This document shows positions 1 to 64,000 of a DNA stretch of 64,000 nucleotides, one piece after another. The notes below the pieces were generated by a model that saw only the letters and a program-made list of their open reading frames with translations, did no database searches and was not told the DNA's origin. Position numbers and translations under genes: made by a program. The stretch's first letter is position 1. Every line of letters begins with the position of its first letter. Origin of the DNA: Glycomyces sp. TRM65418 (GTDB lineage Bacteria > Actinomycetota > Actinomycetes > Mycobacteriales > Micromonosporaceae); assembly GCF_019710475.1 (NCBI RefSeq), contig NZ_JAJFAX010000003.1, forward strand, positions 434,001 through 498,000. The letters are read 5' to 3'.

Positions 1-1
1 C

Positions 2-310
2 GCCCGCAGGCGGCCCGCCGCCTTCCTCTTCGGCGCCGCCCTCGCCGGCTTCGCCGTCGGCAGGCTGCTCCGCGGCGGCGGCGACGCGCACAAGCAGCAC
101 AGCGAGTCCGAGCAGCACCGCGACACGGGCGGCACGCCCGAGCCGCAGGGGGACGCTCGGCCGACCGGGACCGCCGCCGTGAGCGGCACCGACCCGCGCG
201 GGGACTCCTGGCCGACCGGGCCGGCCGCCGCGGGCGGCACGCCCGACCCGCGCGTTGAATCCTGGCCGACCGGGACCGTCACGGACGGCGGAGAAGGGAC
301 CAGGCGATGA
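2..310 (+). CDS. Membrane-anchored hypothetical protein (5' end outside window)
   Basis: Only the C-terminal 102 residues are inside the window. The visible part opens with a hydrophobic glycine-zipper-like segment (AAFLFGAALAGFAVGRLLRG, about residues 6-25 of the fragment), which looks like one membrane helix. A hydrophilic Gly/Pro/Thr-rich tail follows, in which an 'SWPTG'-type unit recurs three times. The stop codon overlaps the ATG of the next gene (ATGA at 307-310), so it heads an operon with the holin-like and DUF3618 proteins. In actinobacteria that trio often includes a small unnamed membrane protein at this place. No enzymatic function can be assigned. Confidence 0.7.
   Translation, partial: ARRRPAAFLFGAALAGFAVGRLLRGGGDAHKQHSESEQHRDTGGTPEPQGDARPTGTAAVSGTDPRGDSWPTGPAAAGGTPDPRVESWPTGTVTDGGEGTRR
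159..274 (+). repeat. Three imperfect in-frame repeats in the partial first gene
   Basis: The core GGCCGACCGGG occurs at 159, 210 and 264, that is at 51 and 54 bp spacing. Both spacings are multiples of three and encode a repeated (S)WPTG(T/P) unit in the tail of the first protein. The repeats are degenerate between cores. They look like internal coding duplication, not a regulatory array. Confidence 0.55.
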
Positions 311-753
311 GAGACGACGGAGACGAGCGCTCGCGAACCGGCTCGACCACGACCGCCGGAACGCGTTCCGAGCAGGAGCACCAGTCGCTCGGGCAGTTGA
401 TCAACGAGGCCATGGGCGACGTCAGCGAGCTCATGCGCAAGGAAGTGGAGCTCGCCAAGCTGGAACTGCGCGAGGAGGCTTCGAAGGCCTCCAAGGCCGG
501 AGCCAAGCTCGGTGCCGCCGCGGCGGCCGGTTACCTCGCGCTCCTCCTCGCGTCGTTCGCCCTCGCCTGGGGCCTGGCCGAGCTGATCGGCCCCGGCTGG
601 GGGTTCCTGATCGTGGCGGTGCTGTACGCGGTCGTCGCGGTCGTGCTTTTCGTGAACGGACGCAAGCAGTTCCGGAAGATTTCCCCGATGCCTCGACAGA
701 CCGTCGAGACCTTGAAGGAGGATGCGGCATGGGCACGCGAACAGACCAAGTGA
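307..753 (+). CDS. Phage holin family (actinobacterial holin superfamily III-like) membrane protein
   Basis: 148 residues. A hydrophilic N-terminus (about 1-60) contains the family-typical stretch LGQLINEAMGDVSELMRKEV, which reads as an amphipathic membrane-associated helix. Two strong transmembrane helices follow at about 78-100 and 103-125, and the tail is basic and cytoplasmic. This is the architecture of the 'phage holin family' proteins found in many actinobacterial chromosomes. They sit with DUF3618 proteins and are probably envelope-stress factors, not phage lysis genes. The gene is coupled to both neighbours: its ATG overlaps the preceding stop, and the DUF3618 ATG lies 25 bp inside its 3' end. 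No phage genes lie nearby, so the holin label is homology only. Confidence 0.8.
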   Translation: MRDDGDERSRTGSTTTAGTRSEQEHQSLGQLINEAMGDVSELMRKEVELAKLELREEASKASKAGAKLGAAAAAGYLALLLASFALAWGLAELIGPGWGFLIVAVLYAVVAVVLFVNGRKQFRKISPMPRQTVETLKEDAAWAREQTK

Positions 754-1250
754 GACGCGAGATCGAAGACACGAGGGAGGACCTCGGCGACACGATCGAC
801 GAGATCGGCGACCGGGTCGACCCCCGCCAGGCCGTGAAACGCGGCAAGGACCGAGTGCGGCGGCGCGTCGACGACGTCAAGGAGAAGGTGATGGGGAGCG
901 CGGATCCGCACCGGGTCGAGGACCAGGTGAAGGGGAATCCGCTCGCCGCCGGACTGATCGCCTTCGGCGCCGGCGCGCTCATGGCGTCGCTGCTTCCCGC
1001 GGACCGGACCTCCCGCGAGGCCGCGCAGAAGCTGGCCGAAGGGGGCAAGCCCATGGCCGAGCGCGCCAAGGACGAGCTCAAGGAGGCCGGCCGGGAGGTC
1101 GGCGAGCACGTCTCGGAGAGCGCCAAGGCGTCGGCCCAGCACCTCCAGGAGGAGGCGAAGCAATCGGCCGACCAGGTCAAGCACGAGGCCAAGGCCTCGG
1201 GTGAGCACCTCAAGGACGAGTCGCAGCGCCGCGCGAGCGGGCAGGCATAG
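729..1250 (+). CDS. DUF3618 domain-containing protein
   Basis: 173 residues. The N-terminus (about 5-45: QVRREIEDTREDLGDTIDEI and following) is the classic DUF3618 signature, a short helical domain with alternating acidic and basic residues. A single hydrophobic helix follows at about 77-95 (NPLAAGLIAFGAGALMASLL), then a long Lys/Glu/Ala-rich helical tail likely to form a coiled coil, resembling LEA or apolipoprotein-like repeats. I start it at the ATG at 729, inside the holin gene, because the DUF3618 domain begins right there. Function is unknown. Position in the operon suggests an envelope or desiccation/nutrient-stress role. A strong terminator follows. Confidence 0.82.
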   Translation: MGTRTDQVRREIEDTREDLGDTIDEIGDRVDPRQAVKRGKDRVRRRVDDVKEKVMGSADPHRVEDQVKGNPLAAGLIAFGAGALMASLLPADRTSREAAQKLAEGGKPMAERAKDELKEAGREVGEHVSESAKASAQHLQEEAKQSADQVKHEAKASGEHLKDESQRRASGQA

Positions 1251-1317
1251 CGGTCGGACGCCACGAGCGCCAGCGCTCGGAGCGGCGACCGACCGGCCGC
1301 AGGCCGCATCGACGACA

Positions 1318-1353
1318 CGCCCCCGGGCCGATCAGAGGATCGGCCCGGGGGCG
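1318..1353. terminator. Bidirectional intrinsic terminator, 16-bp perfect stem
   Basis: CGCCCCCGGGCCGATC (1318-1333) pairs perfectly with 1338-1353 around the loop AGAG. It sits between two convergent genes, the DUF3618 operon on + and the TauE/SafE exporter on -, so it probably serves both. There is no strong U-tract, as is usual in high-GC actinobacteria. Confidence 0.85.
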
Positions 1354-1366
1354 TCGCTCGTCCCGT

Positions 1367-2137
1367 TCAGACGATCAGCAGCGCCGCGCCGGCCCCGGAG
1401 AGGACGAGGGTGGCGATCTCGAACTGCCGCTGGTCGACGCGGTGCACCACGGCCCGTCCGGCGAGCGCCCCGACGGCAACGGCCGGGACCAGTAGGAGCG
1501 CCATGAGCAGCGTGTGCCAGGTGATGAGGCCGAGGCCGACGCTGATCGGGACCTTGAACAGGTTCACCGCGAAGAAGAACCAGGCCATGGTGCCGAGGAA
1601 CCGCAGTTTCGGGAATCCCGAGAGCATCAGGTAGAGGACCATCACCGGGCCGGCCGCGTTGGCCGTCATCGTGGCCGCGCCGGCGGCGATCCCGGCCCCC
1701 GCGGCGGCGCTCTTGCGGGCCAGACCGGTCGGCGGCTTCGGCTCGGCCGGGCCTTTGCCGAACTTCGGCCGGAGCCGGGACCAGACCTGCAGCGCGAGCA
1801 TCGCCAGCAGGATCGATCCGATGAGCACCCGCATGGTCGCGTCGTCAGCGAACCACAGGGCCGCCGCGCCGCCGGCGACGCCGACCACGACCCACGGGGC
1901 CAGGCGGCCGAGGATCCGCCACTCCACGTGGCGCGAGTAGAAGCGGATCGCGAACAGGTCCCCCAGGATCAGGACCGGCAGCAGCGCCCCGGTCGACTCC
2001 TTGGCCGGAAGCATCGTCGCGAACAGCAGGATCGACAGGGACGCGGTGCCGTTGATGCCGGTCTTGGAGAAGCCGACCAGCGCCGCCGCGAGCGCGAGCG
2101 CCGCCCAGGAGATCGGATCCGAGGGAAGTTCGGTCAT
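1367..2137 (-). CDS. TSUP family transporter (TauE/SafE sulfite-exporter family)
   Basis: 256 residues with about eight hydrophobic segments in two halves, the fold of the TSUP (TauE/SafE/DUF81) family. A typical N-terminal motif, ALVGFSKTGINGTASLSILL, lies at about 20-40, and the matching second-half motif GAATMTANAAGPVMVLYLM at about 157-176. Members export or import small anions such as sulfite, sulfoacetate or organosulfonates across the cytoplasmic membrane. The substrate cannot be read from sequence. It is a single-gene unit convergent with the DUF3618 operon. Its start lies 141 bp from the divergent lldD gene, so the two share an intergenic promoter region, but no metabolic link is obvious. 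Confidence 0.85.
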   Translation of the reverse strand: MTELPSDPISWAALALAAALVGFSKTGINGTASLSILLFATMLPAKESTGALLPVLILGDLFAIRFYSRHVEWRILGRLAPWVVVGVAGGAAALWFADDATMRVLIGSILLAMLALQVWSRLRPKFGKGPAEPKPPTGLARKSAAAGAGIAAGAATMTANAAGPVMVLYLMLSGFPKLRFLGTMAWFFFAVNLFKVPISVGLGLITWHTLLMALLLVPAVAVGALAGRAVVHRVDQRQFEIATLVLSGAGAALLIV

Positions 2138-2242
2138 GAGACCGCATCCTTCACTCCGCTCCCGCCGCGGCGGAAGGCGGCCGGTGGCGATGTGCCCGGG
2201 AACGGGTCTGGCGCTGGAGGGCGGGGTGCGGTAGGCTCCGGC

Positions 2243-2281
2243 TTGACCCGATTCTGAAACGATTCAATAGGCCCGCACATG
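2243..2281 (+). promoter_or_regulatory. lldD promoter with LacI-type operator TGAAACGATTCA
   Basis: A TTGACC -35-like hexamer at 2243-2248 is followed 16 bp later by CAATAG (2265-2270). Between and over them lies TGAAACGATTCA (2255-2266), a near-palindrome of the form TGAAwCGwTTCA. The same 12-mer, on the other strand, lies just upstream of the rhamnose importer at 10724-10735. Its position between -35 and -10 fits repression. The predicted start point is only a few bases from the ATG and there is no clear Shine-Dalgarno, so the transcript may be leaderless. Confidence 0.6.
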
Positions 2282-3511
2282 ACCAAGCGACAACTCCCCC
2301 GCCCCAAGGACCTCCTCCCCTTGGTCCGCTTCAAGAAGCCCGACTTCAACGGCAAGCGCCGCCGCCTGCGCGCCGCCTTGACGATCGAGGACCTGCGGCT
2401 GATCGCCCAGCGGCGCACGCCGCGGGCGGCGTTCGACTACACCGAGGGCGCGGCCGAGGCCGAGCTGTCGCTGGCGCGGGCCCGGCAGGCGTTCCAGGAC
2501 ATCGAGTTCCACCCCGCGATCCTCCGCGACGTCGCCAAGGTGGACACCGGCTGGGAGGTCCTCGGGCGGCGCAGCGAGCTGCCGTTCGGGATCGCGCCCA
2601 CCGGGTTCACCCGGATGATGCACACCGAGGGCGAGCGGGCCGGGGCCGGGGCCGCCGCGGCGGCGGGCATCCCGTTCGCCCTGTCCACGATGGGCACCAC
2701 GCCGATCGAGGACGTGGCCGAGGTCGGCGGCCCCGAGGGGCGCCACTGGTTCCAGCTGTACATGTGGAAGGACCGCGACCGCTCGATGGCCCTGGTCGAG
2801 CGGGCCGCCGCGGCCGGGTTCGACACGCTCCTGGTCACCGTCGACGTGCCGGTGGCCGGGGCGCGCCTGCGCGACAAGCGCAACGGCTTCGCGATCCCGC
2901 CCGAGCTCACCGTCCGCACGGTGCTCGACATGGCACGGCACCCGAACTGGTGGTTCGACATGCTCACCACCGAGCCGCTCGCGTTCGCGTCGCTGAGCCG
3001 CTGGTCGGGGACCGTGGCCGAACTCCTCGACACCATGTTCGATCCCACCGTGGACTACGAGGACCTGGCCTGGATCAAGGAGCAGTGGCCCGGGAAGCTC
3101 GTCGTCAAGGGCGTCCAGACCGTCGCCGACGCCAAGCGCCTCGCGGACCTGGGCGTGGACGGCATCACCCTGTCGAACCACGGCGGCCGCCAGCTCGACC
3201 GCGCCCCCGTCCCGTTCCACCTGCTGCCCGAGGTGGTCCGCGAGGTCGGCAAGGACACCGAGGTGCACCTGGACACCGGGATCATGTCCGGCGCGGACGT
3301 CGTCGCGGCCGTCGCCCTGGGCGCGCGCTTCACGATGATCGGCCGGGCCTACCTGTACGGGCTCATGGCGGGCGGACGCGCCGGCGTGGACCGCGCGATC
3401 GCGATCCTGCGCGAGGAGGTCGTGCGGACGATGAAGCTGCTCGGCGTGGCCTCGCTCGAGGAACTCGAACCCGGGCACGTCACCCAGCTCCAGCGCCTGA
3501 CCCCGCGCTGA
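2279..3511 (+). CDS. lldD: FMN-dependent L-lactate dehydrogenase (alpha-hydroxy-acid oxidase family)
   Basis: 410 residues, the length of actinobacterial LldD2-type enzymes, including their N-terminal [12 protein letters not shown]-type leader. It oxidises L-lactate to pyruvate with FMN at the inner face of the membrane. Family hallmarks are present: Tyr54 in FDYTEGAAE, the FMN site AAFDYTEGA...GIAPTGF, and the catalytic His in SNHGGRQLD near residue 300. HLDTGIMSG and [15 protein letters not shown] follow as the FMN-phosphate loops. A LacI-type operator shared with the rhamnose importer covers its promoter. Because bacterial L-rhamnose breakdown yields L-lactaldehyde and then L-lactate, I infer that it is the terminal step of rhamnose use. 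Lactate monooxygenase or another 2-hydroxyacid oxidase activity cannot be excluded. Confidence 0.87.
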
Positions 3512-3674
3512 CCGGTCCGGCCCGGGACGGCTCCTCGACCGCCCTCGCTCATCCGCAAGCGTCCTTCGCCTTCCTGAACCCGGCGCTCCTCCGGTATGCT
3601 CAGCTGGCCCCGGCGTCGCGCGGCCCGCCCGCGTGCCGGAAGGCGACTCCGGCAACCGCTGCGAAGGGAGAGGT

Positions 3675-4697
3675 GTGAGCCAGACTGACGCAGCCGCGCG
3701 CCGCCGCAAGCCGCCGGCGACGATCTACGACATCGCGCGCATGACCGGGGTGAGCCCCTCGACCGTGTCGCGGGCGCTGAACAAGCCCGGCCGGCTGAGC
3801 GAGAAGACCGAACAGCGCATCCGCAAGGCCGCCGAAGAGCTCGGCTACCGGATCAACCCGATGGCGCGGGCCCTGCCGACCGGCAAGACCGGCACCCTGG
3901 CCCTCCTGGTCTCCGACATCACCAACCCGGTGTACTTCGACCTCGTGCGCGGCGCGGAACGCGTGGCCTCCGAGACCGGGTCCACCTTGGTCTTCGCCGA
4001 TTCGCAGGAATCGCCCGAGCTCGAACGCGCCACCGCCGAACGGCTCCAGACCTCGGTGGACGGCCTGCTCCTGGTCGGGTCGCGGCTGGAGGACGGCGCC
4101 ATCGAGGAACTGTCCTTCATGAAGCCGCTCGTCATCGTGAACCGCCTGGTGACGGGCATCCCGGCCGTGATCCCCGACGTGCTGCCCGGCATGACGGCCG
4201 CGCTCGAGCGGTTGCGCGACGCCGGCCACCGGCGGGTCGCCTATCTCGCCGGACCCGAGGCCTCGTGGATGAACCGCCTGCGACGGCAGACGCTGTTCGA
4301 CCTCGCCGAGGCGTGGGGCCTGTCCGCGGTCGAGCTCAAGACGGCCGCCCCGACCCGCGAAGGCGGCGCCGCGGCATACCGGCACGTCATGGACGCCGAC
4401 GTCACCGCCGTCATGGCCTACAACGACCTTGTCGCCCTCGGGCTGCTGCGCGAATGCCGCGACCACGGGGTCGACGTGCCCGGCCGGCTCAGCATCGTCG
4501 GCTTCGACGACATCTTCGGCGCGGACCTCCCCACGCCGGCCCTGAGCACCATCAGGAGCCCGTTCGCGACCATCGGCGAGATGGCGATCCGGCGGCTCCT
4601 CGTCGAGATCGACGGCGGCCCCGCGCAAGAGGAGCCGGTCCTGCCGACCGAGTTCGTCAGCCGCGAATCGGTGGCCCCTCCGGCCGAAGTCGATTGA
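3675..4697 (+). CDS. LacI family transcriptional repressor, probable rhamnose regulator
   Basis: 340 residues. An N-terminal LacI helix-turn-helix lies at about 16-37 (TIYDIARMTGVSPSTVSRAL), followed by the hinge helix and a periplasmic-binding-protein-like sensor domain. The sensor shows typical ...LALLVSDITNPVYFDLVRG and AVMAYNDLVALGLL stretches. I use the GTG at 3675, preceded by AAGGGAGAGG at 3664-3673, because the HTH begins 15 residues later; an upstream ATG at 3633 has no ribosome site. The gene lies between lldD and the rhamnose transporter operon, the two units carrying the TGAAwCGwTTCA operator. It is therefore the best candidate for binding that site, with rhamnose or a derivative as inducer (inference). 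Its own upstream region lacks the motif. Confidence 0.82.
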   Translation: MSQTDAAARRRKPPATIYDIARMTGVSPSTVSRALNKPGRLSEKTEQRIRKAAEELGYRINPMARALPTGKTGTLALLVSDITNPVYFDLVRGAERVASETGSTLVFADSQESPELERATAERLQTSVDGLLLVGSRLEDGAIEELSFMKPLVIVNRLVTGIPAVIPDVLPGMTAALERLRDAGHRRVAYLAGPEASWMNRLRRQTLFDLAEAWGLSAVELKTAAPTREGGAAAYRHVMDADVTAVMAYNDLVALGLLRECRDHGVDVPGRLSIVGFDDIFGADLPTPALSTIRSPFATIGEMAIRRLLVEIDGGPAQEEPVLPTEFVSRESVAPPAEVD

Positions 4698-4753
4698 CAT
4701 CGCCGCGCGGTTAGACCAGCGTTGTCGGGCATCACCCCCCTTTGGAGGAGCCG

Positions 4754-6055
4754 ATGCCCCCGCTCGACCGCGCCCGCACCGACCCGTACCGGCTCTACCT
4801 CGCCATGCGGGTCGGCCTGTCGTTCATGGTCGGCATGGCGTTCACGACCTCGGTGGTCTACCGGATCGAGGAGGGAGGCCTGGACCCGTTCCAGCTGCTG
4901 ATGATCGGCACCGTCCTCGAGGCGACCTACCTCCTGTTCCAGCTCCCCACCGGCTTCCTGGCCGACCTGGTGAGCCGGCGCGCCTGCGTGGTGGCCGGCT
5001 TCGGGGTGTACGCGGGCGGCCTCCTCTGGCAGGGCCTCACCTCCGAGTTCTGGGTCCACCTGGCGGCGCAGGTGCTGCTCGCGCTCGGCGCGGCGCTGTG
5101 GAGCGGGGCGCTGGAGTCGTGGGTCGCCGACGAGACCCGCAGGGCCGAGATGACCCCGGTGTACCTGCGGGCCACGCAGCTCGGTTTCATCGGCGGCATC
5201 ACCGGCAGCCTGCTGAGCGGCGTGCTCGCGAGCGTCGCGCTCAATCTGCCGATGCTCGTCGGCGGGGCCCTGATGGCGCTCGGCACGGTCGCGCTCGCGC
5301 TCATGATGCCCGAGCGGCACTTCCAGCGTCCTGCCAAGGACGGCCGCGTCACGACCGTCCTCCGGCAGGCCCGCACCGAGGCCGGTGTGCAGGTGCGCGC
5401 CTCGCGCCGCGCCGCGCGCGTCGTCCCCGGGCTCGTGCTGCTGCTGGGGATGACCTTCGCGTTCGGGCTGTGGAGCGAGAGCTACGACCGGCTCTCGGGG
5501 GCGTTCCTGCTGGAGGAGATCGGCTTCCCCGAGACGTTCGGGCTCGAACCGGCCATGTGGTTCGCGCTGATCTCCTGCGTGGTGGCGCTGGCCGGGATCG
5601 GGCTCACCGAATGGGCCGGCCGGCGCACCGCCAGGCTCGGGTCGGGCGGCATCATCGGCATGCTGGCGGGATTCACCGTGGTGTCCCTGGTCGGCGTGAT
5701 CGGCTACAGCCTCTCCGGCGCGTTCTGGGTCGCGATCGGGTTCCTGCTGCTGCTCTCGGCCGCGCGGCCGCTGTACGAGCCGCTGGTCAACGGCTGGCTG
5801 GTGGTCCGGGTCGAGCCGAAGGTGCGGGCGACCGCGCTCTCGGCCCGGGACATGTTCGACAGCGGAGGCCAGATCGTCGGCGGCCCGGTCATCGGCGCGG
5901 TCGGCAGCGCCTTCTCCCTCCGGGCGGCGCTGCTGACCGGCGCGGCCGTGCTCGTGCCCGCGATCCTGTTCCTGTTCGGCATGGAGCGCAAGGCGAAGAC
6001 CGCCGACCGAGACGAGCCGAGGAACGAACCGATCACGGCCGGCGACCGCGGCTAG
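4754..6055 (+). CDS. MFS transporter
   Basis: 433 residues with about 12 hydrophobic segments. The MFS A-like loop after helix 2, FLADLVSRRACVVAGFG (about 70-86), is clear, as is a long central loop after helix 6. I start at the ATG at 4754 after GGAGGAG (4744-4750); a TTG at 4742 would be inside that ribosome site. It lies about 55 bp after the LacI gene on the same strand, so it could be part of that unit. Substrate is unknown; drug efflux or sugar/organic-acid transport are both possible. The stop codon region is built into the arm and loop of the following terminator. Confidence 0.82.
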   Translation: MPPLDRARTDPYRLYLAMRVGLSFMVGMAFTTSVVYRIEEGGLDPFQLLMIGTVLEATYLLFQLPTGFLADLVSRRACVVAGFGVYAGGLLWQGLTSEFWVHLAAQVLLALGAALWSGALESWVADETRRAEMTPVYLRATQLGFIGGITGSLLSGVLASVALNLPMLVGGALMALGTVALALMMPERHFQRPAKDGRVTTVLRQARTEAGVQVRASRRAARVVPGLVLLLGMTFAFGLWSESYDRLSGAFLLEEIGFPETFGLEPAMWFALISCVVALAGIGLTEWAGRRTARLGSGGIIGMLAGFTVVSLVGVIGYSLSGAFWVAIGFLLLLSAARPLYEPLVNGWLVVRVEPKVRATALSARDMFDSGGQIVGGPVIGAVGSAFSLRAALLTGAAVLVPAILFLFGMERKAKTADRDEPRNEPITAGDRG

Positions 6056-6071
6056 TGCCGCGGTCGCCGGC
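6038..6071. terminator. Bidirectional terminator, 15-bp perfect stem spanning the MFS stop codon
   Basis: GCCGGCGACCGCGGC (6038-6052) pairs perfectly with 6057-6071 around the loop TAGT, which contains the TAG stop of the MFS gene. The rhamnose-binding-protein gene ends only 10 bp away on the other strand, so the hairpin can end both converging transcripts. Confidence 0.85.
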
Positions 6072-6080
6072 CGCGGGCGG

Positions 6081-7154
6081 TCAGAAGTCGAAGTCGTCGA
6101 TGTTCTCGGCGTTGAAGCGGGTCGGCGGGCCGAGGGTGACCACGCCGTCGGCGCCCACGGTGTACTCGCCGAGGTCGCCCGCGGTGAAGACCTCGCCTTC
6201 GGCGCCGGTGATGATGCCCGACGCGGCGGCGGCCCCGGTGTAGGCGGCGAGCTCGCCGAGGGCGGTGGGGTCCCAGAGCGCGAACTCGGTGACGGTGCCG
6301 TCCTTCACGAACTCCCGCATCTGGTTCGGCGTGCCCAGGCCCGTGAGCGCCACCTGGCCCTGGTACTCGGAGCCCGAGAGGTACCGCGCGGCGGCGGCGA
6401 TGCCCACGGTGGTGGGCGAGACGATGGCGCGCAGGTCCGGGTGGGCCTGCAGGAGGCCCTGCGTCTCGGAGAAGGACTTCTCGTCCTCGTCGTCGCCGTA
6501 GACCACCTCGACCAGCTCCATGTCCGCATAGGACGGGTTGGACTCCAGTTCGGCCCGCATCACGTCGATCCAGGCGTTCTGGTTGGTGGCGTTGGCCGTC
6601 GCCGAGAGCACCGCGATCTCGCCGGTGCCGTCGATCTGCTCGGCGGTCATCTCCAGCAGCGCCAGGCCGACCTCGGCGCTGTCGACCTGGCTGACGAACA
6701 GGTCCCGGCAGGCCGGGTCCACGTCCGAGTCGAAGGTGACGACGACGGACCCGCCGCTGCGGGCCTGGTCGAGCGAGGAGCACAGGGCGTTGGGGTCGTT
6801 GGCGGACAGGAGGATCACGTCCGTGGCCTGCTGGCTCAGCGTGTCGATGTAGCTGACCTGGGAGGAGGCCGAGGCGTCGGAGGGGCCGGTGAACTCGTAC
6901 TCCCCTCCGAGCTCGGCGGCCACCGTTTCGGCCCCGGTGCTGGAGGCCTCGAAGTAGGGGTTGTTCACCTGCTTCGGGAGCATCGCGAACGACAGGCCGG
7001 TCCGGTACTCGGCGTCGGGGTTCGCGGTGCCGCCGGTGCCGGTGGGCCCGTCGCCTTCGTCGTCGCCTCGGGTGGTGCCGCCGCAGGCGCTCGCGGCGAT
7101 GAGGACACCGGCGAGGAGCGAGGCGGTGATGGAGAGCAGTCGCTTGCGGGACAT
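6081..7154 (-). CDS. rhaS: Rhamnose ABC transporter substrate-binding lipoprotein
   Basis: 357 residues. The N-terminal lipoprotein signal has hydrophobic residues 6-20 and a lipobox ending at Cys24 (AASAC). The mature part is a type I periplasmic binding protein (sugar class) with the RhaS-typical stretch LPKQVNNPYFEASSTG, then ASASSQVSYID and LSANDPNALCSSL. It captures L-rhamnose outside the membrane for the permeases encoded just upstream. It is the last gene of the minus-strand operon rhaT-rhaP-rhaQ-rhaS, 12 bp after the preceding stop, and a perfect hairpin terminator follows. The closely related autoinducer-2 binding proteins (LsrB) are the main alternative, but the motifs fit RhaS better. 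Confidence 0.85.
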   Translation of the reverse strand: MSRKRLLSITASLLAGVLIAASACGGTTRGDDEGDGPTGTGGTANPDAEYRTGLSFAMLPKQVNNPYFEASSTGAETVAAELGGEYEFTGPSDASASSQVSYIDTLSQQATDVILLSANDPNALCSSLDQARSGGSVVVTFDSDVDPACRDLFVSQVDSAEVGLALLEMTAEQIDGTGEIAVLSATANATNQNAWIDVMRAELESNPSYADMELVEVVYGDDEDEKSFSETQGLLQAHPDLRAIVSPTTVGIAAAARYLSGSEYQGQVALTGLGTPNQMREFVKDGTVTEFALWDPTALGELAAYTGAAAASGIITGAEGEVFTAGDLGEYTVGADGVVTLGPPTRFNAENIDDFDF

Positions 7155-7166
7155 CGGGTTTCCTTC

Positions 7167-8189
7167 CTAGAGGGATGCGGCGGCACGGCGCCGTCGGGAC
7201 CGCAGGGCGTCGCCCGCGGCGGTGAGGAGGTTCGGGGCCAGGACCGCGGCGATGAGGAGCGCGCCGGTGACGACGGTGAGCGTCTCGGTCGAGACGTGCG
7301 CGAGGCGCAGCGCGTTCTGGAGCGCGGTCAGCAGGACCACGGCGGCGAGGACGCCCGGCAGGCGGCCTTTGCCGCCGAAGATCGAGACGCCGCCGAGCAG
7401 GACCACCGCCACGACGGTGAGTTCGAGGCCGTACGCGTTGTCGGCGCGGGCCGAGGAGTAGCGCAGGGTCCAGAAGACGCCGACGAGTCCGGCCATCGCC
7501 CCGGAGGCGACGTACAGCCAGCACTTCAAGCGCCCCACCGCGATCCCCGAGTAGGCGGCGGCCACCGGGTTGGCCCCGGCCGCGTAGACGGCGCGGCCGA
7601 TCGGAGTGCAGTGCAGGACGAGCCCGACGACCAGCGCCAGCGCGATCAGCGGGACGACGATGTTGGGGACGCCCGTGTCGCCGATCGTGCCGAGGGTCCA
7701 GCCGGTGAAGTCGCGCGGCCAGTCGGCGACGGCCGTGTCGCCGAGGACGACGTACGCGAGCCCTCGGTAGAGGGCGAGGGTGCCGATGGTGACGGCGAGG
7801 GACGGGAGGCCGAAGCCGGTGATGAAGAGGCCGTTGACCGCGCCGAGGAGGGCCCCGAGGAGCACGGTGAGCGGCATGATCGTCTCCAGGGCGATGCCGT
7901 GGTTCCACATCCAGCCCATGGCGGCCCCGGTGAGTCCGACGGTGCTGGCGACGGAGAGGTCGATCTCGCCGGTGGCGACGATGAGGGTCATGACGAGGGC
8001 GAGCAGGAGGACGGGGGCGAGGTCGACGATGATGTGCCCGGCGTTGCGGGCGGTTCCGAAGTGCTCGACGGTCGACGCGGCGACGACGAGGAAGAGCGCG
8101 GTGGCGGCGATGATCACCGCGTCCCAGGAGGCGAAGCGCCGCAGGGCGCTCCACAATGGCGCTGCATCGGCCGGTGCTCTATCCGACAT
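7167..8189 (-). CDS. rhaQ: Rhamnose ABC transporter permease (second)
   Basis: 340 residues of the BPD_transp_2 family (ribose/rhamnose/AI-2 permeases), with eight to ten hydrophobic helices. The family-typical ATGEIDLSVASTVGLTGA lies at about 92-110, and the cytoplasmic loop NPVAAAYSGIAVGRLKCWLY, which contacts the ATPase, at about 209-228. A conserved LLGGVSIFGGKG stretch follows later. A basic tail RSRRRRAAASL ends the protein. Its start overlaps the end of the preceding permease by 11 bp, showing translational coupling. It forms the membrane channel as a heterodimer with the other permease. Confidence 0.85.
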   Translation of the reverse strand: MSDRAPADAAPLWSALRRFASWDAVIIAATALFLVVAASTVEHFGTARNAGHIIVDLAPVLLLALVMTLIVATGEIDLSVASTVGLTGAAMGWMWNHGIALETIMPLTVLLGALLGAVNGLFITGFGLPSLAVTIGTLALYRGLAYVVLGDTAVADWPRDFTGWTLGTIGDTGVPNIVVPLIALALVVGLVLHCTPIGRAVYAAGANPVAAAYSGIAVGRLKCWLYVASGAMAGLVGVFWTLRYSSARADNAYGLELTVVAVVLLGGVSIFGGKGRLPGVLAAVVLLTALQNALRLAHVSTETLTVVTGALLIAAVLAPNLLTAAGDALRSRRRRAAASL

Positions 8190-9198
8190 GGGAGCCCTTC
8201 TTTCGCAGGGCGCGCGCGGCGCGCAGGGCGACGAGGCGGTCGAGGGCGATCGCGGCGAGGATGAGCGCGCCGACGATGGCCTGCTGCCAGAACGGCGGGA
8301 TGCTGAGCACCGGCAGCGCGTTGTCGATGACGGTGAGCAGGAGGGCGCCGAGCGCGGCGCCGAGGACGGTGCCGGAGCCGCCGAAGATGGCGACGCCGCC
8401 GACGACGACGGCCGCGACGATGTCGAGTTCCATGCCGTACCCGGCTGAGGCGTCGACGGTGCCGAAGCGGGCCGCGTAGAGGACGCCGCCGAGCCCGGCG
8501 AGCGTGCCGCTGAGGGCGTAGGCGGTCATGAGGCGCCTGCCGGCGGGGATCCCGGCGAGCGCGGCGGCCTCCGGGTTGGAGCCGAGGGCGTACAGGTCGC
8601 GGCCGGACCGGTAGTCGCGCAGGAAGAGCGCGACGACCGCCAGGACGGCGGCGGCGATGAGGAAGAGGTAGGGGACGCCGAGGAGGGTCCCGTTGCCGAA
8701 GTCGAGGAAGCCGCCGGGCAGGTCGGAGGCGTTGACGCGGGAGCCTCCGGCGGTGAAGTAGACGATCCCCCGGAAGACGTAGAGCGTGCCGAGGGTGGCG
8801 ACGAGCGGGGGGACCTTGCCGAAGTGGACGATCGCGCCGTTCGCCGCGCCGCAGGCGAGGCCGACGAGGAGTCCGATGAGGACGGCGAGGGGGACGGGGA
8901 CGCCGCCGCTCATGGCGTCGGCGGTCAGGTAGGCCGCGAGGCCGAGCGTGGAGCCGACCGAGAGGTCGATGCCGCGGGTGAGGACCACGGTGGTCATGCC
9001 GCAGGCGAGGAGCACGGTCACCGCCGCGGCGAACAGCAGGTCGCGGACCGACTGGCCGGACAGGAACCGGGCGTTCACGGACGCGGTCGCGCCGACGAGG
9101 ACCGCGAGCGCGAGCAGCAGTCCGAGGGCGCGGAATCGCAGGACCAGGTCGAGGACGGTGGACCCGGTCGGGGTGCGGGTCGGGGCGGGGATGGTCAT
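8179..9198 (-). CDS. rhaP: Rhamnose ABC transporter permease (first)
   Basis: 339 residues, the same BPD_transp_2 family as its neighbour, with the corresponding motifs VLTRGIDLSVGSTLGLAAYL (about 83-102), NPEAAALAGIPAGRRLMTAY and VVGGVAIFGGSG. It follows the ATPase gene with no spacing, so it is translated from the same transcript. Having two distinct permeases plus one two-domain ATPase is the standard layout of rhamnose and AI-2 importers. The assignment of P versus Q between the two permeases follows gene order only. Confidence 0.84.
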   Translation of the reverse strand: MTIPAPTRTPTGSTVLDLVLRFRALGLLLALAVLVGATASVNARFLSGQSVRDLLFAAAVTVLLACGMTTVVLTRGIDLSVGSTLGLAAYLTADAMSGGVPVPLAVLIGLLVGLACGAANGAIVHFGKVPPLVATLGTLYVFRGIVYFTAGGSRVNASDLPGGFLDFGNGTLLGVPYLFLIAAAVLAVVALFLRDYRSGRDLYALGSNPEAAALAGIPAGRRLMTAYALSGTLAGLGGVLYAARFGTVDASAGYGMELDIVAAVVVGGVAIFGGSGTVLGAALGALLLTVIDNALPVLSIPPFWQQAIVGALILAAIALDRLVALRAARALRKKGSHVG

Positions 9199-10707
9199 TT
9201 ACCGGGCCTCCGCGGTCTGTCCGGTGGCGAGGCGCATGACGGCCTCCTCGGTGGCGTCGGCGCGCGGGAGTTCGCCGGCGAGGCGGCCCTCGCGCATGAC
9301 GAGGGTCCGGTCGGCCATGCCGAGCACTTCGAGGAGCTCGGAGGAGACCATGAGGACGGCGACGCCGTCGGCGGCGAGGTCGGACAGGAGCCGGTGGACT
9401 TCGGCCTTGGTGGCGACGTCGATGCCGCGGGTGGGCTCGTCGACGATGAGCAGCCGCGGGCCGGTGGCGAGCCACTTGGCGAGGACGATCTTCTGCTGGT
9501 TGCCGCCCGAGAGGGTGGCGACGGGGTCGGTGAGGCGCCCGTACTTGGCCTGGAGCCTCCCGGTCCATTCGGCGGCCTCGCGCTGCTCGGCCGCGCCGGT
9601 GAGGAAGCCGAAGCGCGCCAGGCGGCCCCGCCGGACGAGGGTGGCGTTGCGCATGACCGAGAGGTCGAGGAGGAGCCCTTGCTGGCGGCGGTCTTCGGGG
9701 ACGAGGGCGACCCCGGCGCGCATGGCGGCCCGGGGGTTGCCCGAGGGCAGGTCGCGGCCGAGGACGCGGACGCGTCCGGCCTCGCGCGGGGCGACGCCGA
9801 AGACGGCCTGGACGACCTCGCTGCGGCCGGCGCCGACGAGTCCGGCGAGGGCGACGATCTCCCCGGCGCGGACCTGGAAGGACACGTCGCGGCAGCGTTC
9901 GGCGCTGGCGAGGCCTTCGACGTCGAGGACGACCTCGCCCGGGGCGGCCTCGCCCCGGGGGAACATCGCCGCGAGTTCGCGGCCGACCATGCGGCGGATC
10001 AGCTCGTCCACGGTCACCTCCCCCATGGGGTCGGTGGAGACGTGCGCGCCGTCGCGCATGACGGTGACGCGCTGACACAGGGCCTCGACCTCGTCGAAGC
10101 GGTGGGAGATGAACAGGATCGCGGTGCCCTTGGCGCGCAGGGCGCGCACGACGTCGAAGAGGCGTTCGACCTCGCGGGAGGTGAGGGCGGCGGTGGGCTC
10201 GTCCATGACGAGGACGCGGGCGTCGAGCGAGATGGCCTTGGCGATCTCGACGAGCTGCTGGTCGGCGATCGAGAGGCCCTTGGCGGGCCGGTCGGGTTCG
10301 AGGAGGACGCCGAGGCGCTCGAACAGCGCCGTCGCGTCGCGGTCCATGGCGGCCCGGTCGATCCGGCCGAGTCGGCCGCGCGGCTGGCGGCCGATGAAGA
10401 GGTTCTCGGCGACGGTGAGGTCGCCGAAGAGCGCGGGCTCCTGGTAGATGACGGCGATCCCGGCGGCGATGGCCGCCGAGGGGTCGTGGAGGTCGACGGG
10501 CTCGCCGTCGATCTCGATCGCTCCGGCGTCGGGCCGGTAGAGCCCGGCGAGGATCTTGATCAGGGTGGACTTGCCGGCCCCGTTCTCCCCCACGAGCGCG
10601 TGGGCCTCGCCGGCGTGGAGTTCCAGCCCGGCGCCGCGCAGGGCGCGCACCGCCCCGAAGGACTTCTCGACGTCCCGCAGCGCGACGACGGGGACCGCTT
10701 CGCTCAT
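9199..10707 (-). CDS. rhaT: Rhamnose ABC transporter ATP-binding protein, two ABC domains
   Basis: 502 residues with two fused ABC ATPase domains, as in RbsA/LsrA/RhaT. Domain 1 has Walker A GENGAGKST (about 39-47) and Walker B VLVMDEPTAALT; its signature is the usual weak LSIADQQ. Domain 2 has a degenerate Walker A (GLVGAGRSEV), a full signature LSGGNQQ and Walker B LLIVDEPTRGID. It energises import through the two permeases downstream. I start at the ATG at 10707 (MSEAVPVVAL), which follows a G-rich ribosome site; a GTG at 10713 is the alternative. It is the first gene of the operon, with the shared operator 17 bp upstream. Confidence 0.86.
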   Translation of the reverse strand: MSEAVPVVALRDVEKSFGAVRALRGAGLELHAGEAHALVGENGAGKSTLIKILAGLYRPDAGAIEIDGEPVDLHDPSAAIAAGIAVIYQEPALFGDLTVAENLFIGRQPRGRLGRIDRAAMDRDATALFERLGVLLEPDRPAKGLSIADQQLVEIAKAISLDARVLVMDEPTAALTSREVERLFDVVRALRAKGTAILFISHRFDEVEALCQRVTVMRDGAHVSTDPMGEVTVDELIRRMVGRELAAMFPRGEAAPGEVVLDVEGLASAERCRDVSFQVRAGEIVALAGLVGAGRSEVVQAVFGVAPREAGRVRVLGRDLPSGNPRAAMRAGVALVPEDRRQQGLLLDLSVMRNATLVRRGRLARFGFLTGAAEQREAAEWTGRLQAKYGRLTDPVATLSGGNQQKIVLAKWLATGPRLLIVDEPTRGIDVATKAEVHRLLSDLAADGVAVLMVSSELLEVLGMADRTLVMREGRLAGELPRADATEEAVMRLATGQTAEAR

Positions 10708-10723
10708 GACCACCCCCGCCTAA

Positions 10724-10735
10724 TGAATCGTTTCA
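10724..10735 (-). promoter_or_regulatory. LacI-type operator of the rhamnose importer, TGAATCGTTTCA
   Basis: TGAATCGTTTCA on the plus strand is the exact reverse complement of the TGAAACGATTCA in the lldD promoter (2255-2266). It lies 17 bp before the rhaT start codon, with a TTGCAT -35-like hexamer upstream on the minus strand, so it would block that promoter. The aldo-keto reductase on the other strand begins 120 bp away and might also respond. Confidence 0.6.
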
Positions 10736-10855
10736 ATGTATCGATGCAATAGAACCATACAAACCGATGCCCTTCGCGGTCAAGCCCTCCCGCGCCGCGC
10801 GTTCCGGTGGCAAGATCGTGGTGCACCCGATCGGCTCCCACGAAAGGCCATGTCG

Positions 10856-11836
10856 ATGGAATACACCAAGCTCGGCTCATCGGGACTGAAGGTCAGCCGC
10901 ATCGCGTTGGGCTGCATGAGCTTCGCGACGCCGAGCGAGCGCTCGCCGTGGACCCTCGGGGACGAGGACGCCGAGCCGCTCTTCCGGCAGGCGCTCGACG
11001 CGGGCATCACGTTCTGGGACACCGCCAACGTCTACGGCCGCGGTTCATCGGAGGAGATCACCGGCCGCGCGCTCAAGAAGCTCGCCCGGCGCGACGACGT
11101 CGTCCTGGCGACGAAGGTCTTCTCCCCCATGCACGAGGGTCCGGGCGGGTCCGGTCTCTCGCGCAAGGCGATCATGGAGCAGATCGACGCCTCGCTGAAG
11201 CGACTCGGCACCGACTATGTGGACCTGTACCAGATCCACCGGTTCGACCCCGAGACGCCCGTGGAGGAGACGATGGAGGCCCTCCACGACGTCGTGAAGG
11301 CCGGCAAGGCCCGCTACATCGGCGCCTCGTCCATGTGGGCGTGGCGGTTCGCCTCCATGCAGCACGCCGCCGAACTCGGCGGCTGGACCCGGTTCATCTC
11401 CATGCAGGACCAGTACAGCCTCATCCAGCGCGAAGAGGAGCGCGAGATGTTCGGGCTCCTGGCCGACCAGGGCGTCGGTTCGATCCCGTGGAGCCCGCTC
11501 GGCGGGGGCGTCCTCGCCCGGCCCTGGGGCGACCGGAGCACCGTCCGCTCGAAGAACGGGCCGGCCGTGGACCGTCAAGGCCGCCCGGTGGTCCAGAACA
11601 GCGACAAGGCCACCGTGGACTCGGTCGCGCGGATCGCCGCCGAGCGCGGCGTCGCCATGGCGACGATCGCGATGGCCTGGGTGCTGCGGAACCCGGTCGT
11701 GGACGCCCCGATCGTCGGCGCCACCAAGCCGCACCACCTCACCGACGCGGTCGCCGCCCTGGACGTCGAGCTCACCGACGAGGAGGTCACCTCCTTGGAG
11801 CAGTCGTACACGCCGCGGGAGCCGACCTTCTTCTGA
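10856..11836 (+). CDS. Aldo/keto reductase
   Basis: 326 residues forming an AKR TIM barrel. The catalytic tetrad is visible: Asp55 and Tyr60 (FWDTANVYGRG), Lys87 (LATKVF) and His128 (YQIHRFD). It reduces aldehydes or ketones with NADPH. The ATG at 10856 gives proper spacing to GAAAGG (10842-10847), while the ATG at 10850 lies too close to it. The sequence resembles the large AKR subfamily of YajO/IolS/PdxI-type enzymes. The gene is divergent from the rhamnose importer. A role in lactaldehyde or other sugar-aldehyde handling is possible but unproven. It ends 20 bp from the convergent type III PKS gene. Confidence 0.85.
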   Translation: MEYTKLGSSGLKVSRIALGCMSFATPSERSPWTLGDEDAEPLFRQALDAGITFWDTANVYGRGSSEEITGRALKKLARRDDVVLATKVFSPMHEGPGGSGLSRKAIMEQIDASLKRLGTDYVDLYQIHRFDPETPVEETMEALHDVVKAGKARYIGASSMWAWRFASMQHAAELGGWTRFISMQDQYSLIQREEEREMFGLLADQGVGSIPWSPLGGGVLARPWGDRSTVRSKNGPAVDRQGRPVVQNSDKATVDSVARIAAERGVAMATIAMAWVLRNPVVDAPIVGATKPHHLTDAVAALDVELTDEEVTSLEQSYTPREPTFF

Positions 11837-11856
11837 GGCCGGGCGCGTTGCCTCCG

Positions 11857-12903
11857 CTAGGGGGCGGGTTCGAGGAGGGCGGCGTAGAGGGTCAGGCCGG
11901 GACCGAACGCCAGGGCCACGATCGGTCCGGTCGGCGGGCCGGCGTCCAGCAGCTCGCGGAGCACGAGCAGCACCGTCGCCGACGAGCAGTTGCCGTGCTC
12001 GGCGAGGACCTGCCGCGAGGCCGCCAGCGCGGTCGGTCCGAGGCCCAGGCTCTCCTCGACGGCTTCGAGGATGCGCGGGCCGCCGGGGTGGACGGCCCAG
12101 CCGTGGACGTCGGTCAGGTCGTGGCCGTGCCGCCCCAGCAGGTCCTTGACCACGGGCCCGACCTGCGCGGCGAGCGCGTCGGGCACTTCCGGGGAGAGCC
12201 CCATGCGGAAGCCGAGATCGGTGATGTCCCAGGTCATGTCGCCGCTGCGGCCGGTGTCGGTCCGGGAGGCGACGTCGACCACGCGCATCCGCGGCGCGCG
12301 GTCGTCGGGGCGCAGGACGAGCGCGGCGGCCGCATCGCCGAACAGGGCGTGGGTGACCATCTGCTCGGGGTCGATCGAGGCCGGCTGGAGGTGCAGCGAG
12401 GTGAGTTCGAGGCACAGCAGCACGGCCGGCCGGTTGCGGGCGACGACGTAGTCGGCGAGCGAGGCGAGGGTCGGCAGGGCCGCGTGGCAGCCGGTGTGGC
12501 CGACGAAGAGCCGCCGGGCGTCCGGGCGCAGCGGCAGGGACTTCGCGAGCGCGATGTCCAGTCCGGGTGTGCCGTAACCGGTGCAGGAGGCGACGGCGAG
12601 CAGGCCGATGTCCTCGGCGTCGGTGTCGGCGGCGGCCAGGGCGTCCCGGACCGCCGCGAGGGCCAGCGGCGGGGCGTGGACGCCGTACCGCCGCATGCGC
12701 TCCCCTGTGGACCATTCGGCGACCGTTCTGAGGTCGTCGAGGCCGAGGGCCGAGTGGCGGGCGCGCACGTTCGTCGTCGTGAAGATCCGCTGGGCGACCC
12801 TGCTGCGGGAGAAGTGCCACCGGAAGACCTCGTCCCAGAGTTCGTCCTGGGTGTAGGCGGGCGGCATGGCCGAGCCGATCCCGGCGATCGCGGCGTTCAC
12901 CAT
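11857..12903 (-). CDS. Type III polyketide synthase
   Basis: 348 residues, the usual size for chalcone/stilbene-synthase-like bacterial enzymes. The catalytic triad can be placed: Cys139 in GHTGCHAA, His272 in VHPGGPRIL and Asn305 in EHGNCSSAT. It would condense a CoA- or ACP-bound fatty starter with malonyl-CoA into an alkylresorcinol- or pyrone-type product. The start ATG at 12903 overlaps the stop of the preceding flavoprotein gene by seven bases (ATGGTGA), so they are co-translated. It is the last gene of a minus-strand unit with an acyl-CoA-dehydrogenase-like gene and a UbiA prenyltransferase. The set resembles the Actinoplanes agq cluster for prenylated methoxyhydroquinones. Starter and chain length cannot be read here. 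Confidence 0.88.
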   Translation of the reverse strand: MVNAAIAGIGSAMPPAYTQDELWDEVFRWHFSRSRVAQRIFTTTNVRARHSALGLDDLRTVAEWSTGERMRRYGVHAPPLALAAVRDALAAADTDAEDIGLLAVASCTGYGTPGLDIALAKSLPLRPDARRLFVGHTGCHAALPTLASLADYVVARNRPAVLLCLELTSLHLQPASIDPEQMVTHALFGDAAAALVLRPDDRAPRMRVVDVASRTDTGRSGDMTWDITDLGFRMGLSPEVPDALAAQVGPVVKDLLGRHGHDLTDVHGWAVHPGGPRILEAVEESLGLGPTALAASRQVLAEHGNCSSATVLLVLRELLDAGPPTGPIVALAFGPGLTLYAALLEPAP

Positions 12904-14102
12904 CGGGGGACCTCGGCGTCGTGGTCGGGGTCCTCGCCGAGGGCGGCGACGCCGAGCCAGTCGGCGCACACGTCGGAGGTGGCCGGTTGCAGTGCGCCGC
13001 AGCGCGCGTCGCGGTAGAGGCGTTCGAGTGGGTGTCCGCGGCGGGAGGCGGAGGCCCCGGCGGCCTCCAGGAGCGAGGAGGCGACCTGGAGGGCCGTGTC
13101 GCCGGCGATGAGCTTGGCGCGCCAGACCCAGCGGTTCGTCTCCGGTTCACCGGGCGCGCGGTCGATGCGGGCGGCGGTCTCGGCGACGGCGAGTTCGGCG
13201 GCGGCCGCGGCGGCGTCGGCGCGGCCGAGGCGGGCGCGGGCGGACGGGAGGCCGGTGAGCTGGCGCGCGTTCAGATGTTCGGCGGCGGCGTCCACGGCGG
13301 CGCGGGCGACGCCCGCGTAGACGGCGGAGTAGGAGGCGACGAGCCATTGGGGCATGGCCTCGGCGATCATGAGGGTCAGTCCCTCGACGCCGCCGAGGAG
13401 GGCGTCGGCGTCCACTTCGACGTCGAAGTGGACGTCGTGGCTGCCGGTGGCCCGCATGCCGAGCGAGTCCCAGGTCTCCTCGACGCGGATGCCGTCTCCG
13501 GTGGGGACGAGGAAGTAGGAGACCTGCGGGTCCTCGGCTTCGGCGTCGCGTGCGGTCACGAGGTAGGCGTCGACGTGGCCCGAGCCGGAGACGAAGGCCT
13601 TGCTGCCGGTGATCCGGTAGCCGCCCTCGGTGCGGCGGTAGGCCGTGGAGGTCTGCGAGAGCCGGGAGCCGCTGCCGCGCTCGCTCATGGCGACGCCGTA
13701 GAGCGCGCCCGCGGCGGCCGCGGCCAGCGCCTTGTCGCGCGCCTCGAAGGAGCTCGCGGGGGCGCCCAGGAGCTTGACGAGGTCGTCGGGGGTCTGCGCG
13801 AGCGCGCCGGTGACCGAGGCGTGCATGTTGAAGATCAAGGCCGTGGAGCCCGCGCCGCGGGCCAGTGCGGTGGCGACCCTGGCGTATTCGGCGAACGAGG
13901 CGCCGAAGCCGCCCAGGCGCCGGGGCACCATCAGTCCGAAGAGGCCCGAGGCTCGCAGGTCTGCGAAGTCCGCTTCCGGGAACCGTCCCCGTTCGTCGTG
14001 CGCCGCGGCGCGTTCGGCGAATCTCGGGGCGAGTTCGCGGGCCAGGGCGAGGGCGCGCGCGCCGTCGCTCGGGCCGTCCGCCGGGGGCTCACTGGTCGTC
14101 AC
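12897..14102 (-). CDS. Acyl-CoA dehydrogenase-family flavoprotein (candidate ring hydroxylase/oxidase)
   Basis: 401 residues with the three-part acyl-CoA dehydrogenase fold: helical N-domain to about 115, beta-domain with GVAMSERGSG and ITGSKAFVSGSG at about 150-190, and helical C-domain. The GTG start at 14102 follows GGAGGAG at nine bases and fits the N-terminal domain length. The family includes beta-oxidation dehydrogenases and also flavin monooxygenases of the DszC/HpaB-like group. Sitting between a prenyltransferase and a type III PKS, it is more likely to oxidise or hydroxylate the phenolic product than to degrade fatty acids (inference). It is translationally coupled to the PKS downstream. 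Confidence 0.78.
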   Translation of the reverse strand: MTTSEPPADGPSDGARALALARELAPRFAERAAAHDERGRFPEADFADLRASGLFGLMVPRRLGGFGASFAEYARVATALARGAGSTALIFNMHASVTGALAQTPDDLVKLLGAPASSFEARDKALAAAAAGALYGVAMSERGSGSRLSQTSTAYRRTEGGYRITGSKAFVSGSGHVDAYLVTARDAEAEDPQVSYFLVPTGDGIRVEETWDSLGMRATGSHDVHFDVEVDADALLGGVEGLTLMIAEAMPQWLVASYSAVYAGVARAAVDAAAEHLNARQLTGLPSARARLGRADAAAAAAELAVAETAARIDRAPGEPETNRWVWRAKLIAGDTALQVASSLLEAAGASASRRGHPLERLYRDARCGALQPATSDVCADWLGVAALGEDPDHDAEVPRW

Positions 14103-14203
14103 AGGCGCACGCTCCTCCGATGCCGGGCCGGTCCGGCGTCGCGCCGGGCGGGTCTGCTCACCAGTGTCCACGGAACCGGGGTCGCGGACAACCCCCGCGC
14201 GCC

Positions 14204-15037
14204 TCACCCGAGCGCGAGGCCACTGTGGAGCAACAGGGCCACGTCGATGAGCGCCACCAGCATCACCGCGCGGAACGCCACCCGGGAGCGGGGACGGCGG
14301 TCGAGGACGAGCCCGGCGACCAGGATCACTGCCGAGAGTGGCACGGCCGCGAGGGCGAGCGCCGCGGGCGCGCCGCTCGGACCGAACACCACCAGGGCCG
14401 AGGCGGCCAGGACCAGCGTGGCGGCGATGAACCGGCTCGGCCACGGCCCCAGGCGGTGCGGCAGGCCGCGGACGCCGGTGGCGTCGTCGTCGTCGAGGTC
14501 GGGCAGGACGTTGACGAAGTGCGCCGCGCTGCCGAGGGCCGCGGCGGCCGCCAGGAGCCACAGCGGCGGGAACGGCGATGCGGGCGTGCCGAGGAAGAGG
14601 AACGCGGGCAGCAGCCCGAACGACACCGCGAACGGCGCCACGGAGTACGCGGTGGCCTTGACGCCGAGGTCGTAGGCCCAGGCCGAGGCGAGCGCGGCGA
14701 GGTGCGCGGCCGCACCGAGCGGGGCGGACCACAGCGAGAGGACCACCGCGGCGACGGCGGCGGCGACGAAGGCCCGCCGGACGGCCCTGGGGGTGACCTC
14801 GCCGGTCGCGAGGGGCTTGGTGCGGCGGCCCACTTGGGCGTCCCGTGGCGCGTCGACGAGATCGTTGAGCCATCCGACGGACAGCTGGCCGGCGAACACC
14901 GCCGCGACCGCGACGAGGCCCGACCCGAACGACCGGTCCGCGCCGATCGCCAGCCCGGCGGCGAGGGCCGTGACGGCAAGGGCGGGAAGCGGATGCGAGG
15001 CCCGCACCATGGCCCAACCCGCCGACAAGAGACTCAC
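14204..15037 (-). CDS. UbiA family prenyltransferase
   Basis: 277 residues with about eight to nine membrane helices. The first Asp-rich prenyl-diphosphate motif is NDLVDAPRD (about 58-66), and a second Asp-rich motif LPDLDDDDATG lies at about 178-188. It transfers a prenyl chain to an aromatic acceptor at the membrane. The start is uncertain: GTG at 15037 or ATG at 15010 are both possible, and the first lies only 26 bp from the divergent methyltransferase. It heads the minus-strand unit ending in the type III PKS, so the acceptor is probably the PKS phenol. Menaquinone-type MenA is less likely because the locus lacks other menaquinone genes. Confidence 0.85.
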   Translation of the reverse strand: MSLLSAGWAMVRASHPLPALAVTALAAGLAIGADRSFGSGLVAVAAVFAGQLSVGWLNDLVDAPRDAQVGRRTKPLATGEVTPRAVRRAFVAAAVAAVVLSLWSAPLGAAAHLAALASAWAYDLGVKATAYSVAPFAVSFGLLPAFLFLGTPASPFPPLWLLAAAAALGSAAHFVNVLPDLDDDDATGVRGLPHRLGPWPSRFIAATLVLAASALVVFGPSGAPAALALAAVPLSAVILVAGLVLDRRPRSRVAFRAVMLVALIDVALLLHSGLALG

Positions 15038-15063
15038 GGCCGCCAGTGTGCCATCCTGGCGGG

Positions 15064-15774
15064 GTGAGCGGAAGCCCCTTGAGGCCCAACGATCCGGCCA
15101 TGTACGACCGGCTCGCCGGGGAATGGTGGCGTCCGCGCGGGGTGTTCGCGATGCTGCACTGGCTCGCCGCGGCCCGCGCCCGGCTCGTGCCGGCGGCGAC
15201 GCGCGAGGGCGCGGTGCTGGTCGACCTCGGCTGCGGGGCGGGGCTCCTGGCGCCGCACCTGGCGGGCAAGGGCTACCGGCATGTCGGCGTGGACCTCTCG
15301 GCCGAGGCGCTGCGGCAGGCCGCCGGTCACGGGGTCCTCGGCGTCCGAGCGGACGTGGCGGCCGTGCCGCTGGCGGACGGCTGCGCGGACGTGGTCGTGG
15401 CGGGTGAGATCCTCGAACACGTCCCGGATCTCCCCCGCGCGGTCGCCGAGGCCTGCCGCCTGCTGCGGCCCGGGGGCCTGCTCGTGATCGACACGCTGGC
15501 GGCGACGGCGCTGTGCCGGCGGCTCGCCATCGACGTGGCCGAACGGATCCCGCGGATCGCCCACAGGGGTGTGCACGACCCCGCGCTCCTCGTGGACCGG
15601 GCGGTGCTCGTCGAGGAATGCGCGCGCCACGGCGTGCCGCTGACGCTCAGGGGCATCCGGCCCTCGTTGACGGACTTCGCGTCCTGGCTCTTGCGGCGCC
15701 GCGGCGACGTTCGGATGCTTCCGGTCCGGACGACGGCGGTCCTTTTCCAGGCTTGGGGCCGCAGGGAATCCTGA
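15064..15774 (+). CDS. Class I SAM-dependent methyltransferase, UbiG-like
   Basis: 236 residues. The N-terminus MYDRLAGEWWRPRGVFAMLH is characteristic of UbiG-type O-methyltransferases. The SAM-binding motif LVDLGCGAGLLAPHLA lies at about 54-69, acidic loop GVDLSAEAL and VVVAGEILEHVPDL follow, and post-motif LLRPGGLLVIDT is clear. It should methylate a phenolic hydroxyl. I take the GTG at 15064, since the conserved region begins soon after it; an in-frame GTG at 15046 is possible. It is divergent from the UbiA gene across a very short spacer, so both belong to one biosynthetic cluster with the type III PKS. Its tailoring role there is inferred. Confidence 0.83.
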   Translation: MSGSPLRPNDPAMYDRLAGEWWRPRGVFAMLHWLAAARARLVPAATREGAVLVDLGCGAGLLAPHLAGKGYRHVGVDLSAEALRQAAGHGVLGVRADVAAVPLADGCADVVVAGEILEHVPDLPRAVAEACRLLRPGGLLVIDTLAATALCRRLAIDVAERIPRIAHRGVHDPALLVDRAVLVEECARHGVPLTLRGIRPSLTDFASWLLRRRGDVRMLPVRTTAVLFQAWGRRES

Positions 15775-15816
15775 AATTCCGTTGCCGCGGTCGTCTTCGA
15801 TCGGCAGGCTTCGGGG

Positions 15817-16656
15817 ATGGACTCGCACACCTTCGCCTGGCTCGGCGCGCCGATCGACGCCCGCCCGCTCTTCGCGCCCGAGCACGCCGCGCTCATGGGC
15901 ACGCTGCGCGCCCTGACGCCCGCCGACTGGGAGCGGGAGGCGGTGCCCGGCTGGACGGTGCGCGACGTCGCCGCGCACGTCCTGGGCGACTGCTACGGGC
16001 GGCTCGGCAGCCGGGACGCGCACCGTGCGGGGCCCGCCTTCGCGCCGGGCGAGACCCTGGAGGCGTTCGTCCACCGGATCAACCGCGCGTGGGTGGACGC
16101 GTTCGCGCGGGTGAGCCCGCCCGCGCTCACCGACACCCTCGACCTGATCGGCGGTCAGACCGCCCGGTTCCTCGCCTCCGTCGATCCCCGCGCCACGGCC
16201 GTGGGCGTGTCCTGGGCCGGGGTCGACCCGGCGCCGATGTGGCTGGACGCCGCGCGCGAGCTCACCGAGTACTGGACGCACCGGCAGCAGATCCGCCACG
16301 CCGTCGGCCAGGGCACCGACACCGATCCGCGGTGCCTCGCCGTCGTCCTGGACACGTTCATGCGGGCCCTGCCGCACACGTTGCGCGAGGTCGCCGCGCC
16401 GGCCGGGACGCAGGTGCGGATGCGGATCGACGGTCCGGCCGGCGGCGTCTGGACCGCCACGGCCACCGGGGAGCGCTGGTCCCTCGCCGAACCGGACGGC
16501 GGGACACCGGAAGCCGGCGTGGACCTGGACGTCGAAACCGCGTGGCGCCTGTGCACGCGCGCCGTCCAGCCGGAGGCCGCCCTGGTCCGGGCCCGCGTCG
16601 ACGGCGACCGGGCCTTGGCCGAGGCCGCCTGCCGCATCGTGTCGATCGTCTACTGA
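15817..16656 (+). CDS. Maleylpyruvate isomerase family (DinB-like, mycothiol-dependent type) protein
   Basis: 279 residues. The N-terminal four-helix DinB/MDMPI domain is marked by GWTVRDVAAHVLGDCYGRLG (about 45-65), where the His is a predicted metal ligand, and by ELTEYWTHRQQIR near residue 150, which supplies two more His. A smaller C-terminal domain follows. Such proteins are metal-dependent transferases or isomerases that use mycothiol, the main thiol of actinobacteria. The actual substrate is not known; most relatives are annotated only by family. It stands alone between the PKS cluster and the LplABC importer, with no evident partner. Confidence 0.8.
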   Translation: MDSHTFAWLGAPIDARPLFAPEHAALMGTLRALTPADWEREAVPGWTVRDVAAHVLGDCYGRLGSRDAHRAGPAFAPGETLEAFVHRINRAWVDAFARVSPPALTDTLDLIGGQTARFLASVDPRATAVGVSWAGVDPAPMWLDAARELTEYWTHRQQIRHAVGQGTDTDPRCLAVVLDTFMRALPHTLREVAAPAGTQVRMRIDGPAGGVWTATATGERWSLAEPDGGTPEAGVDLDVETAWRLCTRAVQPEAALVRARVDGDRALAEAACRIVSIVY

Positions 16657-16794
16657 CCGGGCGGGAGACCTTCGCGGCCCCAACGGTGAAATCGGCCGAG
16701 GAAGCGCTCCCAGCCGCGGTGCGCCAAAGATAGACCACTATGGACAATTACCGACGGGTACGAGCTGGGCTTCGATCGCGGTGTGGGATGGGTG

Positions 16795-16823
16795 TTGCGT
16801 CGGTCTCATCGAAGTGATTATAT
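16795..16823 (+). promoter_or_regulatory. Promoter of the LplA-type importer operon
   Basis: TTGCGT (16795-16800) and TTATAT (16818-16823) are separated by 17 bp, in a rare AT-rich patch of a 284-bp gap. A start site near 16830 gives a leader of about 110 nt before the ATG at 16941. I do not see the TTAAAwCGyTTTAA or TGAAwCGwTTCA operators here. Confidence 0.5.
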
Positions 16824-16940
16824 TTGTTCGGACGTACCCACAAATCAACTCGCGGCCTCCGCCCTTCGCACACCGGCCTCGGCGAAGTCAGCGCGCCGCG
16901 AGTGAACCGAGCACCGCAACCCTCCAAGAAAGGCATCGCC

Positions 16941-18608
16941 ATGGGCGACACCTCAAGCGGACCCTCGTTCCGTCTCCAGCGCCGGACCCTCTTCCAGGTC
17001 GGTGCGGCCTCCACGGTCGCGGCCTCCCTCGCCGGCTGCGCCGCGCTCGAGGAAGGACCCGAAGGCACCGCCGCCGGCTCCGACGAGCTCGCCGACCTGC
17101 TCCCCACGTACACGCCCTACGAGGGCGGCGTCGAGCCCGACCTCCCCGGCCAGCCCGACGGCACCGTCTCCCCCGGCTACCTCTCGCGTCCGGCCGAGCC
17201 GGTCCAGGCCGTCACCGAGCCGCCCATGACCACCGGCGAGGAGATCACCGCGATCACTCCCCTGTGGAACCCCGCCCCGCCCGGCCTGCCCGACAACTCG
17301 TACTTCACGGCGGTGAACGAGGCCCTCGGCGGCACCGTCAGGTTCAACATCGCCGACGGCAACAACTACCTCGACAAGATCACCACCACGCTCGCCAGCG
17401 GCGACGTCCCGGACATGTTCCAGATCCCGGGCTGGGAGATCATCAAGCTCTCCGACTTCAGCGAGGCCGCCAACGAGCTGTTCGCCGACCTCTCGCCGTA
17501 CCTCGCAGGCGACAAGGCCGCCGAGTACCCGCTCCTGGCGAGCTACCCGACCGCGGCGTGGGCCATGGGCGTCTTCGGCGGCACGCTCCTCGGCATCCCC
17601 TGGGAGCGGGCGCCGTACACGAACACGATGTTCGCCCGCCAGGACATCCTCGACGAGCTGGGCCTGGAGCAGCCGACCGACCTCGAGGAGCTCCTGGCGA
17701 TCGCCGAGGAGGTGAACGACCCGTCGAAGAACCGCTGGGCGTTCGCCAGCATCGACCAGACCGTCCAGGAGGCGATGGGCGTGCCCACGCTGTGGCAGGT
17801 CGACGGCGGGAAGCTCGTCCACAAATTCGAGACCGAGGCGTTCGCCGCCGCGATCGAGTTCACCCGGCAGGTCTTCGACAAGGGCCTGGTCCACCCCGAC
17901 TACGTCGCGGACCGCTTCACCAACGCCAAGGAGATCATCGGCTCCGGCCAGGCGGTGTTCTACGAGGACGGCCTGGGCGCCTGGCACGAGATGCTCGGGA
18001 CCTACCGCGACGTGCCCGGCTTCGACCTCCAGGCCGTGAACCCGATGTCCCGCGAGCCCGGCGGCACGCCCACCATCTGGCGCGACGACCCGGCCGGCAT
18101 GTTCACCTTCATCCGGAAGGACCTCCCCGAGGAGCGGATCAAGGAGTGCCTGCGGGTCGCCAACTGGTGCTCGGCCCCCTTCGGCACCAAGGAATGGGAC
18201 CTGGTGTGGGACGGCGTCGAAGGCGTCCACTTCACCGTCGACGCCGAGGGCGTGCCCCAGCGCACCGACCTCGGCCAGGCCGAGGTCGCCAACACCTACC
18301 TGTTCCTCTCCGGCCGGCCGAACGCGAACTTCAAGTTCCAGTACCCGGGCCTGGTCGAGGCCCAGCACGCCTGGGAGACGAACGCCGCGCCGTTCCTCGA
18401 CGACCACCCGTTCCAGGGCCTGCGCGTCGAGATGCCCTCCGACCTGGCCGCCGAGAACGAGGCGATGGCCGACGCCCACCACGAGATCTACCGCGGCCAG
18501 CGCGACGTGGCGGCGTGGACCCAGCTCGTCGACGACTGGCGCGCCAAGGTCGGCGACGACGCCCGCGAGTACTACACCGGCGTCGCCGAGGACAACGACC
18601 GGCTGTGA
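16941..18608 (+). CDS. LplA-type extracellular sugar-binding lipoprotein
   Basis: 555 residues, longer than common binding proteins and typical of the LplA/YtcQ family that pairs with LplB and LplC permeases. The N-terminus has a twin-arginine-like RRTLFQ (about 15-20) followed by a hydrophobic stretch and the lipobox LAGC (Cys at about 33), so it is a membrane-anchored lipoprotein. The mature part has cluster 1/3 solute-binding features, with aromatic residues around TLWQVDGGKLVHKF. It delivers an oligosaccharide to the two permeases encoded next in overlapping reading frames. In Bacillus this family imports rhamnogalacturonan oligosaccharides, which would match the pectin enzymes at 46-53 kb. 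That substrate is inferred. Confidence 0.85.
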   Translation: MGDTSSGPSFRLQRRTLFQVGAASTVAASLAGCAALEEGPEGTAAGSDELADLLPTYTPYEGGVEPDLPGQPDGTVSPGYLSRPAEPVQAVTEPPMTTGEEITAITPLWNPAPPGLPDNSYFTAVNEALGGTVRFNIADGNNYLDKITTTLASGDVPDMFQIPGWEIIKLSDFSEAANELFADLSPYLAGDKAAEYPLLASYPTAAWAMGVFGGTLLGIPWERAPYTNTMFARQDILDELGLEQPTDLEELLAIAEEVNDPSKNRWAFASIDQTVQEAMGVPTLWQVDGGKLVHKFETEAFAAAIEFTRQVFDKGLVHPDYVADRFTNAKEIIGSGQAVFYEDGLGAWHEMLGTYRDVPGFDLQAVNPMSREPGGTPTIWRDDPAGMFTFIRKDLPEERIKECLRVANWCSAPFGTKEWDLVWDGVEGVHFTVDAEGVPQRTDLGQAEVANTYLFLSGRPNANFKFQYPGLVEAQHAWETNAAPFLDDHPFQGLRVEMPSDLAAENEAMADAHHEIYRGQRDVAAWTQLVDDWRAKVGDDAREYYTGVAEDNDRL

Positions 18609-19600
18609 GCACTCCGACGATGACGTCCCCGGTCGCCGAGACCGGGGGCGGTCCTGCAGCGTCCCGGAAGGCGAAGCGGAAGCCCAAGGCGCACTGGCGG
18701 GCCCGGCTGCGGCGGGACTGGCCGCTGCTGCTCATGGCCGCGCCGATGATGCTCCTGGTGTGGGGGTTCTGGTGGATCCCCTCGCTGGGCAACGTGATCG
18801 CGTTCCAGGACTACAAGCCGTACACGGGCGGGATCTTCGGTTCGCGGCTGGTCGGGTTCACGCATTTCCAGGTCCTGTTCGCGGACCCGGAGTTCATGCG
18901 GGCGCTGATCAACACGCTGTCGATCACCGCGTTCCAGCTGGTGTTCTACTTCCCGGTGCCGATCGCGCTCGCGCTGCTGCTGCATTCGCTGGCGTCGGAG
19001 CGGCTGCGGTCGATGCTCCAGAGCGTGGTGTACCTGCCGTACTTCTTCTCCTGGGTGCTCGTGATCGCGATCTTCCAGCAGATGCTCGGCGGCGCGGGGC
19101 TCCTCAGCCAGGTGTTGCGCAGCAACGGGTTCGAAGGCGTGGACTGGATGACCGATCCGGACACGTTCATCCTCCTGGTGACCTCGCAGGCGATCTGGAA
19201 GGAGGCCGGGTTCGGGGCGATCATCTTCCTCGCGGCGCTGGCCGCGATCGACCCGAACCAGTACGAGGCGGCCGCGGTGGACGGGGCCGGGCGGTGGCGG
19301 CGGCTGTGGCACATCACGCTGCCGGGGATCCGGCCGGTGATCGTGCTGCTGCTGATCCTGCGCCTGGGCGACGCGCTCAACGTCGGGTTCGAGCAGTTCT
19401 TCCTGCAGCGCAGCGCGGTCGGCTCGCAGGCGTCGGAGGTCTTCGACACGTTCGTGTACTACAGCGGCATCCGCACCGGCGACTTCGACTACGGGGCCGC
19501 GGCGGGGCTGTTCAAGGGCGTGGTCGGCCTCGTGCTCATCCTGGCCGCCAACAAGGCCGCCCACATGCTGGGCGAGCGGGGGGTGTACTCCAAGTCATGA
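18605..19600 (+). CDS. ABC sugar permease, LplB type
   Basis: 331 residues. The GTG start overlaps the stop of the binding-protein gene (GTGA), indicating coupling. After a basic cytoplasmic N-tail (RKAKRKPKAHWRARLRRDW, about 20-38) come six membrane helices of the MalF/UgpA-like class. The EAA loop is seen as YEAAAVDGAGRWRRLWHITL (about 220-239), the contact site for a shared ATPase such as MsiK; no ATPase gene is present in this operon. It forms the channel with the next permease. Confidence 0.87.
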   Translation: MSTPTMTSPVAETGGGPAASRKAKRKPKAHWRARLRRDWPLLLMAAPMMLLVWGFWWIPSLGNVIAFQDYKPYTGGIFGSRLVGFTHFQVLFADPEFMRALINTLSITAFQLVFYFPVPIALALLLHSLASERLRSMLQSVVYLPYFFSWVLVIAIFQQMLGGAGLLSQVLRSNGFEGVDWMTDPDTFILLVTSQAIWKEAGFGAIIFLAALAAIDPNQYEAAAVDGAGRWRRLWHITLPGIRPVIVLLLILRLGDALNVGFEQFFLQRSAVGSQASEVFDTFVYYSGIRTGDFDYGAAAGLFKGVVGLVLILAANKAAHMLGERGVYSKS

Positions 19601-20487
19601 AACCTGTGCAACGTGCCGCGTGGGAGGAAAGGCCGACGATCGCGGGGAGGGCCGCCAAGGGCGTGAGCATCGCGGTGATCGCGCTGCTGATCCTGTTCCC
19701 GCTCTATACGATCGCGTTGACGAGCCTGTCGAGCGCCGAGACGGTGAACCGCGTCGGCGGGCTCGTGGTCTGGCCGGGCGACGGGATCACGTTCGAGGCG
19801 TACGAGCAGATGTTCCGCAACAAGGTGGTGCTCAGGTCGCTGGCGGTGTCGCTGGGGATCACGGCGGTCGGGACGTTCATCAGCGTGGTCGTCTCGATCC
19901 TGGGCGCGTACTCGCTGTCGCGGCCGGGTTCGTTCGGGCACAAGACGGTGCTGTTCTCGGTGCTGCTGATGTTCGTGATCTTCCCCGGCCTGATCCCGGT
20001 GTACCTGTGGGTGAGCGCGATCGGCCTGCGGGACAACTATCTGTCGATCATCCTGCCGATGGCCGTGTCGGCGTTCAACGTGGTGGTGCTGCGGGCGTTC
20101 TTCATGAGCATCCCGCAGGAGCTGTTCGACTCGGCCCGGATCGACGGGGCCGGGGAGTTCCGGGTGCTGTGGCAGATCGTCGCGCCGCTGTCGAAGGCGG
20201 TGATCGCCGTGGTCACGCTGTTCTACGCGGTCGCGTACTGGAACAACTGGTTCAACGCGTTCCTGTACCTCGACGACACGGCGAAGTGGCCGCTGGCGCT
20301 GGTGCTGCGGACGTACGTGGTGGAGTCGGCGCCGCTGCCGCAGGCGGCGGGGCTGCACAACGCCCCGCCGACGCTGGCGGTGAAGATGGCGATCGTGATG
20401 ATCGCGATCGTCCCGGCGCTCATCATCTACCCGTTCGTGCAGAAGCACTTCAAGAAGGGCGTCATCATCGGCGCGGTCAAGGGCTGA
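19597..20487 (+). CDS. ABC sugar permease, LplC/YtcP type
   Basis: 296 residues with six membrane helices (MalG-like class). The EAA loop FDSARIDGAGEFRVLWQIVA lies at about 177-196, and the C-terminus FVQKHFKKGVIIGAVKG is the classic YtcP/LplC ending. The ATG overlaps the preceding stop by four bases. Together with LplA and LplB homologues it forms a complete importer lacking only its ATPase, as usual for actinobacterial oligosaccharide systems that share MsiK. A hairpin terminator follows within 10 bp. Confidence 0.88.
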   Translation: MKPVQRAAWEERPTIAGRAAKGVSIAVIALLILFPLYTIALTSLSSAETVNRVGGLVVWPGDGITFEAYEQMFRNKVVLRSLAVSLGITAVGTFISVVVSILGAYSLSRPGSFGHKTVLFSVLLMFVIFPGLIPVYLWVSAIGLRDNYLSIILPMAVSAFNVVVLRAFFMSIPQELFDSARIDGAGEFRVLWQIVAPLSKAVIAVVTLFYAVAYWNNWFNAFLYLDDTAKWPLALVLRTYVVESAPLPQAAGLHNAPPTLAVKMAIVMIAIVPALIIYPFVQKHFKKGVIIGAVKG

Positions 20488-20495
20488 GCCGCGCC

Positions 20496-20532
20496 CCGGA
20501 CCGCACGCCCCGCGAAGGAGCGTGCGGTCCGG
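20496..20532. terminator. Terminator between the LplABC operon and arsC
   Basis: CCGGACCGCACGC (20496-20508) pairs perfectly with GCGTGCGGTCCGG (20520-20532) across an 11-base loop. It lies between two convergent operons and can serve both. Confidence 0.8.
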
Positions 20533-20536
20533 CGTG

Positions 20537-20947
20537 TCAGGCCCGGTCGGGGAAGAGCTCGGCGATGAGGCCTTCGACGCGGGTCTTGATCTCGTCGCGG
20601 ATGGGCCGGACGGCCTCGACGCCCTGCCCGGCGGGGTCGTCGAGCTTCCAGTCGAGGTAGCGCTTCCCGGGGAAGACCGGGCAGGCGTCGCCGCAGCCCA
20701 TGGTGATGCACACGTCGGAGGCCTCGACGGCGTCGTAGGTGAGGATCTTCGGCTGCTGGTCGGCGATGTCGACGCCGACTTCCTTCATGGCCTCGACCGC
20801 GGCGGGGTTGACGCTCTCGGCCGGGGCCGATCCGGCGGAGCGGACCTCGACGCGGTCGCCGGCGAGGTGGGTCAGCCACCCCGCGGCCATCTGGGAGCGT
20901 CCGGCGTTGTGGACGCAGACGAAGAGGACGGACGGCTTGTCGGACAT
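20537..20947 (-). CDS. arsC: Arsenate reductase, low-molecular-weight phosphatase type
   Basis: 136 residues, an LMW-PTP-fold arsenate reductase. The catalytic loop CVHNAGRS begins at Cys11 (C-X5-R). Further cysteines in SDVCITMGCGDACPVF (about 80-95) match the thioredoxin/mycothiol-linked relay of ArsC/Acr2 enzymes, and DWKLDDPAGQG carries the acidic catalytic residue. It reduces arsenate to arsenite in the cytoplasm for export by ACR3. It is the third gene of the operon arsR-acr3-arsC on the minus strand, 17 bp after acr3. The start at 20947 is the only ATG matching the domain. Confidence 0.92.
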   Translation of the reverse strand: MSDKPSVLFVCVHNAGRSQMAAGWLTHLAGDRVEVRSAGSAPAESVNPAAVEAMKEVGVDIADQQPKILTYDAVEASDVCITMGCGDACPVFPGKRYLDWKLDDPAGQGVEAVRPIRDEIKTRVEGLIAELFPDRA

Positions 20948-20964
20948 GACGGGTTCCTTTGCGT

Positions 20965-22038
20965 TCAGGCGGCGAGCGGGGACGGGCGGAAGAACCGGCG
21001 CGCCCAGAGGCTGACGTAGACGAGGCCGACGAGGACCGGGACCTCGATGAGCGGGCCCACCACGCCGGCGAGGGCCTGGCCGGAGGCCGCGCCGAAGGTC
21101 GCGATGGCGACGGCGATGGCGAGTTCGAAGTTGTTGCCCGCGGCGGTGAACGCGAGCGTGGTCGTGCGTTCGTAGCCCAGGCCGACGGCCTTGCCGAAGG
21201 CGAAGGACCCGGCCCACATGAGGGCGAAGTACACCAGCAGCGGGAGCGCGATGCGGACGACGTCCATGGGCCGGCCGAGGATCGCCTCGCCTTGGAGGGC
21301 GAAGAGCACCACGATCGTGAAGAGCAGGCCGTAGAGCGCGAACGGGCCGATCTTCGGCAGGAACCGCGACTCGTACCAGTCGCGGCCCTTGCGGCGCTCG
21401 CCGATGCGGCGGGTCAGATAGCCCGCGGCGAGCGGCACGCCGAGGAACACGGCGACGTTGAGGGCGATCTCCCAGCCGGAGACGTCCAGGCCCGTCGCGT
21501 CGAGTCCGAGCCAGCGCGGGAGGGCGTCGAGGTAGAGCCAGCCGAGGGCGCCGAAGGCGATGACCTGGAAGACGGAGTTCAACGCGACGAGCACGGCGGC
21601 GGCTTCGCGGTCGCCGCAGGCGAGGTCGTTCCAGATGATGACCATGGCGATGCAGCGGGCGAGGCCGACGATGATCAGGCCGGTGCGGAAGGCCGGGAGG
21701 TCGGGCAGGAAGATCCACGCGAGGGCGAACATGAGCGCGGGCCCGATGAGCCAGTTCAACACGATCGAGGAGACCAGGAGCCGCTTGTCGGCCGTCACCG
21801 AGTCGAGCTTGTCGTAGCGGACCTTCGCCAGGACCGGGTACATCATGATCAGGAGTCCGGCCGCGATGGGCAGCGAGACGCCGCCGATCTGGATCGCGTT
21901 GAGCGCCTCGCCGACACTGGGGATCCACCGGCCGAGGGCGATCCCGGCGAGCATGGCGGCGCCGATCCACACCGGCAGGTACTTGTCGAGGGTGGAGAGG
22001 CGCCCGCCCGCGGCGGTCGCTTCGGCGGTGGCGCTCAC
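20965..22038 (-). CDS. arsB: Arsenite efflux permease ACR3 (ArsB)
   Basis: 357 residues with ten hydrophobic helices, the ACR3 (bile/arsenite/riboflavin transporter) fold. The essential cysteine of the fourth helix is present in VGLARCIAMVIIWNDLACGD (about 123-142), and the discontinuous helix region AFTAAGNNFELAIAV (about 294-308) is typical. It extrudes arsenite driven by the proton gradient. Its start overlaps the arsR stop by four bases, so the proteins are co-translated. Confidence 0.92.
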   Translation of the reverse strand: MSATAEATAAGGRLSTLDKYLPVWIGAAMLAGIALGRWIPSVGEALNAIQIGGVSLPIAAGLLIMMYPVLAKVRYDKLDSVTADKRLLVSSIVLNWLIGPALMFALAWIFLPDLPAFRTGLIIVGLARCIAMVIIWNDLACGDREAAAVLVALNSVFQVIAFGALGWLYLDALPRWLGLDATGLDVSGWEIALNVAVFLGVPLAAGYLTRRIGERRKGRDWYESRFLPKIGPFALYGLLFTIVVLFALQGEAILGRPMDVVRIALPLLVYFALMWAGSFAFGKAVGLGYERTTTLAFTAAGNNFELAIAVAIATFGAASGQALAGVVGPLIEVPVLVGLVYVSLWARRFFRPSPLAA

Positions 22039-22406
22039 GCGGGGGCCTCCTGCGGGACGGCGAGCACGGTGGAGAGCAGCGCGAGCGCTTCGGGGCGGAT
22101 CCGGTAGTAGACCCAGGTGCCGCGGCGCTCGGCGGTGACGAGGCCGGTCTCCTTGAGGACCTTGAGGTGGTGGGAGATGGTCGGGGCGGTGAGGTCGAAC
22201 GCGTCGGTCAGGTCGCAGACGCAGACCTCGCCGCCCGCGTGGGAGGCGATGAGCGAGAGCAGCCGCAGCCGCACGGGGTCGCCGAGGGCTTTGAACGAGG
22301 GGGCGAGCCGGTCGGCCTGGGAGGCGCTGAGCGGCTCGGTCACGAGCGGGACGCGGCAGTCGTCCAAGTCGCCGAGGCTCGCGATGCGAACGGGTTGCTT
22401 CGACAT
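22035..22406 (-). CDS. arsR: ArsR family repressor (first, of the arsR-acr3-arsC operon)
   Basis: 123 residues. The winged helix-turn-helix spans about 38-105, with recognition helix TAPTISHHLKVLKETGLV. The metalloid-binding cysteine pair sits in GEVCVCDLTDAF (about 60-71), the ELCVCDL-like motif of arsenite sensors. Arsenite binding would release the operon promoter. It is the first gene of its operon. The short gap upstream (22407-22440) holds a mixed AT-rich stretch with TGACTGATG, presumably the operator. Confidence 0.9.
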   Translation of the reverse strand: MSKQPVRIASLGDLDDCRVPLVTEPLSASQADRLAPSFKALGDPVRLRLLSLIASHAGGEVCVCDLTDAFDLTAPTISHHLKVLKETGLVTAERRGTWVYYRIRPEALALLSTVLAVPQEAPA

Positions 22407-22489
22407 GCGTCTAGTTTGACTGATGTCTATTCAGTGGGCAAGGCGGGCCCCTGTCGCGAGGGACACAGGCCGCTGCGGGCCCGCATCGG

Positions 22490-22520
22490 CGCGGGGGAGG
22501 GCTCGTGGCCCTCCCCCGCG
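22490..22520 (-). terminator. Terminator of the arsO-like gene
   Basis: CGCGGGGGAGGG (22490-22501) pairs perfectly with CCCTCCCCCGCG (22509-22520) around a seven-base loop, 12 bp after the stop of the flavoprotein gene on the minus strand. Confidence 0.8.
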
Positions 22521-22531
22521 GCCATGGGAGG

Positions 22532-23956
22532 TCAGCCGCAGCAGCCGGACTGCACCTGGGGCGGCTCGACGCGTTCGCCCGCGCGGCCGTGGAGGACGCC
22601 GGTCGCCAGGCCGCGGGCCGGGGCTTCGACGGCCGCCGACGAGCCGCAGCAGTCGGCGGCCTCCTCGGCGTCGGCGATCGAGGTGGCGTCGAGGGCCGGG
22701 CTCGAGGAGCAGACGCCGGTCTCGGGCAGTGCCAGTCGGACCTGGTCGGCGGCCTCGCGGTCCCCTGCCAGCGCGGCGGCGATCGAGCGGACCTGCTCGT
22801 ACCCGGTGGCGAGCAGGAACGTGGGGGCGCGGCCGTAGCTCTTGACGCCGACGATGTAGAAGCCCTCGTCGGGGTGGGCGAGGTCGGCTTCCCCGTGGGG
22901 CGGGACGGTGCCGCAGGAGTGGAAGTTCGGGTCGATGAGCGGGGCGAGCCTCGCCGGCGCCTCCACGGCGGCGTCGAGGTCGAGGCGGACTTCCCGCAGG
23001 AGCTCCAGGTCGGGCCGGAACCCGGTGGCGGCGGCGACGTTGTCGACGTCGAAGCGGGCGGCCAGGGCGCCGCTCGTGCCGGCGACGGTCACCGATCCGT
23101 CGGCGGCCGTTTCGAAGGCGTGGATCGCGAAGTCGGTGACGAGTTTGATCGCCCCCGATTCCACGAGGACCCGCAGCCGGGTGCCGATCGAGCCGCGGGC
23201 CGGGAGCGCGTCGGCCGACCCGCCGCCGTAGACCTTCGCCGCCGAGCGGCCGCGGATCGCCCAGGCGACCTCGGTGCCGGGGGCGGTCTCGGCGAGTTCG
23301 GCCAGCGCGATGAGGGTGTTGGCGGCGGAGTGGCCCGCGCCGACGACGAGCGTGCGCCGCCCGGCGAAGCGGGCGCGGTCGGCGCCCAGGACGTCCGGGA
23401 GGGGGCCGACCTGCCACGGGGCGTCCGCGGTCTCCCCGGGGGCGGGCAGGCCGTGGGCCCCGAGGGGGTTGGGTCGGTCCCAGACGCCGGAGGCGTCGAT
23501 CACGGCGTCGGCGACCACATCGGACGAGGTGCCGTCCGCGTTCACGGTGCGCACCAGGTAGGGGCGGCCTTCGCGGTCGATGGTGCGGGTCTTGTCCGCG
23601 TCCAGGCGGGTCACGCCGGTGACGCGGGCGCCGTAGCGGATATGCGGAGCGAGGGCCGCGGCCAGGGGTTCGAGGTAGTGGGCGAGGAGTTCGCCGCCCG
23701 TGGGCAGGTCGTCGGGGTCGGGTTCGCTCCAGCCGGCGCCCTCGAGGAGGCGGCGGGCGGCGGGGTCGATGTCGAACCGCCACGGGGAGAACAGGCGGAC
23801 GTGCCCCCACCGGCCGATCGCGGCCCCGGCCGCGGGTCCGGCTTCGAGGACGACCGGAGTGATGCCGCGTTCGAGCAGGTGCGCGGCGGCGGCCAGGCCG
23901 ACCGGCCCGGCGCCGATGACGGCGCAGGTCTGGACGAGGCGGGTGGGATTGGACAT
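22532..23956 (-). CDS. arsO: ArsO-like FAD/NAD(P)-dependent monooxygenase with cysteine-rich tail
   Basis: 474 residues. The FAD-binding motif GAGPVGLAAAAHLLERG lies at about 14-30 and a second dinucleotide motif VVGAGHSAANTL at about 200-211, as in flavin-containing monooxygenases. LLATGYEQVRS near 400 is the usual C-terminal flavin motif. The last 70 residues leave the family fold and carry cysteines (VCSSS, ADCCGSS, QSGCCG), which could bind metalloid. Flavoproteins of this type occur in actinobacterial arsenic islands as ArsO, whose reaction is not settled. The gene lies between two ArsR genes and shares a 102-bp promoter region with the divergent second ArsR. Start at 23956 fits the flavin motif and a GAGGTCACC ribosome site. 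Confidence 0.8.
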   Translation of the reverse strand: MSNPTRLVQTCAVIGAGPVGLAAAAHLLERGITPVVLEAGPAAGAAIGRWGHVRLFSPWRFDIDPAARRLLEGAGWSEPDPDDLPTGGELLAHYLEPLAAALAPHIRYGARVTGVTRLDADKTRTIDREGRPYLVRTVNADGTSSDVVADAVIDASGVWDRPNPLGAHGLPAPGETADAPWQVGPLPDVLGADRARFAGRRTLVVGAGHSAANTLIALAELAETAPGTEVAWAIRGRSAAKVYGGGSADALPARGSIGTRLRVLVESGAIKLVTDFAIHAFETAADGSVTVAGTSGALAARFDVDNVAAATGFRPDLELLREVRLDLDAAVEAPARLAPLIDPNFHSCGTVPPHGEADLAHPDEGFYIVGVKSYGRAPTFLLATGYEQVRSIAAALAGDREAADQVRLALPETGVCSSSPALDATSIADAEEAADCCGSSAAVEAPARGLATGVLHGRAGERVEPPQVQSGCCG

Positions 23957-24058
23957 GGTGACCTCCTTGCGGGGATCGCGCGGCTCGCGATCACAACAGT
24001 TGCGAATATTGATACCAGCGAACACTGATGATAGCAAGGCCCGTGGTTTACTTGTTCC

Positions 24059-24415
24059 ATGAGCCGCTTGATCGAGATCGAACTGACGGACGTCTCCGCG
24101 GAGCCGGACGAGCACCTCGTCCAACGCGCCCGCGACCTGGCGCCCCAGTTCAAGGCCCTCGCCGACGAGAACCGCTTGGCCATCGTCATGCTGCTGTCCG
24201 AGCGCGCCCGCACCGTGCGCGAACTCACCGAGGCCACCGGCCTCGCCCAGACGCTCGTCTCCCACCACCTCGCGCCCTTGCGCGAACTCGGCCTGGTGAC
24301 CGTGACACCGAAGGGCCGCAGCAACGTCTACGCCCTGTGCTGCGACGCGTTCAGTGCCCCCATGCGCGCGCTCGCAGGACTGTCGACGCCGCCTTCGTCC
24401 GAGCGCGACCGCTGA
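24059..24415 (+). CDS. ArsR family repressor (second), divergent from arsO
   Basis: 118 residues. The winged HTH is at about 28-95, with recognition helix GLAQTLVSHHLAPLRELGLV. The ELCVCDL cysteines of classic ArsR are absent here (RTVRELTEATG). Instead a vicinal pair occurs near the C-terminus, YALCCDAF (about 96-103), as in sensors that bind metalloid through C-terminal cysteines. It probably controls itself and the divergent arsO. There is no recognisable ribosome site before the ATG, so a leaderless transcript is plausible. A strong terminator follows. Confidence 0.87.
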   Translation: MSRLIEIELTDVSAEPDEHLVQRARDLAPQFKALADENRLAIVMLLSERARTVRELTEATGLAQTLVSHHLAPLRELGLVTVTPKGRSNVYALCCDAFSAPMRALAGLSTPPSSERDR

Positions 24416-24429
24416 AGCGCGCATGACGG

Positions 24430-24458
24430 GGCCCCCGCGTCACGATGACGCGGGGGCC
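24430..24458. terminator. Terminator between the second arsR and ribA
   Basis: GGCCCCCGCGTCA (24430-24442) pairs perfectly with TGACGCGGGGGCC (24446-24458) around the loop CGA. It is placed between two convergent genes. Confidence 0.88.
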
Positions 24459-24471
24459 GGTTTCGCGGTCG

Positions 24472-25110
24472 TCAGGCGGCCAGTTCGGGGAGGGCGATGG
24501 TGTGCCCGGTGCGGCGGACCTTCGCGCTGAGGTAGCGGGCGTTGTCGTCGGTGGCGAACACGCCGGTGGGGACGGTGCCCGCCACGTCAGCGCCGAGAGC
24601 GCGCAGCTGCGCGGCCTTGTCGGGGTTGTTCGTCAGCAGCTCGAAGGGGCCGACGCCGAGTGCTTGGAGCATCTGGGCGGCGGCGGTGTAGTCGCGGCCG
24701 TCCTCGGGCAGGCCGAGGGCGGCGTTGGCCTCGTAGGTGTCGAGGCCGTCGTCTTGGAGGGCGTAGGCGTCGAGCTTGTTGTACAGGCCGATGCCGCGGC
24801 CTTCCTGCCGGAGGTAGAGGAGGACGCCGCCGCGCTCGCCGATGCGTTCGACGGCCTCGCGCAGCTGGGGACCGCAGTCGCAGCGGGCCGATCCGAAGAC
24901 GTCGCCGGTGAGGCATTCGGAGTGCAGCCGCACCAGCGGCATCGCGCCCGGGGCGGGCTCGCCCAGCACGAGCGCGAGGTGCTCGGCGCCGTCGGCGAGG
25001 CCCTTGAAGGTCACCGCTTCCGCGGCGGTCTCGCGGCCGTGCTCGCCGGGGAAGCGCAGGGGGATGGTGACGCGGGTCCGGATCGCGGCGGTCGCTGGAG
25101 CGGTGTCCAT
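24472..25110 (-). CDS. ribA: GTP cyclohydrolase II (stand-alone RibA)
   Basis: 212 residues, the length of stand-alone RibA without the RibB domain that is fused to it in most actinobacteria. The zinc site is C-X10-C-X-C in CLTGDVFGSARCDC (about 67-80). GTP-binding YLRQEGRGIGLYNKLDAYALQ follows, then the C-terminal LLTNNPDKAAQLRALG. It opens the imidazole ring of GTP, the first step of riboflavin and related deazaflavin or pteridine pathways. The ATG at 25110 follows GGAG at five bases. It is divergent from a MarR regulator over two perfect palindromes, so this copy appears to be inducible, not housekeeping. No other riboflavin gene is nearby. Confidence 0.88.
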   Translation of the reverse strand: MDTAPATAAIRTRVTIPLRFPGEHGRETAAEAVTFKGLADGAEHLALVLGEPAPGAMPLVRLHSECLTGDVFGSARCDCGPQLREAVERIGERGGVLLYLRQEGRGIGLYNKLDAYALQDDGLDTYEANAALGLPEDGRDYTAAAQMLQALGVGPFELLTNNPDKAAQLRALGADVAGTVPTGVFATDDNARYLSAKVRRTGHTIALPELAA

Positions 25111-25140
25111 GTCGTCTCCGATGCTCTGATGCACACACCA

Positions 25141-25158
25141 CGGTTCAAATTTGAACCG
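25141..25158. promoter_or_regulatory. MarR operator 1: CGGTTCAAATTTGAACCG
   Basis: This is a perfect 18-bp palindrome located 31 bp upstream of the ribA start. It shares the core GTTCAAATTTGAAC with operator 2, with the centres 37 bp apart. Such TTCAAATTTGAA cores are typical MarR-family sites. Confidence 0.8.
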
Positions 25159-25179
25159 CTGTGATCAAGGTACAGTTGA

Positions 25180-25193
25180 GTTCAAATTTGAAC
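25180..25193. promoter_or_regulatory. MarR operator 2: GTTCAAATTTGAAC
   Basis: This is a perfect 14-bp palindrome 20 bp before the marR start codon, identical in core to operator 1. It suggests autoregulation of the MarR gene and joint control of ribA. Confidence 0.8.
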
Positions 25194-25212
25194 AAGGGAG
25201 TACGCTGGAGGC

Positions 25213-25692
25213 ATGGGTCACACACGGTGGTTGAGCGAGGACGAGATGCGGGCGTGGCTGGCGTTCATGCCGGCGGCGACGCTGGTGGGGCGCGAACTCG
25301 ACCGGCAGCTCAAGGAGGACACGGGCCTCTCCCACCTGCAGTACGAGATCCTCATCCACCTCGACGAGGCCCGGCAGGGCGCGATGCGGATGACCGAGCT
25401 GGCCGAGCGGCTCGTCAACTCCAAGAGCGGCCTGACCTACCAGATCGGGCAGATGGAGAAGGCCGGGCTCGTCACGCGCCGCCAGTGCGAGTGGAGCAAG
25501 AGCGGCGTCCTCGCCGAGATCACCCCCGAGGGTCGCGCCATGCTCGAACGGGCCGCGCCCGGACACGTCGACAAGGTCCGCGAGATCCTCATCGACGTGC
25601 TCACCCCCGAGGAGCGCCGCGCGATCGCCGAAGGCCTCGGCCGGGTCCGCGACCGCATCATCGAGCGCAACGACGGCGAGGCCTGCTGGTAG
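25213..25692 (+). CDS. MarR family transcriptional regulator
   Basis: 159 residues. The winged helix-turn-helix occupies about 35-120, with recognition helix SKSGLTYQIGQMEKAGLVTR (about 76-95) and the wing around CEWSKSGVLAEITPEG. Helices at both ends form the dimer interface. A single cysteine in the wing (QCEWSK) could in principle sense thiol oxidation. The two perfect palindromes in its upstream gap are very probably its operators, giving control over itself and the divergent GTP cyclohydrolase II. The ligand is unknown. Confidence 0.88.
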   Translation: MGHTRWLSEDEMRAWLAFMPAATLVGRELDRQLKEDTGLSHLQYEILIHLDEARQGAMRMTELAERLVNSKSGLTYQIGQMEKAGLVTRRQCEWSKSGVLAEITPEGRAMLERAAPGHVDKVREILIDVLTPEERRAIAEGLGRVRDRIIERNDGEACW

Positions 25693-25783
25693 CGGAAGTC
25701 CCCACTGAGGCGACCGCGCCCCAAGGGACGCAACGGGACGAAATCCACGAACTTCGGGACCCCTAGGGAACCAATACTTTTCG

Positions 25784-25832
25784 TACAATCTCAGGTGGAA
25801 GCGAACATCCGGACCGCGTATCGACGGTCCGG
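25784..25832 (+). promoter_or_regulatory. Likely -10 element and 5'-leader hairpin of the secreted peptidase gene
   Basis: TACAAT at 25784-25789 is a good -10 hexamer, without a clear -35. Downstream, CCGGACCG (25809-25816) and CGGTCCGG (25825-25832) form an eight-base stem in the predicted leader, ending about 27 bases before the TTG start. Confidence 0.35.
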
Positions 25833-25859
25833 TCCCCGTCGACTGGAAGGAACTCCAGT

Positions 25860-27383
25860 TTGCAGACCTCCACCCGCCGTCTCGCCGCCGTCGCCGCGGC
25901 GCTCCTCGCCACCACCCTCCTCGCCGCGACCCCCGCGGCCGCCGCCGGCCCGCCCCACCGGGGCATCGACTGGCAGCCCTGTCCCGACGCCGAAGCGGGC
26001 GATCCGGTCGAGTGCGCCACCATCACCGTTCCGCTCGACTACGACCGTCCGCGGGGCGAGAAGATCGAGATCGGCCTCGCCCGCAGGCAGGCCGCGAACC
26101 CCCACGAGAAGATCGGCACGATCCTCATGGACCCCGGCGGCCCCGGCGGCTCCGGGGTCGCGAGCATCGTCTTCGGCGGCAACCCGCTGAGCGGCGAGGC
26201 CGCCGAACGGTTCGACATCGTCGGCTTCGACCCGCGCGGCGTCAACACCAGCACGCAGGTCCTCTGCAGCGAGGACGCGCTCGTGCCGGTCGCGCTCGCG
26301 GGCATCCCCCACGACGAGGCGTCCTTCGAGGCCCTCGAAGCCGCCAACGCCGGCCTCACCGAGGACTGCCGCGAGCGCACCGGGAAGCTGTTCGACCACG
26401 TCAGCAACCTGGAGACCGTCGAGGACATGGAGCGCATCCGGCGCGCCCTCGGCGAGGGGAGGCTCAACTTCCTGGGCTACTCCTACGGCACCCTCATGGG
26501 CCAGCAGTACGCCGAGCAGTACCCGCGGAAGATCCGCACCATGGTGCTGGACGGCAACATGGACCACAGCCTGGAGTCCACATGGGACTTCATGAGCTCG
26601 GAGACGGCGCCCGTGGAGGAGAACTTCCTCGCGTTCGCCGACTGGTGCGCGTCCGCATCCGAGTGCGCGCTCCACGGCGAAGACGTCGCGACCGTCCACG
26701 CCGAGCTCAAGGCCATGGCCCGGTCCGGCGGCCTGATCGACCCGTACAGCGGCGACCCGCTGGACTTCTACGGCCTGACCGAGGGCTACACCTTCGGCGC
26801 GAACTACCCGCAGTACTGGCCGACCCTCGCCGAGGAATACGCCGCCATGCTCGCGGGCGAGACGCTCCCGGGCGTGTCCGCGCTCCAGGAGGCCGCGCTC
26901 TTGGAGTACCTGTACTACCCGGCCTGGTGCCAGGACTGGGGCTGGGAGATCGAGGACTACGACGAGTTCGCCGCGCTCACCGGCAAACTCGCCGAGGAGT
27001 ACCCGAACGTGGAGTGGACGCCGTACAACACGCACGCGCTCGCCTGCGTCGGCTCCGGGATCGAGCACACCAACGGGCGCGAGGAACTGGACATCGACCA
27101 CGCGCCGCCGATCGTCTTCATCGGCAACGAGCACGACCCGGCCACGGTCTACGAGTGGACCCTGACCGCCGCCGAGCAGGCCGATGGCCACCTCATCACG
27201 TACGAGGGCTACAGCCACACCGTCTACGGCGGCTGGTCGGCGTGCGTCGACGACGCGGTGAACGCCTACTTCGTCGACCGCACCGTGCCGGAGGAGGGCC
27301 TGCGATGCCCGAACCTGGACTTCCCGGGAGGGTTCGGCGCGCTCGGCGACCAGCGGGCGCCGGGAACGGTCGGTCCTTACTAG
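25860..27383 (+). CDS. Secreted alpha/beta hydrolase, tripeptidyl-aminopeptidase type
   Basis: 507 residues. A signal peptide covers about 1-28 (basic start, alanine-rich core, cut near AAAAG). The mature protein is an alpha/beta hydrolase of the TAP-like family: oxyanion region MDPGGPGGSG (about 87-96), nucleophile elbow GYSYGT, acid Asp in NEHDPAT and catalytic His in EGYSHTVYGG. Several cysteines (CPDAE..., CSEDAL, DWCASASEC) would form disulfides outside the cell. It removes N-terminal peptides or acts as a related esterase. The start is TTG at 25860, the only codon that fits the signal peptide and the upstream AAGGA. Monocistronic, followed by a strong terminator. Confidence 0.87.
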   Translation: MQTSTRRLAAVAAALLATTLLAATPAAAAGPPHRGIDWQPCPDAEAGDPVECATITVPLDYDRPRGEKIEIGLARRQAANPHEKIGTILMDPGGPGGSGVASIVFGGNPLSGEAAERFDIVGFDPRGVNTSTQVLCSEDALVPVALAGIPHDEASFEALEAANAGLTEDCRERTGKLFDHVSNLETVEDMERIRRALGEGRLNFLGYSYGTLMGQQYAEQYPRKIRTMVLDGNMDHSLESTWDFMSSETAPVEENFLAFADWCASASECALHGEDVATVHAELKAMARSGGLIDPYSGDPLDFYGLTEGYTFGANYPQYWPTLAEEYAAMLAGETLPGVSALQEAALLEYLYYPAWCQDWGWEIEDYDEFAALTGKLAEEYPNVEWTPYNTHALACVGSGIEHTNGREELDIDHAPPIVFIGNEHDPATVYEWTLTAAEQADGHLITYEGYSHTVYGGWSACVDDAVNAYFVDRTVPEEGLRCPNLDFPGGFGALGDQRAPGTVGPY

Positions 27384-27399
27384 ACGCCTGCAGCGATGT

Positions 27400-27425
27400 G
27401 GCGGCCGGGCGCGAGCCCGGCCGCC
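27400..27425. terminator. Terminator between peptidase and glucose dehydrogenase genes
   Basis: GGCGGCCGGGC (27400-27410) pairs with GCCCGGCCGCC (27415-27425) around the loop GCGA, between two convergent genes. Confidence 0.82.
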
Positions 27426-27453
27426 TCCGCGTCCACAGCGGACATCCTAGCAG

Positions 27454-28509
27454 TCACGCGTCCTGGAGGTCGATGACGACCTTGACGTCGCCCCGCTGCC
27501 CCTGGAAGGCCTCCTTGAAGCGGCGCAACGGCACACGCCGGGTGATGATGCGCCGCAGCCAGTCGCGGTCGGCCGCCGCGAGGTACCGCGCCGCCTGCGC
27601 GTAGTGGTCCAGGTTGGCGTTGACCGTCCCGAAGACCACGTCGTTCTCCAGCACGAGGTCCCGGTTCACCTCCCCGGCGTCGACGCCCACCTTCCTGCCG
27701 GAGGAGGACACCCCGGTCAGGCACGTGATCCCGAACGACGAGGTCGCCCCGATCGCGTCGAACACGAGCGAAGGAGCGCCCGTGGCCTCGATGACGATGT
27801 CCGGCTCGGCCTTCGCGACCGCGGCCTCCATGCTCTCGTGGTGGTAGGCCACGCCGAGGTCGGCCGCGAGCTTCGGCTTCGGCCCGTCCTCGTTGTGGTC
27901 GTAGACGTGGACGTCGAGGCCGCGCTGCGCCCCGACGAGGGCCGCGAGCAGGCCGATCGGGCCCGCACCGGTGACCAGGACCGACCGCGGCTCGAACCAG
28001 GCGCGCCCGCCGATCCGGTCGATCTGCTCCCAGGCCTTGGCGAGGACGCTCATCGGCTCCAGGAGCACGCCCACTTCGGACAGCGCGGGGTCGATCTTGA
28101 CGGCGTACCCGGCCTCCACGGTCCACACCTCGCTGCCGTAGCCGTCGAGCTGCTTGATGCCGCGCTCGACGTAACCGCCGTTGCGGCACGAGTCGAACTC
28201 GCCGTGCGCGCACGCGCCGCACGGCACCGGATCGGGGCGGCGCACCACGCCGACCACGAGGTCGCCGGGCGCGAAGCCGCTGCCCTCGGGCGCGGTCCGC
28301 ACGCGGCCGAGCGACTCGTGGCCGAGCACCAGCCGGTCGGAACCGGGCGGCGCCCACCCGTACTCCCCCGCGATCAGGTCCTTGTCGGTGCCGCACACGC
28401 CGAGCGCGAGCCCGTCGACGAGCAGCTCGCCCGCTGCCGGCGTCGGCTCCTCGGTCTCGACGAGTTCCAGGGACCGCTTCCGGCCCGGTGCGATGGTCAA
28501 CGCGCGCAT
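27454..28509 (-). CDS. Glucose 1-dehydrogenase-like zinc alcohol dehydrogenase
   Basis: 351 residues of the medium-chain dehydrogenase family, closest in pattern to archaeal-type glucose 1-dehydrogenases. The catalytic zinc ligands are seen in GVCGTDKDL (about 37-45) and LGHES (about 62-66). The structural zinc region has cysteines in PCGACAHGEFDSC, and the nucleotide-binding motif VTGAGPIGLLAAL is at about 179-191. It oxidises glucose or a similar aldose to the lactone with NAD(P). It begins six bases after the GH15 hydrolase, so glucose released by that enzyme may be its substrate (inference). Confidence 0.82.
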   Translation of the reverse strand: MRALTIAPGRKRSLELVETEEPTPAAGELLVDGLALGVCGTDKDLIAGEYGWAPPGSDRLVLGHESLGRVRTAPEGSGFAPGDLVVGVVRRPDPVPCGACAHGEFDSCRNGGYVERGIKQLDGYGSEVWTVEAGYAVKIDPALSEVGVLLEPMSVLAKAWEQIDRIGGRAWFEPRSVLVTGAGPIGLLAALVGAQRGLDVHVYDHNEDGPKPKLAADLGVAYHHESMEAAVAKAEPDIVIEATGAPSLVFDAIGATSSFGITCLTGVSSSGRKVGVDAGEVNRDLVLENDVVFGTVNANLDHYAQAARYLAAADRDWLRRIITRRVPLRRFKEAFQGQRGDVKVVIDLQDA

Positions 28510-28515
28510 GGCTGC

Positions 28516-30339
28516 TCATTCCTCCTCTTGGGACGGTTCTTCCGGTTCGACGGCGTGCGGCTCCGCGGCCCGGTGCGCGCCGCTGAGATGCCGCGCGGCG
28601 TTCACCAGACCCACATGGCTGTACGCCTGCGGGGTGTTGCCCAGATGGCGGCCCGTGGCCATGTCCAGCTCCTCGCTGAGCAGGCCGAGGTCGTTGCGCA
28701 CCCCCAGCAGCCGCTCGAACAGCTCCCGGGCCTCGCGCTCGCGCCCGATCCCGTGCAGGGCCTCCACCAGCCAGAACGTGCAGGCGAGGAAGACGCCCTC
28801 CTCACCGGGGAGTCCGTCGACGCCGCCGTCGGACTCCATGTCGTACCGCAAGAGGAACCCGTCGCGGGACAGCTCGCGCTGCACCGCCTCGACGGTGCCG
28901 ACCACCCGCTGGTCGCCCCACGGCAGGAAGCCGACCTGAGGGATCAGCAGCAGCGCGGCGTCCAGGCCCTTGGAGCCGTAGAACTGGGTGAAGGTGCCGC
29001 GGTCGGGGTCGAAGCCGCGCTCGCACACCTGCGCGTGGATCCGGTCGCGCAGCTCGCGCCACCGCGCCACGGGCCCGTCGAGCCCGTAGCGCTCGACGGC
29101 CTGGACGGCCCGGTCGAACCCGGCCCAGGCCATGACCTTCGAGTGCACGAAGTGGCGGCGCTCGCCCCGGACCTCCCAGAGGCTGTCGTCGGGCTCGTTC
29201 CAATGCTCTTCGAGGAAGCGCAGCAGGGCCTTCTGCAGCTCCCAGGCGTTCTGGTTCGCCTCCAGGTCGGCGTCGCGGGCGAGATGCAGCGCGTCGAGGG
29301 TCTCGCCCCACACGTCGAGCTGGAACTGCCCGGTCGCGGCGTTGCCGATGCGCACCGGGGTCGAGCCCTCGTATCCGGGGAGCCAGTCGAGTTCGAGCTC
29401 GGGAAGCCAGTGGCGGCCGTCGAGGCCGTACATGATCTGGAGCTCCGCCGGGTCGCCCGCGGCGGCGCGCAGCAGCCACTGCCGCCACACGTCGGCCTCC
29501 TCGATGAAGCCGGTGCCGAGCAGCGCCTGGAGGACGAACCCGGCGTCGCGCAGCCAGCAGAACCGGTAGTCCCAGTTGCGGACCCCGCCGATGTCCTCCG
29601 GCAGCGAGGTCGTCGCGGCGGCCGCGATCCCCCCGGTCGGGTCGTACGTGAGGGCCTTCAGGGTCAGCAGGGAGCGCCGCACGGCCTCGTCCCACTCCCC
29701 TTCGTAGCGCAGGCGGCCCATCCACTCGGTCCAGAACGCCTCGGTGTGCTCGAGCGCCCACATCGGGTCGGGCGGCTCCGGACGATCCTCATGGGACAGC
29801 TGATGGATGAGCACGAACGACACCCGCTCCCCCGCGCCCACCGTGAACTCCGCGCGGGCGGTCGCGCGCTCGACCTCGAGCGGCACGTCGGCGTTGAGCC
29901 AGGCCGCGTCGGGTCCCGCGATCGCGGAGAGGTGCCCGTCGTGGCAGCGGATCCACGGCTCGACCCGGCCGTAGCCGAACCGCAGGCGCATCATCGTGCG
30001 CATCGGGACCCGTCCGCTGAGGCCCTCCACCACCCGCACCAGGTCGGCGGCCCCGTCCCGCGGCGGCATCGCGTCGGTGACCCGCACGCTGCCTTCGGGC
30101 GTGTCCCACTCGGTCTCCAGGACGAGCGTGTCGCCGCGGTAGCGGCGGCGCGTGCAGCGCCCGCCGGAGGCCGGCCCCAACTGCCAGCAGCCGTGCTCCT
30201 CGTCGCCGAGCAGGGCCGCGAAGCAGGCGGGCGAGTCGAACCGCGGCAGGCACAGCCAGTCGATCGATCCGTCCGCGCCGACCAGCGCAGCCGTGTGCAG
30301 GTCCCCGAGCAATCCGTAATCCTCGATCCGCGAGGCCAC
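28516..30339 (-). CDS. Glycoside hydrolase family 15 protein (trehalase/glucoamylase type)
   Basis: 607 residues with no signal peptide, so cytoplasmic. The N-terminal beta-domain starts with IEDYGLLGDLHTAALVGADG, the hallmark of bacterial GH15 proteins related to mycobacterial trehalase. The (alpha/alpha)6 barrel follows, with IGGVRNWDYRFCWLRDAGFV (about 230-250) supplying substrate-binding residues and GVFLACTFWLVEAL in the C-terminal third. It hydrolyses an alpha-linked glucoside such as trehalose or maltooligosaccharide to glucose. The glucose dehydrogenase gene six bases downstream supports a two-enzyme route. The precise substrate cannot be told. Confidence 0.86.
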   Translation of the reverse strand: MASRIEDYGLLGDLHTAALVGADGSIDWLCLPRFDSPACFAALLGDEEHGCWQLGPASGGRCTRRRYRGDTLVLETEWDTPEGSVRVTDAMPPRDGAADLVRVVEGLSGRVPMRTMMRLRFGYGRVEPWIRCHDGHLSAIAGPDAAWLNADVPLEVERATARAEFTVGAGERVSFVLIHQLSHEDRPEPPDPMWALEHTEAFWTEWMGRLRYEGEWDEAVRRSLLTLKALTYDPTGGIAAAATTSLPEDIGGVRNWDYRFCWLRDAGFVLQALLGTGFIEEADVWRQWLLRAAAGDPAELQIMYGLDGRHWLPELELDWLPGYEGSTPVRIGNAATGQFQLDVWGETLDALHLARDADLEANQNAWELQKALLRFLEEHWNEPDDSLWEVRGERRHFVHSKVMAWAGFDRAVQAVERYGLDGPVARWRELRDRIHAQVCERGFDPDRGTFTQFYGSKGLDAALLLIPQVGFLPWGDQRVVGTVEAVQRELSRDGFLLRYDMESDGGVDGLPGEEGVFLACTFWLVEALHGIGREREARELFERLLGVRNDLGLLSEELDMATGRHLGNTPQAYSHVGLVNAARHLSGAHRAAEPHAVEPEEPSQEEE

Positions 30340-30485
30340 GCGCCCACCTCCCTCATGTTCCTTCTTCGGTCCCGCTCGACTACCCGACGACGCTCGGCAT
30401 ATGCGTGCGGCGACGGGACATCACCGATGGATCGCGCGCTCCAGGCGTACTACCATGTGGGATCCGCCGATCCAGGGAGCGCGCC

Positions 30486-32105
30486 ATGAGTGCCGTCGAG
30501 ACCCACACTGTCACCAACCAGGCGCCGCCGCTGGTGGACCGGAATCTGTACACGACGAACGCGCCGCTGCGCGAGGCCGCCGAGCGGTCGGGCGCGGGCT
30601 GGATCGCCGAGCGGGCGCGGGCCCTCGGCGGCGTCCTCGCGGGCGCGGACGCGGCGCGGTGGGCCGAGGAGGCGCACCGGAACCCGCCGGTGCTGCGCAC
30701 CCACGACCGGTACGGGAACCGGATCGACGAGGTCGACTTCCACCCGTCGTGGCACCGGTTCATGGGTCTGGCCGTCGAGCACGGCGCGCACGCGATGCCG
30801 TGGGCCGAGCCGCGACCCGGCGCGCACGCCGCGCGGGCGGTGCTCGTCTCGATGCTCGCCCAGATCGAACCGGGCCACGCCTGCCCGATCTCGATGACCT
30901 ACGCGGCCGTCCCGGCGCTGCGCGCGAGTCCTCGCCTGGCCGCGGTGTGGGAGCCGCGCATCGTGTCCCGGGAGTACGATCCGGGGCCGCGCCCCCTGAG
31001 CGAGAAGGCGGGCGTGCTCGTCGGGATGGCGATGACCGAGAAGCAGGGCGGCTCCGACGTCCGCGCGAACACGACCGCCGCGACGCCGCTCGGGGACGGC
31101 GCCTATGCGCTGCGCGGGCACAAGTGGTTCTGCTCGGCGCCGATGAACGACGCGTTCCTGGTGCTCGCGCAGGCGCCCGGCGGGCTGTCGTGCTTCCTCC
31201 TCCCCAGGGTCCTGCCCGACGGCAACCGGAACGCGATCCGGCTGCAGCGCTTGAAGGACAAGCTCGGGAACCGGTCGAACGCCTCGGCCGAGATCGAACT
31301 GCACGACGCCGTCGCCCACCTCGTCGGGGAGGAGGGCCGCGGCGTCGCCACCATCATCGAGATGGTCAACCACACCCGGCTCGACTGCGTCATCGCCACC
31401 GCGGCCGGGATGCGCCAGAGCACCGCCGAGGCGGCCTGGCACGCCGCGCACCGCAGCGCCTTCGGGCGGCGGCTGATCGACCAGCCGCTCATGACGCAGG
31501 TCCTCGCCGACCTGTGCGTCGAGTCCGAGGCCGCCACGGCCGCGATGATGCGTCTGGCCGCGGCCTACGACGACCCCGCCGACGCGCCGTTCCGGCGGCT
31601 GGCGACGGCCGTCGCGAAGTACTGGGTGTGCAAACGCGGCCCCGGCCACGCCGCCGAGGCCCTGGAATGCCTGGGCGGCAACGGCTACATCGAGGAGGCC
31701 CCGCTGGCGCGGCGGTACCGCGAGCAGCCGCTGATGTCCATTTGGGAAGGATCGGGGAACGTCATCTGCCTCGACGTCCTGCGGGCGCTCGCGACCGCCC
31801 CGGAGAGCGCCGAGGCCTTCTTGGCGGAGGTCGAACCGGCCGCCGCCGCGGACGCGCGGCTGCGGGAGCACGTCGACCGCGTGAAGCGGCGCCTCGGCGA
31901 CGGCGTCGAGCCGGCGGGGGCGCGGCGGCTCACCGAGGACCTGGGCCTGGCGCTGCAGGCCGCACTCCTCGTCCGACACGCCACGACCGAGGTGGCCGAC
32001 GCCTTCTGCGCCGCACGCCTCGGCCCCCGCCGGGGCCTGAACTACGGTGCGGTGCCGACGAAAGCGGCGGAGGCGATCGTCGCGAGGCACCTGCCCGAGG
32101 ATTGA
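30486..32105 (+). CDS. aidB: AidB-like acyl-CoA dehydrogenase family protein
   Basis: 539 residues, almost exactly the length of AidB and longer than common acyl-CoA dehydrogenases. The N-terminal extension (NQAPPLVDRNLYTTNAPL) is the AidB signature. FAD-binding MAMTEKQGGSDVRAN is at about 179-193, and FCSAPMNDAF, NRSNASAEIEL and CLGGNGYIEE follow. AidB belongs to the adaptive response to alkylation damage; it binds DNA and keeps an active flavin, but its reaction is unsettled. The ATG at 30486 follows GGGAG. No Ada gene is visible. It is monocistronic and convergent with the esterase gene. Confidence 0.86.
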   Translation: MSAVETHTVTNQAPPLVDRNLYTTNAPLREAAERSGAGWIAERARALGGVLAGADAARWAEEAHRNPPVLRTHDRYGNRIDEVDFHPSWHRFMGLAVEHGAHAMPWAEPRPGAHAARAVLVSMLAQIEPGHACPISMTYAAVPALRASPRLAAVWEPRIVSREYDPGPRPLSEKAGVLVGMAMTEKQGGSDVRANTTAATPLGDGAYALRGHKWFCSAPMNDAFLVLAQAPGGLSCFLLPRVLPDGNRNAIRLQRLKDKLGNRSNASAEIELHDAVAHLVGEEGRGVATIIEMVNHTRLDCVIATAAGMRQSTAEAAWHAAHRSAFGRRLIDQPLMTQVLADLCVESEAATAAMMRLAAAYDDPADAPFRRLATAVAKYWVCKRGPGHAAEALECLGGNGYIEEAPLARRYREQPLMSIWEGSGNVICLDVLRALATAPESAEAFLAEVEPAAAADARLREHVDRVKRRLGDGVEPAGARRLTEDLGLALQAALLVRHATTEVADAFCAARLGPRRGLNYGAVPTKAAEAIVARHLPED

Positions 32106-32133
32106 GCCGCAGGCGGCCTCGGGAGGCGCGGCC

Positions 32134-33063
32134 CTATCCGTGGAGGCCCTTGGCGAGGAAGTCGATCGAGGCCGCCACCTCGGGGATCTTCGGGGAGTGG
32201 TTCAGGTGGCCGTGGGTCATGCCGCGGGCCAGGTACGTCTCGACCGGGACGCCGACCTCCTGCAGTTGGCGCTCCAGCAGCTCGGAGGAGGCGCGCAGGT
32301 CGTCGTACTCGGAGATGCAGATCCTGGTGCGGGGCAGGCCGTCGAGTCTGGCCGCGCCCGGCAGGGCGTCCGGCGGCACGTCGCTGATGCGGCCCACGTA
32401 GTTGCGGACCATCTCCTCGACGCCCTGGGGCTCGAAGCGGAACGGCAGCGCCGCCATCTCGCCGCTCAACGCGGGGCTCAGGGCCGGGTTCGGGTAGTGG
32501 GCGAACGGATAGGCGAGGAGGAGCGCGTCCGGCGGCCGTGCGCCGGAGTCCCTGGCGCGCAGAGCGGCGGCGAGGACCAGCGCGGCTCCGGCGCTGGCGC
32601 CGCCCGAGGCGATCGGCGCGTCGGGGGGCAGGTCTTGTTCGATGAGCCAATACCACGATGCCGATATATCATCGATCGGCACGGGGTAGGTGAGGACGCC
32701 GTCGGCGAGGCGGTAGTCCACCGAGGCCACGAAGGCTCCGGCGCGGCGGGCCAGTTCGATGCTCACGACGTGGCCTTCGAACATGTCGAGGTCGCCGTGG
32801 CGGAAGCCGCCGCCGTGGGCCCACAGGACGGCGCCGGTGATCGGGCCGTCGGGCCGGTAGCAGCGCAACGGGATCGGGCCGTGGGGGCCGTCGATCGCGA
32901 GGTCCTCCACGGCGACGCCCGTGGTGTCCCAGGCGAGCGCGTCCCCCACGTACTCGCGCACGAACGCCTGGGTCAGCGCCTGGCGCTCCTCATCGGTCGC
33001 GCCTGCGGCGGCGGCCGTCTCCATGCCGCGGAACATCTCGGTGAAGTACTCGTCGACCGGCAC
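32134..33063 (-). CDS. Alpha/beta hydrolase, hormone-sensitive-lipase-like esterase
   Basis: 309 residues. The oxyanion motif HGGGF is at about 89-93, as in the HSL (bacterial esterase family IV). The nucleophile elbow reads GGASAG instead of the usual GDSAG (Ser near 150), the acid Asp lies in EYDDLR and the catalytic His in GMTHGHLN. It likely hydrolyses short-chain esters in the cytoplasm. It starts 27 bases after the ARMT1-like gene on the same strand, so the two may be co-transcribed. Confidence 0.83.
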   Translation of the reverse strand: MPVDEYFTEMFRGMETAAAAGATDEERQALTQAFVREYVGDALAWDTTGVAVEDLAIDGPHGPIPLRCYRPDGPITGAVLWAHGGGFRHGDLDMFEGHVVSIELARRAGAFVASVDYRLADGVLTYPVPIDDISASWYWLIEQDLPPDAPIASGGASAGAALVLAAALRARDSGARPPDALLLAYPFAHYPNPALSPALSGEMAALPFRFEPQGVEEMVRNYVGRISDVPPDALPGAARLDGLPRTRICISEYDDLRASSELLERQLQEVGVPVETYLARGMTHGHLNHSPKIPEVAASIDFLAKGLHG

Positions 33064-33090
33064 GGCCGCCTCCTTCGATAGGGCAATCGC

Positions 33091-34281
33091 TTACACGTGC
33101 ACCTGAATCATGGCGTGCGTGCCGCTGATCCGCCAGTCCGGCCGACCGGAATCGAGTTCGGCGAGGCGAGCGGGGGCGATGCCGACGGCGAGGTCGGACT
33201 TCGCGGTCCGCAGTGCGGCCACGGCGCCGGGGAAATAGTCCGCGACCTCGCCGAAGGCCGTGGCGGCGTCCCATTCGCGGTCGCCGACGAGCCTGCGGTA
33301 GTTCAAGTCGCCCTTGAGGATCACGAGTTTCGCGTCCGCGAAGTCCCGCGCCAGGTCGGGCGGGAGGTGGTGGTAGGTGGAGGGCAGGACGTAGCAGGGA
33401 TGGGCGCGCAGGCGCAGGCGTCCGGTGCGGATCGCGGTTCGCAGCCGTTCGGCGAGGGCCCGGACCGCATCGTTCGGGTTCGCGCCGATCGCGTCCAGGG
33501 TCGCGAGGACGTCGTGGCCGGTGGCGTCCGAGACGAAGTACGGGTGCGGTTTGAGGTGGAGTTCCACCGCGCCGGCGCCGGTTTCGAGGAGGCTGTCGGC
33601 CAGCGCGAGGTCGGCGGTGAGCTCGCGGCCGGCGTTGTCGGCGACGAGGATCACGGGCCGGTCGACCGGGCCGTCGACGAGGTCCCAGAGGGCGGCGCTG
33701 TCGTCGACCACGACGGCGCCGCGGCCTTCGATGGCGTTGGTGGTGCGGAAACCGAGGTCGGCCTGGTTGCCCCAGAGGCTCGCGTGCAGCAGTGCCTGGC
33801 GGCGCTCATAGGGGTCGCGTTCGGTGAGCGCGGCGTAGGCGTCGAGGTCGGCGAGGATCTCGGGGCCGTCGAGCTGCGCGTGCTTCTGGGGCGCGAAGAG
33901 GTCGACGCCGTGCCAGGCGCTGTCAGGCTCGAAGTACTCGACGGCCTCGAGCAGGCGGCGGTAGAAGTACGACTCGGCCCAGATGAACGGCAGGGCGCGC
34001 CAAGGCCTGCCGGCGCGCTCGGCGATCTGGGACTCCCAGAACGGCGCGTTCGGGCCCGGCGGGACCTCCGGCGGCACGGTCCCGTCGAGGCTCTCGGCGA
34101 GGAGGGCTTCGAGGCGGTCCCGAAGGCGCGGCGGGTACGGGAAGTCGCGGATCAGGTTCGCGATCAGGGCCGGGTGGCGCTCGTGGAAGACCGAGTAGCT
34201 GAAGGATTCGGGCCGGTCGATGCCGATCCGCGGGGGCGGTCCGTCCGGGCGTTGATCATCCACAGTTGCCACTCCGTTCAC
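33091..34281 (-). CDS. Damage-control phosphatase, ARMT1/DUF89 family
   Basis: 396 residues. The DUF89 fold is shown by SLWGNQADL (about 168-176), the metal-binding VADNAGREL (about 214-222) and LVILKGDLNYRRLVGD near 325-340. The family dephosphorylates damaged or surplus sugar-phosphate metabolites with a divalent metal; human ARMT1 and plant relatives act on fructose-1-phosphate and similar compounds. The GTG start at 34281 is followed by a hydrophilic leader. It heads a small minus-strand unit with the esterase. Confidence 0.84.
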   Translation of the reverse strand: MNGVATVDDQRPDGPPPRIGIDRPESFSYSVFHERHPALIANLIRDFPYPPRLRDRLEALLAESLDGTVPPEVPPGPNAPFWESQIAERAGRPWRALPFIWAESYFYRRLLEAVEYFEPDSAWHGVDLFAPQKHAQLDGPEILADLDAYAALTERDPYERRQALLHASLWGNQADLGFRTTNAIEGRGAVVVDDSAALWDLVDGPVDRPVILVADNAGRELTADLALADSLLETGAGAVELHLKPHPYFVSDATGHDVLATLDAIGANPNDAVRALAERLRTAIRTGRLRLRAHPCYVLPSTYHHLPPDLARDFADAKLVILKGDLNYRRLVGDREWDAATAFGEVADYFPGAVAALRTAKSDLAVGIAPARLAELDSGRPDWRISGTHAMIQVHV

Positions 34282-34348
34282 TCGCGGTACGAGAGCATGA
34301 TCCCATCACGGCCGGGCACGTGCTCGGCGCGGCCGGTCAGGTCCGGTC

Positions 34349-34855
34349 TTAGCGGTCGGCCGGTGCCGCGCAGCCGTTGCTCCAGTCGTCGTCCGCGGGG
34401 ATGCCGCTCATGTACAGCGGCCCCCCGAAGGCCCAGTCGCCGTCGTCGAATTCGGGGAAGTCGCCGAACACGCCGAATCGCCGGTAGTGGTCGTCGACGA
34501 CCTCGCAGAGGACCAGGGCGACCTCGTACTCCGGTCCTTCGCAGCCGCCGTCGACGCAGAACATCCCGTGGAGGTTCCCGGTAGCGACGGCCGAGTCCCC
34601 TCCCCACGCCTCCCACTCCAGGTTCTCGGCATGGGAGAACTCGCTGAGGATCATGGACTCGGGCCGCTGAAGGCTGAGCTCCTCGCCATCGTCGCCCTCG
34701 TGAGTGTCGAGTTGGAGGACGTAGACCTCGCCGGCCGGTTCCGCGGCGGTGCTCGGGGCCGGTGTCGGGTCCTCCGGTTCGGTGGGGCCGGTGCAGGCGC
34801 CGAGCATCGTCATCCCGAGCACGAGGGGCAGCAGCAGGGCAGGGGCGGTGCGCAT
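34349..34855 (-). CDS. Hypothetical lipoprotein
   Basis: 168 residues. A lipoprotein signal (MRTAPALLLPLVLGMTMLGAC, lipid-modified Cys at 21) is followed by a Pro/Thr/Glu linker, then an acidic domain with four cysteines (MFCVDGGCEGPEY and two more) that could form disulfides. I choose the ATG at 34855, giving a canonical signal peptide; an upstream ATG at 34921 has no signal character. I recognise no domain family. It sits upstream of the ARMT1-like gene on the same strand, but a link is not evident. Confidence 0.65.
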   Translation of the reverse strand: MRTAPALLLPLVLGMTMLGACTGPTEPEDPTPAPSTAAEPAGEVYVLQLDTHEGDDGEELSLQRPESMILSEFSHAENLEWEAWGGDSAVATGNLHGMFCVDGGCEGPEYEVALVLCEVVDDHYRRFGVFGDFPEFDDGDWAFGGPLYMSGIPADDDWSNGCAAPADR

Positions 34856-34994
34856 GGGGACCGAGCATAGCGCGACCGTGCCGGACGGCGCGGAGTCGGC
34901 ATTCCCATGTCGGTTCGGCATGAACCCCAGGGGCGTTCGAGGACCAGAGCCGACCGGCCCCGAGGCCCTCCGCGAGACGAGGAGGGGGACGCCG

Positions 34995-36116
34995 CTACCG
35001 GGCCTCCTCTACGGCGTCGGCGAAGACGATCCGGCGGTCGGGCTCGTCGGGCAGGATGAACTCGAGCAGGCGCGATCCCGCCTCATGCACGGCGGCGGCG
35101 TCGGCCTCCCGCAGCGGTCGCGTCGGCGTCACGGTGACGGTCCCGCCTTGCACCGACCAGGTGCCCGCGGCGAACCCGTCGACCAGGAACATCGGGACGC
35201 CCCCGGAGGCGCCGGCCGCGTACCGCTTCCGGTCGGCCTCGCTGATGATCCGGGTGCGGTCCCGGTGGCCGAGCAGCGCGTTGTCGAAGGCCGGGAGGAA
35301 CCGCACGGGCACGGGGCGGTCGGGATCGCCCAGTGGCGCGTCCGGCAGGTCGAACAGCTCCTTGCCGTCCTCGCCCCTGGACACCCGCAGGGCGGGCCGC
35401 ATCGCCTCGATCGGTTCGCGCAGCCGCGTCAGGCCCGACCACGCCTGCACGTCCATGACGCTCGCCGGGCCGAACGCCGCGAGGTAGCGGCGGACCAGCG
35501 TCTCCAGGCGTCGTTCCTCGCTCATCGGCAGGCCGGTCTGCTCCTCGGCCAAGGCGACGGCGACGTTGCTCGGGTGCCGCCAGCCGCCCCAGGCCCCGTT
35601 CCGCGGGGCGTGGACCAGGGCCTCCAGGACCTCCACCGTGTCGACGAGCCTGCCGCCGTGCCGTCCCGGGAAGCGCTCGGCGAGGAGGCTCCCGAACGCC
35701 TTGCGGGTCAGCGGCTTTCCGGTGAGCAGCTCGCGGCCGGCGCGGCGCAGCTCGTCGAGGTCGAGCCCTTCGATCGCCTCGGCGTAGAAGGCCGATTGCA
35801 GCGCGTTGCGCACGACTGGCTGGGCCACCGGCCGGAGCCACGCGAAGTCCTCGGACGAGGAGAGGTGGACGGTGCGCCGCAGCGTGATCGAGCGCACGAC
35901 CTTCCGGTCCTCCAGCAGCGCGGCGAGATCGTCGCGCCGGAACGACGTCACGCGCGCCCACAGTCCTATGTAGGGGCTGTTGGGGAACTGCCCCTGCACG
36001 GCCACGAGGTGCTCGACGGCCTCCAGGGCGGTGAGCGGCACGCGGTCGTCCAGGAACTGGCGGGCGAGCAGGGTTCGGTTCAGAGCGCGGACGCCGAAGG
36101 TTGCCACGCAGGCCAT
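34995..36116 (-). CDS. Winged-helix DNA-binding protein, AlkZ-like (HTH_42 family)
   Basis: 373 residues of the YcaQ/AlkZ winged-helix family. The tandem winged-helix core starts near residue 10. The catalytic-type Gln pair lies in VAVQGQFPNSPYIGLWAR (about 38-55), the QxQ motif of AlkZ glycosylases that excise alkylated or crosslinked bases. Other conserved pieces are VRSITLRRTVHL and VRFLPAFDNALLGHRDRT. It could be a DNA glycosylase protecting against a genotoxic product. Many actinobacterial genomes carry several paralogues of unknown role. Monocistronic, 93 bp downstream of egtD on the same strand. Confidence 0.8.
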   Translation of the reverse strand: MACVATFGVRALNRTLLARQFLDDRVPLTALEAVEHLVAVQGQFPNSPYIGLWARVTSFRRDDLAALLEDRKVVRSITLRRTVHLSSSEDFAWLRPVAQPVVRNALQSAFYAEAIEGLDLDELRRAGRELLTGKPLTRKAFGSLLAERFPGRHGGRLVDTVEVLEALVHAPRNGAWGGWRHPSNVAVALAEEQTGLPMSEERRLETLVRRYLAAFGPASVMDVQAWSGLTRLREPIEAMRPALRVSRGEDGKELFDLPDAPLGDPDRPVPVRFLPAFDNALLGHRDRTRIISEADRKRYAAGASGGVPMFLVDGFAAGTWSVQGGTVTVTPTRPLREADAAAVHEAGSRLLEFILPDEPDRRIVFADAVEEAR

Positions 36117-36209
36117 TAAACCGCACGCGCACCAGCGGCGTCCGGCCTCATGGCCGCCGCCGAGCGGCGCGCGGCCCGAACCGGCGGGGCCGCATGGCGC
36201 CCTCGCGGT

Positions 36210-37157
36210 TCAACCGGCCTTCACCGTGAGGCTCAGCGCGAAACGGCCGGCGGCGTCGGTCCACCAGCGGCGGGGCCGCAGGCCGGCCGCCGCGAGTTCG
36301 GGTTCGAGGGATTCGCGGCGGAATTTGGCCGAGGTCTCGGTCAGGAGGTCCTCGCCTTCGTCGAAGTGGATCGCCAGGCCGAGCGCCGGGAGCTTCACGG
36401 TGAGCGCCCGGTGGGCGCGCAGGCGCATCTCGATGCGCTCGCGGCCGGGGTCCCAGACCGCCGTGTGCGCGAAGTCCCTCGGGTCGAAATCGGCTCCCAG
36501 GCGGCGGTTGAGGACGGCGAGGAGGTTGCGGTTGAAGGCGGCGGTCACGCCCTCGGCGTCGTCGTAGGCGGCGATCAACGTCGCCGGGTCCTTGACGAGG
36601 TCGACCCCGAGGAGCAGCGCGTCGCCCGGTTCGAATGCGTCGCCGATGCGGTTCAGGAAGCGGACGCGCTCGTCCGGGAGGAGGTTCCCGACGGTGCTGC
36701 CGAGGAAGGCGACCAGGCGCGGCCGGGCGAAGCGGTCCAGCCGCAGGCGGTCCTGGAAGTCGCCGACCACGGGCTGGACGGTCAGCCCCGGGCGGTCGCG
36801 TCGCAGTGCCGCGGCGGCGGCTCGCAGCACCGCGGGGTCGACGTCCACCGGCACGTACGCGTCCAGTGCGGTCATCGCGTCGATGAGGAGGCGGCTCTTG
36901 GCGGACGAGCCCGAGCCGAGTTCGATCAGGCTGCGGGCCGCGGTGTCGGCGGCGATCCGCGGGGCGCGGGCGGCGAGGATCTCGGTCTCGGCCCGGGTGA
37001 GGTAGTACTCCGGGAGCCGGGTGATCCGTTCGAACAGGCGGCTGCCGTGCTCGTCGTAGCACCATTTGGGCGGCATGGTCTTCGGCCGGGCGGTCAGTCC
37101 GGCGAGGGCGTCGGCGCGCAGGGCCTCGTCCGAGCCGCCGGGCGCCTCAGTCGTCAT
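36210..37157 (-). CDS. egtD: L-histidine N-alpha-methyltransferase
   Basis: 315 residues, the usual EgtD length. PPKWCYDEHGSRLFERIT (about 29-46) and LPEYYLTRAETEIL (about 48-61) form the histidine-binding domain characteristic of EgtD. SAM-binding LIELGSGSSAKSRLLIDA is at about 78-95, and FLGSTVGNLLPDE and GVDLVKD follow. It trimethylates histidine to hercynine, the first committed step of ergothioneine synthesis. Its start overlaps the end of egtB by 11 bp. It is the last gene of egtA-egtB-egtD. Confidence 0.93.
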   Translation of the reverse strand: MTTEAPGGSDEALRADALAGLTARPKTMPPKWCYDEHGSRLFERITRLPEYYLTRAETEILAARAPRIAADTAARSLIELGSGSSAKSRLLIDAMTALDAYVPVDVDPAVLRAAAAALRRDRPGLTVQPVVGDFQDRLRLDRFARPRLVAFLGSTVGNLLPDERVRFLNRIGDAFEPGDALLLGVDLVKDPATLIAAYDDAEGVTAAFNRNLLAVLNRRLGADFDPRDFAHTAVWDPGRERIEMRLRAHRALTVKLPALGLAIHFDEGEDLLTETSAKFRRESLEPELAAAGLRPRRWWTDAAGRFALSLTVKAG

Positions 37158-38484
37158 CGGCGGTGCGGGCGGTGCGGAATCCGGCGAAGATCTGCCGCCG
37201 CATGGGCAGGTCCCAGTTGCGGAACGTGGCCCGGCAGGCCATCGGGTCGGTGGCGAACGAACCGCCGCGCAGGACCTTGTAGTCCGAGCCGAAGAAGACC
37301 TCCGAGTAGGTCTTGTCGGGCAGGGCGCGGAAACCCGGGTAGCCGGTGAAGTCGCTCGCGGTCCACTCCCAGACGTCGCCGAGCATCTGATGCGCGCCGC
37401 ACGGCGCGACCCCCGCGGGGTGCGAGCCGACCGGTGAGGGCTGGAGGTGCCGCTGCCCGATGTTGGCGCGGTCGCCGTGGGCGTCCGCCGCGCCCCATGG
37501 GTTGCGCAGGGTCCTCCCGGTCGCGGGGTCGTGGCGGGCGGCCTTCTCCCATTCGGCTTCGGTGGGCAGGCGCCGACCGGCCCAGCGGGCGTAGGCGTCG
37601 GCCTCGTACCAGCTGACGTGGACGACCGGTTGACCGCCGTGGACGGGCTCGAACCCGCCGAACCGGCGCTGCCACCAGTGGCCCTGGTCGCGGTACCAGG
37701 ACAGCGGCGCCTGCCAGCCTTCGCGCTGCCGGTGCACCCAGCCTTCGGGGGCCCACCAGCGCGGGTCGTCGTAGCCGCCGTCGTCGATGAACGCCTGGTA
37801 CGCGGCGTTGGTGACCGGTGCGGCGTCGAGCCGGAAGGCCGGGACGTCGACGGGGTGGGCGGGGCGCTCGTTGTCGAGCGCCCACGGGTCGGTCGAGGTC
37901 CCCATGGTGAACGGGCCGCCGGGCACGAGCACTTCGGCGGGCGGGTCGGCGGCCTCGCCGCGCGGCGGCGCGGTGGCCGTGAGCACCGGGAGCCCTTGGC
38001 GGAGCTGGTGGGTGGCGAGCATCGTCTCGGCGTGCTGCGCTTCGTGCTGTGCGACGAAGGCGAAGACGGAGCCGTCCCTGGGCAGGGGGTCGTCGACGGC
38101 GGCCGTGTCCGCGAGCACCGCCATGGACCGGGCGCGGACTTCGGCGATGTATTCGCGGGCCTCGGCCGGGCGCAGCAGGGGCAGTTCGACGCGCACGGCC
38201 CGCGGATGCTCGAAGGCGTCGTAGAGGCCGTCGAGGTCGGGGCGGACCCCCGGGAGGCCCCCGACGCCGCGGACCAGGTAGATCTCTTCGAGGTTGCCGA
38301 CGTGCGCGAGGTCCCACACCAGCGGGGACATCAGCCGGGAGTGCTGGGCGCACAGCTCGGCGTCGTCGAGGCAGTCGGTCAGCGCGAGGGTGCGCCTGCG
38401 GGCGGCGTCGAAGGCGTCCCGCAGGCGTGCCTCGCCGTGCGGCTCGGGACCGGCGCCGGCGGTACGCGTGCGGTTCGCGCTCAT
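37147..38484 (-). CDS. egtB: Ergothioneine sulfoxide synthase
   Basis: 445 residues. The N-terminal DinB-like domain carries the iron ligands His61 (DLAHVGN) and His147/His151 (HEAQHAETM). The C-terminal formylglycine-generating-enzyme-like domain has VPGGPFTMGT (about 188-197), PVVHVSWYEADAYARWAG and MLGDVWEWTASDF. It uses iron and oxygen to couple hercynine with gamma-glutamylcysteine, forming the C-S bond as a sulfoxide. The ATG at 38484 overlaps the egtA stop (ATGA). Confidence 0.93.
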   Translation of the reverse strand: MSANRTRTAGAGPEPHGEARLRDAFDAARRRTLALTDCLDDAELCAQHSRLMSPLVWDLAHVGNLEEIYLVRGVGGLPGVRPDLDGLYDAFEHPRAVRVELPLLRPAEAREYIAEVRARSMAVLADTAAVDDPLPRDGSVFAFVAQHEAQHAETMLATHQLRQGLPVLTATAPPRGEAADPPAEVLVPGGPFTMGTSTDPWALDNERPAHPVDVPAFRLDAAPVTNAAYQAFIDDGGYDDPRWWAPEGWVHRQREGWQAPLSWYRDQGHWWQRRFGGFEPVHGGQPVVHVSWYEADAYARWAGRRLPTEAEWEKAARHDPATGRTLRNPWGAADAHGDRANIGQRHLQPSPVGSHPAGVAPCGAHQMLGDVWEWTASDFTGYPGFRALPDKTYSEVFFGSDYKVLRGGSFATDPMACRATFRNWDLPMRRQIFAGFRTARTADDD

Positions 38485-39713
38485 GACGGCGCCTCCATGG
38501 CGAGCGGGATCGGACGGTCGAGGCTGAGGCGGTCGAGCCGGTCGTCGGCCGGGCAGCGGCCGCGGTCCACGTAGCGCTGCCGGAACATGGCCAGCGCGCC
38601 TCGCAGGTGGGCTGGTGTGCCGTTGCGGCGCAACGCGTCGGCGACGGCGGCGAAGCAGTCCTGGGCGGCCGTGCGCAGGACCGGGTCGGTCAGGCCGAAG
38701 CGTCCGGCGTCGAGCCAGACCTGCCAGGGCGGTTGGGCGCCGCCGCGGCAGAGCGGTTCGGTGGCCTCGTAGGCGGCCGCGGCGGTGGCCGGGTCGTCCA
38801 TGAGCGTCGCGGCGACCAGGGCGGGGATGATCCAGCCGTCGCCGTCCTGCTGGTCGATCATGCGCAGTTCGAACCAGCCGCGCGGGCGCACGGGCGGGAA
38901 GAGGGTGGTCAGGTGGTACTTGATGTCGTCCTCGGTGGGTCGCCGGCCGTCGAGGCCGTCCCGGATCCAGGAGCGCAGGGTCACGTCCGAGGGGACGGTC
39001 CACGGCTCGGGCGGGTCGCAGCGCCGGCACAGGACCGGGGCGTCGAGGGCGTATCGGGCGAAGTCGCGCCGCACGTCGTCGGTGTCGGGCATCGGGAGGG
39101 TCCGCCCGGGGTCGAGCCGGGCCAGGACGGCGTGGCGGGTGGACTTCCAGCCGCTGGGGCGTCCGTCCCGCAGCGGCGAGTTCGCGAACGCCGCCGTGAG
39201 GACCGGGCCGATGCGGTGGGCCAGGTTCCATCGCCGGAGGAGCCCTCCGGGGCCGTCGCCCTCGTCGCCGGCGTCGACGTTGACCTGGAGGGACGCGGTG
39301 CAGCACATCATCGTGATGCCCCAGGGGCCTTGGCGGCCGAAGTAGTCCTCCATCGCCCGGTACCGCGGGTCGGCGAGCACCCGCTTCGCCTGGTGATAGG
39401 GGTGGAAGCCGCCGCCGCGGATGGTCTGGCCGCGGACCGCGAGGGCGGCTTCGAGCGCGGCCTGGTCCGCTTCGACGGCGGCGATGCACGCGACCACGTC
39501 GTCCGCCGGGGCGGAGGACAGTTCGACCTGGCCGCCCGGTTCGCGGGTGACCGCGCCGCCGTGGGGCAGCCGCTCGGTGACCCACTGGTCGCCCACGGGG
39601 TCGACCAGCCACTCCAGTTCGATGCCGATCCGCCGTGACGGGCCGGTGGTGAAGCAGGTCCGCCCGATGAACGCCGCCGCTTCCTCTTCCGTCAAAGCCG
39701 TGTTCATTGCCAT
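38481..39713 (-). CDS. egtA: Glutamate-cysteine ligase of ergothioneine synthesis
   Basis: 410 residues of the GCS2 family. RIGIELEWLVDP (about 27-38) and GGQVELSSAP hold metal- and glutamate-binding acids, and MMCCTASLQVNVD follows. It makes gamma-glutamylcysteine, the sulfur donor for EgtB. I choose the ATG at 39713, six bases after a GGAG; a GTG at 39725 would overlap the ribosome site. It is the first gene of the operon. A TTGACA-like -35 lies on the minus strand at 39774-39769. Confidence 0.9.
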   Translation of the reverse strand: MAMNTALTEEEAAAFIGRTCFTTGPSRRIGIELEWLVDPVGDQWVTERLPHGGAVTREPGGQVELSSAPADDVVACIAAVEADQAALEAALAVRGQTIRGGGFHPYHQAKRVLADPRYRAMEDYFGRQGPWGITMMCCTASLQVNVDAGDEGDGPGGLLRRWNLAHRIGPVLTAAFANSPLRDGRPSGWKSTRHAVLARLDPGRTLPMPDTDDVRRDFARYALDAPVLCRRCDPPEPWTVPSDVTLRSWIRDGLDGRRPTEDDIKYHLTTLFPPVRPRGWFELRMIDQQDGDGWIIPALVAATLMDDPATAAAAYEATEPLCRGGAQPPWQVWLDAGRFGLTDPVLRTAAQDCFAAVADALRRNGTPAHLRGALAMFRQRYVDRGRCPADDRLDRLSLDRPIPLAMEAPS

Positions 39714-39907
39714 CTCACGCTCCACTTCCTGCTCGGCCTCTCTTCAGAGTGAGTACCCAGCAAGGGCTTGTCAATCAAAACGCTTATGAGCAGGGGAAAC
39801 ATTTCGCGTGAGCACGGTAACCGGAGTCGGCGTTCACGGTGAGCGACGTAGTCTGCCGACCAAACGCGACAATAGGCGCACGGTGGCAGGGAGCCGTCCG
39901 GGACCGT
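39714..39907 (-). promoter_or_regulatory. Upstream region of egtABD
   Basis: This 194-bp gap contains TTGACA on the minus strand (39774-39769) as a candidate -35 for egtA. The -10 is not clear. It is AT-richer than its surroundings, with AATCAAAACGCTTATGAG and a distal AAACGCGACAAT. I see no gene in it. Confidence 0.4.
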
Positions 39908-40684
39908 TCAGAGGGTGCGCAGGAGTTCGCGGAGGGCGGCGTCGAACTGGTCGGGGCGCTCCATGTTGGGGTAGTGGGCGGTGCCGCCGACGGTGACCAC
40001 CCGGCCGGTGCCGACGGTGTCGACGAGCCGTTCGGCCATGCCGAGGTGATCGGGCGAGTCGAGGGCGCCGTTGATCGCGTGCACGGGGACTCGGATCCCG
40101 GCGGCGCGGGCCCAGGTGTCGGTCGAGGGGAGCATCCAGCGCGGTTCGTCGGCGGTGTGCTTGGCGAAGGAGCCTCTGACCATCTCGTACAGTCGGCGCA
40201 CCACCTCGTGGTCGACGTCGCCCAGGGTCCGGGCGGGCCCGGCGGCGAAGGCCATGAACGCTTCGATCGCGGCGTCGGCGTCGCCGGCGCCGATCGCGGT
40301 GCCGATCGCCTCGACCGTGGCGGCGGTCCACGGGTCGGTGAAAGAGGACTCGATGGTGCCGGCGCCGCTGACGATCACGGCCGCCACCAGCTCCGGGTGG
40401 TCCAGGGCGACGTCGACGGCGACACCGCCGCCCATGGACAGTCCGACGAGGATCGCCGGTCCGGCGTCCAAACGGCGCAAGAGGTCCGCGACGTCGTCGC
40501 CGTGGCGGAAGGGGCCCGAGGCGTTGGCCGAGCGGCCGTGGCCGCGGGCGTCGGGCGCGATGACGCGGTGGTCCGCGGCGAAGACGGGGATCTGGTCGTC
40601 CCACATCCGGTGGTCGAGGAAGCCGCCGTGCAGGAAGACGAGGGGGCGGCCGGAGCCGGTGTCCCGCCAGAACAAGTCCTTCAT
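39908..40684 (-). CDS. Alpha/beta fold hydrolase
   Basis: 258 residues, a compact hydrolase. LVFLHGGFLDHRMWDDQI (about 15-32) forms the oxyanion region, the nucleophile Ser lies in LVGLSMGGGVA (about 80-90), acid Asp in NGALDSPDH and His in GGTAHYPNMER. It resembles 3-oxoadipate enol-lactonase/MhpC-type enzymes, but no aromatic-degradation genes are adjacent. The ATG at 40684 is preferred to the GTG six bases upstream. Same strand as the egt operon but separated by 194 bp. Confidence 0.82.
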   Translation of the reverse strand: MKDLFWRDTGSGRPLVFLHGGFLDHRMWDDQIPVFAADHRVIAPDARGHGRSANASGPFRHGDDVADLLRRLDAGPAILVGLSMGGGVAVDVALDHPELVAAVIVSGAGTIESSFTDPWTAATVEAIGTAIGAGDADAAIEAFMAFAAGPARTLGDVDHEVVRRLYEMVRGSFAKHTADEPRWMLPSTDTWARAAGIRVPVHAINGALDSPDHLGMAERLVDTVGTGRVVTVGGTAHYPNMERPDQFDAALRELLRTL

Positions 40685-40744
40685 GGCCACCAGCGTGCCA
40701 TGGCCGCCTCGGGAACGGGGTCCTCGGAGCCGTTCGCAAAGGTA

Positions 40745-40784
40745 CGAGGACGGGACCGCCGGGGAGCGTTCGGTCCCGTCCTCG
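40745..40784 (-). terminator. Terminator of the GH10 xylanase gene
   Basis: CGAGGACGGGACCG (40745-40758) pairs perfectly with CGGTCCCGTCCTCG (40771-40784) around a 12-base loop, 18 bp after the xylanase stop. Confidence 0.82.
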
Positions 40785-40802
40785 ATCAGTGGAGTCCTAG
40801 GG

Positions 40803-43160
40803 CTACTCCCCCCAGTTCGCCGCGGTGCGGCGGCGGCGCAGCAGGATCAAGGTCGCCAACCCCGCGACGGCCAGGGCCGCGGCCCCCGCGATCGCGACGG
40901 TCAGGCCGACGCCGGTGGTCGGCAGCTTCCCGCCGCCGCCGTTGCCGTCCTCGACGTCTTCGACCAGTTCCGCGATGCCCCAGTTCGCGTTGGTGTTCCA
41001 GGAGAGGCCGGTCGGGTCGTACCAGGTGTGCACCGCGGTGCGGACGCCGTCGGTGCCGTCGTTGACCTGCAGTTCCAGGCCGTGCTCGGCGCCGATCTCG
41101 GTGTGCTCGTCGGCCAGCGCGATCGCCATCTCGACCCGGTAGCCGGTCTCGGTCACGGCGGCGGCGCTGGTGATCTCGCCCGCTTCGGGGCCGTTGCCGC
41201 CCACGGAGACCGCGTTGGTGAAGCTGACGCGGTACTGGCCGTCGGCCTCGCCGTAGCCGCCTTCCCTGGTGTTGCCGGGGTTGAGGAACAGTTCGACCGA
41301 GTCCTGCTCCCACGGGTTCGGGCTGCTCTCGTCGAGCTGCGGGTCGGTCACCTCGAACAGGGCGTAGAGCGCCGTGTCGTCCCACATGAGCGAGACGTCG
41401 GCCTTGGCGCCCTCGGCGCTGCCCTCCACGGTCACGTCGGTGGCCACGGTGGCGGCCTCGTCCCAGGCGGCGTCCTTCTCGCCGTCGATGCCGGGGGCGG
41501 TCTCGGCGAGCGGGACCTGCACTCGGGCGTAGTCGGGTTCCTCGTTGTCGGGGAGGTCGGGGAGGCGGTCGGGGTCGACGATGCCCCAATAGGCCCATTT
41601 CGCCTGGAGCGTGTCGCTGAAGGGCAGCGGGCTCTCCAGCGGGCGCGGGGTGGACATGCTGCGGAGCCAGGAGCGGCCGTCGTGGAGGCCCCAGACGGTC
41701 ACGGATTCGAGCTGGTCGCCGTGCTCGCGGTACATCGCGAACAGGTCCCGGTAGTAGTGGCCCTGCTCGATGAGGCGGTCCTCGTACTCGGGGAAGTCCT
41801 CGCCCTCGGCGGGCGCGCCGATGGCGACGTCGAGTTCGGTCACGGCCTGCAGGACGCCGAGCTCGGCGAACTTGTCGATGCTCTGCTCGACCTGGTCGAT
41901 GGAGGTGTTCAGGTTGATGTGCGTCTGGTGGCCGACGCCGTCGACGGGCACGCCGTCCGCGAGCATCTGGGCGACCAGGTCGTACAGGTTGTCGCGCTTG
42001 CCGGGGTTCTCGGTGCCGTAGTCGTTGATGAACAGCTTGACGTCGGTGGCGCCCACGGCGTCGAACTGCTCGCGGGCGATGCGGAAGGCGTGCGAGACGT
42101 ATTCGGGGCCTTCGAAGATCTCGAACCAGCGGCTCTGGCGGTGGACCTGGGCGTTGTTGTCGCTGATGACCTCGTTGACCACGTCCCACGCCCAGATGCG
42201 GTCGCCGTAGTGCTCGGCGAGCGCGCCGATGTGCGCCTCGAGGCGGTCGAGCATGATCTGGCGGTCCTCGTCGGAGCTGCCGAGCGGCTCGCCGGCGCGG
42301 GCGTGGCCCTCGGGGTACTGGAACCACCATTCGGGGACCTGGCCGGTGTGCCACAGGAAGGTGTGGCCGTAGACCTCCATGCCGTTGGCCTCGGCGTAGT
42401 CGACGAGTTCGTCGGCCGCGTCGAAGGTGAACTCGCCTTCGGTCGGCTGGATCGCGTCGGGCTTCATGTGGTTCTCGGCGGTGATCTGGTTGAAGTGCTT
42501 GCTCAGCAGCTGCGCGGAGGGGTCGGCGAGGTCGCGGGGGTCGACGGCGGCGCCGATGCGGAAGTCGTCGGCGAGGACGTCCTTGAGCGAGGGGATGTCG
42601 GGGTCGACGCCGGGCGGGGCGAGTTCGACGATCTGGAAGTCGTCGATCCAGTAGGAGGCCTCGGGGGTCGGGGACTCGACGTAGAACGTGAGGGCGTCGG
42701 CGGCCGAGGTGATGCTGTACTCGCCGCTGAGGCGGGTCCAGTCGGCGCCCGCGGCGGCCTGGTAGACGACGCTGTCGTAGGAGGTCTCCCCGTCGGCTTC
42801 GCGCTGCACGGTGGTGCTGATCGCCTCGCCGTCGCCGTCGGCGTCGAAGCGGACGTCCACCGCGATCTCGTAGCGGGCGCCGGGGGCGATGAGGCCGGTC
42901 AGGTCGATGCTGGGGCCGTGCCAGTCGGCCGAGCGGCCGGTCGTGAGCAGGCTGCCGTCCTCGACGGCGAGGGTGACCGGCCCGCGGGGGACCCAGTCGC
43001 CGACGGTGCCGTCCTCGAAGTCGGCGGCGTAGACGACGGTGCCGTCGTCTTGGGCCGAGGCGGGCTGGGCGAAGGCGAGCGCTGCGGGAATGATGAGCGC
43101 TCCGGTGCCGGCGGCGAGGGCGCGCAGGCGCCGACGCCGTTCTCGGACTTGACGTTCCAT
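40803..43160 (-). CDS. Secreted multidomain GH10 endo-1,4-beta-xylanase with sortase-like anchor
   Basis: 785 residues. A signal peptide (about 1-36: RERRRRLRALA then a hydrophobic run cut after PASA) precedes a CBM4/9/22-like module (about 40-190, ending SYWIDDFQIVEL). The GH10 barrel spans about 205-530: substrate Trp/His in VYGHTFLWHTGQVPEWW, acid/base Glu in WDVVNEVI and nucleophile Glu in VTELDVAI. A CBM9/DOMON-like module follows (about 550-730: VSLMWDDTALYALFEV). The C-terminus has LPTTG, a hydrophobic helix and RRRRTAANWGE, a cell-wall sorting signal. It should cut xylan while bound to the cell surface. The start at 43160 has a GGAG ten bases upstream. Confidence 0.9.
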   Translation of the reverse strand: MERQVRERRRRLRALAAGTGALIIPAALAFAQPASAQDDGTVVYAADFEDGTVGDWVPRGPVTLAVEDGSLLTTGRSADWHGPSIDLTGLIAPGARYEIAVDVRFDADGDGEAISTTVQREADGETSYDSVVYQAAAGADWTRLSGEYSITSAADALTFYVESPTPEASYWIDDFQIVELAPPGVDPDIPSLKDVLADDFRIGAAVDPRDLADPSAQLLSKHFNQITAENHMKPDAIQPTEGEFTFDAADELVDYAEANGMEVYGHTFLWHTGQVPEWWFQYPEGHARAGEPLGSSDEDRQIMLDRLEAHIGALAEHYGDRIWAWDVVNEVISDNNAQVHRQSRWFEIFEGPEYVSHAFRIAREQFDAVGATDVKLFINDYGTENPGKRDNLYDLVAQMLADGVPVDGVGHQTHINLNTSIDQVEQSIDKFAELGVLQAVTELDVAIGAPAEGEDFPEYEDRLIEQGHYYRDLFAMYREHGDQLESVTVWGLHDGRSWLRSMSTPRPLESPLPFSDTLQAKWAYWGIVDPDRLPDLPDNEEPDYARVQVPLAETAPGIDGEKDAAWDEAATVATDVTVEGSAEGAKADVSLMWDDTALYALFEVTDPQLDESSPNPWEQDSVELFLNPGNTREGGYGEADGQYRVSFTNAVSVGGNGPEAGEITSAAAVTETGYRVEMAIALADEHTEIGAEHGLELQVNDGTDGVRTAVHTWYDPTGLSWNTNANWGIAELVEDVEDGNGGGGKLPTTGVGLTVAIAGAAALAVAGLATLILLRRRRTAANWGE

Positions 43161-43200
43161 GGCTGTGTTGCTCCATCGCGGAGGAGGGATGCGGGCTTCC

Positions 43201-43229
43201 GGAAGTTTCGGGGATTTCGTGAAACTTCC
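43201..43229 (-). promoter_or_regulatory. Inverted repeat GGAAGTTTC-N11-GAAACTTCC upstream of the xylanase gene
   Basis: Two perfect 9-bp arms (43201-43209 and 43221-43229) lie 40-70 bp before the xylanase start. GTTTC/GAAAC half-sites resemble elements described before actinobacterial xylanase genes, which bind LacI-type regulators. The LacI gene just upstream is a candidate partner. Confidence 0.5.
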
Positions 43230-43305
43230 AGGTGAGGGTGGTGCCATGGTATGGGTGTTGTCGACGTCTGTCAATGTCCGGGTGCGCGGCGGCGGCGCGG
43301 AGGGG

Positions 43306-44376
43306 TCAGCCGGTGACGACGGGGCGGACCGAGCCGCGCAGGACGAGGTGGGTGCCGAGGACGGTGTGGGGCGGGGGGCCGCCCTGGCGGGCGTGCTCCA
43401 GCGCGAGCCGCACGGCGGTGCGCCCGAGTTCCTCGTGCGGCTGGTAGACCGTGGTGAGGTCGATGTCCGCGGCGGGCGGCAGGTCGTCGAAGCCGACCAT
43501 GGAGACGTCCTCGGGCACGCGGAGGCCGTGCTCGATCAGGGCCTGCCGCGCGCCGGCGGCGATCTGGTCGTTGCCGGCGAACACGGCGGTGAAGTCCGGC
43601 GCGCCGGCGGCCAGCCGCGCCTTCATCATCCGGTAGCCCTCGAACCGCTCGAAGGTGCCGTCGACCTCCAGGTCGGGGTCGTGGGGCACGCGGTGCGCGG
43701 CCAGGGCGTCGCGGTAGCCCTCGATCCTGGCGTCGGCGGTGGTGTAGCCGGGGCGACGACCGAGGTACAGGATCCGCTTGTGGCCGTTGGAGAGCAGGTG
43801 GCTCGTGGCCGCGAACGCCCCGCCGGTGTTGTCGTACTCGACGACCACCGCGGGCACGTCGGGGCCGAGCGGCGGCCTGCCGCACAGCACGAGCCGGGAG
43901 CCGATGGCCGCGAGCGCGTGGGCGTACCGGCTCATGCGGGCGCGGTACTCGTCGTCGGCGGCCACGTTGCCGACGAGGATGACCGCTTCGGGGTGCTGCT
44001 CGCGCATGAACTGGACCATGGCGAGTTCGCGTTCGGCGTCGCCGCCGGTGGTGCCGATCTGGCAGAGCCGGCTGTCCTCGGCCGCCTGGGTCTGGACCCC
44101 TTGGGCGACATGGGCGTAGTGCGGGGAGATCACCGAGTTGACGATGATGGCGATGCTCTTGCGGGTGGTGCCGCTGAGGGCGCGGGCGTGGTGGTTGGCG
44201 ACGTAGTCGAGCTCTTCGACGGCGCGCATGACCTTGCTGCGGGTGGCGGGGGCGGCGGGGTAGCTGCCGGAGAGGATGCGGGAGACCGTGGCGACGGAGA
44301 CGCCGGCGCGTTCGGCCACCTCGCGGATGGTGGTGTGGCGCGTCCCGTCAGCTGAACCGTTCGCCTTGCGCGCCAC
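43306..44376 (-). CDS. LacI family transcriptional regulator of the glycan-degradation locus
   Basis: 356 residues. The N-terminal HTH TIREVAERAGVSVATVSRIL (about 16-35) is followed by the hinge and the sugar-sensing domain, with TAVFAGNDQIAAGARQAL and MVGFDDLPPAADIDLTTV. GTG start at 44376. It lies between the xylanase and the sugar-binding-protein genes, all on the minus strand, so it is the natural local regulator of one or both. Its own upstream region contains AACGTTTACG, a sequence also found at the start of the PL11 gene. Which operator it binds is open. Confidence 0.85.
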   Translation of the reverse strand: MARKANGSADGTRHTTIREVAERAGVSVATVSRILSGSYPAAPATRSKVMRAVEELDYVANHHARALSGTTRKSIAIIVNSVISPHYAHVAQGVQTQAAEDSRLCQIGTTGGDAERELAMVQFMREQHPEAVILVGNVAADDEYRARMSRYAHALAAIGSRLVLCGRPPLGPDVPAVVVEYDNTGGAFAATSHLLSNGHKRILYLGRRPGYTTADARIEGYRDALAAHRVPHDPDLEVDGTFERFEGYRMMKARLAAGAPDFTAVFAGNDQIAAGARQALIEHGLRVPEDVSMVGFDDLPPAADIDLTTVYQPHEELGRTAVRLALEHARQGGPPPHTVLGTHLVLRGSVRPVVTG

Positions 44377-44399
44377 TGCACCCGCCCTTGTTAAACTCG

Positions 44400-44420
44400 C
44401 TCGATAACGTTTACGGAAAC
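44400..44420. promoter_or_regulatory. Candidate LacI operator upstream of the lacI-family gene
   Basis: The plus strand carries CGATAACGTTTACGGAAAC (44402-44420). It has an imperfect palindrome centred on AACGTT, the usual LacI/GalR centre, and lies 25-45 bp before the GTG of the regulator, suggesting autoregulation. The 10-mer AACGTTTACG recurs at the PL11 start (50002-50011). Confidence 0.4.
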
Positions 44421-44470
44421 AATGATTCCCGTTCCGGGGCGGCGTGTCAAGGTCGGGCGGGGCGACGGAA

Positions 44471-44506
44471 AGCGGCCCGGGGTCGATGCCGTTCCCCCGG
44501 GCCGCT
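44471..44506 (-). terminator. Terminator of the orphan sugar-binding-protein gene
   Basis: AGCGGCCCGGGG (44471-44482) pairs perfectly with CCCCGGGCCGCT (44495-44506) around a 12-base loop, 11 bp after the stop codon at 44518. Confidence 0.82.
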
Positions 44507-44517
44507 CCCCGCGGCGG

Positions 44518-45819
44518 TCACTGCTCGGAGGCGAAGAGGGTCTCGGCCTCGGTGAAGAACAGCGACGCGGCCTCGTCCGGGGTCATCTGGCCGTACTGGA
44601 CCTGCTCGTAGATCTCGGTGTACTTGGCCTCGATCGCGCCCGCGGCCGCGGGCGGCATCACCGGCGCGTCGGCGAGGTGCTGATCGACGGTGGCCTCGTA
44701 GTCGATGACGGCCTGCGAGGCCTCGTCGAGTTCGACGCTCTCCAGACCGGTGTTGGTGGAGGGAATGCCGCGGTTGGTGCCCATGACCGCGATGGCCTCG
44801 GGGTCGTGGAGGAGGAAGTCGATGAGCTTGGCGCTGGCCTCGGCCTGCTCGGTGTTGGCGCCGATGACGTACTGCACCGACGGGCGCAGGTGGAGGGCCA
44901 GGTTGCCGGGGTCGGCGGTGGGCGGCGGGGCGATGTCGAGCCTGCCGCCGTTGTCGGTCACGGTGGACCAGTAGCCGTTGATGGCGGTGTCCCAGCGGAT
45001 CTCGGTGGCGACGAGGTCGCCGGCCATGCCGCCGCCGGTCCATTCGGCCACGGTCTCGGCGGAGGGGATCGCGCCCTGCTCGGCGAAGGGCACGCTGGTC
45101 CCCCACCACTCGACGAGCTGCTCCTGGGTGAAGTTCAGGCTCGCGGCGTCGTCGCTGTAGAAGCTGCCGCCCTGCTGGCGCAGCCACAGCTCCAGGAACA
45201 GGTACGAGGAGGCCCAGTCGACGCCGCCCCAGCGGCCCTCGCCGAGGGCGGTGGTCAGCTCGGCGACGAGGTTGCCGTAGTCCTCCCAGGTGTAGCCGGC
45301 CTCGGGCGGGGCGATGCCGTGCTCCTCGAACCAGTCGGCGCGGTAGATGAGACCGAAGACGTTGCTGCCCACGGGGACGGCGATGAGCTGGCCGTCGAGC
45401 GTGGCGGTGTCGAGCATGCCCTCGCGGAAGTCGTCGGTCTTGACGAGGCCGTCGAGGGGCAGCAGCATGCCGCTGGAGCCGAACTGGCGCAGGCGCGGGT
45501 AGTCCATCTGGAACACGTCGGGCAGGTCGCGCGAGGCCATGCGGCCGGTCAGGCCCTCCCAGTAGACGGGGTAGTCCGCGAAGTTCGTGCGGACCTCGAT
45601 GCCCTCGTTCTTGGCCGTGAACAGGTCGACGGCCTGCTTGGTGACCTCGGCGCGGGCGTCGTCGCCCCACCACTCGAAGCTGATGGTGACGGGGTCGTCG
45701 GCCGTGCCGGCGGGGCCGTCGTCGCCGCATGCGGCGGCCGCGCCGAGCGCTGCGGTGGCCGCGGCGCCGGTGAGCAGGGTCCGGCGGCGGATCGGGTTGC
45801 GGACGGGGTGGTGGATCAT
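44518..45819 (-). CDS. Orphan extracellular sugar-binding lipoprotein (family 1)
   Basis: 433 residues. The start (IRRRTLLTGAAATAAL) combines a twin-arginine-like RRRTLL with a lipobox ending in AAAC (Cys near 31). The mature part is a cluster 1 solute-binding protein, with ISFEWWGDDARAEVTKQAVDLF at its start and VIGANTEQAEASAKLIDFLL near the C-terminus. No permease or ATPase gene adjoins it. It would have to share permeases encoded elsewhere, perhaps the LplBC pair at 18.6-20.5 kb. ATG at 45819 with AGGAG ten bases upstream. Its promoter carries the operator shared with the PL26 gene, tying it to rhamnogalacturonan use. Confidence 0.83.
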   Translation of the reverse strand: MIHHPVRNPIRRRTLLTGAAATAALGAAAACGDDGPAGTADDPVTISFEWWGDDARAEVTKQAVDLFTAKNEGIEVRTNFADYPVYWEGLTGRMASRDLPDVFQMDYPRLRQFGSSGMLLPLDGLVKTDDFREGMLDTATLDGQLIAVPVGSNVFGLIYRADWFEEHGIAPPEAGYTWEDYGNLVAELTTALGEGRWGGVDWASSYLFLELWLRQQGGSFYSDDAASLNFTQEQLVEWWGTSVPFAEQGAIPSAETVAEWTGGGMAGDLVATEIRWDTAINGYWSTVTDNGGRLDIAPPPTADPGNLALHLRPSVQYVIGANTEQAEASAKLIDFLLHDPEAIAVMGTNRGIPSTNTGLESVELDEASQAVIDYEATVDQHLADAPVMPPAAAGAIEAKYTEIYEQVQYGQMTPDEAASLFFTEAETLFASEQ

Positions 45820-45925
45820 CGTTGACGCACTCCTATGGGGTGAGGGGTCCCGCCGCGGCGGGGCTTGCGGATCGGATCGGTCGGCCTCGGGGGCCGAGGC
45901 GAGTGGTTCACGGACGGGCAGAGAC

Positions 45926-45984
45926 TTAAATCGTTTTAACTTTTCGCTCGCGCCACCATAGAACGCGTTTTCCAGCACTGTCAA
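45926..45984 (-). promoter_or_regulatory. Promoter and operator TTAAATCGTTTTAA of the orphan binding protein
   Basis: On the minus strand, TTGACA (45984-45979) and TATGGT (45960-45955) are spaced 18 bp. Just past the predicted start site lies TTAAATCGTTTTAA (45926-45939 on +), matching TTAAAACGCTTTAA at 50155-50168 in the form TTAAAwCGyTTTAA. Both sites lie in the same place relative to their promoters. Confidence 0.65.
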
Positions 45985-46011
45985 GGGCCGTGGGCGACGT
46001 TTCGGCGTCGG

Positions 46012-47700
46012 CTACGCCTCACCCGCGAAGAACCGCGCGCGGTACACGTGCCGACCGGGTTCGAGGACGCCCCGGAGCACGGGGAGGACGGTGCTCGGCC
46101 AGTACAGGTGCGTGCCGGGCATCGGCGCGAGCAGCTCGGGCCGCCGCAGCCCGTCGTCGTCGACGATCTCGCTGCGGACGCCCTGGGAGGTCACCACGAT
46201 CCGGTCGTTGGCGACCGCGGCGTCGCAGCCCTCCCGCGGCACGCACCACCCGCCCTCCCCGGTGTGGAGGGTCCGGCCGGTCGCGATCTCGTGGACGCGG
46301 GTGTGCCAGCCGTCGACGCCGGCCTCCATCGAGGTGGTGACGGTGACGTCCTCCCAAGGCCGCCACACGACCATGAGCGTGCGGCCGTCGAGGCGGCCGC
46401 CCTCGGAGTCCTCGCGGCCCCTCCAGCGGACGCCGTCCTCGGAGAGCACGAGCGCACCGTCCGGCACGGCCGCCTCGAGGCCGGGCCCGTTCGCCGCGTG
46501 CGAGAACCCGGCGAGGCTCGAGTAGGCGAACTTCCCGTAGGTGTCCCTGCCGCCGCGCATCTTCGCGCGCCACGACTGGGCGTTGAGCCGGGTCACGTGC
46601 CCGGCCTCGTCGCGGACGTGGACGGCGCGCACCGCCAGGTTCGGCTCGACCACCGGACCGGGGACCGCTGGAGCGGACGTCCAGAACGGATGGTCGGCTC
46701 CGGCGAGCAGCCCGGCGAAGGCCTTCGTGGCCCACCACGGGGAGCCGGCGGTGAGGTACTGCTCCACCACGGCGTCGTTCGGGTAGCCGTAGCCCACGCT
46801 CAGGCGCCCGTCGGGCTCCAGGATCGGCTTGTCCCACCACCACTGGAGGTGGCGGCGGCTGAACCCGGCGGCCTCGGCCCACGGCACGGCCTCGACGTCC
46901 GCGGCGGCCAGCGCACCCCACAGCGACCCCTGTGCGAAGCGGTAGCCGAGGCTGCGCCCGTAGGGGACGGCCGCGCCGTCGGCCGCGAACCAGGACCGGA
47001 ACGTGCGGGCGAACGCGGCGGCGGGCTCGACGAACCGGTCGTCGCCGCTGAGGCGGTAGTGGAGCAGCCCGTACGTGTGGAACGCGAACGGGTTGTAGTA
47101 GTCGACCCGGCCGCCGGGGCCGTCCTCGAAGACGCCGTCGCGCAGCAGGAACTCGCCGATGCGGTCGAGATGGGCGGCGGCGACGGCGGGGTCGCGGTCG
47201 GCGCCGATCCGGTCGAGGCCGTGGCCGACGAGGACCGGGAACCAGTGCCAATTGCTGTCGACCACGCCGGTGGCGTAGGCCTTGCCGAGCCAGTCCGCGA
47301 CGTGGTCTTTGTCCTTGGGTCCGAGCGGGTCCCAGAGGTGCTCGGGGGCGGCGGCGAGGGCCCAGCCGACGGCGGCGGCCTCGACGCAGCGCTGGTCGGC
47401 GTCGTTCAGGTCGCCGACGTACCAGGCGTCGCCGGGGTCGAGGGCGCGCGCGAGCGTGGCGCTGAGGAGCGCCCACAGGTCCGGGGCGACCGCGGTCTTC
47501 GCGGCGGTCAGGCCCCAGAGCGGGCGGGTGAGCAGTTCGAACCAGTTCTCCAGGTGGGAGTGGTTCGACATGGTCACCGGCATGGCGTCGGGGCCTTGGG
47601 CGGCCAATTCGACGGCGGGTCGGCCGATCGCGACCGCGGCGGCCTGCCAGCCGGCGCGGGTCGGTTCGAGCGGGCCGAACGCCCGCAGAGGTGAGGTCAC
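46012..47700 (-). CDS. DUF2264 / glycoside hydrolase family 154 protein
   Basis: 562 residues with no signal peptide, so probably cytoplasmic. N-terminal (alpha/alpha)-barrel with NHSHLENWFELLTRPLWGLT (about 46-65), DSNWHWFPVLVGHGLDR and YYNPFAFHTYGLLHYRLSG. The beta-rich C-terminal half carries LNAQSWRAKMRGGRDTYGKF. DUF2264 is the domain of GH154, which includes beta-glucuronidases acting on plant or rhamnogalacturonan-derived glycans. I choose the GTG at 47700 because PLEPTRAGWQAAA at the N-terminus aligns with the family start; ATGs at 47583 or 47571 are alternatives, and all have weak ribosome sites. It lies 80 bp after the PL11 gene and is probably co-transcribed with it. Confidence 0.8.
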   Translation of the reverse strand: MTSPLRAFGPLEPTRAGWQAAAVAIGRPAVELAAQGPDAMPVTMSNHSHLENWFELLTRPLWGLTAAKTAVAPDLWALLSATLARALDPGDAWYVGDLNDADQRCVEAAAVGWALAAAPEHLWDPLGPKDKDHVADWLGKAYATGVVDSNWHWFPVLVGHGLDRIGADRDPAVAAAHLDRIGEFLLRDGVFEDGPGGRVDYYNPFAFHTYGLLHYRLSGDDRFVEPAAAFARTFRSWFAADGAAVPYGRSLGYRFAQGSLWGALAAADVEAVPWAEAAGFSRRHLQWWWDKPILEPDGRLSVGYGYPNDAVVEQYLTAGSPWWATKAFAGLLAGADHPFWTSAPAVPGPVVEPNLAVRAVHVRDEAGHVTRLNAQSWRAKMRGGRDTYGKFAYSSLAGFSHAANGPGLEAAVPDGALVLSEDGVRWRGREDSEGGRLDGRTLMVVWRPWEDVTVTTSMEAGVDGWHTRVHEIATGRTLHTGEGGWCVPREGCDAAVANDRIVVTSQGVRSEIVDDDGLRRPELLAPMPGTHLYWPSTVLPVLRGVLEPGRHVYRARFFAGEA

Positions 47701-47780
47701 AGTGGTGCTGGCTTTCAGGTCGGGGCGGGGCCGACGCCCGCTCGTGGCGGACGGCGGCCCCGCGGTGTCCGGTGGACGGT

Positions 47781-50015
47781 TCAGTAGGTGATGTCGGGCC
47801 TGGGCGGCGCGCTCATGCCCGCGCCCAGGAAGTAGTCGACGTGGTGGGACTGCATGTAGCCCTTGACGGTCATGTCGTTCCGGTAGGCCGGGTTGTGCGC
47901 CAGGGTGTACAGCCGGATGTCGCTCGGCCGATCGGTGGTGAAGATGATCAGCTCGTTGTACGAGCTGTTGGGAAGGACGACCTCCTCGCGCCAGTCGCCG
48001 AGGATGTCGGCGAGCAGGGTGGGTTGGCTGCGCGGCCCGAGGACACCGCCGTAGCTCCAGGTCTGCTCCAGCCGCGGCAGGCTGTTGGTCGTGGTGGGGT
48101 TGTTCGGGTCCCACTTCTCGATCTTGCCGCTGTTGAACAGCTCCATCGTGACGTCGCCGTCCCACCACAGGCCCATCTGCGGGTAGGGCCGCAGGTTGGT
48201 GTCGGGCTCGGTCAGCCGGTTGCTCGGGGCGTTGTAGAGGCCGTCGAACGACCAGACCTCCATGCCCGGGTGCCGCGGGTCGACGTCGCCGGCCATGCCG
48301 CGTCCGACGTCGGCGGTACCGCTCAGCACGTGCTTCCAGATGATCCGACCGGTGGCGGCATCGTAGTAGTACTCGCGCAGCCCGCTCGGGTTGTCCTGCT
48401 GCACGGCGTAGCCTTCCAGGCCCGGTCGGCTCGGGTCCATGTCGGCGATGTGGAAGCGGTCGCCGTGCACGACGCCCTGGCTGCCCATCGAATAGCGCAG
48501 GCTGCCGTCGCCGTTGAGGACGAATCCGATCTCGACGAACTCGTCGGTGCCGTTCCCGTCGACGTCGAGGCAGCGGCTGTTGTGCCCGTCCGGGTGGTTC
48601 CCGTTGCCGCGCAGCCACTTCCACTGCAGGTTGACGCTGCTGCCGTTGAAGTTCCAGGCGCTCACCATGAGGTTGAACCCGCCGTTGCCGATGCGGTTCT
48701 TCATGAAGGCGACCAGGCTCGGCGTTTCGCCGTCGAGGTGGCAGGCGGCGAACCGGGCGTACATCGGGCCGTCCGAGAGGTAGTCGGTGGGCACCTTCGC
48801 CGAGGAGCGGAGCGCGCCGGTCCGCCCGTCGAGGATGGCGATGAACTGCTCGGTGTCATTGGAGTGGTTGAATCTGGCGCCGTTGCCGAAGGTCACGCCG
48901 TTGGCGATCCTGACCGCGACTTCGGCCCGGCCGTCGCTGTCGAAGTCGTAGACGGTGACGCCGTCGTTGTGACCGACGTTGATGGTGGCCGAGCCGCCTT
49001 CGATGTTGTTCTGGTCGGTGCTGTTGGGCCCCATGTCGACTTCCCAGAGGAAGGCGCCCTTGCCGGAGTAGGCCTCGATCTTCTGCGGGGAGGTCTGGCG
49101 GTCGACCACGTAGTCGTAGGCGCCGTCGCCGTCGAGGTCGCCGACCCAGGTGAAGTTGATCGGGCCGCCGTTGCGCAGCGGAATGCGGACGGCCGGTTCG
49201 TCGGCGTGGTCGGCCGTCAACGTGAATCCGGGGCTCCGCTCCTGCTCGACGCCGCCGACGACCGGGGCGACCCGGTACGTGTTCGACTGGGACAGGTTCG
49301 CGGTGCGGTCGAGGTAGTTGGTGCCGCCCGTCAGCGGGCTCGAGTTGAGCTTCACCTCGTTGCCGCCGCCGGCCGACCGGTAGACGTTGAAGCCGATGCC
49401 CGTGGGGTCGAGCCCGAGCAGGCGCCAGCTGACCAGGACGTCGCCGCCGTTCCGTACGGCCACGACGCCTCGGTCGAGATCCTCCATCGGACGGGTCCCC
49501 TGCGCCGGGCTCCCGCCCGTGGCGACGTCGAGGTAGTCGATGTTGGCGAGGCCCGACGCGGTGGTGGCGACGAGGCGGACCGTGTTGGAGCCCGCCTTCA
49601 CCGGCACGGTGACCGAGTTGGTGGACCAGGCGTTCCACGCGCCGGTGCTCGCGAACCCGACCGCGGACCGCGCCGTCGAGCCGTTGACCTGGACGTCGGC
49701 CGGGCGGGTGTCGCTCCCGCCGCTGGCGTAGCGGATCCCGAGGGTCGCGGTGCCCGCCTGGGAGGCGTTGAACGTGAACGCCACGGCGGCGCCGACGGCG
49801 TTGGGGGTGTTGCAGAATCCGCTGCCGGAGTAGCCGGAGTGGTTCGCGTCGACCGTGCCGTCGCAGACGGCCGGCGACCGCTCGGCCTCGTACCTGCCGT
49901 CCTGGGCGTGCGAGGTCGCGGTGCTCGCGGCGAAGCCTCCCGCGAGCGCCAGCAGGGCGACCGCGGCCCCGGCGACCCAGCGCCGCAATGGCGCTCTTCG
50001 CGTAAACGTTTCCAT
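47781..50015 (-). CDS. Secreted rhamnogalacturonan lyase, PL11, with N-terminal CBM35-like module
   Basis: 744 residues. A signal peptide (about 1-38, METFTRRAPLRRW then a hydrophobic core) is followed by a CBM35-like module (YEAERSPAVC to YLDVATGG, about 42-165). The PL11 beta-propeller comes next: RGVVAVRNGGDVLVSWRLLG, then calcium-type loops DLDGDGAYDY, DFDSDGRAEVAV and DVDGNGTDEF, and a C-terminal GDWREEVVLP. It cleaves the rhamnogalacturonan I backbone of pectin by beta-elimination outside the cell. ATG at 50015 follows GGGAG at five bases. Divergent from the PL26 gene. Confidence 0.92.
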   Translation of the reverse strand: METFTRRAPLRRWVAGAAVALLALAGGFAASTATSHAQDGRYEAERSPAVCDGTVDANHSGYSGSGFCNTPNAVGAAVAFTFNASQAGTATLGIRYASGGSDTRPADVQVNGSTARSAVGFASTGAWNAWSTNSVTVPVKAGSNTVRLVATTASGLANIDYLDVATGGSPAQGTRPMEDLDRGVVAVRNGGDVLVSWRLLGLDPTGIGFNVYRSAGGGNEVKLNSSPLTGGTNYLDRTANLSQSNTYRVAPVVGGVEQERSPGFTLTADHADEPAVRIPLRNGGPINFTWVGDLDGDGAYDYVVDRQTSPQKIEAYSGKGAFLWEVDMGPNSTDQNNIEGGSATINVGHNDGVTVYDFDSDGRAEVAVRIANGVTFGNGARFNHSNDTEQFIAILDGRTGALRSSAKVPTDYLSDGPMYARFAACHLDGETPSLVAFMKNRIGNGGFNLMVSAWNFNGSSVNLQWKWLRGNGNHPDGHNSRCLDVDGNGTDEFVEIGFVLNGDGSLRYSMGSQGVVHGDRFHIADMDPSRPGLEGYAVQQDNPSGLREYYYDAATGRIIWKHVLSGTADVGRGMAGDVDPRHPGMEVWSFDGLYNAPSNRLTEPDTNLRPYPQMGLWWDGDVTMELFNSGKIEKWDPNNPTTTNSLPRLEQTWSYGGVLGPRSQPTLLADILGDWREEVVLPNSSYNELIIFTTDRPSDIRLYTLAHNPAYRNDMTVKGYMQSHHVDYFLGAGMSAPPRPDITY
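50002..50013. promoter_or_regulatory. Candidate LacI operator overlapping the PL11 start codon
   Basis: GTAAACGTTTCC on the plus strand (50002-50013) contains the palindromic AAACGTTT and overlaps codons 1-5 of the PL11 gene. On the minus strand it reads GGAAACGTTTAC. The 10-mer AACGTTTACG also occurs upstream of the lacI-family gene at 44.4 kb. Confidence 0.35.
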
Positions 50016-50111
50016 GATTGCTCCCATCATGCCGGGCGAACGGAGCGTCGATGTGACCGGGGACGGCCGTAGTCGTGATCGTCTCGGTGTCGGTTAGCTG
50101 ATCTCAGCCGG

Positions 50112-50168
50112 TTGACTGGGCATCGACGTTTGGCTATATTGAGCCACTCAGATGTTAAAACGCTTTAA
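50112..50168 (+). promoter_or_regulatory. Promoter and operator TTAAAACGCTTTAA of the PL26 gene
   Basis: TTGACT (50112-50117) and TATATT (50135-50140) with 17-bp spacing make a strong promoter. The operator TTAAAACGCTTTAA (50155-50168) begins about eight bases after the predicted start site. It matches the operator before the orphan binding protein. A LacI-family repressor is the likely ligand. Confidence 0.68.
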
Positions 50169-50200
50169 GCAGCGATGTCAATCGTCCCCTTGGAGGCACC

Positions 50201-52981
50201 ATGACCGGGCCCGCAGCGACATCTGCGACCCTTCCCCCCGCCGAGGACCGGCCCGGAGGCGTGAGCCGCCGCGGCATCCTCGCCACCACCGCCGGAGTGG
50301 CCGCCGCGGCGGCCTTCCTCGACTCCTCCCCCGCTCACGCCCAGAGCGACACGACCGACGACGCCGGGCCCGACTCAGTCGACCTCGCCTGGCTCGAGGG
50401 CCGGCCCGCCGAATCGCCCGGATCGACCTGGGGCGTCCCCTGGGGGCCGGGCCGGTTCCCCGAGGACCAGCAGTTCCAGCTCGTCGCCGACGACGGCGCG
50501 ACGGTGCCGGTGCAGACCTGGCCCCTTGCGTTCTGGCCGGACGGGTCCCTCAAGTGGACCGGCCACGCCATCGGCCCGGCGGCCACGCAGGAGTCCTTCA
50601 CGCTCAGCGCCGGCGCGCCCGCCGCCCCGGCGTTCCCGGTCACCGTCTCGGACGCGAAGAACCACATCGACGTCAAGACCGGCGTCATCACCGCGCGGAT
50701 CAACAAGCGCGGCACCGACCTCATCAAGCACGTCAAACGCGGCGACCGCACGATCGTCAAAGGCGGGCACCTGGTCAACATCACCCAGGCCGAGGCCCCC
50801 GACCCCGAGACCGGATCGGTCACCCGCGACCGGTTCACCAGCGACATCGAGGAGGTCACGGTCGAGCAGGACGGCCCGGTGCGGGCGGTCGTCAAGGTCC
50901 AGGGCCACCACCGCAAGACCGGCGGCCGCGGCAAGTCCTGGCTGCCGTTCACCGTCCGGTTGTACTTCTACGCGGGCGGCGAGTCCTTCCGCATGGTCCA
51001 CAACTTCGTCTACGACTCCGACGGCGACGACGCCTTCATCGCCGGGCTCGGCGTGCGCTTCAAGGTGGCGCTCACCGACAAGATGTACGACCGGCACATC
51101 AGGTTCGTCGGCGAAGGCCACGGCCAGCTCACGGAAGCGGTCAAGGGCATCACGGGCCTGCGCCGCGACCCGGGCAAGGCGGTGCGCGACGCCCAGATCG
51201 CCGGGAAGGCCCTGCCCGATCCCTCCACCTGGGACCAGCGTGTCACCTCGCGCCTGCACTGGATTCCCGACTGGGGCGACTACTCCCTCACGCAGCTCAC
51301 CAGCGAGGGCTTCGCGATCAAGAAGCGCACCAAGGGCGGCCACGCCTGGGTGCCGGTCGACCAGGGCCGCCGCGCCTCCGGGTTCGCCTACCTCGGCGGA
51401 CCCTCCGGCGGGTTCGGCTTCGGCATGAAGGACTTCTGGCAGCGCCACCCCACCGGGCTCGACATCCGCAACGCCCACACCGACGAGGCCACGGTGACCG
51501 TGTGGATGTGGTCCCCCGAGGCGCAGCCGATGGACAACCGGTTCTACCACGACGGTCTCGGCCAGGACACCTACGCGAAGCAGCTCGACGCCCTCGAGGT
51601 GACCTACGAGGACTACGAACCCGGGTTCGGCACCCCCTACGGCGCGGCCCGCACCACCGAGCTCCAGTTCTGGGTCACCGAAGCCACGCCCGACCGCGAC
51701 CGCCTGGGGCACATGGCCGACGCCGTCCGCGCCCAGCCACAGGTGATCGCCCCCAGCGAGCACATGGCCGCGGCCAAGGCCTTCGGCGGGCTGTTCGGGC
51801 CCGTCGACCGGTCCCACCCGTTCAAGGAGTACGTGGAGGACGTCCTCGACGGCAACTTCGCCTACTACAAGACCGCGCAGGACCAGCGGCACTGGTACGG
51901 CTTCTGGGACTACGGCGACGTCATGCACTCCCAGGACGAGGACCGGAAGGCCTGGCGCTACGACGTGGGCGGCTACGCCTGGGACAACTCCGAGCTCTCG
52001 CCGGACATATGGCTGTGGCTGTACTACCTCCACACCAACGGCGCCGACGCCTTCCGCTTCGCCGAGGCCATGACCCGCAAGACCAGCGAGGTCAACACCT
52101 ACCACCTCGGCGAGTGGGCCGGCCTGGGCACCAGGCACGGCGTGCAGCACTGGGGCGACTCCTCCAAGCAGGTCCGCGTCTCCAACGCGAACTACCTGCG
52201 GTACTTCTACTACCTCACCGCCGACGAACGCACCGGCGACCAGCTGCGCGCGCTGTCGGACTCCGAGAAGACCGCCCTGGTCCTCGACACCGGCCGCAAG
52301 ATCCGCCAGGACGAGTACGTGCCCGACCCGACCGCGCTCGAGATCGGATTCGGCACGAGCTGGGCGCCCCTGGCCGCGGCGTGGCTGACCGAATGGGAGC
52401 GCCGCGGCCCGGACTGGGAGGCGTGCAAGGACAAGATCCTCGGCACCATGGAGACCATCGCCGCGCAGCCCAACGGCATCGCGCAGGGCTCCGCGCTGTA
52501 CAACATGGAGACCCGCCGGTACGCCATCGCCGAGAACCCGGTCACGGAGCGCAGCAACCTCTCCAACGGCTTCGGCCGCCTGGAGATCATCCCCGAGCTC
52601 CTCGTGAACGTGGACATGCCCGCGTTCGAGGCGGACTGGCTCAAGTACGGGCGCTTCTACATCGCCACCCGCGCCGAGCAGGAGGCCGAGTACGGCGGCC
52701 GTTTCGGCGACCTGTTCCTGTGGGCGTACTCGCGGGCGGCCGCGTACGCGGCCGTCAAGACCGGCGACGACGCCCTCGCCGCGAAGGCGTGGCAGGTGTT
52801 CCAGACCCAGTACCCGTGGTGGGAGGGCAACCAGGGATGGCCGCACGAGACCCAGAAGGTCGCGGACACGCTCAACCCGACCGACTGGTGGCCGCGCATG
52901 TCCACCAATGACGCCGCGCAGTGGGGCGCGGCCGCGATCCAGAACCTCGCGCTGATCGGGGACCACGTCCCCGACGAGTAG
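50201..52981 (+). CDS. Tat-exported exo-rhamnogalacturonan lyase, PL26 (PcRGLX/YetA-like)
   Basis: 926 residues. A twin-arginine signal, SRRGILATTAGVAAAAAFLD (about 25-44) with a cut near AHA-QS, shows export as a folded protein. The N-terminal RIFT-barrel-like domain (about 60-250: DLAWLEGRPAESPGSTWGVP, VPVQTWPLAFWPDGSLKWTG) is the PcRGLX/YetA-type N-domain. The large helical domain after about 520 has WYGFWDYGDVMHSQDEDRKA and WAGLGTRHGVQHWGD. PL26 enzymes release unsaturated galacturonosyl-rhamnose from rhamnogalacturonan ends. ATG after GGAGG at five bases. The large protein is transcribed alone and followed by a terminator. Confidence 0.87.
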   Translation: MTGPAATSATLPPAEDRPGGVSRRGILATTAGVAAAAAFLDSSPAHAQSDTTDDAGPDSVDLAWLEGRPAESPGSTWGVPWGPGRFPEDQQFQLVADDGATVPVQTWPLAFWPDGSLKWTGHAIGPAATQESFTLSAGAPAAPAFPVTVSDAKNHIDVKTGVITARINKRGTDLIKHVKRGDRTIVKGGHLVNITQAEAPDPETGSVTRDRFTSDIEEVTVEQDGPVRAVVKVQGHHRKTGGRGKSWLPFTVRLYFYAGGESFRMVHNFVYDSDGDDAFIAGLGVRFKVALTDKMYDRHIRFVGEGHGQLTEAVKGITGLRRDPGKAVRDAQIAGKALPDPSTWDQRVTSRLHWIPDWGDYSLTQLTSEGFAIKKRTKGGHAWVPVDQGRRASGFAYLGGPSGGFGFGMKDFWQRHPTGLDIRNAHTDEATVTVWMWSPEAQPMDNRFYHDGLGQDTYAKQLDALEVTYEDYEPGFGTPYGAARTTELQFWVTEATPDRDRLGHMADAVRAQPQVIAPSEHMAAAKAFGGLFGPVDRSHPFKEYVEDVLDGNFAYYKTAQDQRHWYGFWDYGDVMHSQDEDRKAWRYDVGGYAWDNSELSPDIWLWLYYLHTNGADAFRFAEAMTRKTSEVNTYHLGEWAGLGTRHGVQHWGDSSKQVRVSNANYLRYFYYLTADERTGDQLRALSDSEKTALVLDTGRKIRQDEYVPDPTALEIGFGTSWAPLAAAWLTEWERRGPDWEACKDKILGTMETIAAQPNGIAQGSALYNMETRRYAIAENPVTERSNLSNGFGRLEIIPELLVNVDMPAFEADWLKYGRFYIATRAEQEAEYGGRFGDLFLWAYSRAAAYAAVKTGDDALAAKAWQVFQTQYPWWEGNQGWPHETQKVADTLNPTDWWPRMSTNDAAQWGAAAIQNLALIGDHVPDE

Positions 52982-52991
52982 CGGAGGAGGC

Positions 52992-53021
52992 GAGCGGGGC
53001 GGGCTTCGGCCCGCCCCGCTC
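52992..53021. terminator. Bidirectional UUCG-loop terminator
   Basis: GAGCGGGGCGGGC (52992-53004) pairs perfectly with GCCCGCCCCGCTC (53009-53021) around the tetraloop TTCG. It ends the PL26 transcript, and its right arm touches the stop codon of the convergent DUF2017 gene. Confidence 0.88.
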
Positions 53022-53616
53022 AGCGCGTCATCGCCTCGACCAGGGTGTCCTGCAGGCCCGTGAGCCAGTCGTAGACCATCGCCAGGGGCTTGCGCACGTC
53101 GGCGTCCGGCAGCTCGCGCAGCTCCTCGTACACCTCGTCGTCGGTGATCTCCAGCCGCGTGGCGATGGCCAGCCGCAGGTCGTTCAAGGTGCCGAGCCAA
53201 TGCCGGCACTCGTCGGGCTTCAGGTGGAGCATCACGCGGCGGTCCCCCACCGGGTCGAGCGCGTCCAGCGAGCGGATCACCGCCAGCGCGTCCTCGCGTT
53301 TGCGGGCGCGCAGGTCGTTCTCGGTGAAGCGGCGGAACTCGGCGGAGGCGGCGCGGGCGTCGATCTCGTCCGCGGGGCCGTCGGGATCGGTGTAGGCGTC
53401 GGGGAAGAGGCGGGCCAGGACGGGGTCGGCGGGCGGCTCGCTCGGTCCGGCGTCGAACGCGGATTCGATGAGCTCCTCGGCGTCGCCGCCGAGGGCGCCG
53501 CAGGGGCCGATCAGCTCCACGAGCTGCTCGGCGTAGTCGCGCAGGACCGCGATCTCGACGTCGTCGAAGTCCACGGCCGCGCCGCCGCCGCGCAGCGGCT
53601 TGAAGTAGCCCGCCAT
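53020..53616 (-). CDS. DUF2017 family protein (AosR-like)
   Basis: 198 residues. The conserved core includes FDDVEIAVLRDYAEQLVEL (about 17-35), LDALDPVGDRRVMLHLKPDE and WLGTLNDLRLAIATRLEI. DUF2017 proteins follow clpS in most actinobacteria; the mycobacterial member AosR is described as an oxidative-stress-responsive regulator of a cysteine-biosynthesis operon. The mec/cysO/cysM genes that usually follow are not here. Its ATG overlaps the clpS stop by one base. Confidence 0.88.
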   Translation of the reverse strand: MAGYFKPLRGGGAAVDFDDVEIAVLRDYAEQLVELIGPCGALGGDAEELIESAFDAGPSEPPADPVLARLFPDAYTDPDGPADEIDARAASAEFRRFTENDLRARKREDALAVIRSLDALDPVGDRRVMLHLKPDECRHWLGTLNDLRLAIATRLEITDDEVYEELRELPDADVRKPLAMVYDWLTGLQDTLVEAMTR

Positions 53617-53966
53617 CAACGGTCCTGCCGGAGGGTCGCCCAGAGGCCGTAGCCGTGCATGGCCTGCACGTCGCGCTCCATCTCCTCGCGGCTGCCGCTG
53701 GAGACCACCGCGCGGCCCTTGTTGTGGACGTCGAGCATCAGCTGGTTCGCCTTCGCTTCGGAGTAGCCGAAGTACGTCTGGAAGACGTACGCCACGTAGC
53801 TCATGAGATTGACGGGGTCGTTGTGGACGATCGTGATCCACGGCGGGTCGGGTTCGGCGACCTCGGCGGGCGTCGCGGACGGGGCCGAGCGCTCGGTCTC
53901 GGCCGGGGCGCCGAATGCGCTCCGGTACGGCGGGACGGCGGTCGCGGATGGCGGATGGGCGCTCAC
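53616..53966 (-). CDS. clpS: ATP-dependent Clp protease adaptor ClpS
   Basis: 116 residues. A disordered N-terminal tail of about 40 residues precedes the ClpS core: [20 protein letters not shown] (about 42-61) with the Asn-Asp of the N-end-rule pocket, then [20 protein letters not shown]. It delivers substrates with destabilising N-termini to ClpC/ClpP. GTG start at 53966. It is directly followed by DUF2017. Confidence 0.93.
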
Positions 53967-54350
53967 ACACCAATGCTGCCATCAGGAGCGGATCCGGTGG
54001 GCCGCGGTGGCGACGGGTATCGGATTGATCTCCGAACCGCTCGACGGCTTCGGGGATGCGGCGGGCGTCCCCGGCGCCGAGACGCCCGCGACCGAGGCCG
54101 CGACGCGGCGCTGCGAGCACGAGGGCGGCACCGGGAGGGAACCGGTCTCCCGCTTCGGCTCGCGCGAGCGGATGCGGCAGCTCGACGAAAGGCGCGCGGC
54201 CGCGGGCCTTCGGCCTGCCTGATGGCCGGCCGGGAAACCGCCGCCGCCGACCGCGAGTCGGCGGCGGTAGCCTGTACCCCGACAGCCTCCCCGGTCGGGC
54301 GGCACGCCGCCGCCGACGGAGACCACGATCGACCAGGAAGACGGAGCCGC
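53967..54350. other. 384-bp gap between divergent clpS and HAD genes
   Basis: I find no convincing gene. The plus strand has a 139-codon frame (53803-54222), but it runs antisense through clpS and shows no ribosome site or domain. Near the HAD gene, GGCGGTAGCCTGT gives a possible -10 around 54268. Otherwise it is GC-rich sequence without clear inverted repeats. Confidence 0.4.
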
Positions 54351-55034
54351 ATGCCCGCGCAGCCCGACATCGATGTGCTCGTGTTCGACCTCCTCGGCAC
54401 CCTCGTCGACGAACCCGGCGGCATCAAGGCCGCCATCGCCGAGGCGGCCCCGGACGCCGACGTCGACGACATGGCCGAGGCGTGGGCGGGCCACGTGGCC
54501 CGACTGCAGCGGCAGATCGTCGACGGCGAGCGGCCCTACGCCAGTAGCGAGGCGATCGACCGCGAGGCCGCCGGGCTGGTGGCCGCGGAGTGCGGCGTCA
54601 CCGACGCCGCGGCGATCGACCGGCTCGCGACCGCCGGGCGTCGGCTCGACCCCTGGCCCGACACCGTCGCGTCCCTCGACCGCCTCGCGGCGCGCTTCCC
54701 GATCGTGGGCCTGTCCAACGCGAGCCGGGCGACCCTCCCGCGGCTGAGCGCCCACGCCGGGCTGCGCTGGCACTTCCTGCTCTCGGCGGAGGACGTGCAG
54801 ACCTACAAGCCCGCACCCGACGTGTACCGGCTCGCGCTCCTCCTCGCCGGGACGGCGGCCTCCCGCGTCCTCATGGTCGCCGCCCACGCCTGGGACCTCC
54901 GCGGCGCGCAGGCGATGGGCCTGAGCACCGCCTATGTGCGGCGTCCGATCGGCGACGCGCCCCTCGCCGGCGACGCGTTCGACTTCGAGGCCGAGAGCCT
55001 GGCCGGCCTCGCGGACGTCCTGCTCGACCGCTGA
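54351..55034 (+). CDS. HAD-superfamily hydrolase, haloacid dehalogenase type II-like
   Basis: 227 residues. Motif I is VLVFDLLGTLVDEPGG, with nucleophile Asp13. Motif II is LSNAS (Ser/Asn near 122), the motif III Lys lies in YKPAPDVYRLAL near 153, and motif IV MVAAHAWDLRGAQAMG. The AHAWD pattern is typical of (S)-2-haloacid dehalogenases. It may hydrolyse a 2-haloacid or a small phosphate ester. ATG at 54351 after GGAG at six bases. Divergent from clpS. Confidence 0.83.
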   Translation: MPAQPDIDVLVFDLLGTLVDEPGGIKAAIAEAAPDADVDDMAEAWAGHVARLQRQIVDGERPYASSEAIDREAAGLVAAECGVTDAAAIDRLATAGRRLDPWPDTVASLDRLAARFPIVGLSNASRATLPRLSAHAGLRWHFLLSAEDVQTYKPAPDVYRLALLLAGTAASRVLMVAAHAWDLRGAQAMGLSTAYVRRPIGDAPLAGDAFDFEAESLAGLADVLLDR

Positions 55035-55159
55035 GAGCGCCCACTTGCCGGAGGTATGGCCTAAATCGGGGGCGGCCACTTTTGCCGACTGTCAGTAGTG
55101 GAGTCGATCCGCTTCAATTGCGTCGTACCTGAGCAACCCTCGATGACAGGAAGAACACT

Positions 55160-55303
55160 GTGCGACGCATGATCGTTTCGCTGGCCCTCTCCCTCACCGC
55201 GCTCCTCGTGTTCGGCCTGGCCGCCACCGGGACCGGCCATGCCGACGAGGCCGACCTCGCCGGCAACGGCTGGGGCAACGGCGGCCCGGCGGTCGGAGGG
55301 TAA
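55160..55303 (+). CDS. Small secreted peptide (47 residues)
   Basis: GTG start seven bases after AGGAAG. The product begins MRRMIVSLALSLTALLVFGL, a signal peptide with an Arg pair and a hydrophobic core, and a likely cut after TGHA. This leaves a 19-residue mature peptide, DEADLAGNGWGNGGPAVGG, which is acidic then Gly/Asn-rich, with no Cys, Ser or Lys. That argues against a lanthipeptide or lasso precursor. It stands alone, convergent with the TrmB-LuxR regulator and just before the AmCP cluster, with a shared terminator between. A signalling or surface role is possible. I do not recognise the family. Confidence 0.6.
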   Translation: MRRMIVSLALSLTALLVFGLAATGTGHADEADLAGNGWGNGGPAVGG

Positions 55304-55333
55304 CCGAATCCGGCACCACCCCGGCTCCGAACA

Positions 55334-55362
55334 CGGCATCGCGCCTTCACGGCGCGGTGCCG
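55334..55362. terminator. Bidirectional terminator between peptide gene and LuxR-type gene
   Basis: CGGCATCGCGCC (55334-55345) pairs with GGCGCGGTGCCG (55351-55362), with one T-G wobble, around the loop TTCAC. It lies between the convergent small peptide and regulator genes. Confidence 0.78.
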
Positions 55363-55374
55363 TCGTCGTTCGGG

Positions 55375-56361
55375 TCAGATCAGGTCGGCCTCGCAGATGA
55401 GACCGCGGGCCGAGGCCAGCGCGCCGAGTTGGAAGCGGCTGCGCGCCCCGAGGCGCTTGGTGAGGTCCTCGGAGAGGCGCCGGATCGTGCGGTGGGAGAC
55501 CTTCATCTGGCGGGCCGCCGAGGCGTCGGTGTGGCCCTGGGCCCAGAGTTTGAGCACGTGCTGCTCCTGGGCGGTGAGCGGCTCGGCGCGGCCGGGGCGG
55601 CGGCGGGTCAAGGGCTGGGCGTCGGCCCAGATGTTGATGAACAGGGCGACCATCGCCTGGATGATGACGCGGTTGCCGAGGACGAGCGCCCCGATCTCGC
55701 AGTCCAGGTCGTCGATGGGGATGATGGCGCGCTCGCGGTCGAAGACGATCATCCGCAGCGGCAGGGACGGCGCGGTGCGGACCTCGCCGCCCGACTCGAT
55801 CTCCCAGTTCAGGGCTTCCATGGTGTAGGGGTCGTTGCGGACGGCGTCGAGGTAGACCGACTTCATCCGCACCCCGCGCTTGAGGACGTCCTCGTCGACC
55901 GCCTGCGCCTCTTCGAAGGTCTCGGGGGTGAGCTTGCCGACGGGGACGAGGATGAGCTGCTCCTCGACGCATGCGGCGGCGAGCTCGGCGATGCGGGCGC
56001 GGATGGCCTTGAGCCCGATGAGCTGCTCCACGCCGCTGTCCCCGGGGGCCTTGGCCCCGTACTTGGAGAGCATGCGGGTCATGGCCATCCGGCCCTCTTC
56101 GAGCTGGTGCTGCATGTTGGCGACCGCGGCCTGCTGCCTGGCGAGGAGCGAGGCGAGACCGACCTGCGGGTCCACGAGGGAGACCCGGCCGTCCTCGTTG
56201 GTGATCAGGGCGGCGCGGCTGAGGTCGTCGATGGCGGTCTGCACCGCGTCGCGCTCGCACTGGGTCAGCTCGGCCAGCTTCGCCACCTCGAGGGTCGGAT
56301 TGTCGAGCAGCGCGAGATAGACGGCTTCGGTCTCCGAGTCGAATCCGAAGGTGCTGAGCAT
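55375..56361 (-). CDS. TrmB-like / LuxR-type HTH transcriptional regulator
   Basis: 328 residues. The N-terminal TrmB-like winged helix (about 1-60: FGFDSETEAVYLALLDNPTL, LTQCERDAVQTAIDDLSRA) is followed by a short coiled coil (about 70-98) and a central sensor-like domain. The C-terminal LuxR HTH is at about 265-325 (LTAQEQHVLKLWAQGHTDAS, VSHRTIRRLSEDLTKRLGA). This combination is common in actinobacteria near secondary-metabolite genes. ATG at 56361, six bases after GGAAGGA. It is divergent from the AmCP cluster across 393 bp and convergent with the small secreted peptide, so it is the likely cluster-situated regulator. Confidence 0.83.
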   Translation of the reverse strand: MLSTFGFDSETEAVYLALLDNPTLEVAKLAELTQCERDAVQTAIDDLSRAALITNEDGRVSLVDPQVGLASLLARQQAAVANMQHQLEEGRMAMTRMLSKYGAKAPGDSGVEQLIGLKAIRARIAELAAACVEEQLILVPVGKLTPETFEEAQAVDEDVLKRGVRMKSVYLDAVRNDPYTMEALNWEIESGGEVRTAPSLPLRMIVFDRERAIIPIDDLDCEIGALVLGNRVIIQAMVALFINIWADAQPLTRRRPGRAEPLTAQEQHVLKLWAQGHTDASAARQMKVSHRTIRRLSEDLTKRLGARSRFQLGALASARGLICEADLI

Positions 56362-56488
56362 GGGGGTCCTTCCGAGGGGGGAACCGGCCCGGGTCCCGGG
56401 CGGATTCGGCGACGGCAGGTGGTGCACCGCGAGCGGAGCGGATCGGCCCGACCGGGACACCGGCGTCGCGGTTCGGTCACCGGTCGAA

Positions 56489-56510
56489 ATATAACACGCA
56501 TATAACACGC
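56489..56510 (-). repeat. Two contiguous 11-bp direct repeats ATATAACACGC
   Basis: ATATAACACGC occurs at 56489-56499 and again at 56500-56510 with no gap, followed by a degenerate GCGCATACG. On the minus strand the repeats give TTATAT, a plausible -10 for the TrmB-LuxR gene about 130 bp downstream. The 11-bp period is one helical turn, so a regulator could bind the same face twice. This AT-rich island is unusual in the window. Confidence 0.6.
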
Positions 56511-56653
56511 GCGCATACGAAGTGGAAGCGCCTCGCTGCGCACGGTCACTCCGGAGGCCGGCGGCTTCGACCGTCCGAAGCGAACAGGGGACGCGTCCGG
56601 AGGCGGGTCCGGTTGCCTCCGTCGCCGTCTCGGTCCGTGGCAGAAATGCTCGC

Positions 56654-56694
56654 ACTCCCGTGCGCACAAGTGACCACTGACGACTCCCGTGCGC
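56654..56694 (+). repeat. Two 12-bp direct repeats ACTCCCGTGCGC upstream of the carrier-protein gene
   Basis: ACTCCCGTGCGC lies at 56654-56665 and 56683-56694, 29 bp apart, 60-100 bp before the LysW-like ATG. It may be an activator site for the AmCP operon. Chance in GC-rich DNA cannot be ruled out. Confidence 0.4.
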
Positions 56695-56754
56695 GGCGGC
56701 CAGAGTTGGACGCGAACCCTCCCCCACCTTCAGGAAGGAACCGGTGGCCGCCAC

Positions 56755-56943
56755 ATGAGCACTCAGACCGCCTCCGCCGACTGCCTCGTCTGCGACGCGC
56801 CCTTCACCATCGACGCCGATTGGGAGAAGGGCGAGATCGTCGAATGCGCCTCCTGCGGCCAAGAGCACGAGATCGCCGAGCAGACCCCCGAACGCACCCG
56901 CGTCGAACTCGCCCCCGAGGTCGAAGAGGACTGGGGCGAGTGA
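56755..56943 (+). CDS. lysW: LysW-like amino-group carrier protein (AmCP)
   Basis: 62 residues, small and acidic. A zinc-ribbon has two CxxC pairs (Cys10/Cys13 in DCLVCD and Cys31/Cys34 in ECASCG). The C-terminus ends in EEDWGE, the signature of LysW carriers; the terminal Glu side chain is where the substrate amino group is attached. It protects and carries the growing amino acid through the ligase, kinase, reductase, transketolase and aminotransferase steps encoded downstream. Its stop overlaps the GTG of the LysX-type ligase. In lysine or arginine synthesis the same carrier works with aminoadipate or glutamate; here the neighbours point to a specialised product. Confidence 0.92.
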   Translation: MSTQTASADCLVCDAPFTIDADWEKGEIVECASCGQEHEIAEQTPERTRVELAPEVEEDWGE

Positions 56944-57818
56944 ACGACCTGCAGGCCGACGTCCTCCTGTCGGTCACCGTGCTCCGCCCCGAGGAGAAGC
57001 TCCTCGGGGCGGCGCTCCGGGCGCGCGGCCTCGCCGTGACGACCCTCCTGCCGCCCGACCTCGGCGCGGTCGTCCGCGGCGGGTCCGCCGCCCGGCTCGG
57101 CCTGATCCGCAACGTCTCCCATCAGCAGGCCCACACCACGGCGCGGCTGCTCGAGCACTCGGGCATCGACGTCCTCAACCGCTCCTCGGCCATCGAGGCC
57201 TGCGGCGACAAGGGCATCCAGGCGCTCATGTTCTCCCGTCACGGCGTCCCCCACCCCGAATCGCACCTCGCGTTCAGCTTCGATCAGGTGCGCGAGGCCG
57301 TCGCGGCGTTCGGGTGGCCCTCGGTCGTCAAACCGGTCAGCGGCTCCTGGGGCCGGGGCGTCACCCGCATGGTCAACGTCGAGTGCGTGGACGCGTGGAT
57401 CGGCGGCCGCGAGTCCGCCGACGCCGCCGGGAAGCTCTTCCCGGTCCTCGTGCAGGAGTACGTCGACAAGCCCGGCCACGACCTGCGGGTCGTCGTCGTC
57501 GGCGCCGAACCGGTGGCGGCCATCCGCCGCGTCTCCGAGCACTGGCGCACCAACACCACGCTCGGCGCCGACGTCGAGCGCCTCGAGGTCACCGACGAGA
57601 TGTCCGAGCTGTGCCGCAAGGTGACCGACATCCTCGGCGAGGGCTTCTACGGCATCGACCTGGTCGAGGACCGCGCCGCCGGCGAACTCAAGGTCCTGGA
57701 GGTCAACGCCAACCCCGAGTTCGCGAAGTCCTCCATGGTGCACGGCGTCGACATCGCCGCCGCCGTGGCCGAACACGTCAGCGCGAACCTCGCCACCACC
57801 CTGCCGGCCGCCGGCTGA
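56940..57818 (+). CDS. lysX: LysX/RimK-type ATP-grasp ligase loading the carrier protein
   Basis: 292 residues of the RimK/LysX ATP-grasp family. VLNRSSAIEACGDKGIQALM (about 75-94) matches the N-domain/ATP-grasp boundary. Nucleotide and metal sites are in VVKPVSGSWGRGV (about 132-144), VQEYVDKPGHDLRVVVVG and VLEVNANPEFAKSS near the C-terminus. The NxNPEF form resembles glutamate-using ArgX/LysX enzymes. It should join the alpha-amino group of glutamate to the C-terminal Glu of the carrier. GTGA overlap with the carrier gene. Confidence 0.9.
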   Translation: MNDLQADVLLSVTVLRPEEKLLGAALRARGLAVTTLLPPDLGAVVRGGSAARLGLIRNVSHQQAHTTARLLEHSGIDVLNRSSAIEACGDKGIQALMFSRHGVPHPESHLAFSFDQVREAVAAFGWPSVVKPVSGSWGRGVTRMVNVECVDAWIGGRESADAAGKLFPVLVQEYVDKPGHDLRVVVVGAEPVAAIRRVSEHWRTNTTLGADVERLEVTDEMSELCRKVTDILGEGFYGIDLVEDRAAGELKVLEVNANPEFAKSSMVHGVDIAAAVAEHVSANLATTLPAAG

Positions 57819-57833
57819 GAAGGAGGAGTCCGC

Positions 57834-58490
57834 ATGGAGCCATTCGACACCGCCGTGGTGCTCACCCGGGTCATGACCTCGGGCACCGTGATGAGCATCG
57901 AGAAGGCCGACCGGGAACTGCCCGGACTGGAGCGGCTGCTGGCCAGGCAGTGCGGCCGCCCGCACGTCTCGCTCGTCAACTCCTCGACCGCCGCGGTCCA
58001 CGCGGCCGTGGCCGGCCAGGGCCTCGGTCACGGCGACCGCGTCGACGCGACCGGGCTCGACGAGCCGACGGTCGCGTTCCTCGCCTGGCTCGGCATCACG
58101 GCCGGCGACGGGCCCGTGCCCTTCGACCGGGTCCGCCTCACCCCCGAGAACGCGGGCCGCCTGCGCGAGCTCGCCGCCGAGGCCACCGCGCCGGCGCTCG
58201 TGGTCGACCTGTGCGACCTGGGCTTCGGTCCCGCCGCCGCCGTGGTCACCGCCGACGAGACCGCCTGGGCGCGGGCCGAGCGGCTGAAGATCTTCGGCGC
58301 CTTCGACCTCCGGACCATGTGGACGCAGGAGGAGTCCAACCCCGGCCTCGTGCCGGGCGTCCAGTTCAACTACCGCCTCAGCCCTCTGGTGGCGGCCTGC
58401 ATCAGGGTCGCCCTCAACCAGGCCCGGGCCTCCCGGGGCGGCTCGCCGCGGGCGTCCGAGGCCACGGCAGCGTCAGGAGCCGCCCGATGA
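57834..58490 (+). CDS. Short degenerate DegT/DnrJ/EryC1-like protein
   Basis: 218 residues, about half the normal length of DegT aminotransferases. Recognisable pieces are VSLVNSSTAAVHAAVAGQGL (about 43-62, equivalent to the N-SGTAAL cofactor loop) and VQFNYRLSPLVAACIRVAL (about 177-195, the NYRM-type motif). The middle is condensed, and the SF..TKN..GEGG segment with the PLP lysine is missing, as is the C-terminal domain. An excellent ribosome site (AAGGAGGAG) and ATGA coupling to the full-length aminotransferase argue that it is a working gene, not a decayed one. It may be a non-catalytic partner subunit of that aminotransferase. Confidence 0.72.
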   Translation: MEPFDTAVVLTRVMTSGTVMSIEKADRELPGLERLLARQCGRPHVSLVNSSTAAVHAAVAGQGLGHGDRVDATGLDEPTVAFLAWLGITAGDGPVPFDRVRLTPENAGRLRELAAEATAPALVVDLCDLGFGPAAAVVTADETAWARAERLKIFGAFDLRTMWTQEESNPGLVPGVQFNYRLSPLVAACIRVALNQARASRGGSPRASEATAASGAAR

Positions 58491-59806
58491 TCACCGACTT
58501 CCCCACGGCGCCGCTCGATCCCCCGGGGCCCGCCGACCGCGAGGCCGACCTCGCCGCCCTGGGCGGCCCGGCCATGATCGGCAGGGAGGTGCGCCGCACC
58601 CCCTTCCCGGTCATCACCAAGGAAGACGTCCTGCACATGCTGCTCTCCCTGCGGCAGGACCCCGCCAAGACCGTGGACGCCTTCGCCGAGTCCTACCGGG
58701 ACTACGTCGGCGCGGCCTTCGCGCTGCCGACCGCGTCCGGCACGGCGAGCCTCCACATGGCACTCGTCGGCGCGGGCGTCGAACCCGGCGACGAGGTCGT
58801 CGTCCCCGCCTTCACCTTCATCGCCACCGCGCAGGCGGTCGTCGCCGCCCACGCGGTGCCGGTGTTCGTCGACATCGACCCCCGCACCTACTGCATGGAC
58901 CCGGCCGCCGCGGCGGCGGCCGTGACCGACCGGACCAGGGCCGTCATGCCCGTCCACGTGCACGGCCTCCCCGCCGACATGCCCGCGCTGCGGCGACTGT
59001 GCGACGAACGCGGCCTGGCCCTGGTCGAGGACGCCTCCCATGCGCACTCGGCGCGGATCGGCGACCACACGGCGGGGTCCATCGGGGACACCGCCGGGCA
59101 GAGCCTCATGGCCGACAAGAACTTCCCGCTCGGCGGCGAAGGCGGCATCGCGTTCTTCGCGAGCGCCGAGGCGCACGCCCGGGCGGTCGACTACCTGGCG
59201 CGGCACGGCATCGACTACCGGATGGCGCCCATCGCGGCGGCCTTCGGCGCGAGCCAGCTGGAGCGGCTGCCCTACTACGACCGGGTCCGGGCCCGCAACG
59301 CCGCCGTCCTCGGCGACGCCCTGCGCCAGACCGGTCTGTTCGAGCCGCCCCACGTCCCCGAAGGACACGTCCACGCCTACAACATGTACCGCATCGGGCT
59401 GCGCCCCGAGCGGATCGGCCTGGACGACCTCCCCGTCCACGCCGTCAAGCAGGCGGTGCACGAACTGCTGGTCGCCGAAGGCGTCCCCGCGCGCGAATGG
59501 CAGAACACGCCGATCCCCTGCCACCTGCCGTTCCGGCACCGCGACGGGTTCGGCGGCGGGTACCCCTTCAGCCTCAACCCCGGGGCCGTCCGCGACCACC
59601 GCCCCGAGGACTTCCCGAACACGCTCGCCATGCTCGAGAGCACGCTCGTGCTGTGCCGCGAACTGCGCTCCCCTGTGGAGTACGAGCGCGTGCTCCGCTA
59701 CGGCGAGGCCTTCGCGAAGGTCGCCGCCCGCCCGGACGCGATCCGGAAACTGGCCGCCGGAGGCGATTGCCCGCCGCCGCACCGAAGGGCGGCCCGCCTT
59801 GGCTGA
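58487..59806 (+). CDS. DegT/DnrJ/EryC1/StrS family PLP aminotransferase
   Basis: 439 residues. PLP-site residues are all present: TASGTASLHMAL (about 82-93), Asp182 in VEDASHAHSA, and the Schiff-base Lys211 in SLMADKNFPLGGEGG. VHVHGLPADMPALRRLCDERG is also typical. It would aminate the C6 ketone of the carrier-bound seven-carbon intermediate made by the transketolase (inference). The ATG overlaps the stop of the short DegT-like gene (ATGA). A short C-terminal extension of about 20 residues overlaps the start of the reductase gene. Confidence 0.88.
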   Translation: MITDFPTAPLDPPGPADREADLAALGGPAMIGREVRRTPFPVITKEDVLHMLLSLRQDPAKTVDAFAESYRDYVGAAFALPTASGTASLHMALVGAGVEPGDEVVVPAFTFIATAQAVVAAHAVPVFVDIDPRTYCMDPAAAAAAVTDRTRAVMPVHVHGLPADMPALRRLCDERGLALVEDASHAHSARIGDHTAGSIGDTAGQSLMADKNFPLGGEGGIAFFASAEAHARAVDYLARHGIDYRMAPIAAAFGASQLERLPYYDRVRARNAAVLGDALRQTGLFEPPHVPEGHVHAYNMYRIGLRPERIGLDDLPVHAVKQAVHELLVAEGVPAREWQNTPIPCHLPFRHRDGFGGGYPFSLNPGAVRDHRPEDFPNTLAMLESTLVLCRELRSPVEYERVLRYGEAFAKVAARPDAIRKLAAGGDCPPPHRRAARLG

Positions 59807-60839
59807 CCAGCGACGCGTCAACGCGGCCGTCATCGGGGCGAGCGGCTACACCGGCGGCGAGACCGTCCGGCTCCTGGCCGACCACCCCGAGGTGCGCCTG
59901 ACGTTCCTCTCCGCCGAACGCCACGCCGGCTCCACCGTGGGCGCGGTCCACCCGTGGCTGCGCAACCATCCGACCGCCGGGAAGCTGAAGCTCGAGCCGC
60001 TGGAGGCGATGCCCGACGTGGACGTGGCCTTCGCGTGCCTGCCGACCGGCGCGCTCCCGAAGCTGCTCCCGCAGGTGGCCGCCCGCGCCGCGGTGGTCCT
60101 CAACCTGGCCGGGGACTTCCGGCTCCACGACCGGGCCGAGGCCCGCCGGCACTACCCCGACTCCGAGATCGCCGACCAGCGGTTCGCGTACTTCGTGCCG
60201 GAGCTGTCGACCGACCTGGGCGCCGAGCGGTTCGTCAACCTGCCCGGCTGCATGGCCGTCGCCTCGATCTACGCGCTGTACCCGCTGTTCTGCGACAACC
60301 TCGTCGAGCCCAGGGTCGTCGTCGACGCGAAGACCGGCTCCTCCGGCTCGGGCAAGGGCGGCGGCGAGCACCCGGCCGAACGGGCCGGGAACTTCCGCGT
60401 CCACAAGCCCCACGGCCACCGGCACGCCCCCGAGATCCGGCAGGCCCTCGCCGAGTTCACCGGCTTCGAACCCGAGCTCCAGTTCTCCTCCCACAGCCTC
60501 GACCTGCCGAGGGGGATCATGGTCAGCTGCTATTCGCAGCTTCGCGAAGGGGTCTCGGCCCTGGACGTGAAACGCGCGTACGCCTCCGCCTATGCCGGGA
60601 AGCCGTTCGTCAAGGTCCGCACGGCCCCCAGGCGCCCGCAGGACTTCCCGATGCTCAAGGCCGTGATCGGCTCGAACCTCGCCGAGGTCGCCGTCAGCGT
60701 CCAGGGCACCGAGGCGGTGAGCGTGGCCGCGCTCGACAACCTCGTCAAAGGCGCCGCCGGACAGGCCGTGCAGACGATGAACCTCATGATGGGCATCGAC
60801 GAGGCGACCGGCCTGCCCACGACGGCGGTGGGCCCGTGA
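59799..60839 (+). CDS. lysY: LysY/ArgC-type carrier-bound acyl-phosphate reductase
   Basis: 346 residues. The NADPH motif VIGASGYTGGETVRLL (about 11-26) and the active-site Cys151 in VNLPGCMAVASIYAL identify the ArgC/LysY family. SSGSGKGGGEHPAERAGN matches the substrate loop. It reduces the glutamyl-phosphate held on the carrier to the semialdehyde. The start is TTG at 59799, eight bases inside the aminotransferase gene, because the NADPH motif begins 10 residues later and no ATG fits. Confidence 0.9.
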   Translation: MADQRRVNAAVIGASGYTGGETVRLLADHPEVRLTFLSAERHAGSTVGAVHPWLRNHPTAGKLKLEPLEAMPDVDVAFACLPTGALPKLLPQVAARAAVVLNLAGDFRLHDRAEARRHYPDSEIADQRFAYFVPELSTDLGAERFVNLPGCMAVASIYALYPLFCDNLVEPRVVVDAKTGSSGSGKGGGEHPAERAGNFRVHKPHGHRHAPEIRQALAEFTGFEPELQFSSHSLDLPRGIMVSCYSQLREGVSALDVKRAYASAYAGKPFVKVRTAPRRPQDFPMLKAVIGSNLAEVAVSVQGTEAVSVAALDNLVKGAAGQAVQTMNLMMGIDEATGLPTTAVGP

Positions 60840-62686
60840 AGCCGCTCTACTGCGTCAAGGTCGGCAGCGCCACCATCGACCGGGCCGCGCTCGGCGAGAG
60901 CGGCGTCCACGCCGAGATCGCCCAGCTCGTGCGCCGCGGTGCACGGGTGCTCATGGTCGCGGGCGGCGCGGCCGGGATCGAACGGCACTACCGGGCGGTC
61001 GGCCGCCCGGTGCCGCGGCTGCGGCTCGCCGGCGGCGACGCGATCCGCTACTGCCCGCCCGAGGAGATGGCGCACCTCGTCGACGCCTACCGCCGGGTGA
61101 CCCTGCCCGCGGTCGAGGCCGGACTGCGCGCCCACGGGATGCGCGTCCACGCCGCTCCCGCGGTGGAGCTGGTCCGCGGGCGCGCCAACCGGCCGCTGCG
61201 GGTGCAGTCCGCGAGCGGCGGCACGCGCCTGGTGCGCGACCACCGGGCGGGCCTGCCCACCGAGGTCGACACCGAGCGGCTGGAGGCGCTCCTGGAAGCG
61301 TTCGACGTCGTCTGCCTCTCGCCGCCGATCGCCGACGCCGAGGGCGGCGCGCCGCTCAACGCCGACGCCGACGTCCTGGCCGCGGTCCTCGCGAACGCCC
61401 TGCGGGCCGACCACCTCCGCCTCGTCACCGGCACCGCCGGGCTCCTGGCCGACCCGGACGACCCGGCCTCCACCGTCGCCGACCTCTACCCCGGCGAGGG
61501 CGCGGCGTACGCGGGCGGGCGCATGAAGCAGAAGGTCCGCGCCGCCGAGATCGCGCTGCAGGCCAGCGCCGACGTGGCGATCTGCGGGCCCGACACGATG
61601 AGCGACCCCGCCGGCTGGACCCGGTTCTGGCCCAGCCGCGAGCCCGCGCCCGACCTCGCGCTGCTCACCCGCGCCGCCGCCGTCCCGTCGGTCTCCGGCG
61701 ACGAACGCGAACTCGCGGTCTACCTGCGGGACTGGTGCACCGCGCAGGGCATCGAGGCCGCGATCGACCCGGCGGGAAACCTCGTCGCCGTCAAAGGGAA
61801 CGGGCCGCGCCGCCTGCTCATGCTCGGCCATCTCGACACCGTGCCGTTCCACTGGCCCACCGTCTGGGAGGAGGGCGGCACCCTGTTCGGGCGCGGCACC
61901 GTCGACGCCAAGGGCTGCCTGGTCAACTTCCTCGAAGTGCTCGCCGCGACCGACGTCGGCGAGGACTGCCAGGTCCGCGTGGTCGGCGCGGTCGAGGAGG
62001 AGGTCTCCTCCTCCAAGGGCGCCTTCTGGGTCCGCGACCACTATCCGGCCGACGCGGTCGTCGTCGGCGAGCCGAGCGGCTCGGGGACGCTGACGCTCGG
62101 CTACCACGGGCTGTTCAAGCTCCGGATCACCGCCGGCGTCGACAGCGGCCATTCGGCGGCGCGGGACGCGGTGTCCGCTCCGGACGCACTCATCGCCGCG
62201 CTCGCGGCGTTCCGCGAGGCCGTGCTCGCCGAGGCGCCCGAATCGCTCAGCGCCGTCATCGACATGCGGACCGAGCGTCGGCCCGGCCGCGACGAGGCCA
62301 CGGCCGTCCTCAACTTCCGCATTCCCCCAGGGGCCGAACCGGACGCGCTCATCAAGGCGCTCCCCGAGATCCCGGGGGTGGACGCGGCGATCCTGCGGGC
62401 CACCCCCGGGCACCGGGGCCCGCGCACCTCGCCGCTGGCGCGGTCCTTCTCGAAGGCCTTCGCCGCCAACGGGATCCGGCCCCGACACGTGGTCAAGAAA
62501 GGCACCTCCGACATGAACACGCTCGCCACGACCTGGGAGGGCGTGCCGATGGTCGCCTACGGCCCCGGCGACTCGGCGCTCGACCACACCGACGCCGAGC
62601 GCATCGGCGCCGACGAGGTGCGCCTCGCCCGCGCGGTGCTCGCCGACGCCGTCGCCCACTGGCTCGGGACGGAGGCGCGGCGATGA
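60836..62686 (+). CDS. Fused LysZ-type amino-acid kinase and LysK/ArgE-type M20 deacylase
   Basis: 616 residues read as one uninterrupted frame. Residues 1 to about 258 are an amino-acid kinase of the LysZ/ArgB class: VKVGSATID, VAGGAAGIERHYRAVGRP, and GRMKQKVRAAEIALQASADV at the end. From about 270 to 616 lies an M20 peptidase: zinc ligands in LGHLDTVPFHW (His near 332) and GRGTVDAKG, the EEE of VGAVEEEVSSSKG, and VVGEPSGSG. The kinase activates the carrier-bound side chain. The deacylase cuts the finished amino acid from the carrier. Such a fusion joins the second and last steps of the route. GTG start overlaps the reductase stop (GTGA). Confidence 0.88.
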   Translation: MKPLYCVKVGSATIDRAALGESGVHAEIAQLVRRGARVLMVAGGAAGIERHYRAVGRPVPRLRLAGGDAIRYCPPEEMAHLVDAYRRVTLPAVEAGLRAHGMRVHAAPAVELVRGRANRPLRVQSASGGTRLVRDHRAGLPTEVDTERLEALLEAFDVVCLSPPIADAEGGAPLNADADVLAAVLANALRADHLRLVTGTAGLLADPDDPASTVADLYPGEGAAYAGGRMKQKVRAAEIALQASADVAICGPDTMSDPAGWTRFWPSREPAPDLALLTRAAAVPSVSGDERELAVYLRDWCTAQGIEAAIDPAGNLVAVKGNGPRRLLMLGHLDTVPFHWPTVWEEGGTLFGRGTVDAKGCLVNFLEVLAATDVGEDCQVRVVGAVEEEVSSSKGAFWVRDHYPADAVVVGEPSGSGTLTLGYHGLFKLRITAGVDSGHSAARDAVSAPDALIAALAAFREAVLAEAPESLSAVIDMRTERRPGRDEATAVLNFRIPPGAEPDALIKALPEIPGVDAAILRATPGHRGPRTSPLARSFSKAFAANGIRPRHVVKKGTSDMNTLATTWEGVPMVAYGPGDSALDHTDAERIGADEVRLARAVLADAVAHWLGTEARR

Positions 62687-63492
62687 GCGCCCTGGCCTTC
62701 ACCGAAGACCTGCAGGGGAAGCGCGACGCCGCCGAGCGGGCGAAGGCCGCGCGCCGCCTCATCGTCGACATGGCCGCCAGCGAGCGCGGCTGCCACCTCG
62801 GCGGGAGCCTGTCGGTCGTCGACCTGCTCCTGGCGGCCCTCGACCGGGCCGAAGGCGACGACGGGACGCGCGTCGTGCTCAGCAAGGGCCACGCCGCGGC
62901 CGGGCTCTACGCCGCCCTCCACGTCACCGGCCGCCTGGCGGAGAACCCCGCCCCGCACTACGGGCAGGCCGGGCACCCGTACACCGGGCATCCCGGCCCG
63001 AAGGTCCCCGGCGTGGCCTTCCCTACGGGGAGCCTCGGCCACGGCGTGCCGTACGCGGCCGGATGGGCCTGGTCGCAGCGCCTCAAGGGCGGCGGCGGGC
63101 TCGGCATCGCCGTCAGCGGCGACGGCGAGCTCCAAGAGGGACTGGTGTGGGAGACCCTGCAGGTCGCCGCCGCGCGCCGCCTGGGCAACTTCGTGCTCCT
63201 CGTCGACCGCAACGGCGGGCAGAACGACGGCTACGTCGAGGACATCTCGCCGCTGCCGGACCTCGCCGACCGGTTCCGCGCCTTCGGATGCGACACCGCC
63301 GAGGTCGACGGCCACGACCACGCCGCATTGAGCGCCGTCCTCGCCGGCGAGCGCCGCGGGGACCGACCCCTCGCGGTCGTCGCGGCCACCGTCAAGGGCA
63401 AGGGCGTGCGCGCCGTCGAGGGCAAGGCCGCCGCCCACTACGTCACCATCGACGCCGCGCGCGCCGAGCAATGGAAGCGGGGCATCCGATGA
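62683..63492 (+). CDS. Transketolase N-terminal subunit
   Basis: 269 residues, only the thiamine-diphosphate-binding half of a transketolase. The metal/ThDP motif is GDGELQEGLVWETLQVAAARR (about 146-166) followed by LLVDRNG. LSKGHAAAGLYAAL and GSLGHGVPYAAG supply cofactor histidines. With the next gene it forms an alpha2-beta2 enzyme. In this cluster it should move a two-carbon ketol unit onto the carrier-bound glutamate semialdehyde, giving a seven-carbon chain. Overlaps the preceding stop by four bases. Confidence 0.9.
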   Translation: MSALAFTEDLQGKRDAAERAKAARRLIVDMAASERGCHLGGSLSVVDLLLAALDRAEGDDGTRVVLSKGHAAAGLYAALHVTGRLAENPAPHYGQAGHPYTGHPGPKVPGVAFPTGSLGHGVPYAAGWAWSQRLKGGGGLGIAVSGDGELQEGLVWETLQVAAARRLGNFVLLVDRNGGQNDGYVEDISPLPDLADRFRAFGCDTAEVDGHDHAALSAVLAGERRGDRPLAVVAATVKGKGVRAVEGKAAAHYVTIDAARAEQWKRGIR

Positions 63493-64000
63493 CGCTCTCC
63501 GGACGCGACGCCTACCGCGCCGCCCTCACCGAGCTCGCCGCGGGCGACCCGGCCGTGGTGTGCATCGAGGCCGACCTCGGCGGGAAGCGGCACCCGTTCG
63601 CCGAGGCCCACCCCGACCGGTTCTTCAACGTCGGGATCGCCGAGGCCGCCATGATCGACATGGCCGCCGGGCTCGCCGCGGGCGGCTGGAAGCCGTTCGT
63701 GAGCACCTTCGCGCCGTTCGCGACGCTGCGCGCCGCCGAGAGCTTCAAACTGGCGCTCGGCTACCTCGGGGCGCCCGTCACCGTCGTCGCCCCGTACGCG
63801 GGCGTCTCCGGGGCCTGGTTCGGCACCACGCACCACTGCCTCGAAGACCTCGCGGTCGCCCGAGCCGTCCCGGGCGTGGTGGTCGCCGCGCCCTACGGCG
63901 AGGCCGAGATGCGCGCGGTCGTCACCGCCGCGGCCGCCTCGGGGCGGCCCCACTACATCCGCACCGGCCGCAACGCCGCCTATGACAGCCTCTCCCCCGC
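63489..64000 (+). CDS. Transketolase C-terminal subunit (3' end outside window)
   Basis: The first 170 residues are visible; the gene continues past the edge. The pyrimidine-binding domain is clear: VCIEADLGGKRHPFAEAHPD, RFFNVGIAEAAMIDMAAGLA (about 44-63, with the conserved Glu that activates ThDP) and VSTFAPFATLRAAESFKLAL. It completes the split transketolase with the upstream subunit, to which it is coupled by an ATGA overlap. Confidence 0.9.
   Translation, partial: MTLSGRDAYRAALTELAAGDPAVVCIEADLGGKRHPFAEAHPDRFFNVGIAEAAMIDMAAGLAAGGWKPFVSTFAPFATLRAAESFKLALGYLGAPVTVVAPYAGVSGAWFGTTHHCLEDLAVARAVPGVVVAAPYGEAEMRAVVTAAAASGRPHYIRTGRNAAYDSLSP

Follow-up and report, generated by a model that had tools for sequence, protein, structure and literature searches.

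The operon at the end of the 64,000-nucleotide stretch of Glycomyces sp. TRM65418 DNA that we analyzed (the window) probably encodes an amino-group carrier protein (AmCP) and transketolase pathway to a seven-carbon acid like 2,6-diamino-5,7-dihydroxyheptanoic acid (DADH), followed by peptide coupling by ATP-grasp ligases and export by an MFS protein. We directly observed the genes, their order and conservation, their intact motifs, and a complementary split of residues between two DegT proteins. The original prediction had placed a LysW-like carrier with an EDWGE tail, LysX, LysY, LysZ, LysK, a DegT aminotransferase and a split transketolase in the region 55160..64000. All of these are present and family profiles support each one, but the core operon starts at 56755, and the gene at 55378..56352 on the minus strand encodes a divergent regulator with a C-terminal LuxR-type GerE helix-turn-helix and a weak N-terminal TrmB match (Pfam). 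Relatives of this regulator at 25-31% identity lie upstream of lysW in 16 of 31 genome-contig loci, and the relative in locus L101 is at 58% identity.

The core consists of nine segments on the forward strand, the last of which runs over the window edge. The carrier gene (56755..56943) encodes 62 aa with a C-terminal EDWGE, and scores 44.7 bits against Pfam Zn_ribbon_LysW (PF21344, cut-off 27), and the genome has no other LysW match; all 18 aligned carriers, chosen from 32, share the EDWGE tail unchanged. The LysX/RimK-like ATP-grasp ligase (56940..57818), putatively the carrier-loading ligase, matches RimK and scores 238 bits against TIGR02144, below the cut-off of 275.6; the LysW, LysX and LysZ scores are all lower than NCBI equivalog or domain cut-offs, which were set for lysine and arginine enzymes. 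A short DegT-fold subunit of 218 aa (57834..58490) and a long DegT aminotransferase subunit of 439 aa (58487..59806) follow; only one DegT gene had been predicted, which has family support at 225 bits, and the short one was overlooked. The LysY/ArgC-like, semialdehyde-forming reductase (59799..60839, TTG start assumed) is over the cut-off for TIGR01850 (argC) at 288 bits. The predicted LysZ kinase and LysK deacylase functions are both encoded, not separately but fused in one 616-aa frame (60836..62686) with an AA_kinase match and a LysK M20 hydrolase half that scores 293 bits against TIGR01902 (cut-off 163), and this single frame is found in 28/28 genome-contig loci holding the gene. The N-terminal half of the transketolase (62683..63492) has an intact thiamine diphosphate motif, GDG...N, and the C-terminal half occupies 63489..64000 in the window, with an extrapolated end at 64430 (L006:9490-10431). 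The LysX-, LysZ-, LysY- and LysK-type genes all adjoin the carrier gene, as in AmCP/LysW systems, and a two-part transketolase is encoded with them, as in DADH pathways. Stop-start overlaps, which had been predicted throughout, occur at the core junctions (a GTGA overlap at lysW/lysX, for example) except between lysX and the short DegT gene, where there is a 15-base gap containing AAGGAGGAG; the degT/lysY overlap depends on the TTG start for lysY. Inverted repeats upstream of lysW were sought, and nothing clear was found.

Further genes had been predicted past 64000, and the operon does continue there, with an ATP-grasp ligase, an amidohydrolase-fold protein, an MFS transporter, an SDR, an ABM protein and a second ATP-grasp ligase. 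Of the NRPS, sulfotransferase or ligase genes that had been thought possible beyond this edge, only the ligases are in the operon. ATP-grasp ligase 1 has ATPgrasp_N, ATP-grasp_4 and LAL_C2 all over cut-off, as in L-amino acid ligases, and its nearest PDB relative is the L-amino acid ligase BL00235 (3vot). ATP-grasp ligase 2 has ATPgrasp_N and ATP-grasp_4 over cut-off and LAL_C2 below its cut-off. An NCBIfam scan of the MFS, SDR, ABM, ATP-grasp 2 and regulator proteins gave no match over any cut-off. The genes after the core differ from locus to locus. Because fold lists leave some families unnamed, absence from them was not counted as evidence. In L010, L026, L027 and L029, a polyketide synthase gene (3056-3298 aa, with domains examined in L026) lies directly after the ABM gene, in the place of the window's ATP-grasp 2, suggesting that the final product may be something other than a simple peptide.

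The arrangement of the nine-segment core, in both order and strand, is preserved in 35 of 39 related loci, and three of the other four are cut by contig ends, so it is not due to chance. The core is found across many actinomycete genera and on some Bacillota plasmids. In a tree from which L100 was omitted (it has no lysX in its 20 kb), the relatives of the operon form a clade apart from Fic25-type clusters, and we refer to them as type II amino-group-carrier/transketolase operons, a label coined in this analysis. Type II plasmid clusters of Pseudalkalibacillus hwajinpoensis, Staphylococcus epidermidis and Streptomyces camelliae have the core in the same order as the window, and LysZ-LysK is one gene of 1821-1956 bases in all three. 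In the two Bacillota clusters (P. hwajinpoensis and S. epidermidis) the core is at 32-58% identity to the window, and there are ATP-grasp and MFS genes nearby as in the window but no amidohydrolase-fold match, while in the S. camelliae cluster, unlike the window, the core is followed by genes for an amino-acid permease and an SDR. A literature search, with most subscription papers outside its reach, returned no paper on type II clusters, 8y96 or Fic25, and the literature searched gave no substrate or product for any type II cluster.

Judging from its aligned motifs, the DegT pair divides one active site between two chains. The long subunit keeps the catalytic Lys and Asp while the cross-subunit Asn of its GxN motif is replaced by Asp (36/36), and the short subunit lacks the Lys-Asp stretch but keeps the Asn, in a QFNYR motif (37/37); these counts omit the truncated L016, L017 and L035, L021 (complete in the gene-order count, but with a degT that lacks residues 142-304 and fell under the length filter), and, for the short subunit, a reverse-strand degT in L099 that the query had caught, which reduced the set from 38 to 37. 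The single DegTs of the Fic25-type branch keep the Asn in 7/7 cases, and the operon has the split pair in place of such a single enzyme. Both subunits match solved chains of the Serratia hetero-oligomer 8y96, the long one chain A (E 6e-147) and the short one chain C (E 1.6e-44), and the 8y96 chains carry the same Asp and Asn. The long subunit scores 494 bits against 8y96_A versus 228 bits against Fic25. The missing Lys-Asp stretch could also mean that the short DegT has decayed and lost its function, leaving the long DegT to act by itself as a homodimer. We think this very unlikely, given that 29 of 31 loci have conserved the short gene at 60-72% identity (the other two are cut by contig ends), that it lies directly before the long gene wherever a locus has both, that 8y96 has both chains in one crystal, and that the long subunit has invariably lost the complementary Asn.

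Homology of LysW, LysX, LysY, LysZ and LysK to known enzymes would also fit primary lysine or arginine biosynthesis via LysW. However, dapA and a second, better-scoring argC are encoded elsewhere in the genome and can serve primary metabolism, the operon includes a transketolase and the DegT pair, and the short DegT is found in only 6 of 200 family genomes and 5 of 394 class genomes, the window's own genome being counted in both. We therefore set this role aside as extremely improbable, in agreement with the original prediction. The link it drew to azabicyclo[3.1.0]hexane compounds is not supported. A product with an azabicycle (aziridine), as in vazabitide A, ficellomycin or azinomycin, would be consistent with the AmCP, transketolase and aminotransferase functions, which are all common to those pathways, and the genome has ten Sulfotransfer_3 matches and one APS kinase match outside the operon that could act in trans. 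However, on this contig the closest Sulfotransfer_3 match lies about 128 kb from the operon and the APS kinase match is on another contig, and a scan of the proteins from lysW through ATP-grasp 2, together with the product of an SRPBCC gene, turned up no sulfotransferase, APS kinase or NRPS domain. A condensation-domain search of the whole genome gave no match (4 of 14 controls matched), and a Sulfotransfer_5 search also gave none, but its controls gave none either, so this second search carries no weight. Fic25 itself belongs to the other branch, where 118 pooled neighbor ORFs (129 before we removed the ORFs of L098, which nearly duplicates L097, an overlapping ORF in L095, and all ORFs of at least 1500 aa) include three APS kinases, three PAPS-reductase domains, three sulfotransferases and eight condensation domains. 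The 25 most frequent of 138 families in the type II neighbor ORFs include none of these; that set comprises 114 of 134 ORFs and omits those of at least 1500 aa, among them the polyketide synthase genes seen in four relatives. We consider an azabicyclic product unlikely and set this reading aside.

A harder alternative to weigh is that the core works as proposed but makes a different chain-extended diamino acid, either a stereoisomer or the product of another two-carbon donor or acceptor, which the amidohydrolase-fold, SDR and ABM proteins reshape further. Conserved loops of both transketolase halves differ consistently between the branches: that of the N-terminal half is NGGQNDG in nearly all of 36 type II sequences versus N-G/R-LQ in 12/12 from the other branch, and that of the C-terminal half is WFGTTH in 35/35 type II sequences versus mostly HLG-x-TH. 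The donor, the acceptor or the stereochemistry may therefore not be the same, and the pathway may make something other than DADH itself. The different aminotransferase architecture and the extra downstream genes amid, nadep and abm point the same way. In contrast, the carrier enzyme set equals that of the DADH pathways, transketolase, LysZ and LysK all retain their active-site motifs, and the catalytic motifs that we examined are kept in both branches. On balance, we hold this alternative to be a distinct possibility that we nonetheless doubt.

A DADH-like C7 diamino acid, which the original prediction also favored, remains the best reading of a carrier pathway that lies outside primary metabolism and includes a transketolase and an aminotransferase. 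In this pathway, LysX would link glutamate, the likely substrate, through its amino group to the carrier's C-terminal Glu. In the fused enzyme, the LysZ half would phosphorylate the carrier-bound side chain and LysY would reduce it to the semialdehyde, to which the split transketolase would add a two-carbon ketol unit, giving a C7 5-hydroxy-6-keto intermediate. The hetero-oligomeric DegT would then aminate C6, with the long subunit supplying Lys and Asp and the short one the phosphate-side Asn, and the LysK half would free a 2,6-diamino-5,7-dihydroxyheptanoate-like acid from the carrier. We infer the chemistry of each step and the stereochemistry from these assignments. The ATP-grasp ligases past 64000 may join one or two amino acids to the freed acid, yielding a small peptide that the MFS protein may export; this product is the least certain part of the proposal.

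For type II operons in general, our proposal is tentative and we give it somewhat less than even credence. They would be a separate branch with an obligate asymmetric aminotransferase, in which a dead half-subunit and a catalytic subunit share one active site. The group with two ATP-grasp ligases, including the window, would build small peptides around a DADH-type acid without an NRPS and export them, and in four relatives the same tailoring set is followed by a polyketide synthase. The core would move as a block between actinomycetes and Bacillota, including on plasmids, and reach a Serratia strain (by the aminotransferase alone), with the surrounding genes exchanged. To our knowledge, carrier-protein pathways feed only a few natural products so far, and genome mining has a clear target in this second, distinct branch and its conserved nine-segment core. 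How a dead paralogue can become an obligate half of an active site could also be tested simply on the two-part aminotransferase.

Among known systems, the vazabitide A and azinomycin pathways resemble the proposed route in their published descriptions. A 2022 review (PMC9570651) describes azinomycin biosynthesis from protected glutamate, with transketolase extension and amination to DADH, then sulfation and aziridine closure, and PMC9303977 describes DADH made on an AmCP and vazabitide A as an NRP product. Against these descriptions, the route proposed for the window operon shares the protected glutamate, the two-carbon transketolase step and DADH, but the operon encodes neither an NRPS nor sulfation and aziridine closure. 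According to its title, PDB entry 8gyj is Fic25 solved with an N2-acetyl-DADH adduct. The gene-by-gene comparison that had been suggested was possible with a Fic25-like locus (L100/L118/L119), whose DegT scores 820.6 bits over 426 residues against Fic25 (8gyh). Like the window, it has AmCP, LysX, LysY, LysZ, LysK, a split transketolase and DegT, at 31-45% identity. Unlike the window, its genes are spread across both strands of a region of about 41 kb, LysZ and LysK are far apart, and it has a single DegT with the Asn kept and no short DegT match. The hetero-oligomeric aminotransferase of Serratia sp. ATCC 39006 (8y96, 8y97, 8y98), from another group of organisms, matches the DegT pair in both chains. 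The Thermus and Sulfolobus systems for LysW-dependent lysine and arginine synthesis share a LysW-family carrier and LysX, LysY, LysZ and LysK homologues with the window, which differs from them in the added transketolase and split DegT and in the fusion of LysZ to LysK.

In the 5.09 Mb host genome the window covers C23:434001-498000, and the contig ends at 510643, so that 12.6 kb past the window edge could be read (contig position is window position plus 434000; window coordinates are used below). All on the plus strand, we found lysW (56755-56943), lysX (56940-57818), a short DegT gene (57834-58490), degT (58487-59806), lysY (59799-60839), lysZ and lysK in a single frame (60836-62686), and the transketolase N- and C-terminal halves, tkN (62683-63492) and tkC (63489-64430), then ATP-grasp 1 (64415-65665), an amidohydrolase-fold gene (65662-66975), MFS (66972-68213), SDR (68227-69168), ABM (69168-69476) and ATP-grasp 2 (69478-70734), the last six lying past 64000, where the original prediction expected tailoring genes. 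Adjacent genes from lysW to MFS all overlap, but for lysX and the short DegT gene, which lie 15 bases apart. Downstream of 70734, Pfam identified an SRPBCC protein; other ORFs there, judged by their translations alone, resemble an NhaA-like antiporter, a hydrolase and a protein of beta-lactamase fold. Two minus-strand ORFs, at 47781-50030 and 53616-53966, we take from translation only to resemble a secreted rhamnogalacturonan-lyase-type protein and ClpS.

Pfam and NCBIfam upheld the predicted gene identities, and the reading as an amino-group carrier protein pathway was right. LysW, LysX and LysZ score under the NCBI cut-offs for lysine/arginine enzymes; LysY scores above the argC cut-off (NCBIfam) and LysK above that of subfamily TIGR01902. 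All 18 carrier sequences that were aligned end in EDWGE. The host genome has a single LysW match and, elsewhere, a second argC copy over the cut-off and one dapA. The case for a DADH-like building block from this operon is good.

The proposed azabicycle link is not supported. The aziridine route proceeds via sulfation of DADH, according to a published review (PMC9570651). Ligase genes were indeed present past 64000, as two ATP-grasp genes, and Pfam scans found no sulfotransferase in the operon. An enzyme encoded elsewhere could conceivably act in trans: Sulfotransfer_3 has 10 matches genome-wide, the closest on the window's contig ~128 kb off, and the one APS kinase match is on another contig (the genome search for Sulfotransfer_5 matched no control genome and is uninformative). 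The Condensation domain had 0 matches in the whole host genome, with 4 of 14 control genomes positive. The window's group has a pair of ATP-grasp genes, the genome lacks NRPS, and the group more likely makes a small peptide by ligases than an NRPS-made aziridine compound.

When LysX was searched against a single genome of each species, 31 loci of the window's kind (here labelled type II) came up, 21 of them in Streptomyces and the rest including Kitasatospora, Nocardiopsis, Saccharothrix and Actinopolyspora; a DegT query against plasmids added three and a family-level search five besides the window, for a set of 39. The nine core segments, lysW to tkC, keep their order and share a strand in 35 of the 39; in L016, L017 and L035 the core is cut off at a contig end, and L103 has 7/9. 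The L103 cluster stops within lysK; the contig continues, yet the stretch read downstream has no transketolase match. All 28 genome_contigs loci holding lysZ and lysK have them in a single frame. The Streptomyces roseolus degT (L021:11618-12421) lacks residues 142-304 of the window protein, through decay or assembly error. The short DegT is rare (5/394 class and 6/200 family genomes, both including the window's own), and among the genomes listed it is absent from at least 20 of the same genus, a further 174 non-matching genomes being unlisted.

In a Staphylococcus epidermidis isolate from blood, a plasmid of 54 kb (L046, NZ_CP043848.1:19997-51313) has a complete type II core together with genes for an ATP-grasp protein, an MFS transporter, an NAD(P)H oxidoreductase and a LysR regulator; a Pseudalkalibacillus hwajinpoensis plasmid (L045, NZ_CP156675.1:299767-325086) has the core, then ATP-grasp and MFS genes. 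Directly after the ABM gene, at the window's ATP-grasp 2 position, the relatives L010, L026, L027 and L029 have a modular polyketide synthase gene, its domains checked in L026; such genes lie at L050:2535-11702, L058:2597-12490, L059:2491-11781 and L061:2568-11762 (reverse-strand numbering for L050 and L061). The relatives carrying this synthase show that the type II core can supply other end products.

The window's system is a distinct, coherent branch. In a midpoint-rooted tree of 46 sequences and 841 columns, built from LysX plus the two halves of transketolase, type II loci form a single clade (n=35, support 0.936), as do loci of the other, Fic25-type branch (n=11, support 1.0), and the window's sister is the same-family locus L101 (support 1.0). 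The tkN loop is NGGQNDG in nearly all type II sequences, whereas the other branch has N-G/R-LQ; the tkC loop is WFGTTH as against mostly HLG-x-TH. Such branch-specific loops could reflect another donor or another stereochemistry.

For the other branch, a LysW search matched 19 of 394 class genomes, 16 above the cut-off, and we read 12 loci without a short DegT, 20 kb each. All 12 have both transketolase halves, and seven have a single DegT (33-37% identity) within the 20 kb. A Pfam scan of 118 of their 129 neighbouring ORFs found three APS kinases, three PAPS-reductase domains, three matches to sulfotransferase families and eight NRPS condensation domains. Since two other-branch loci have a fused LysZ-LysK (L090:708-2510 and L093:5392-7203; 623-624 aa, opposite strand, 53-62% identity), this fusion alone is insufficient to define type II, and its type II-like character suggests exchange between branches. 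The DegT of L100, one of the seven loci with a single DegT, aligns with Fic25 at 820.6 bits across 426 residues, and by PDB titles the Fic25 structure was solved with an N2-acetyl-DADH adduct.
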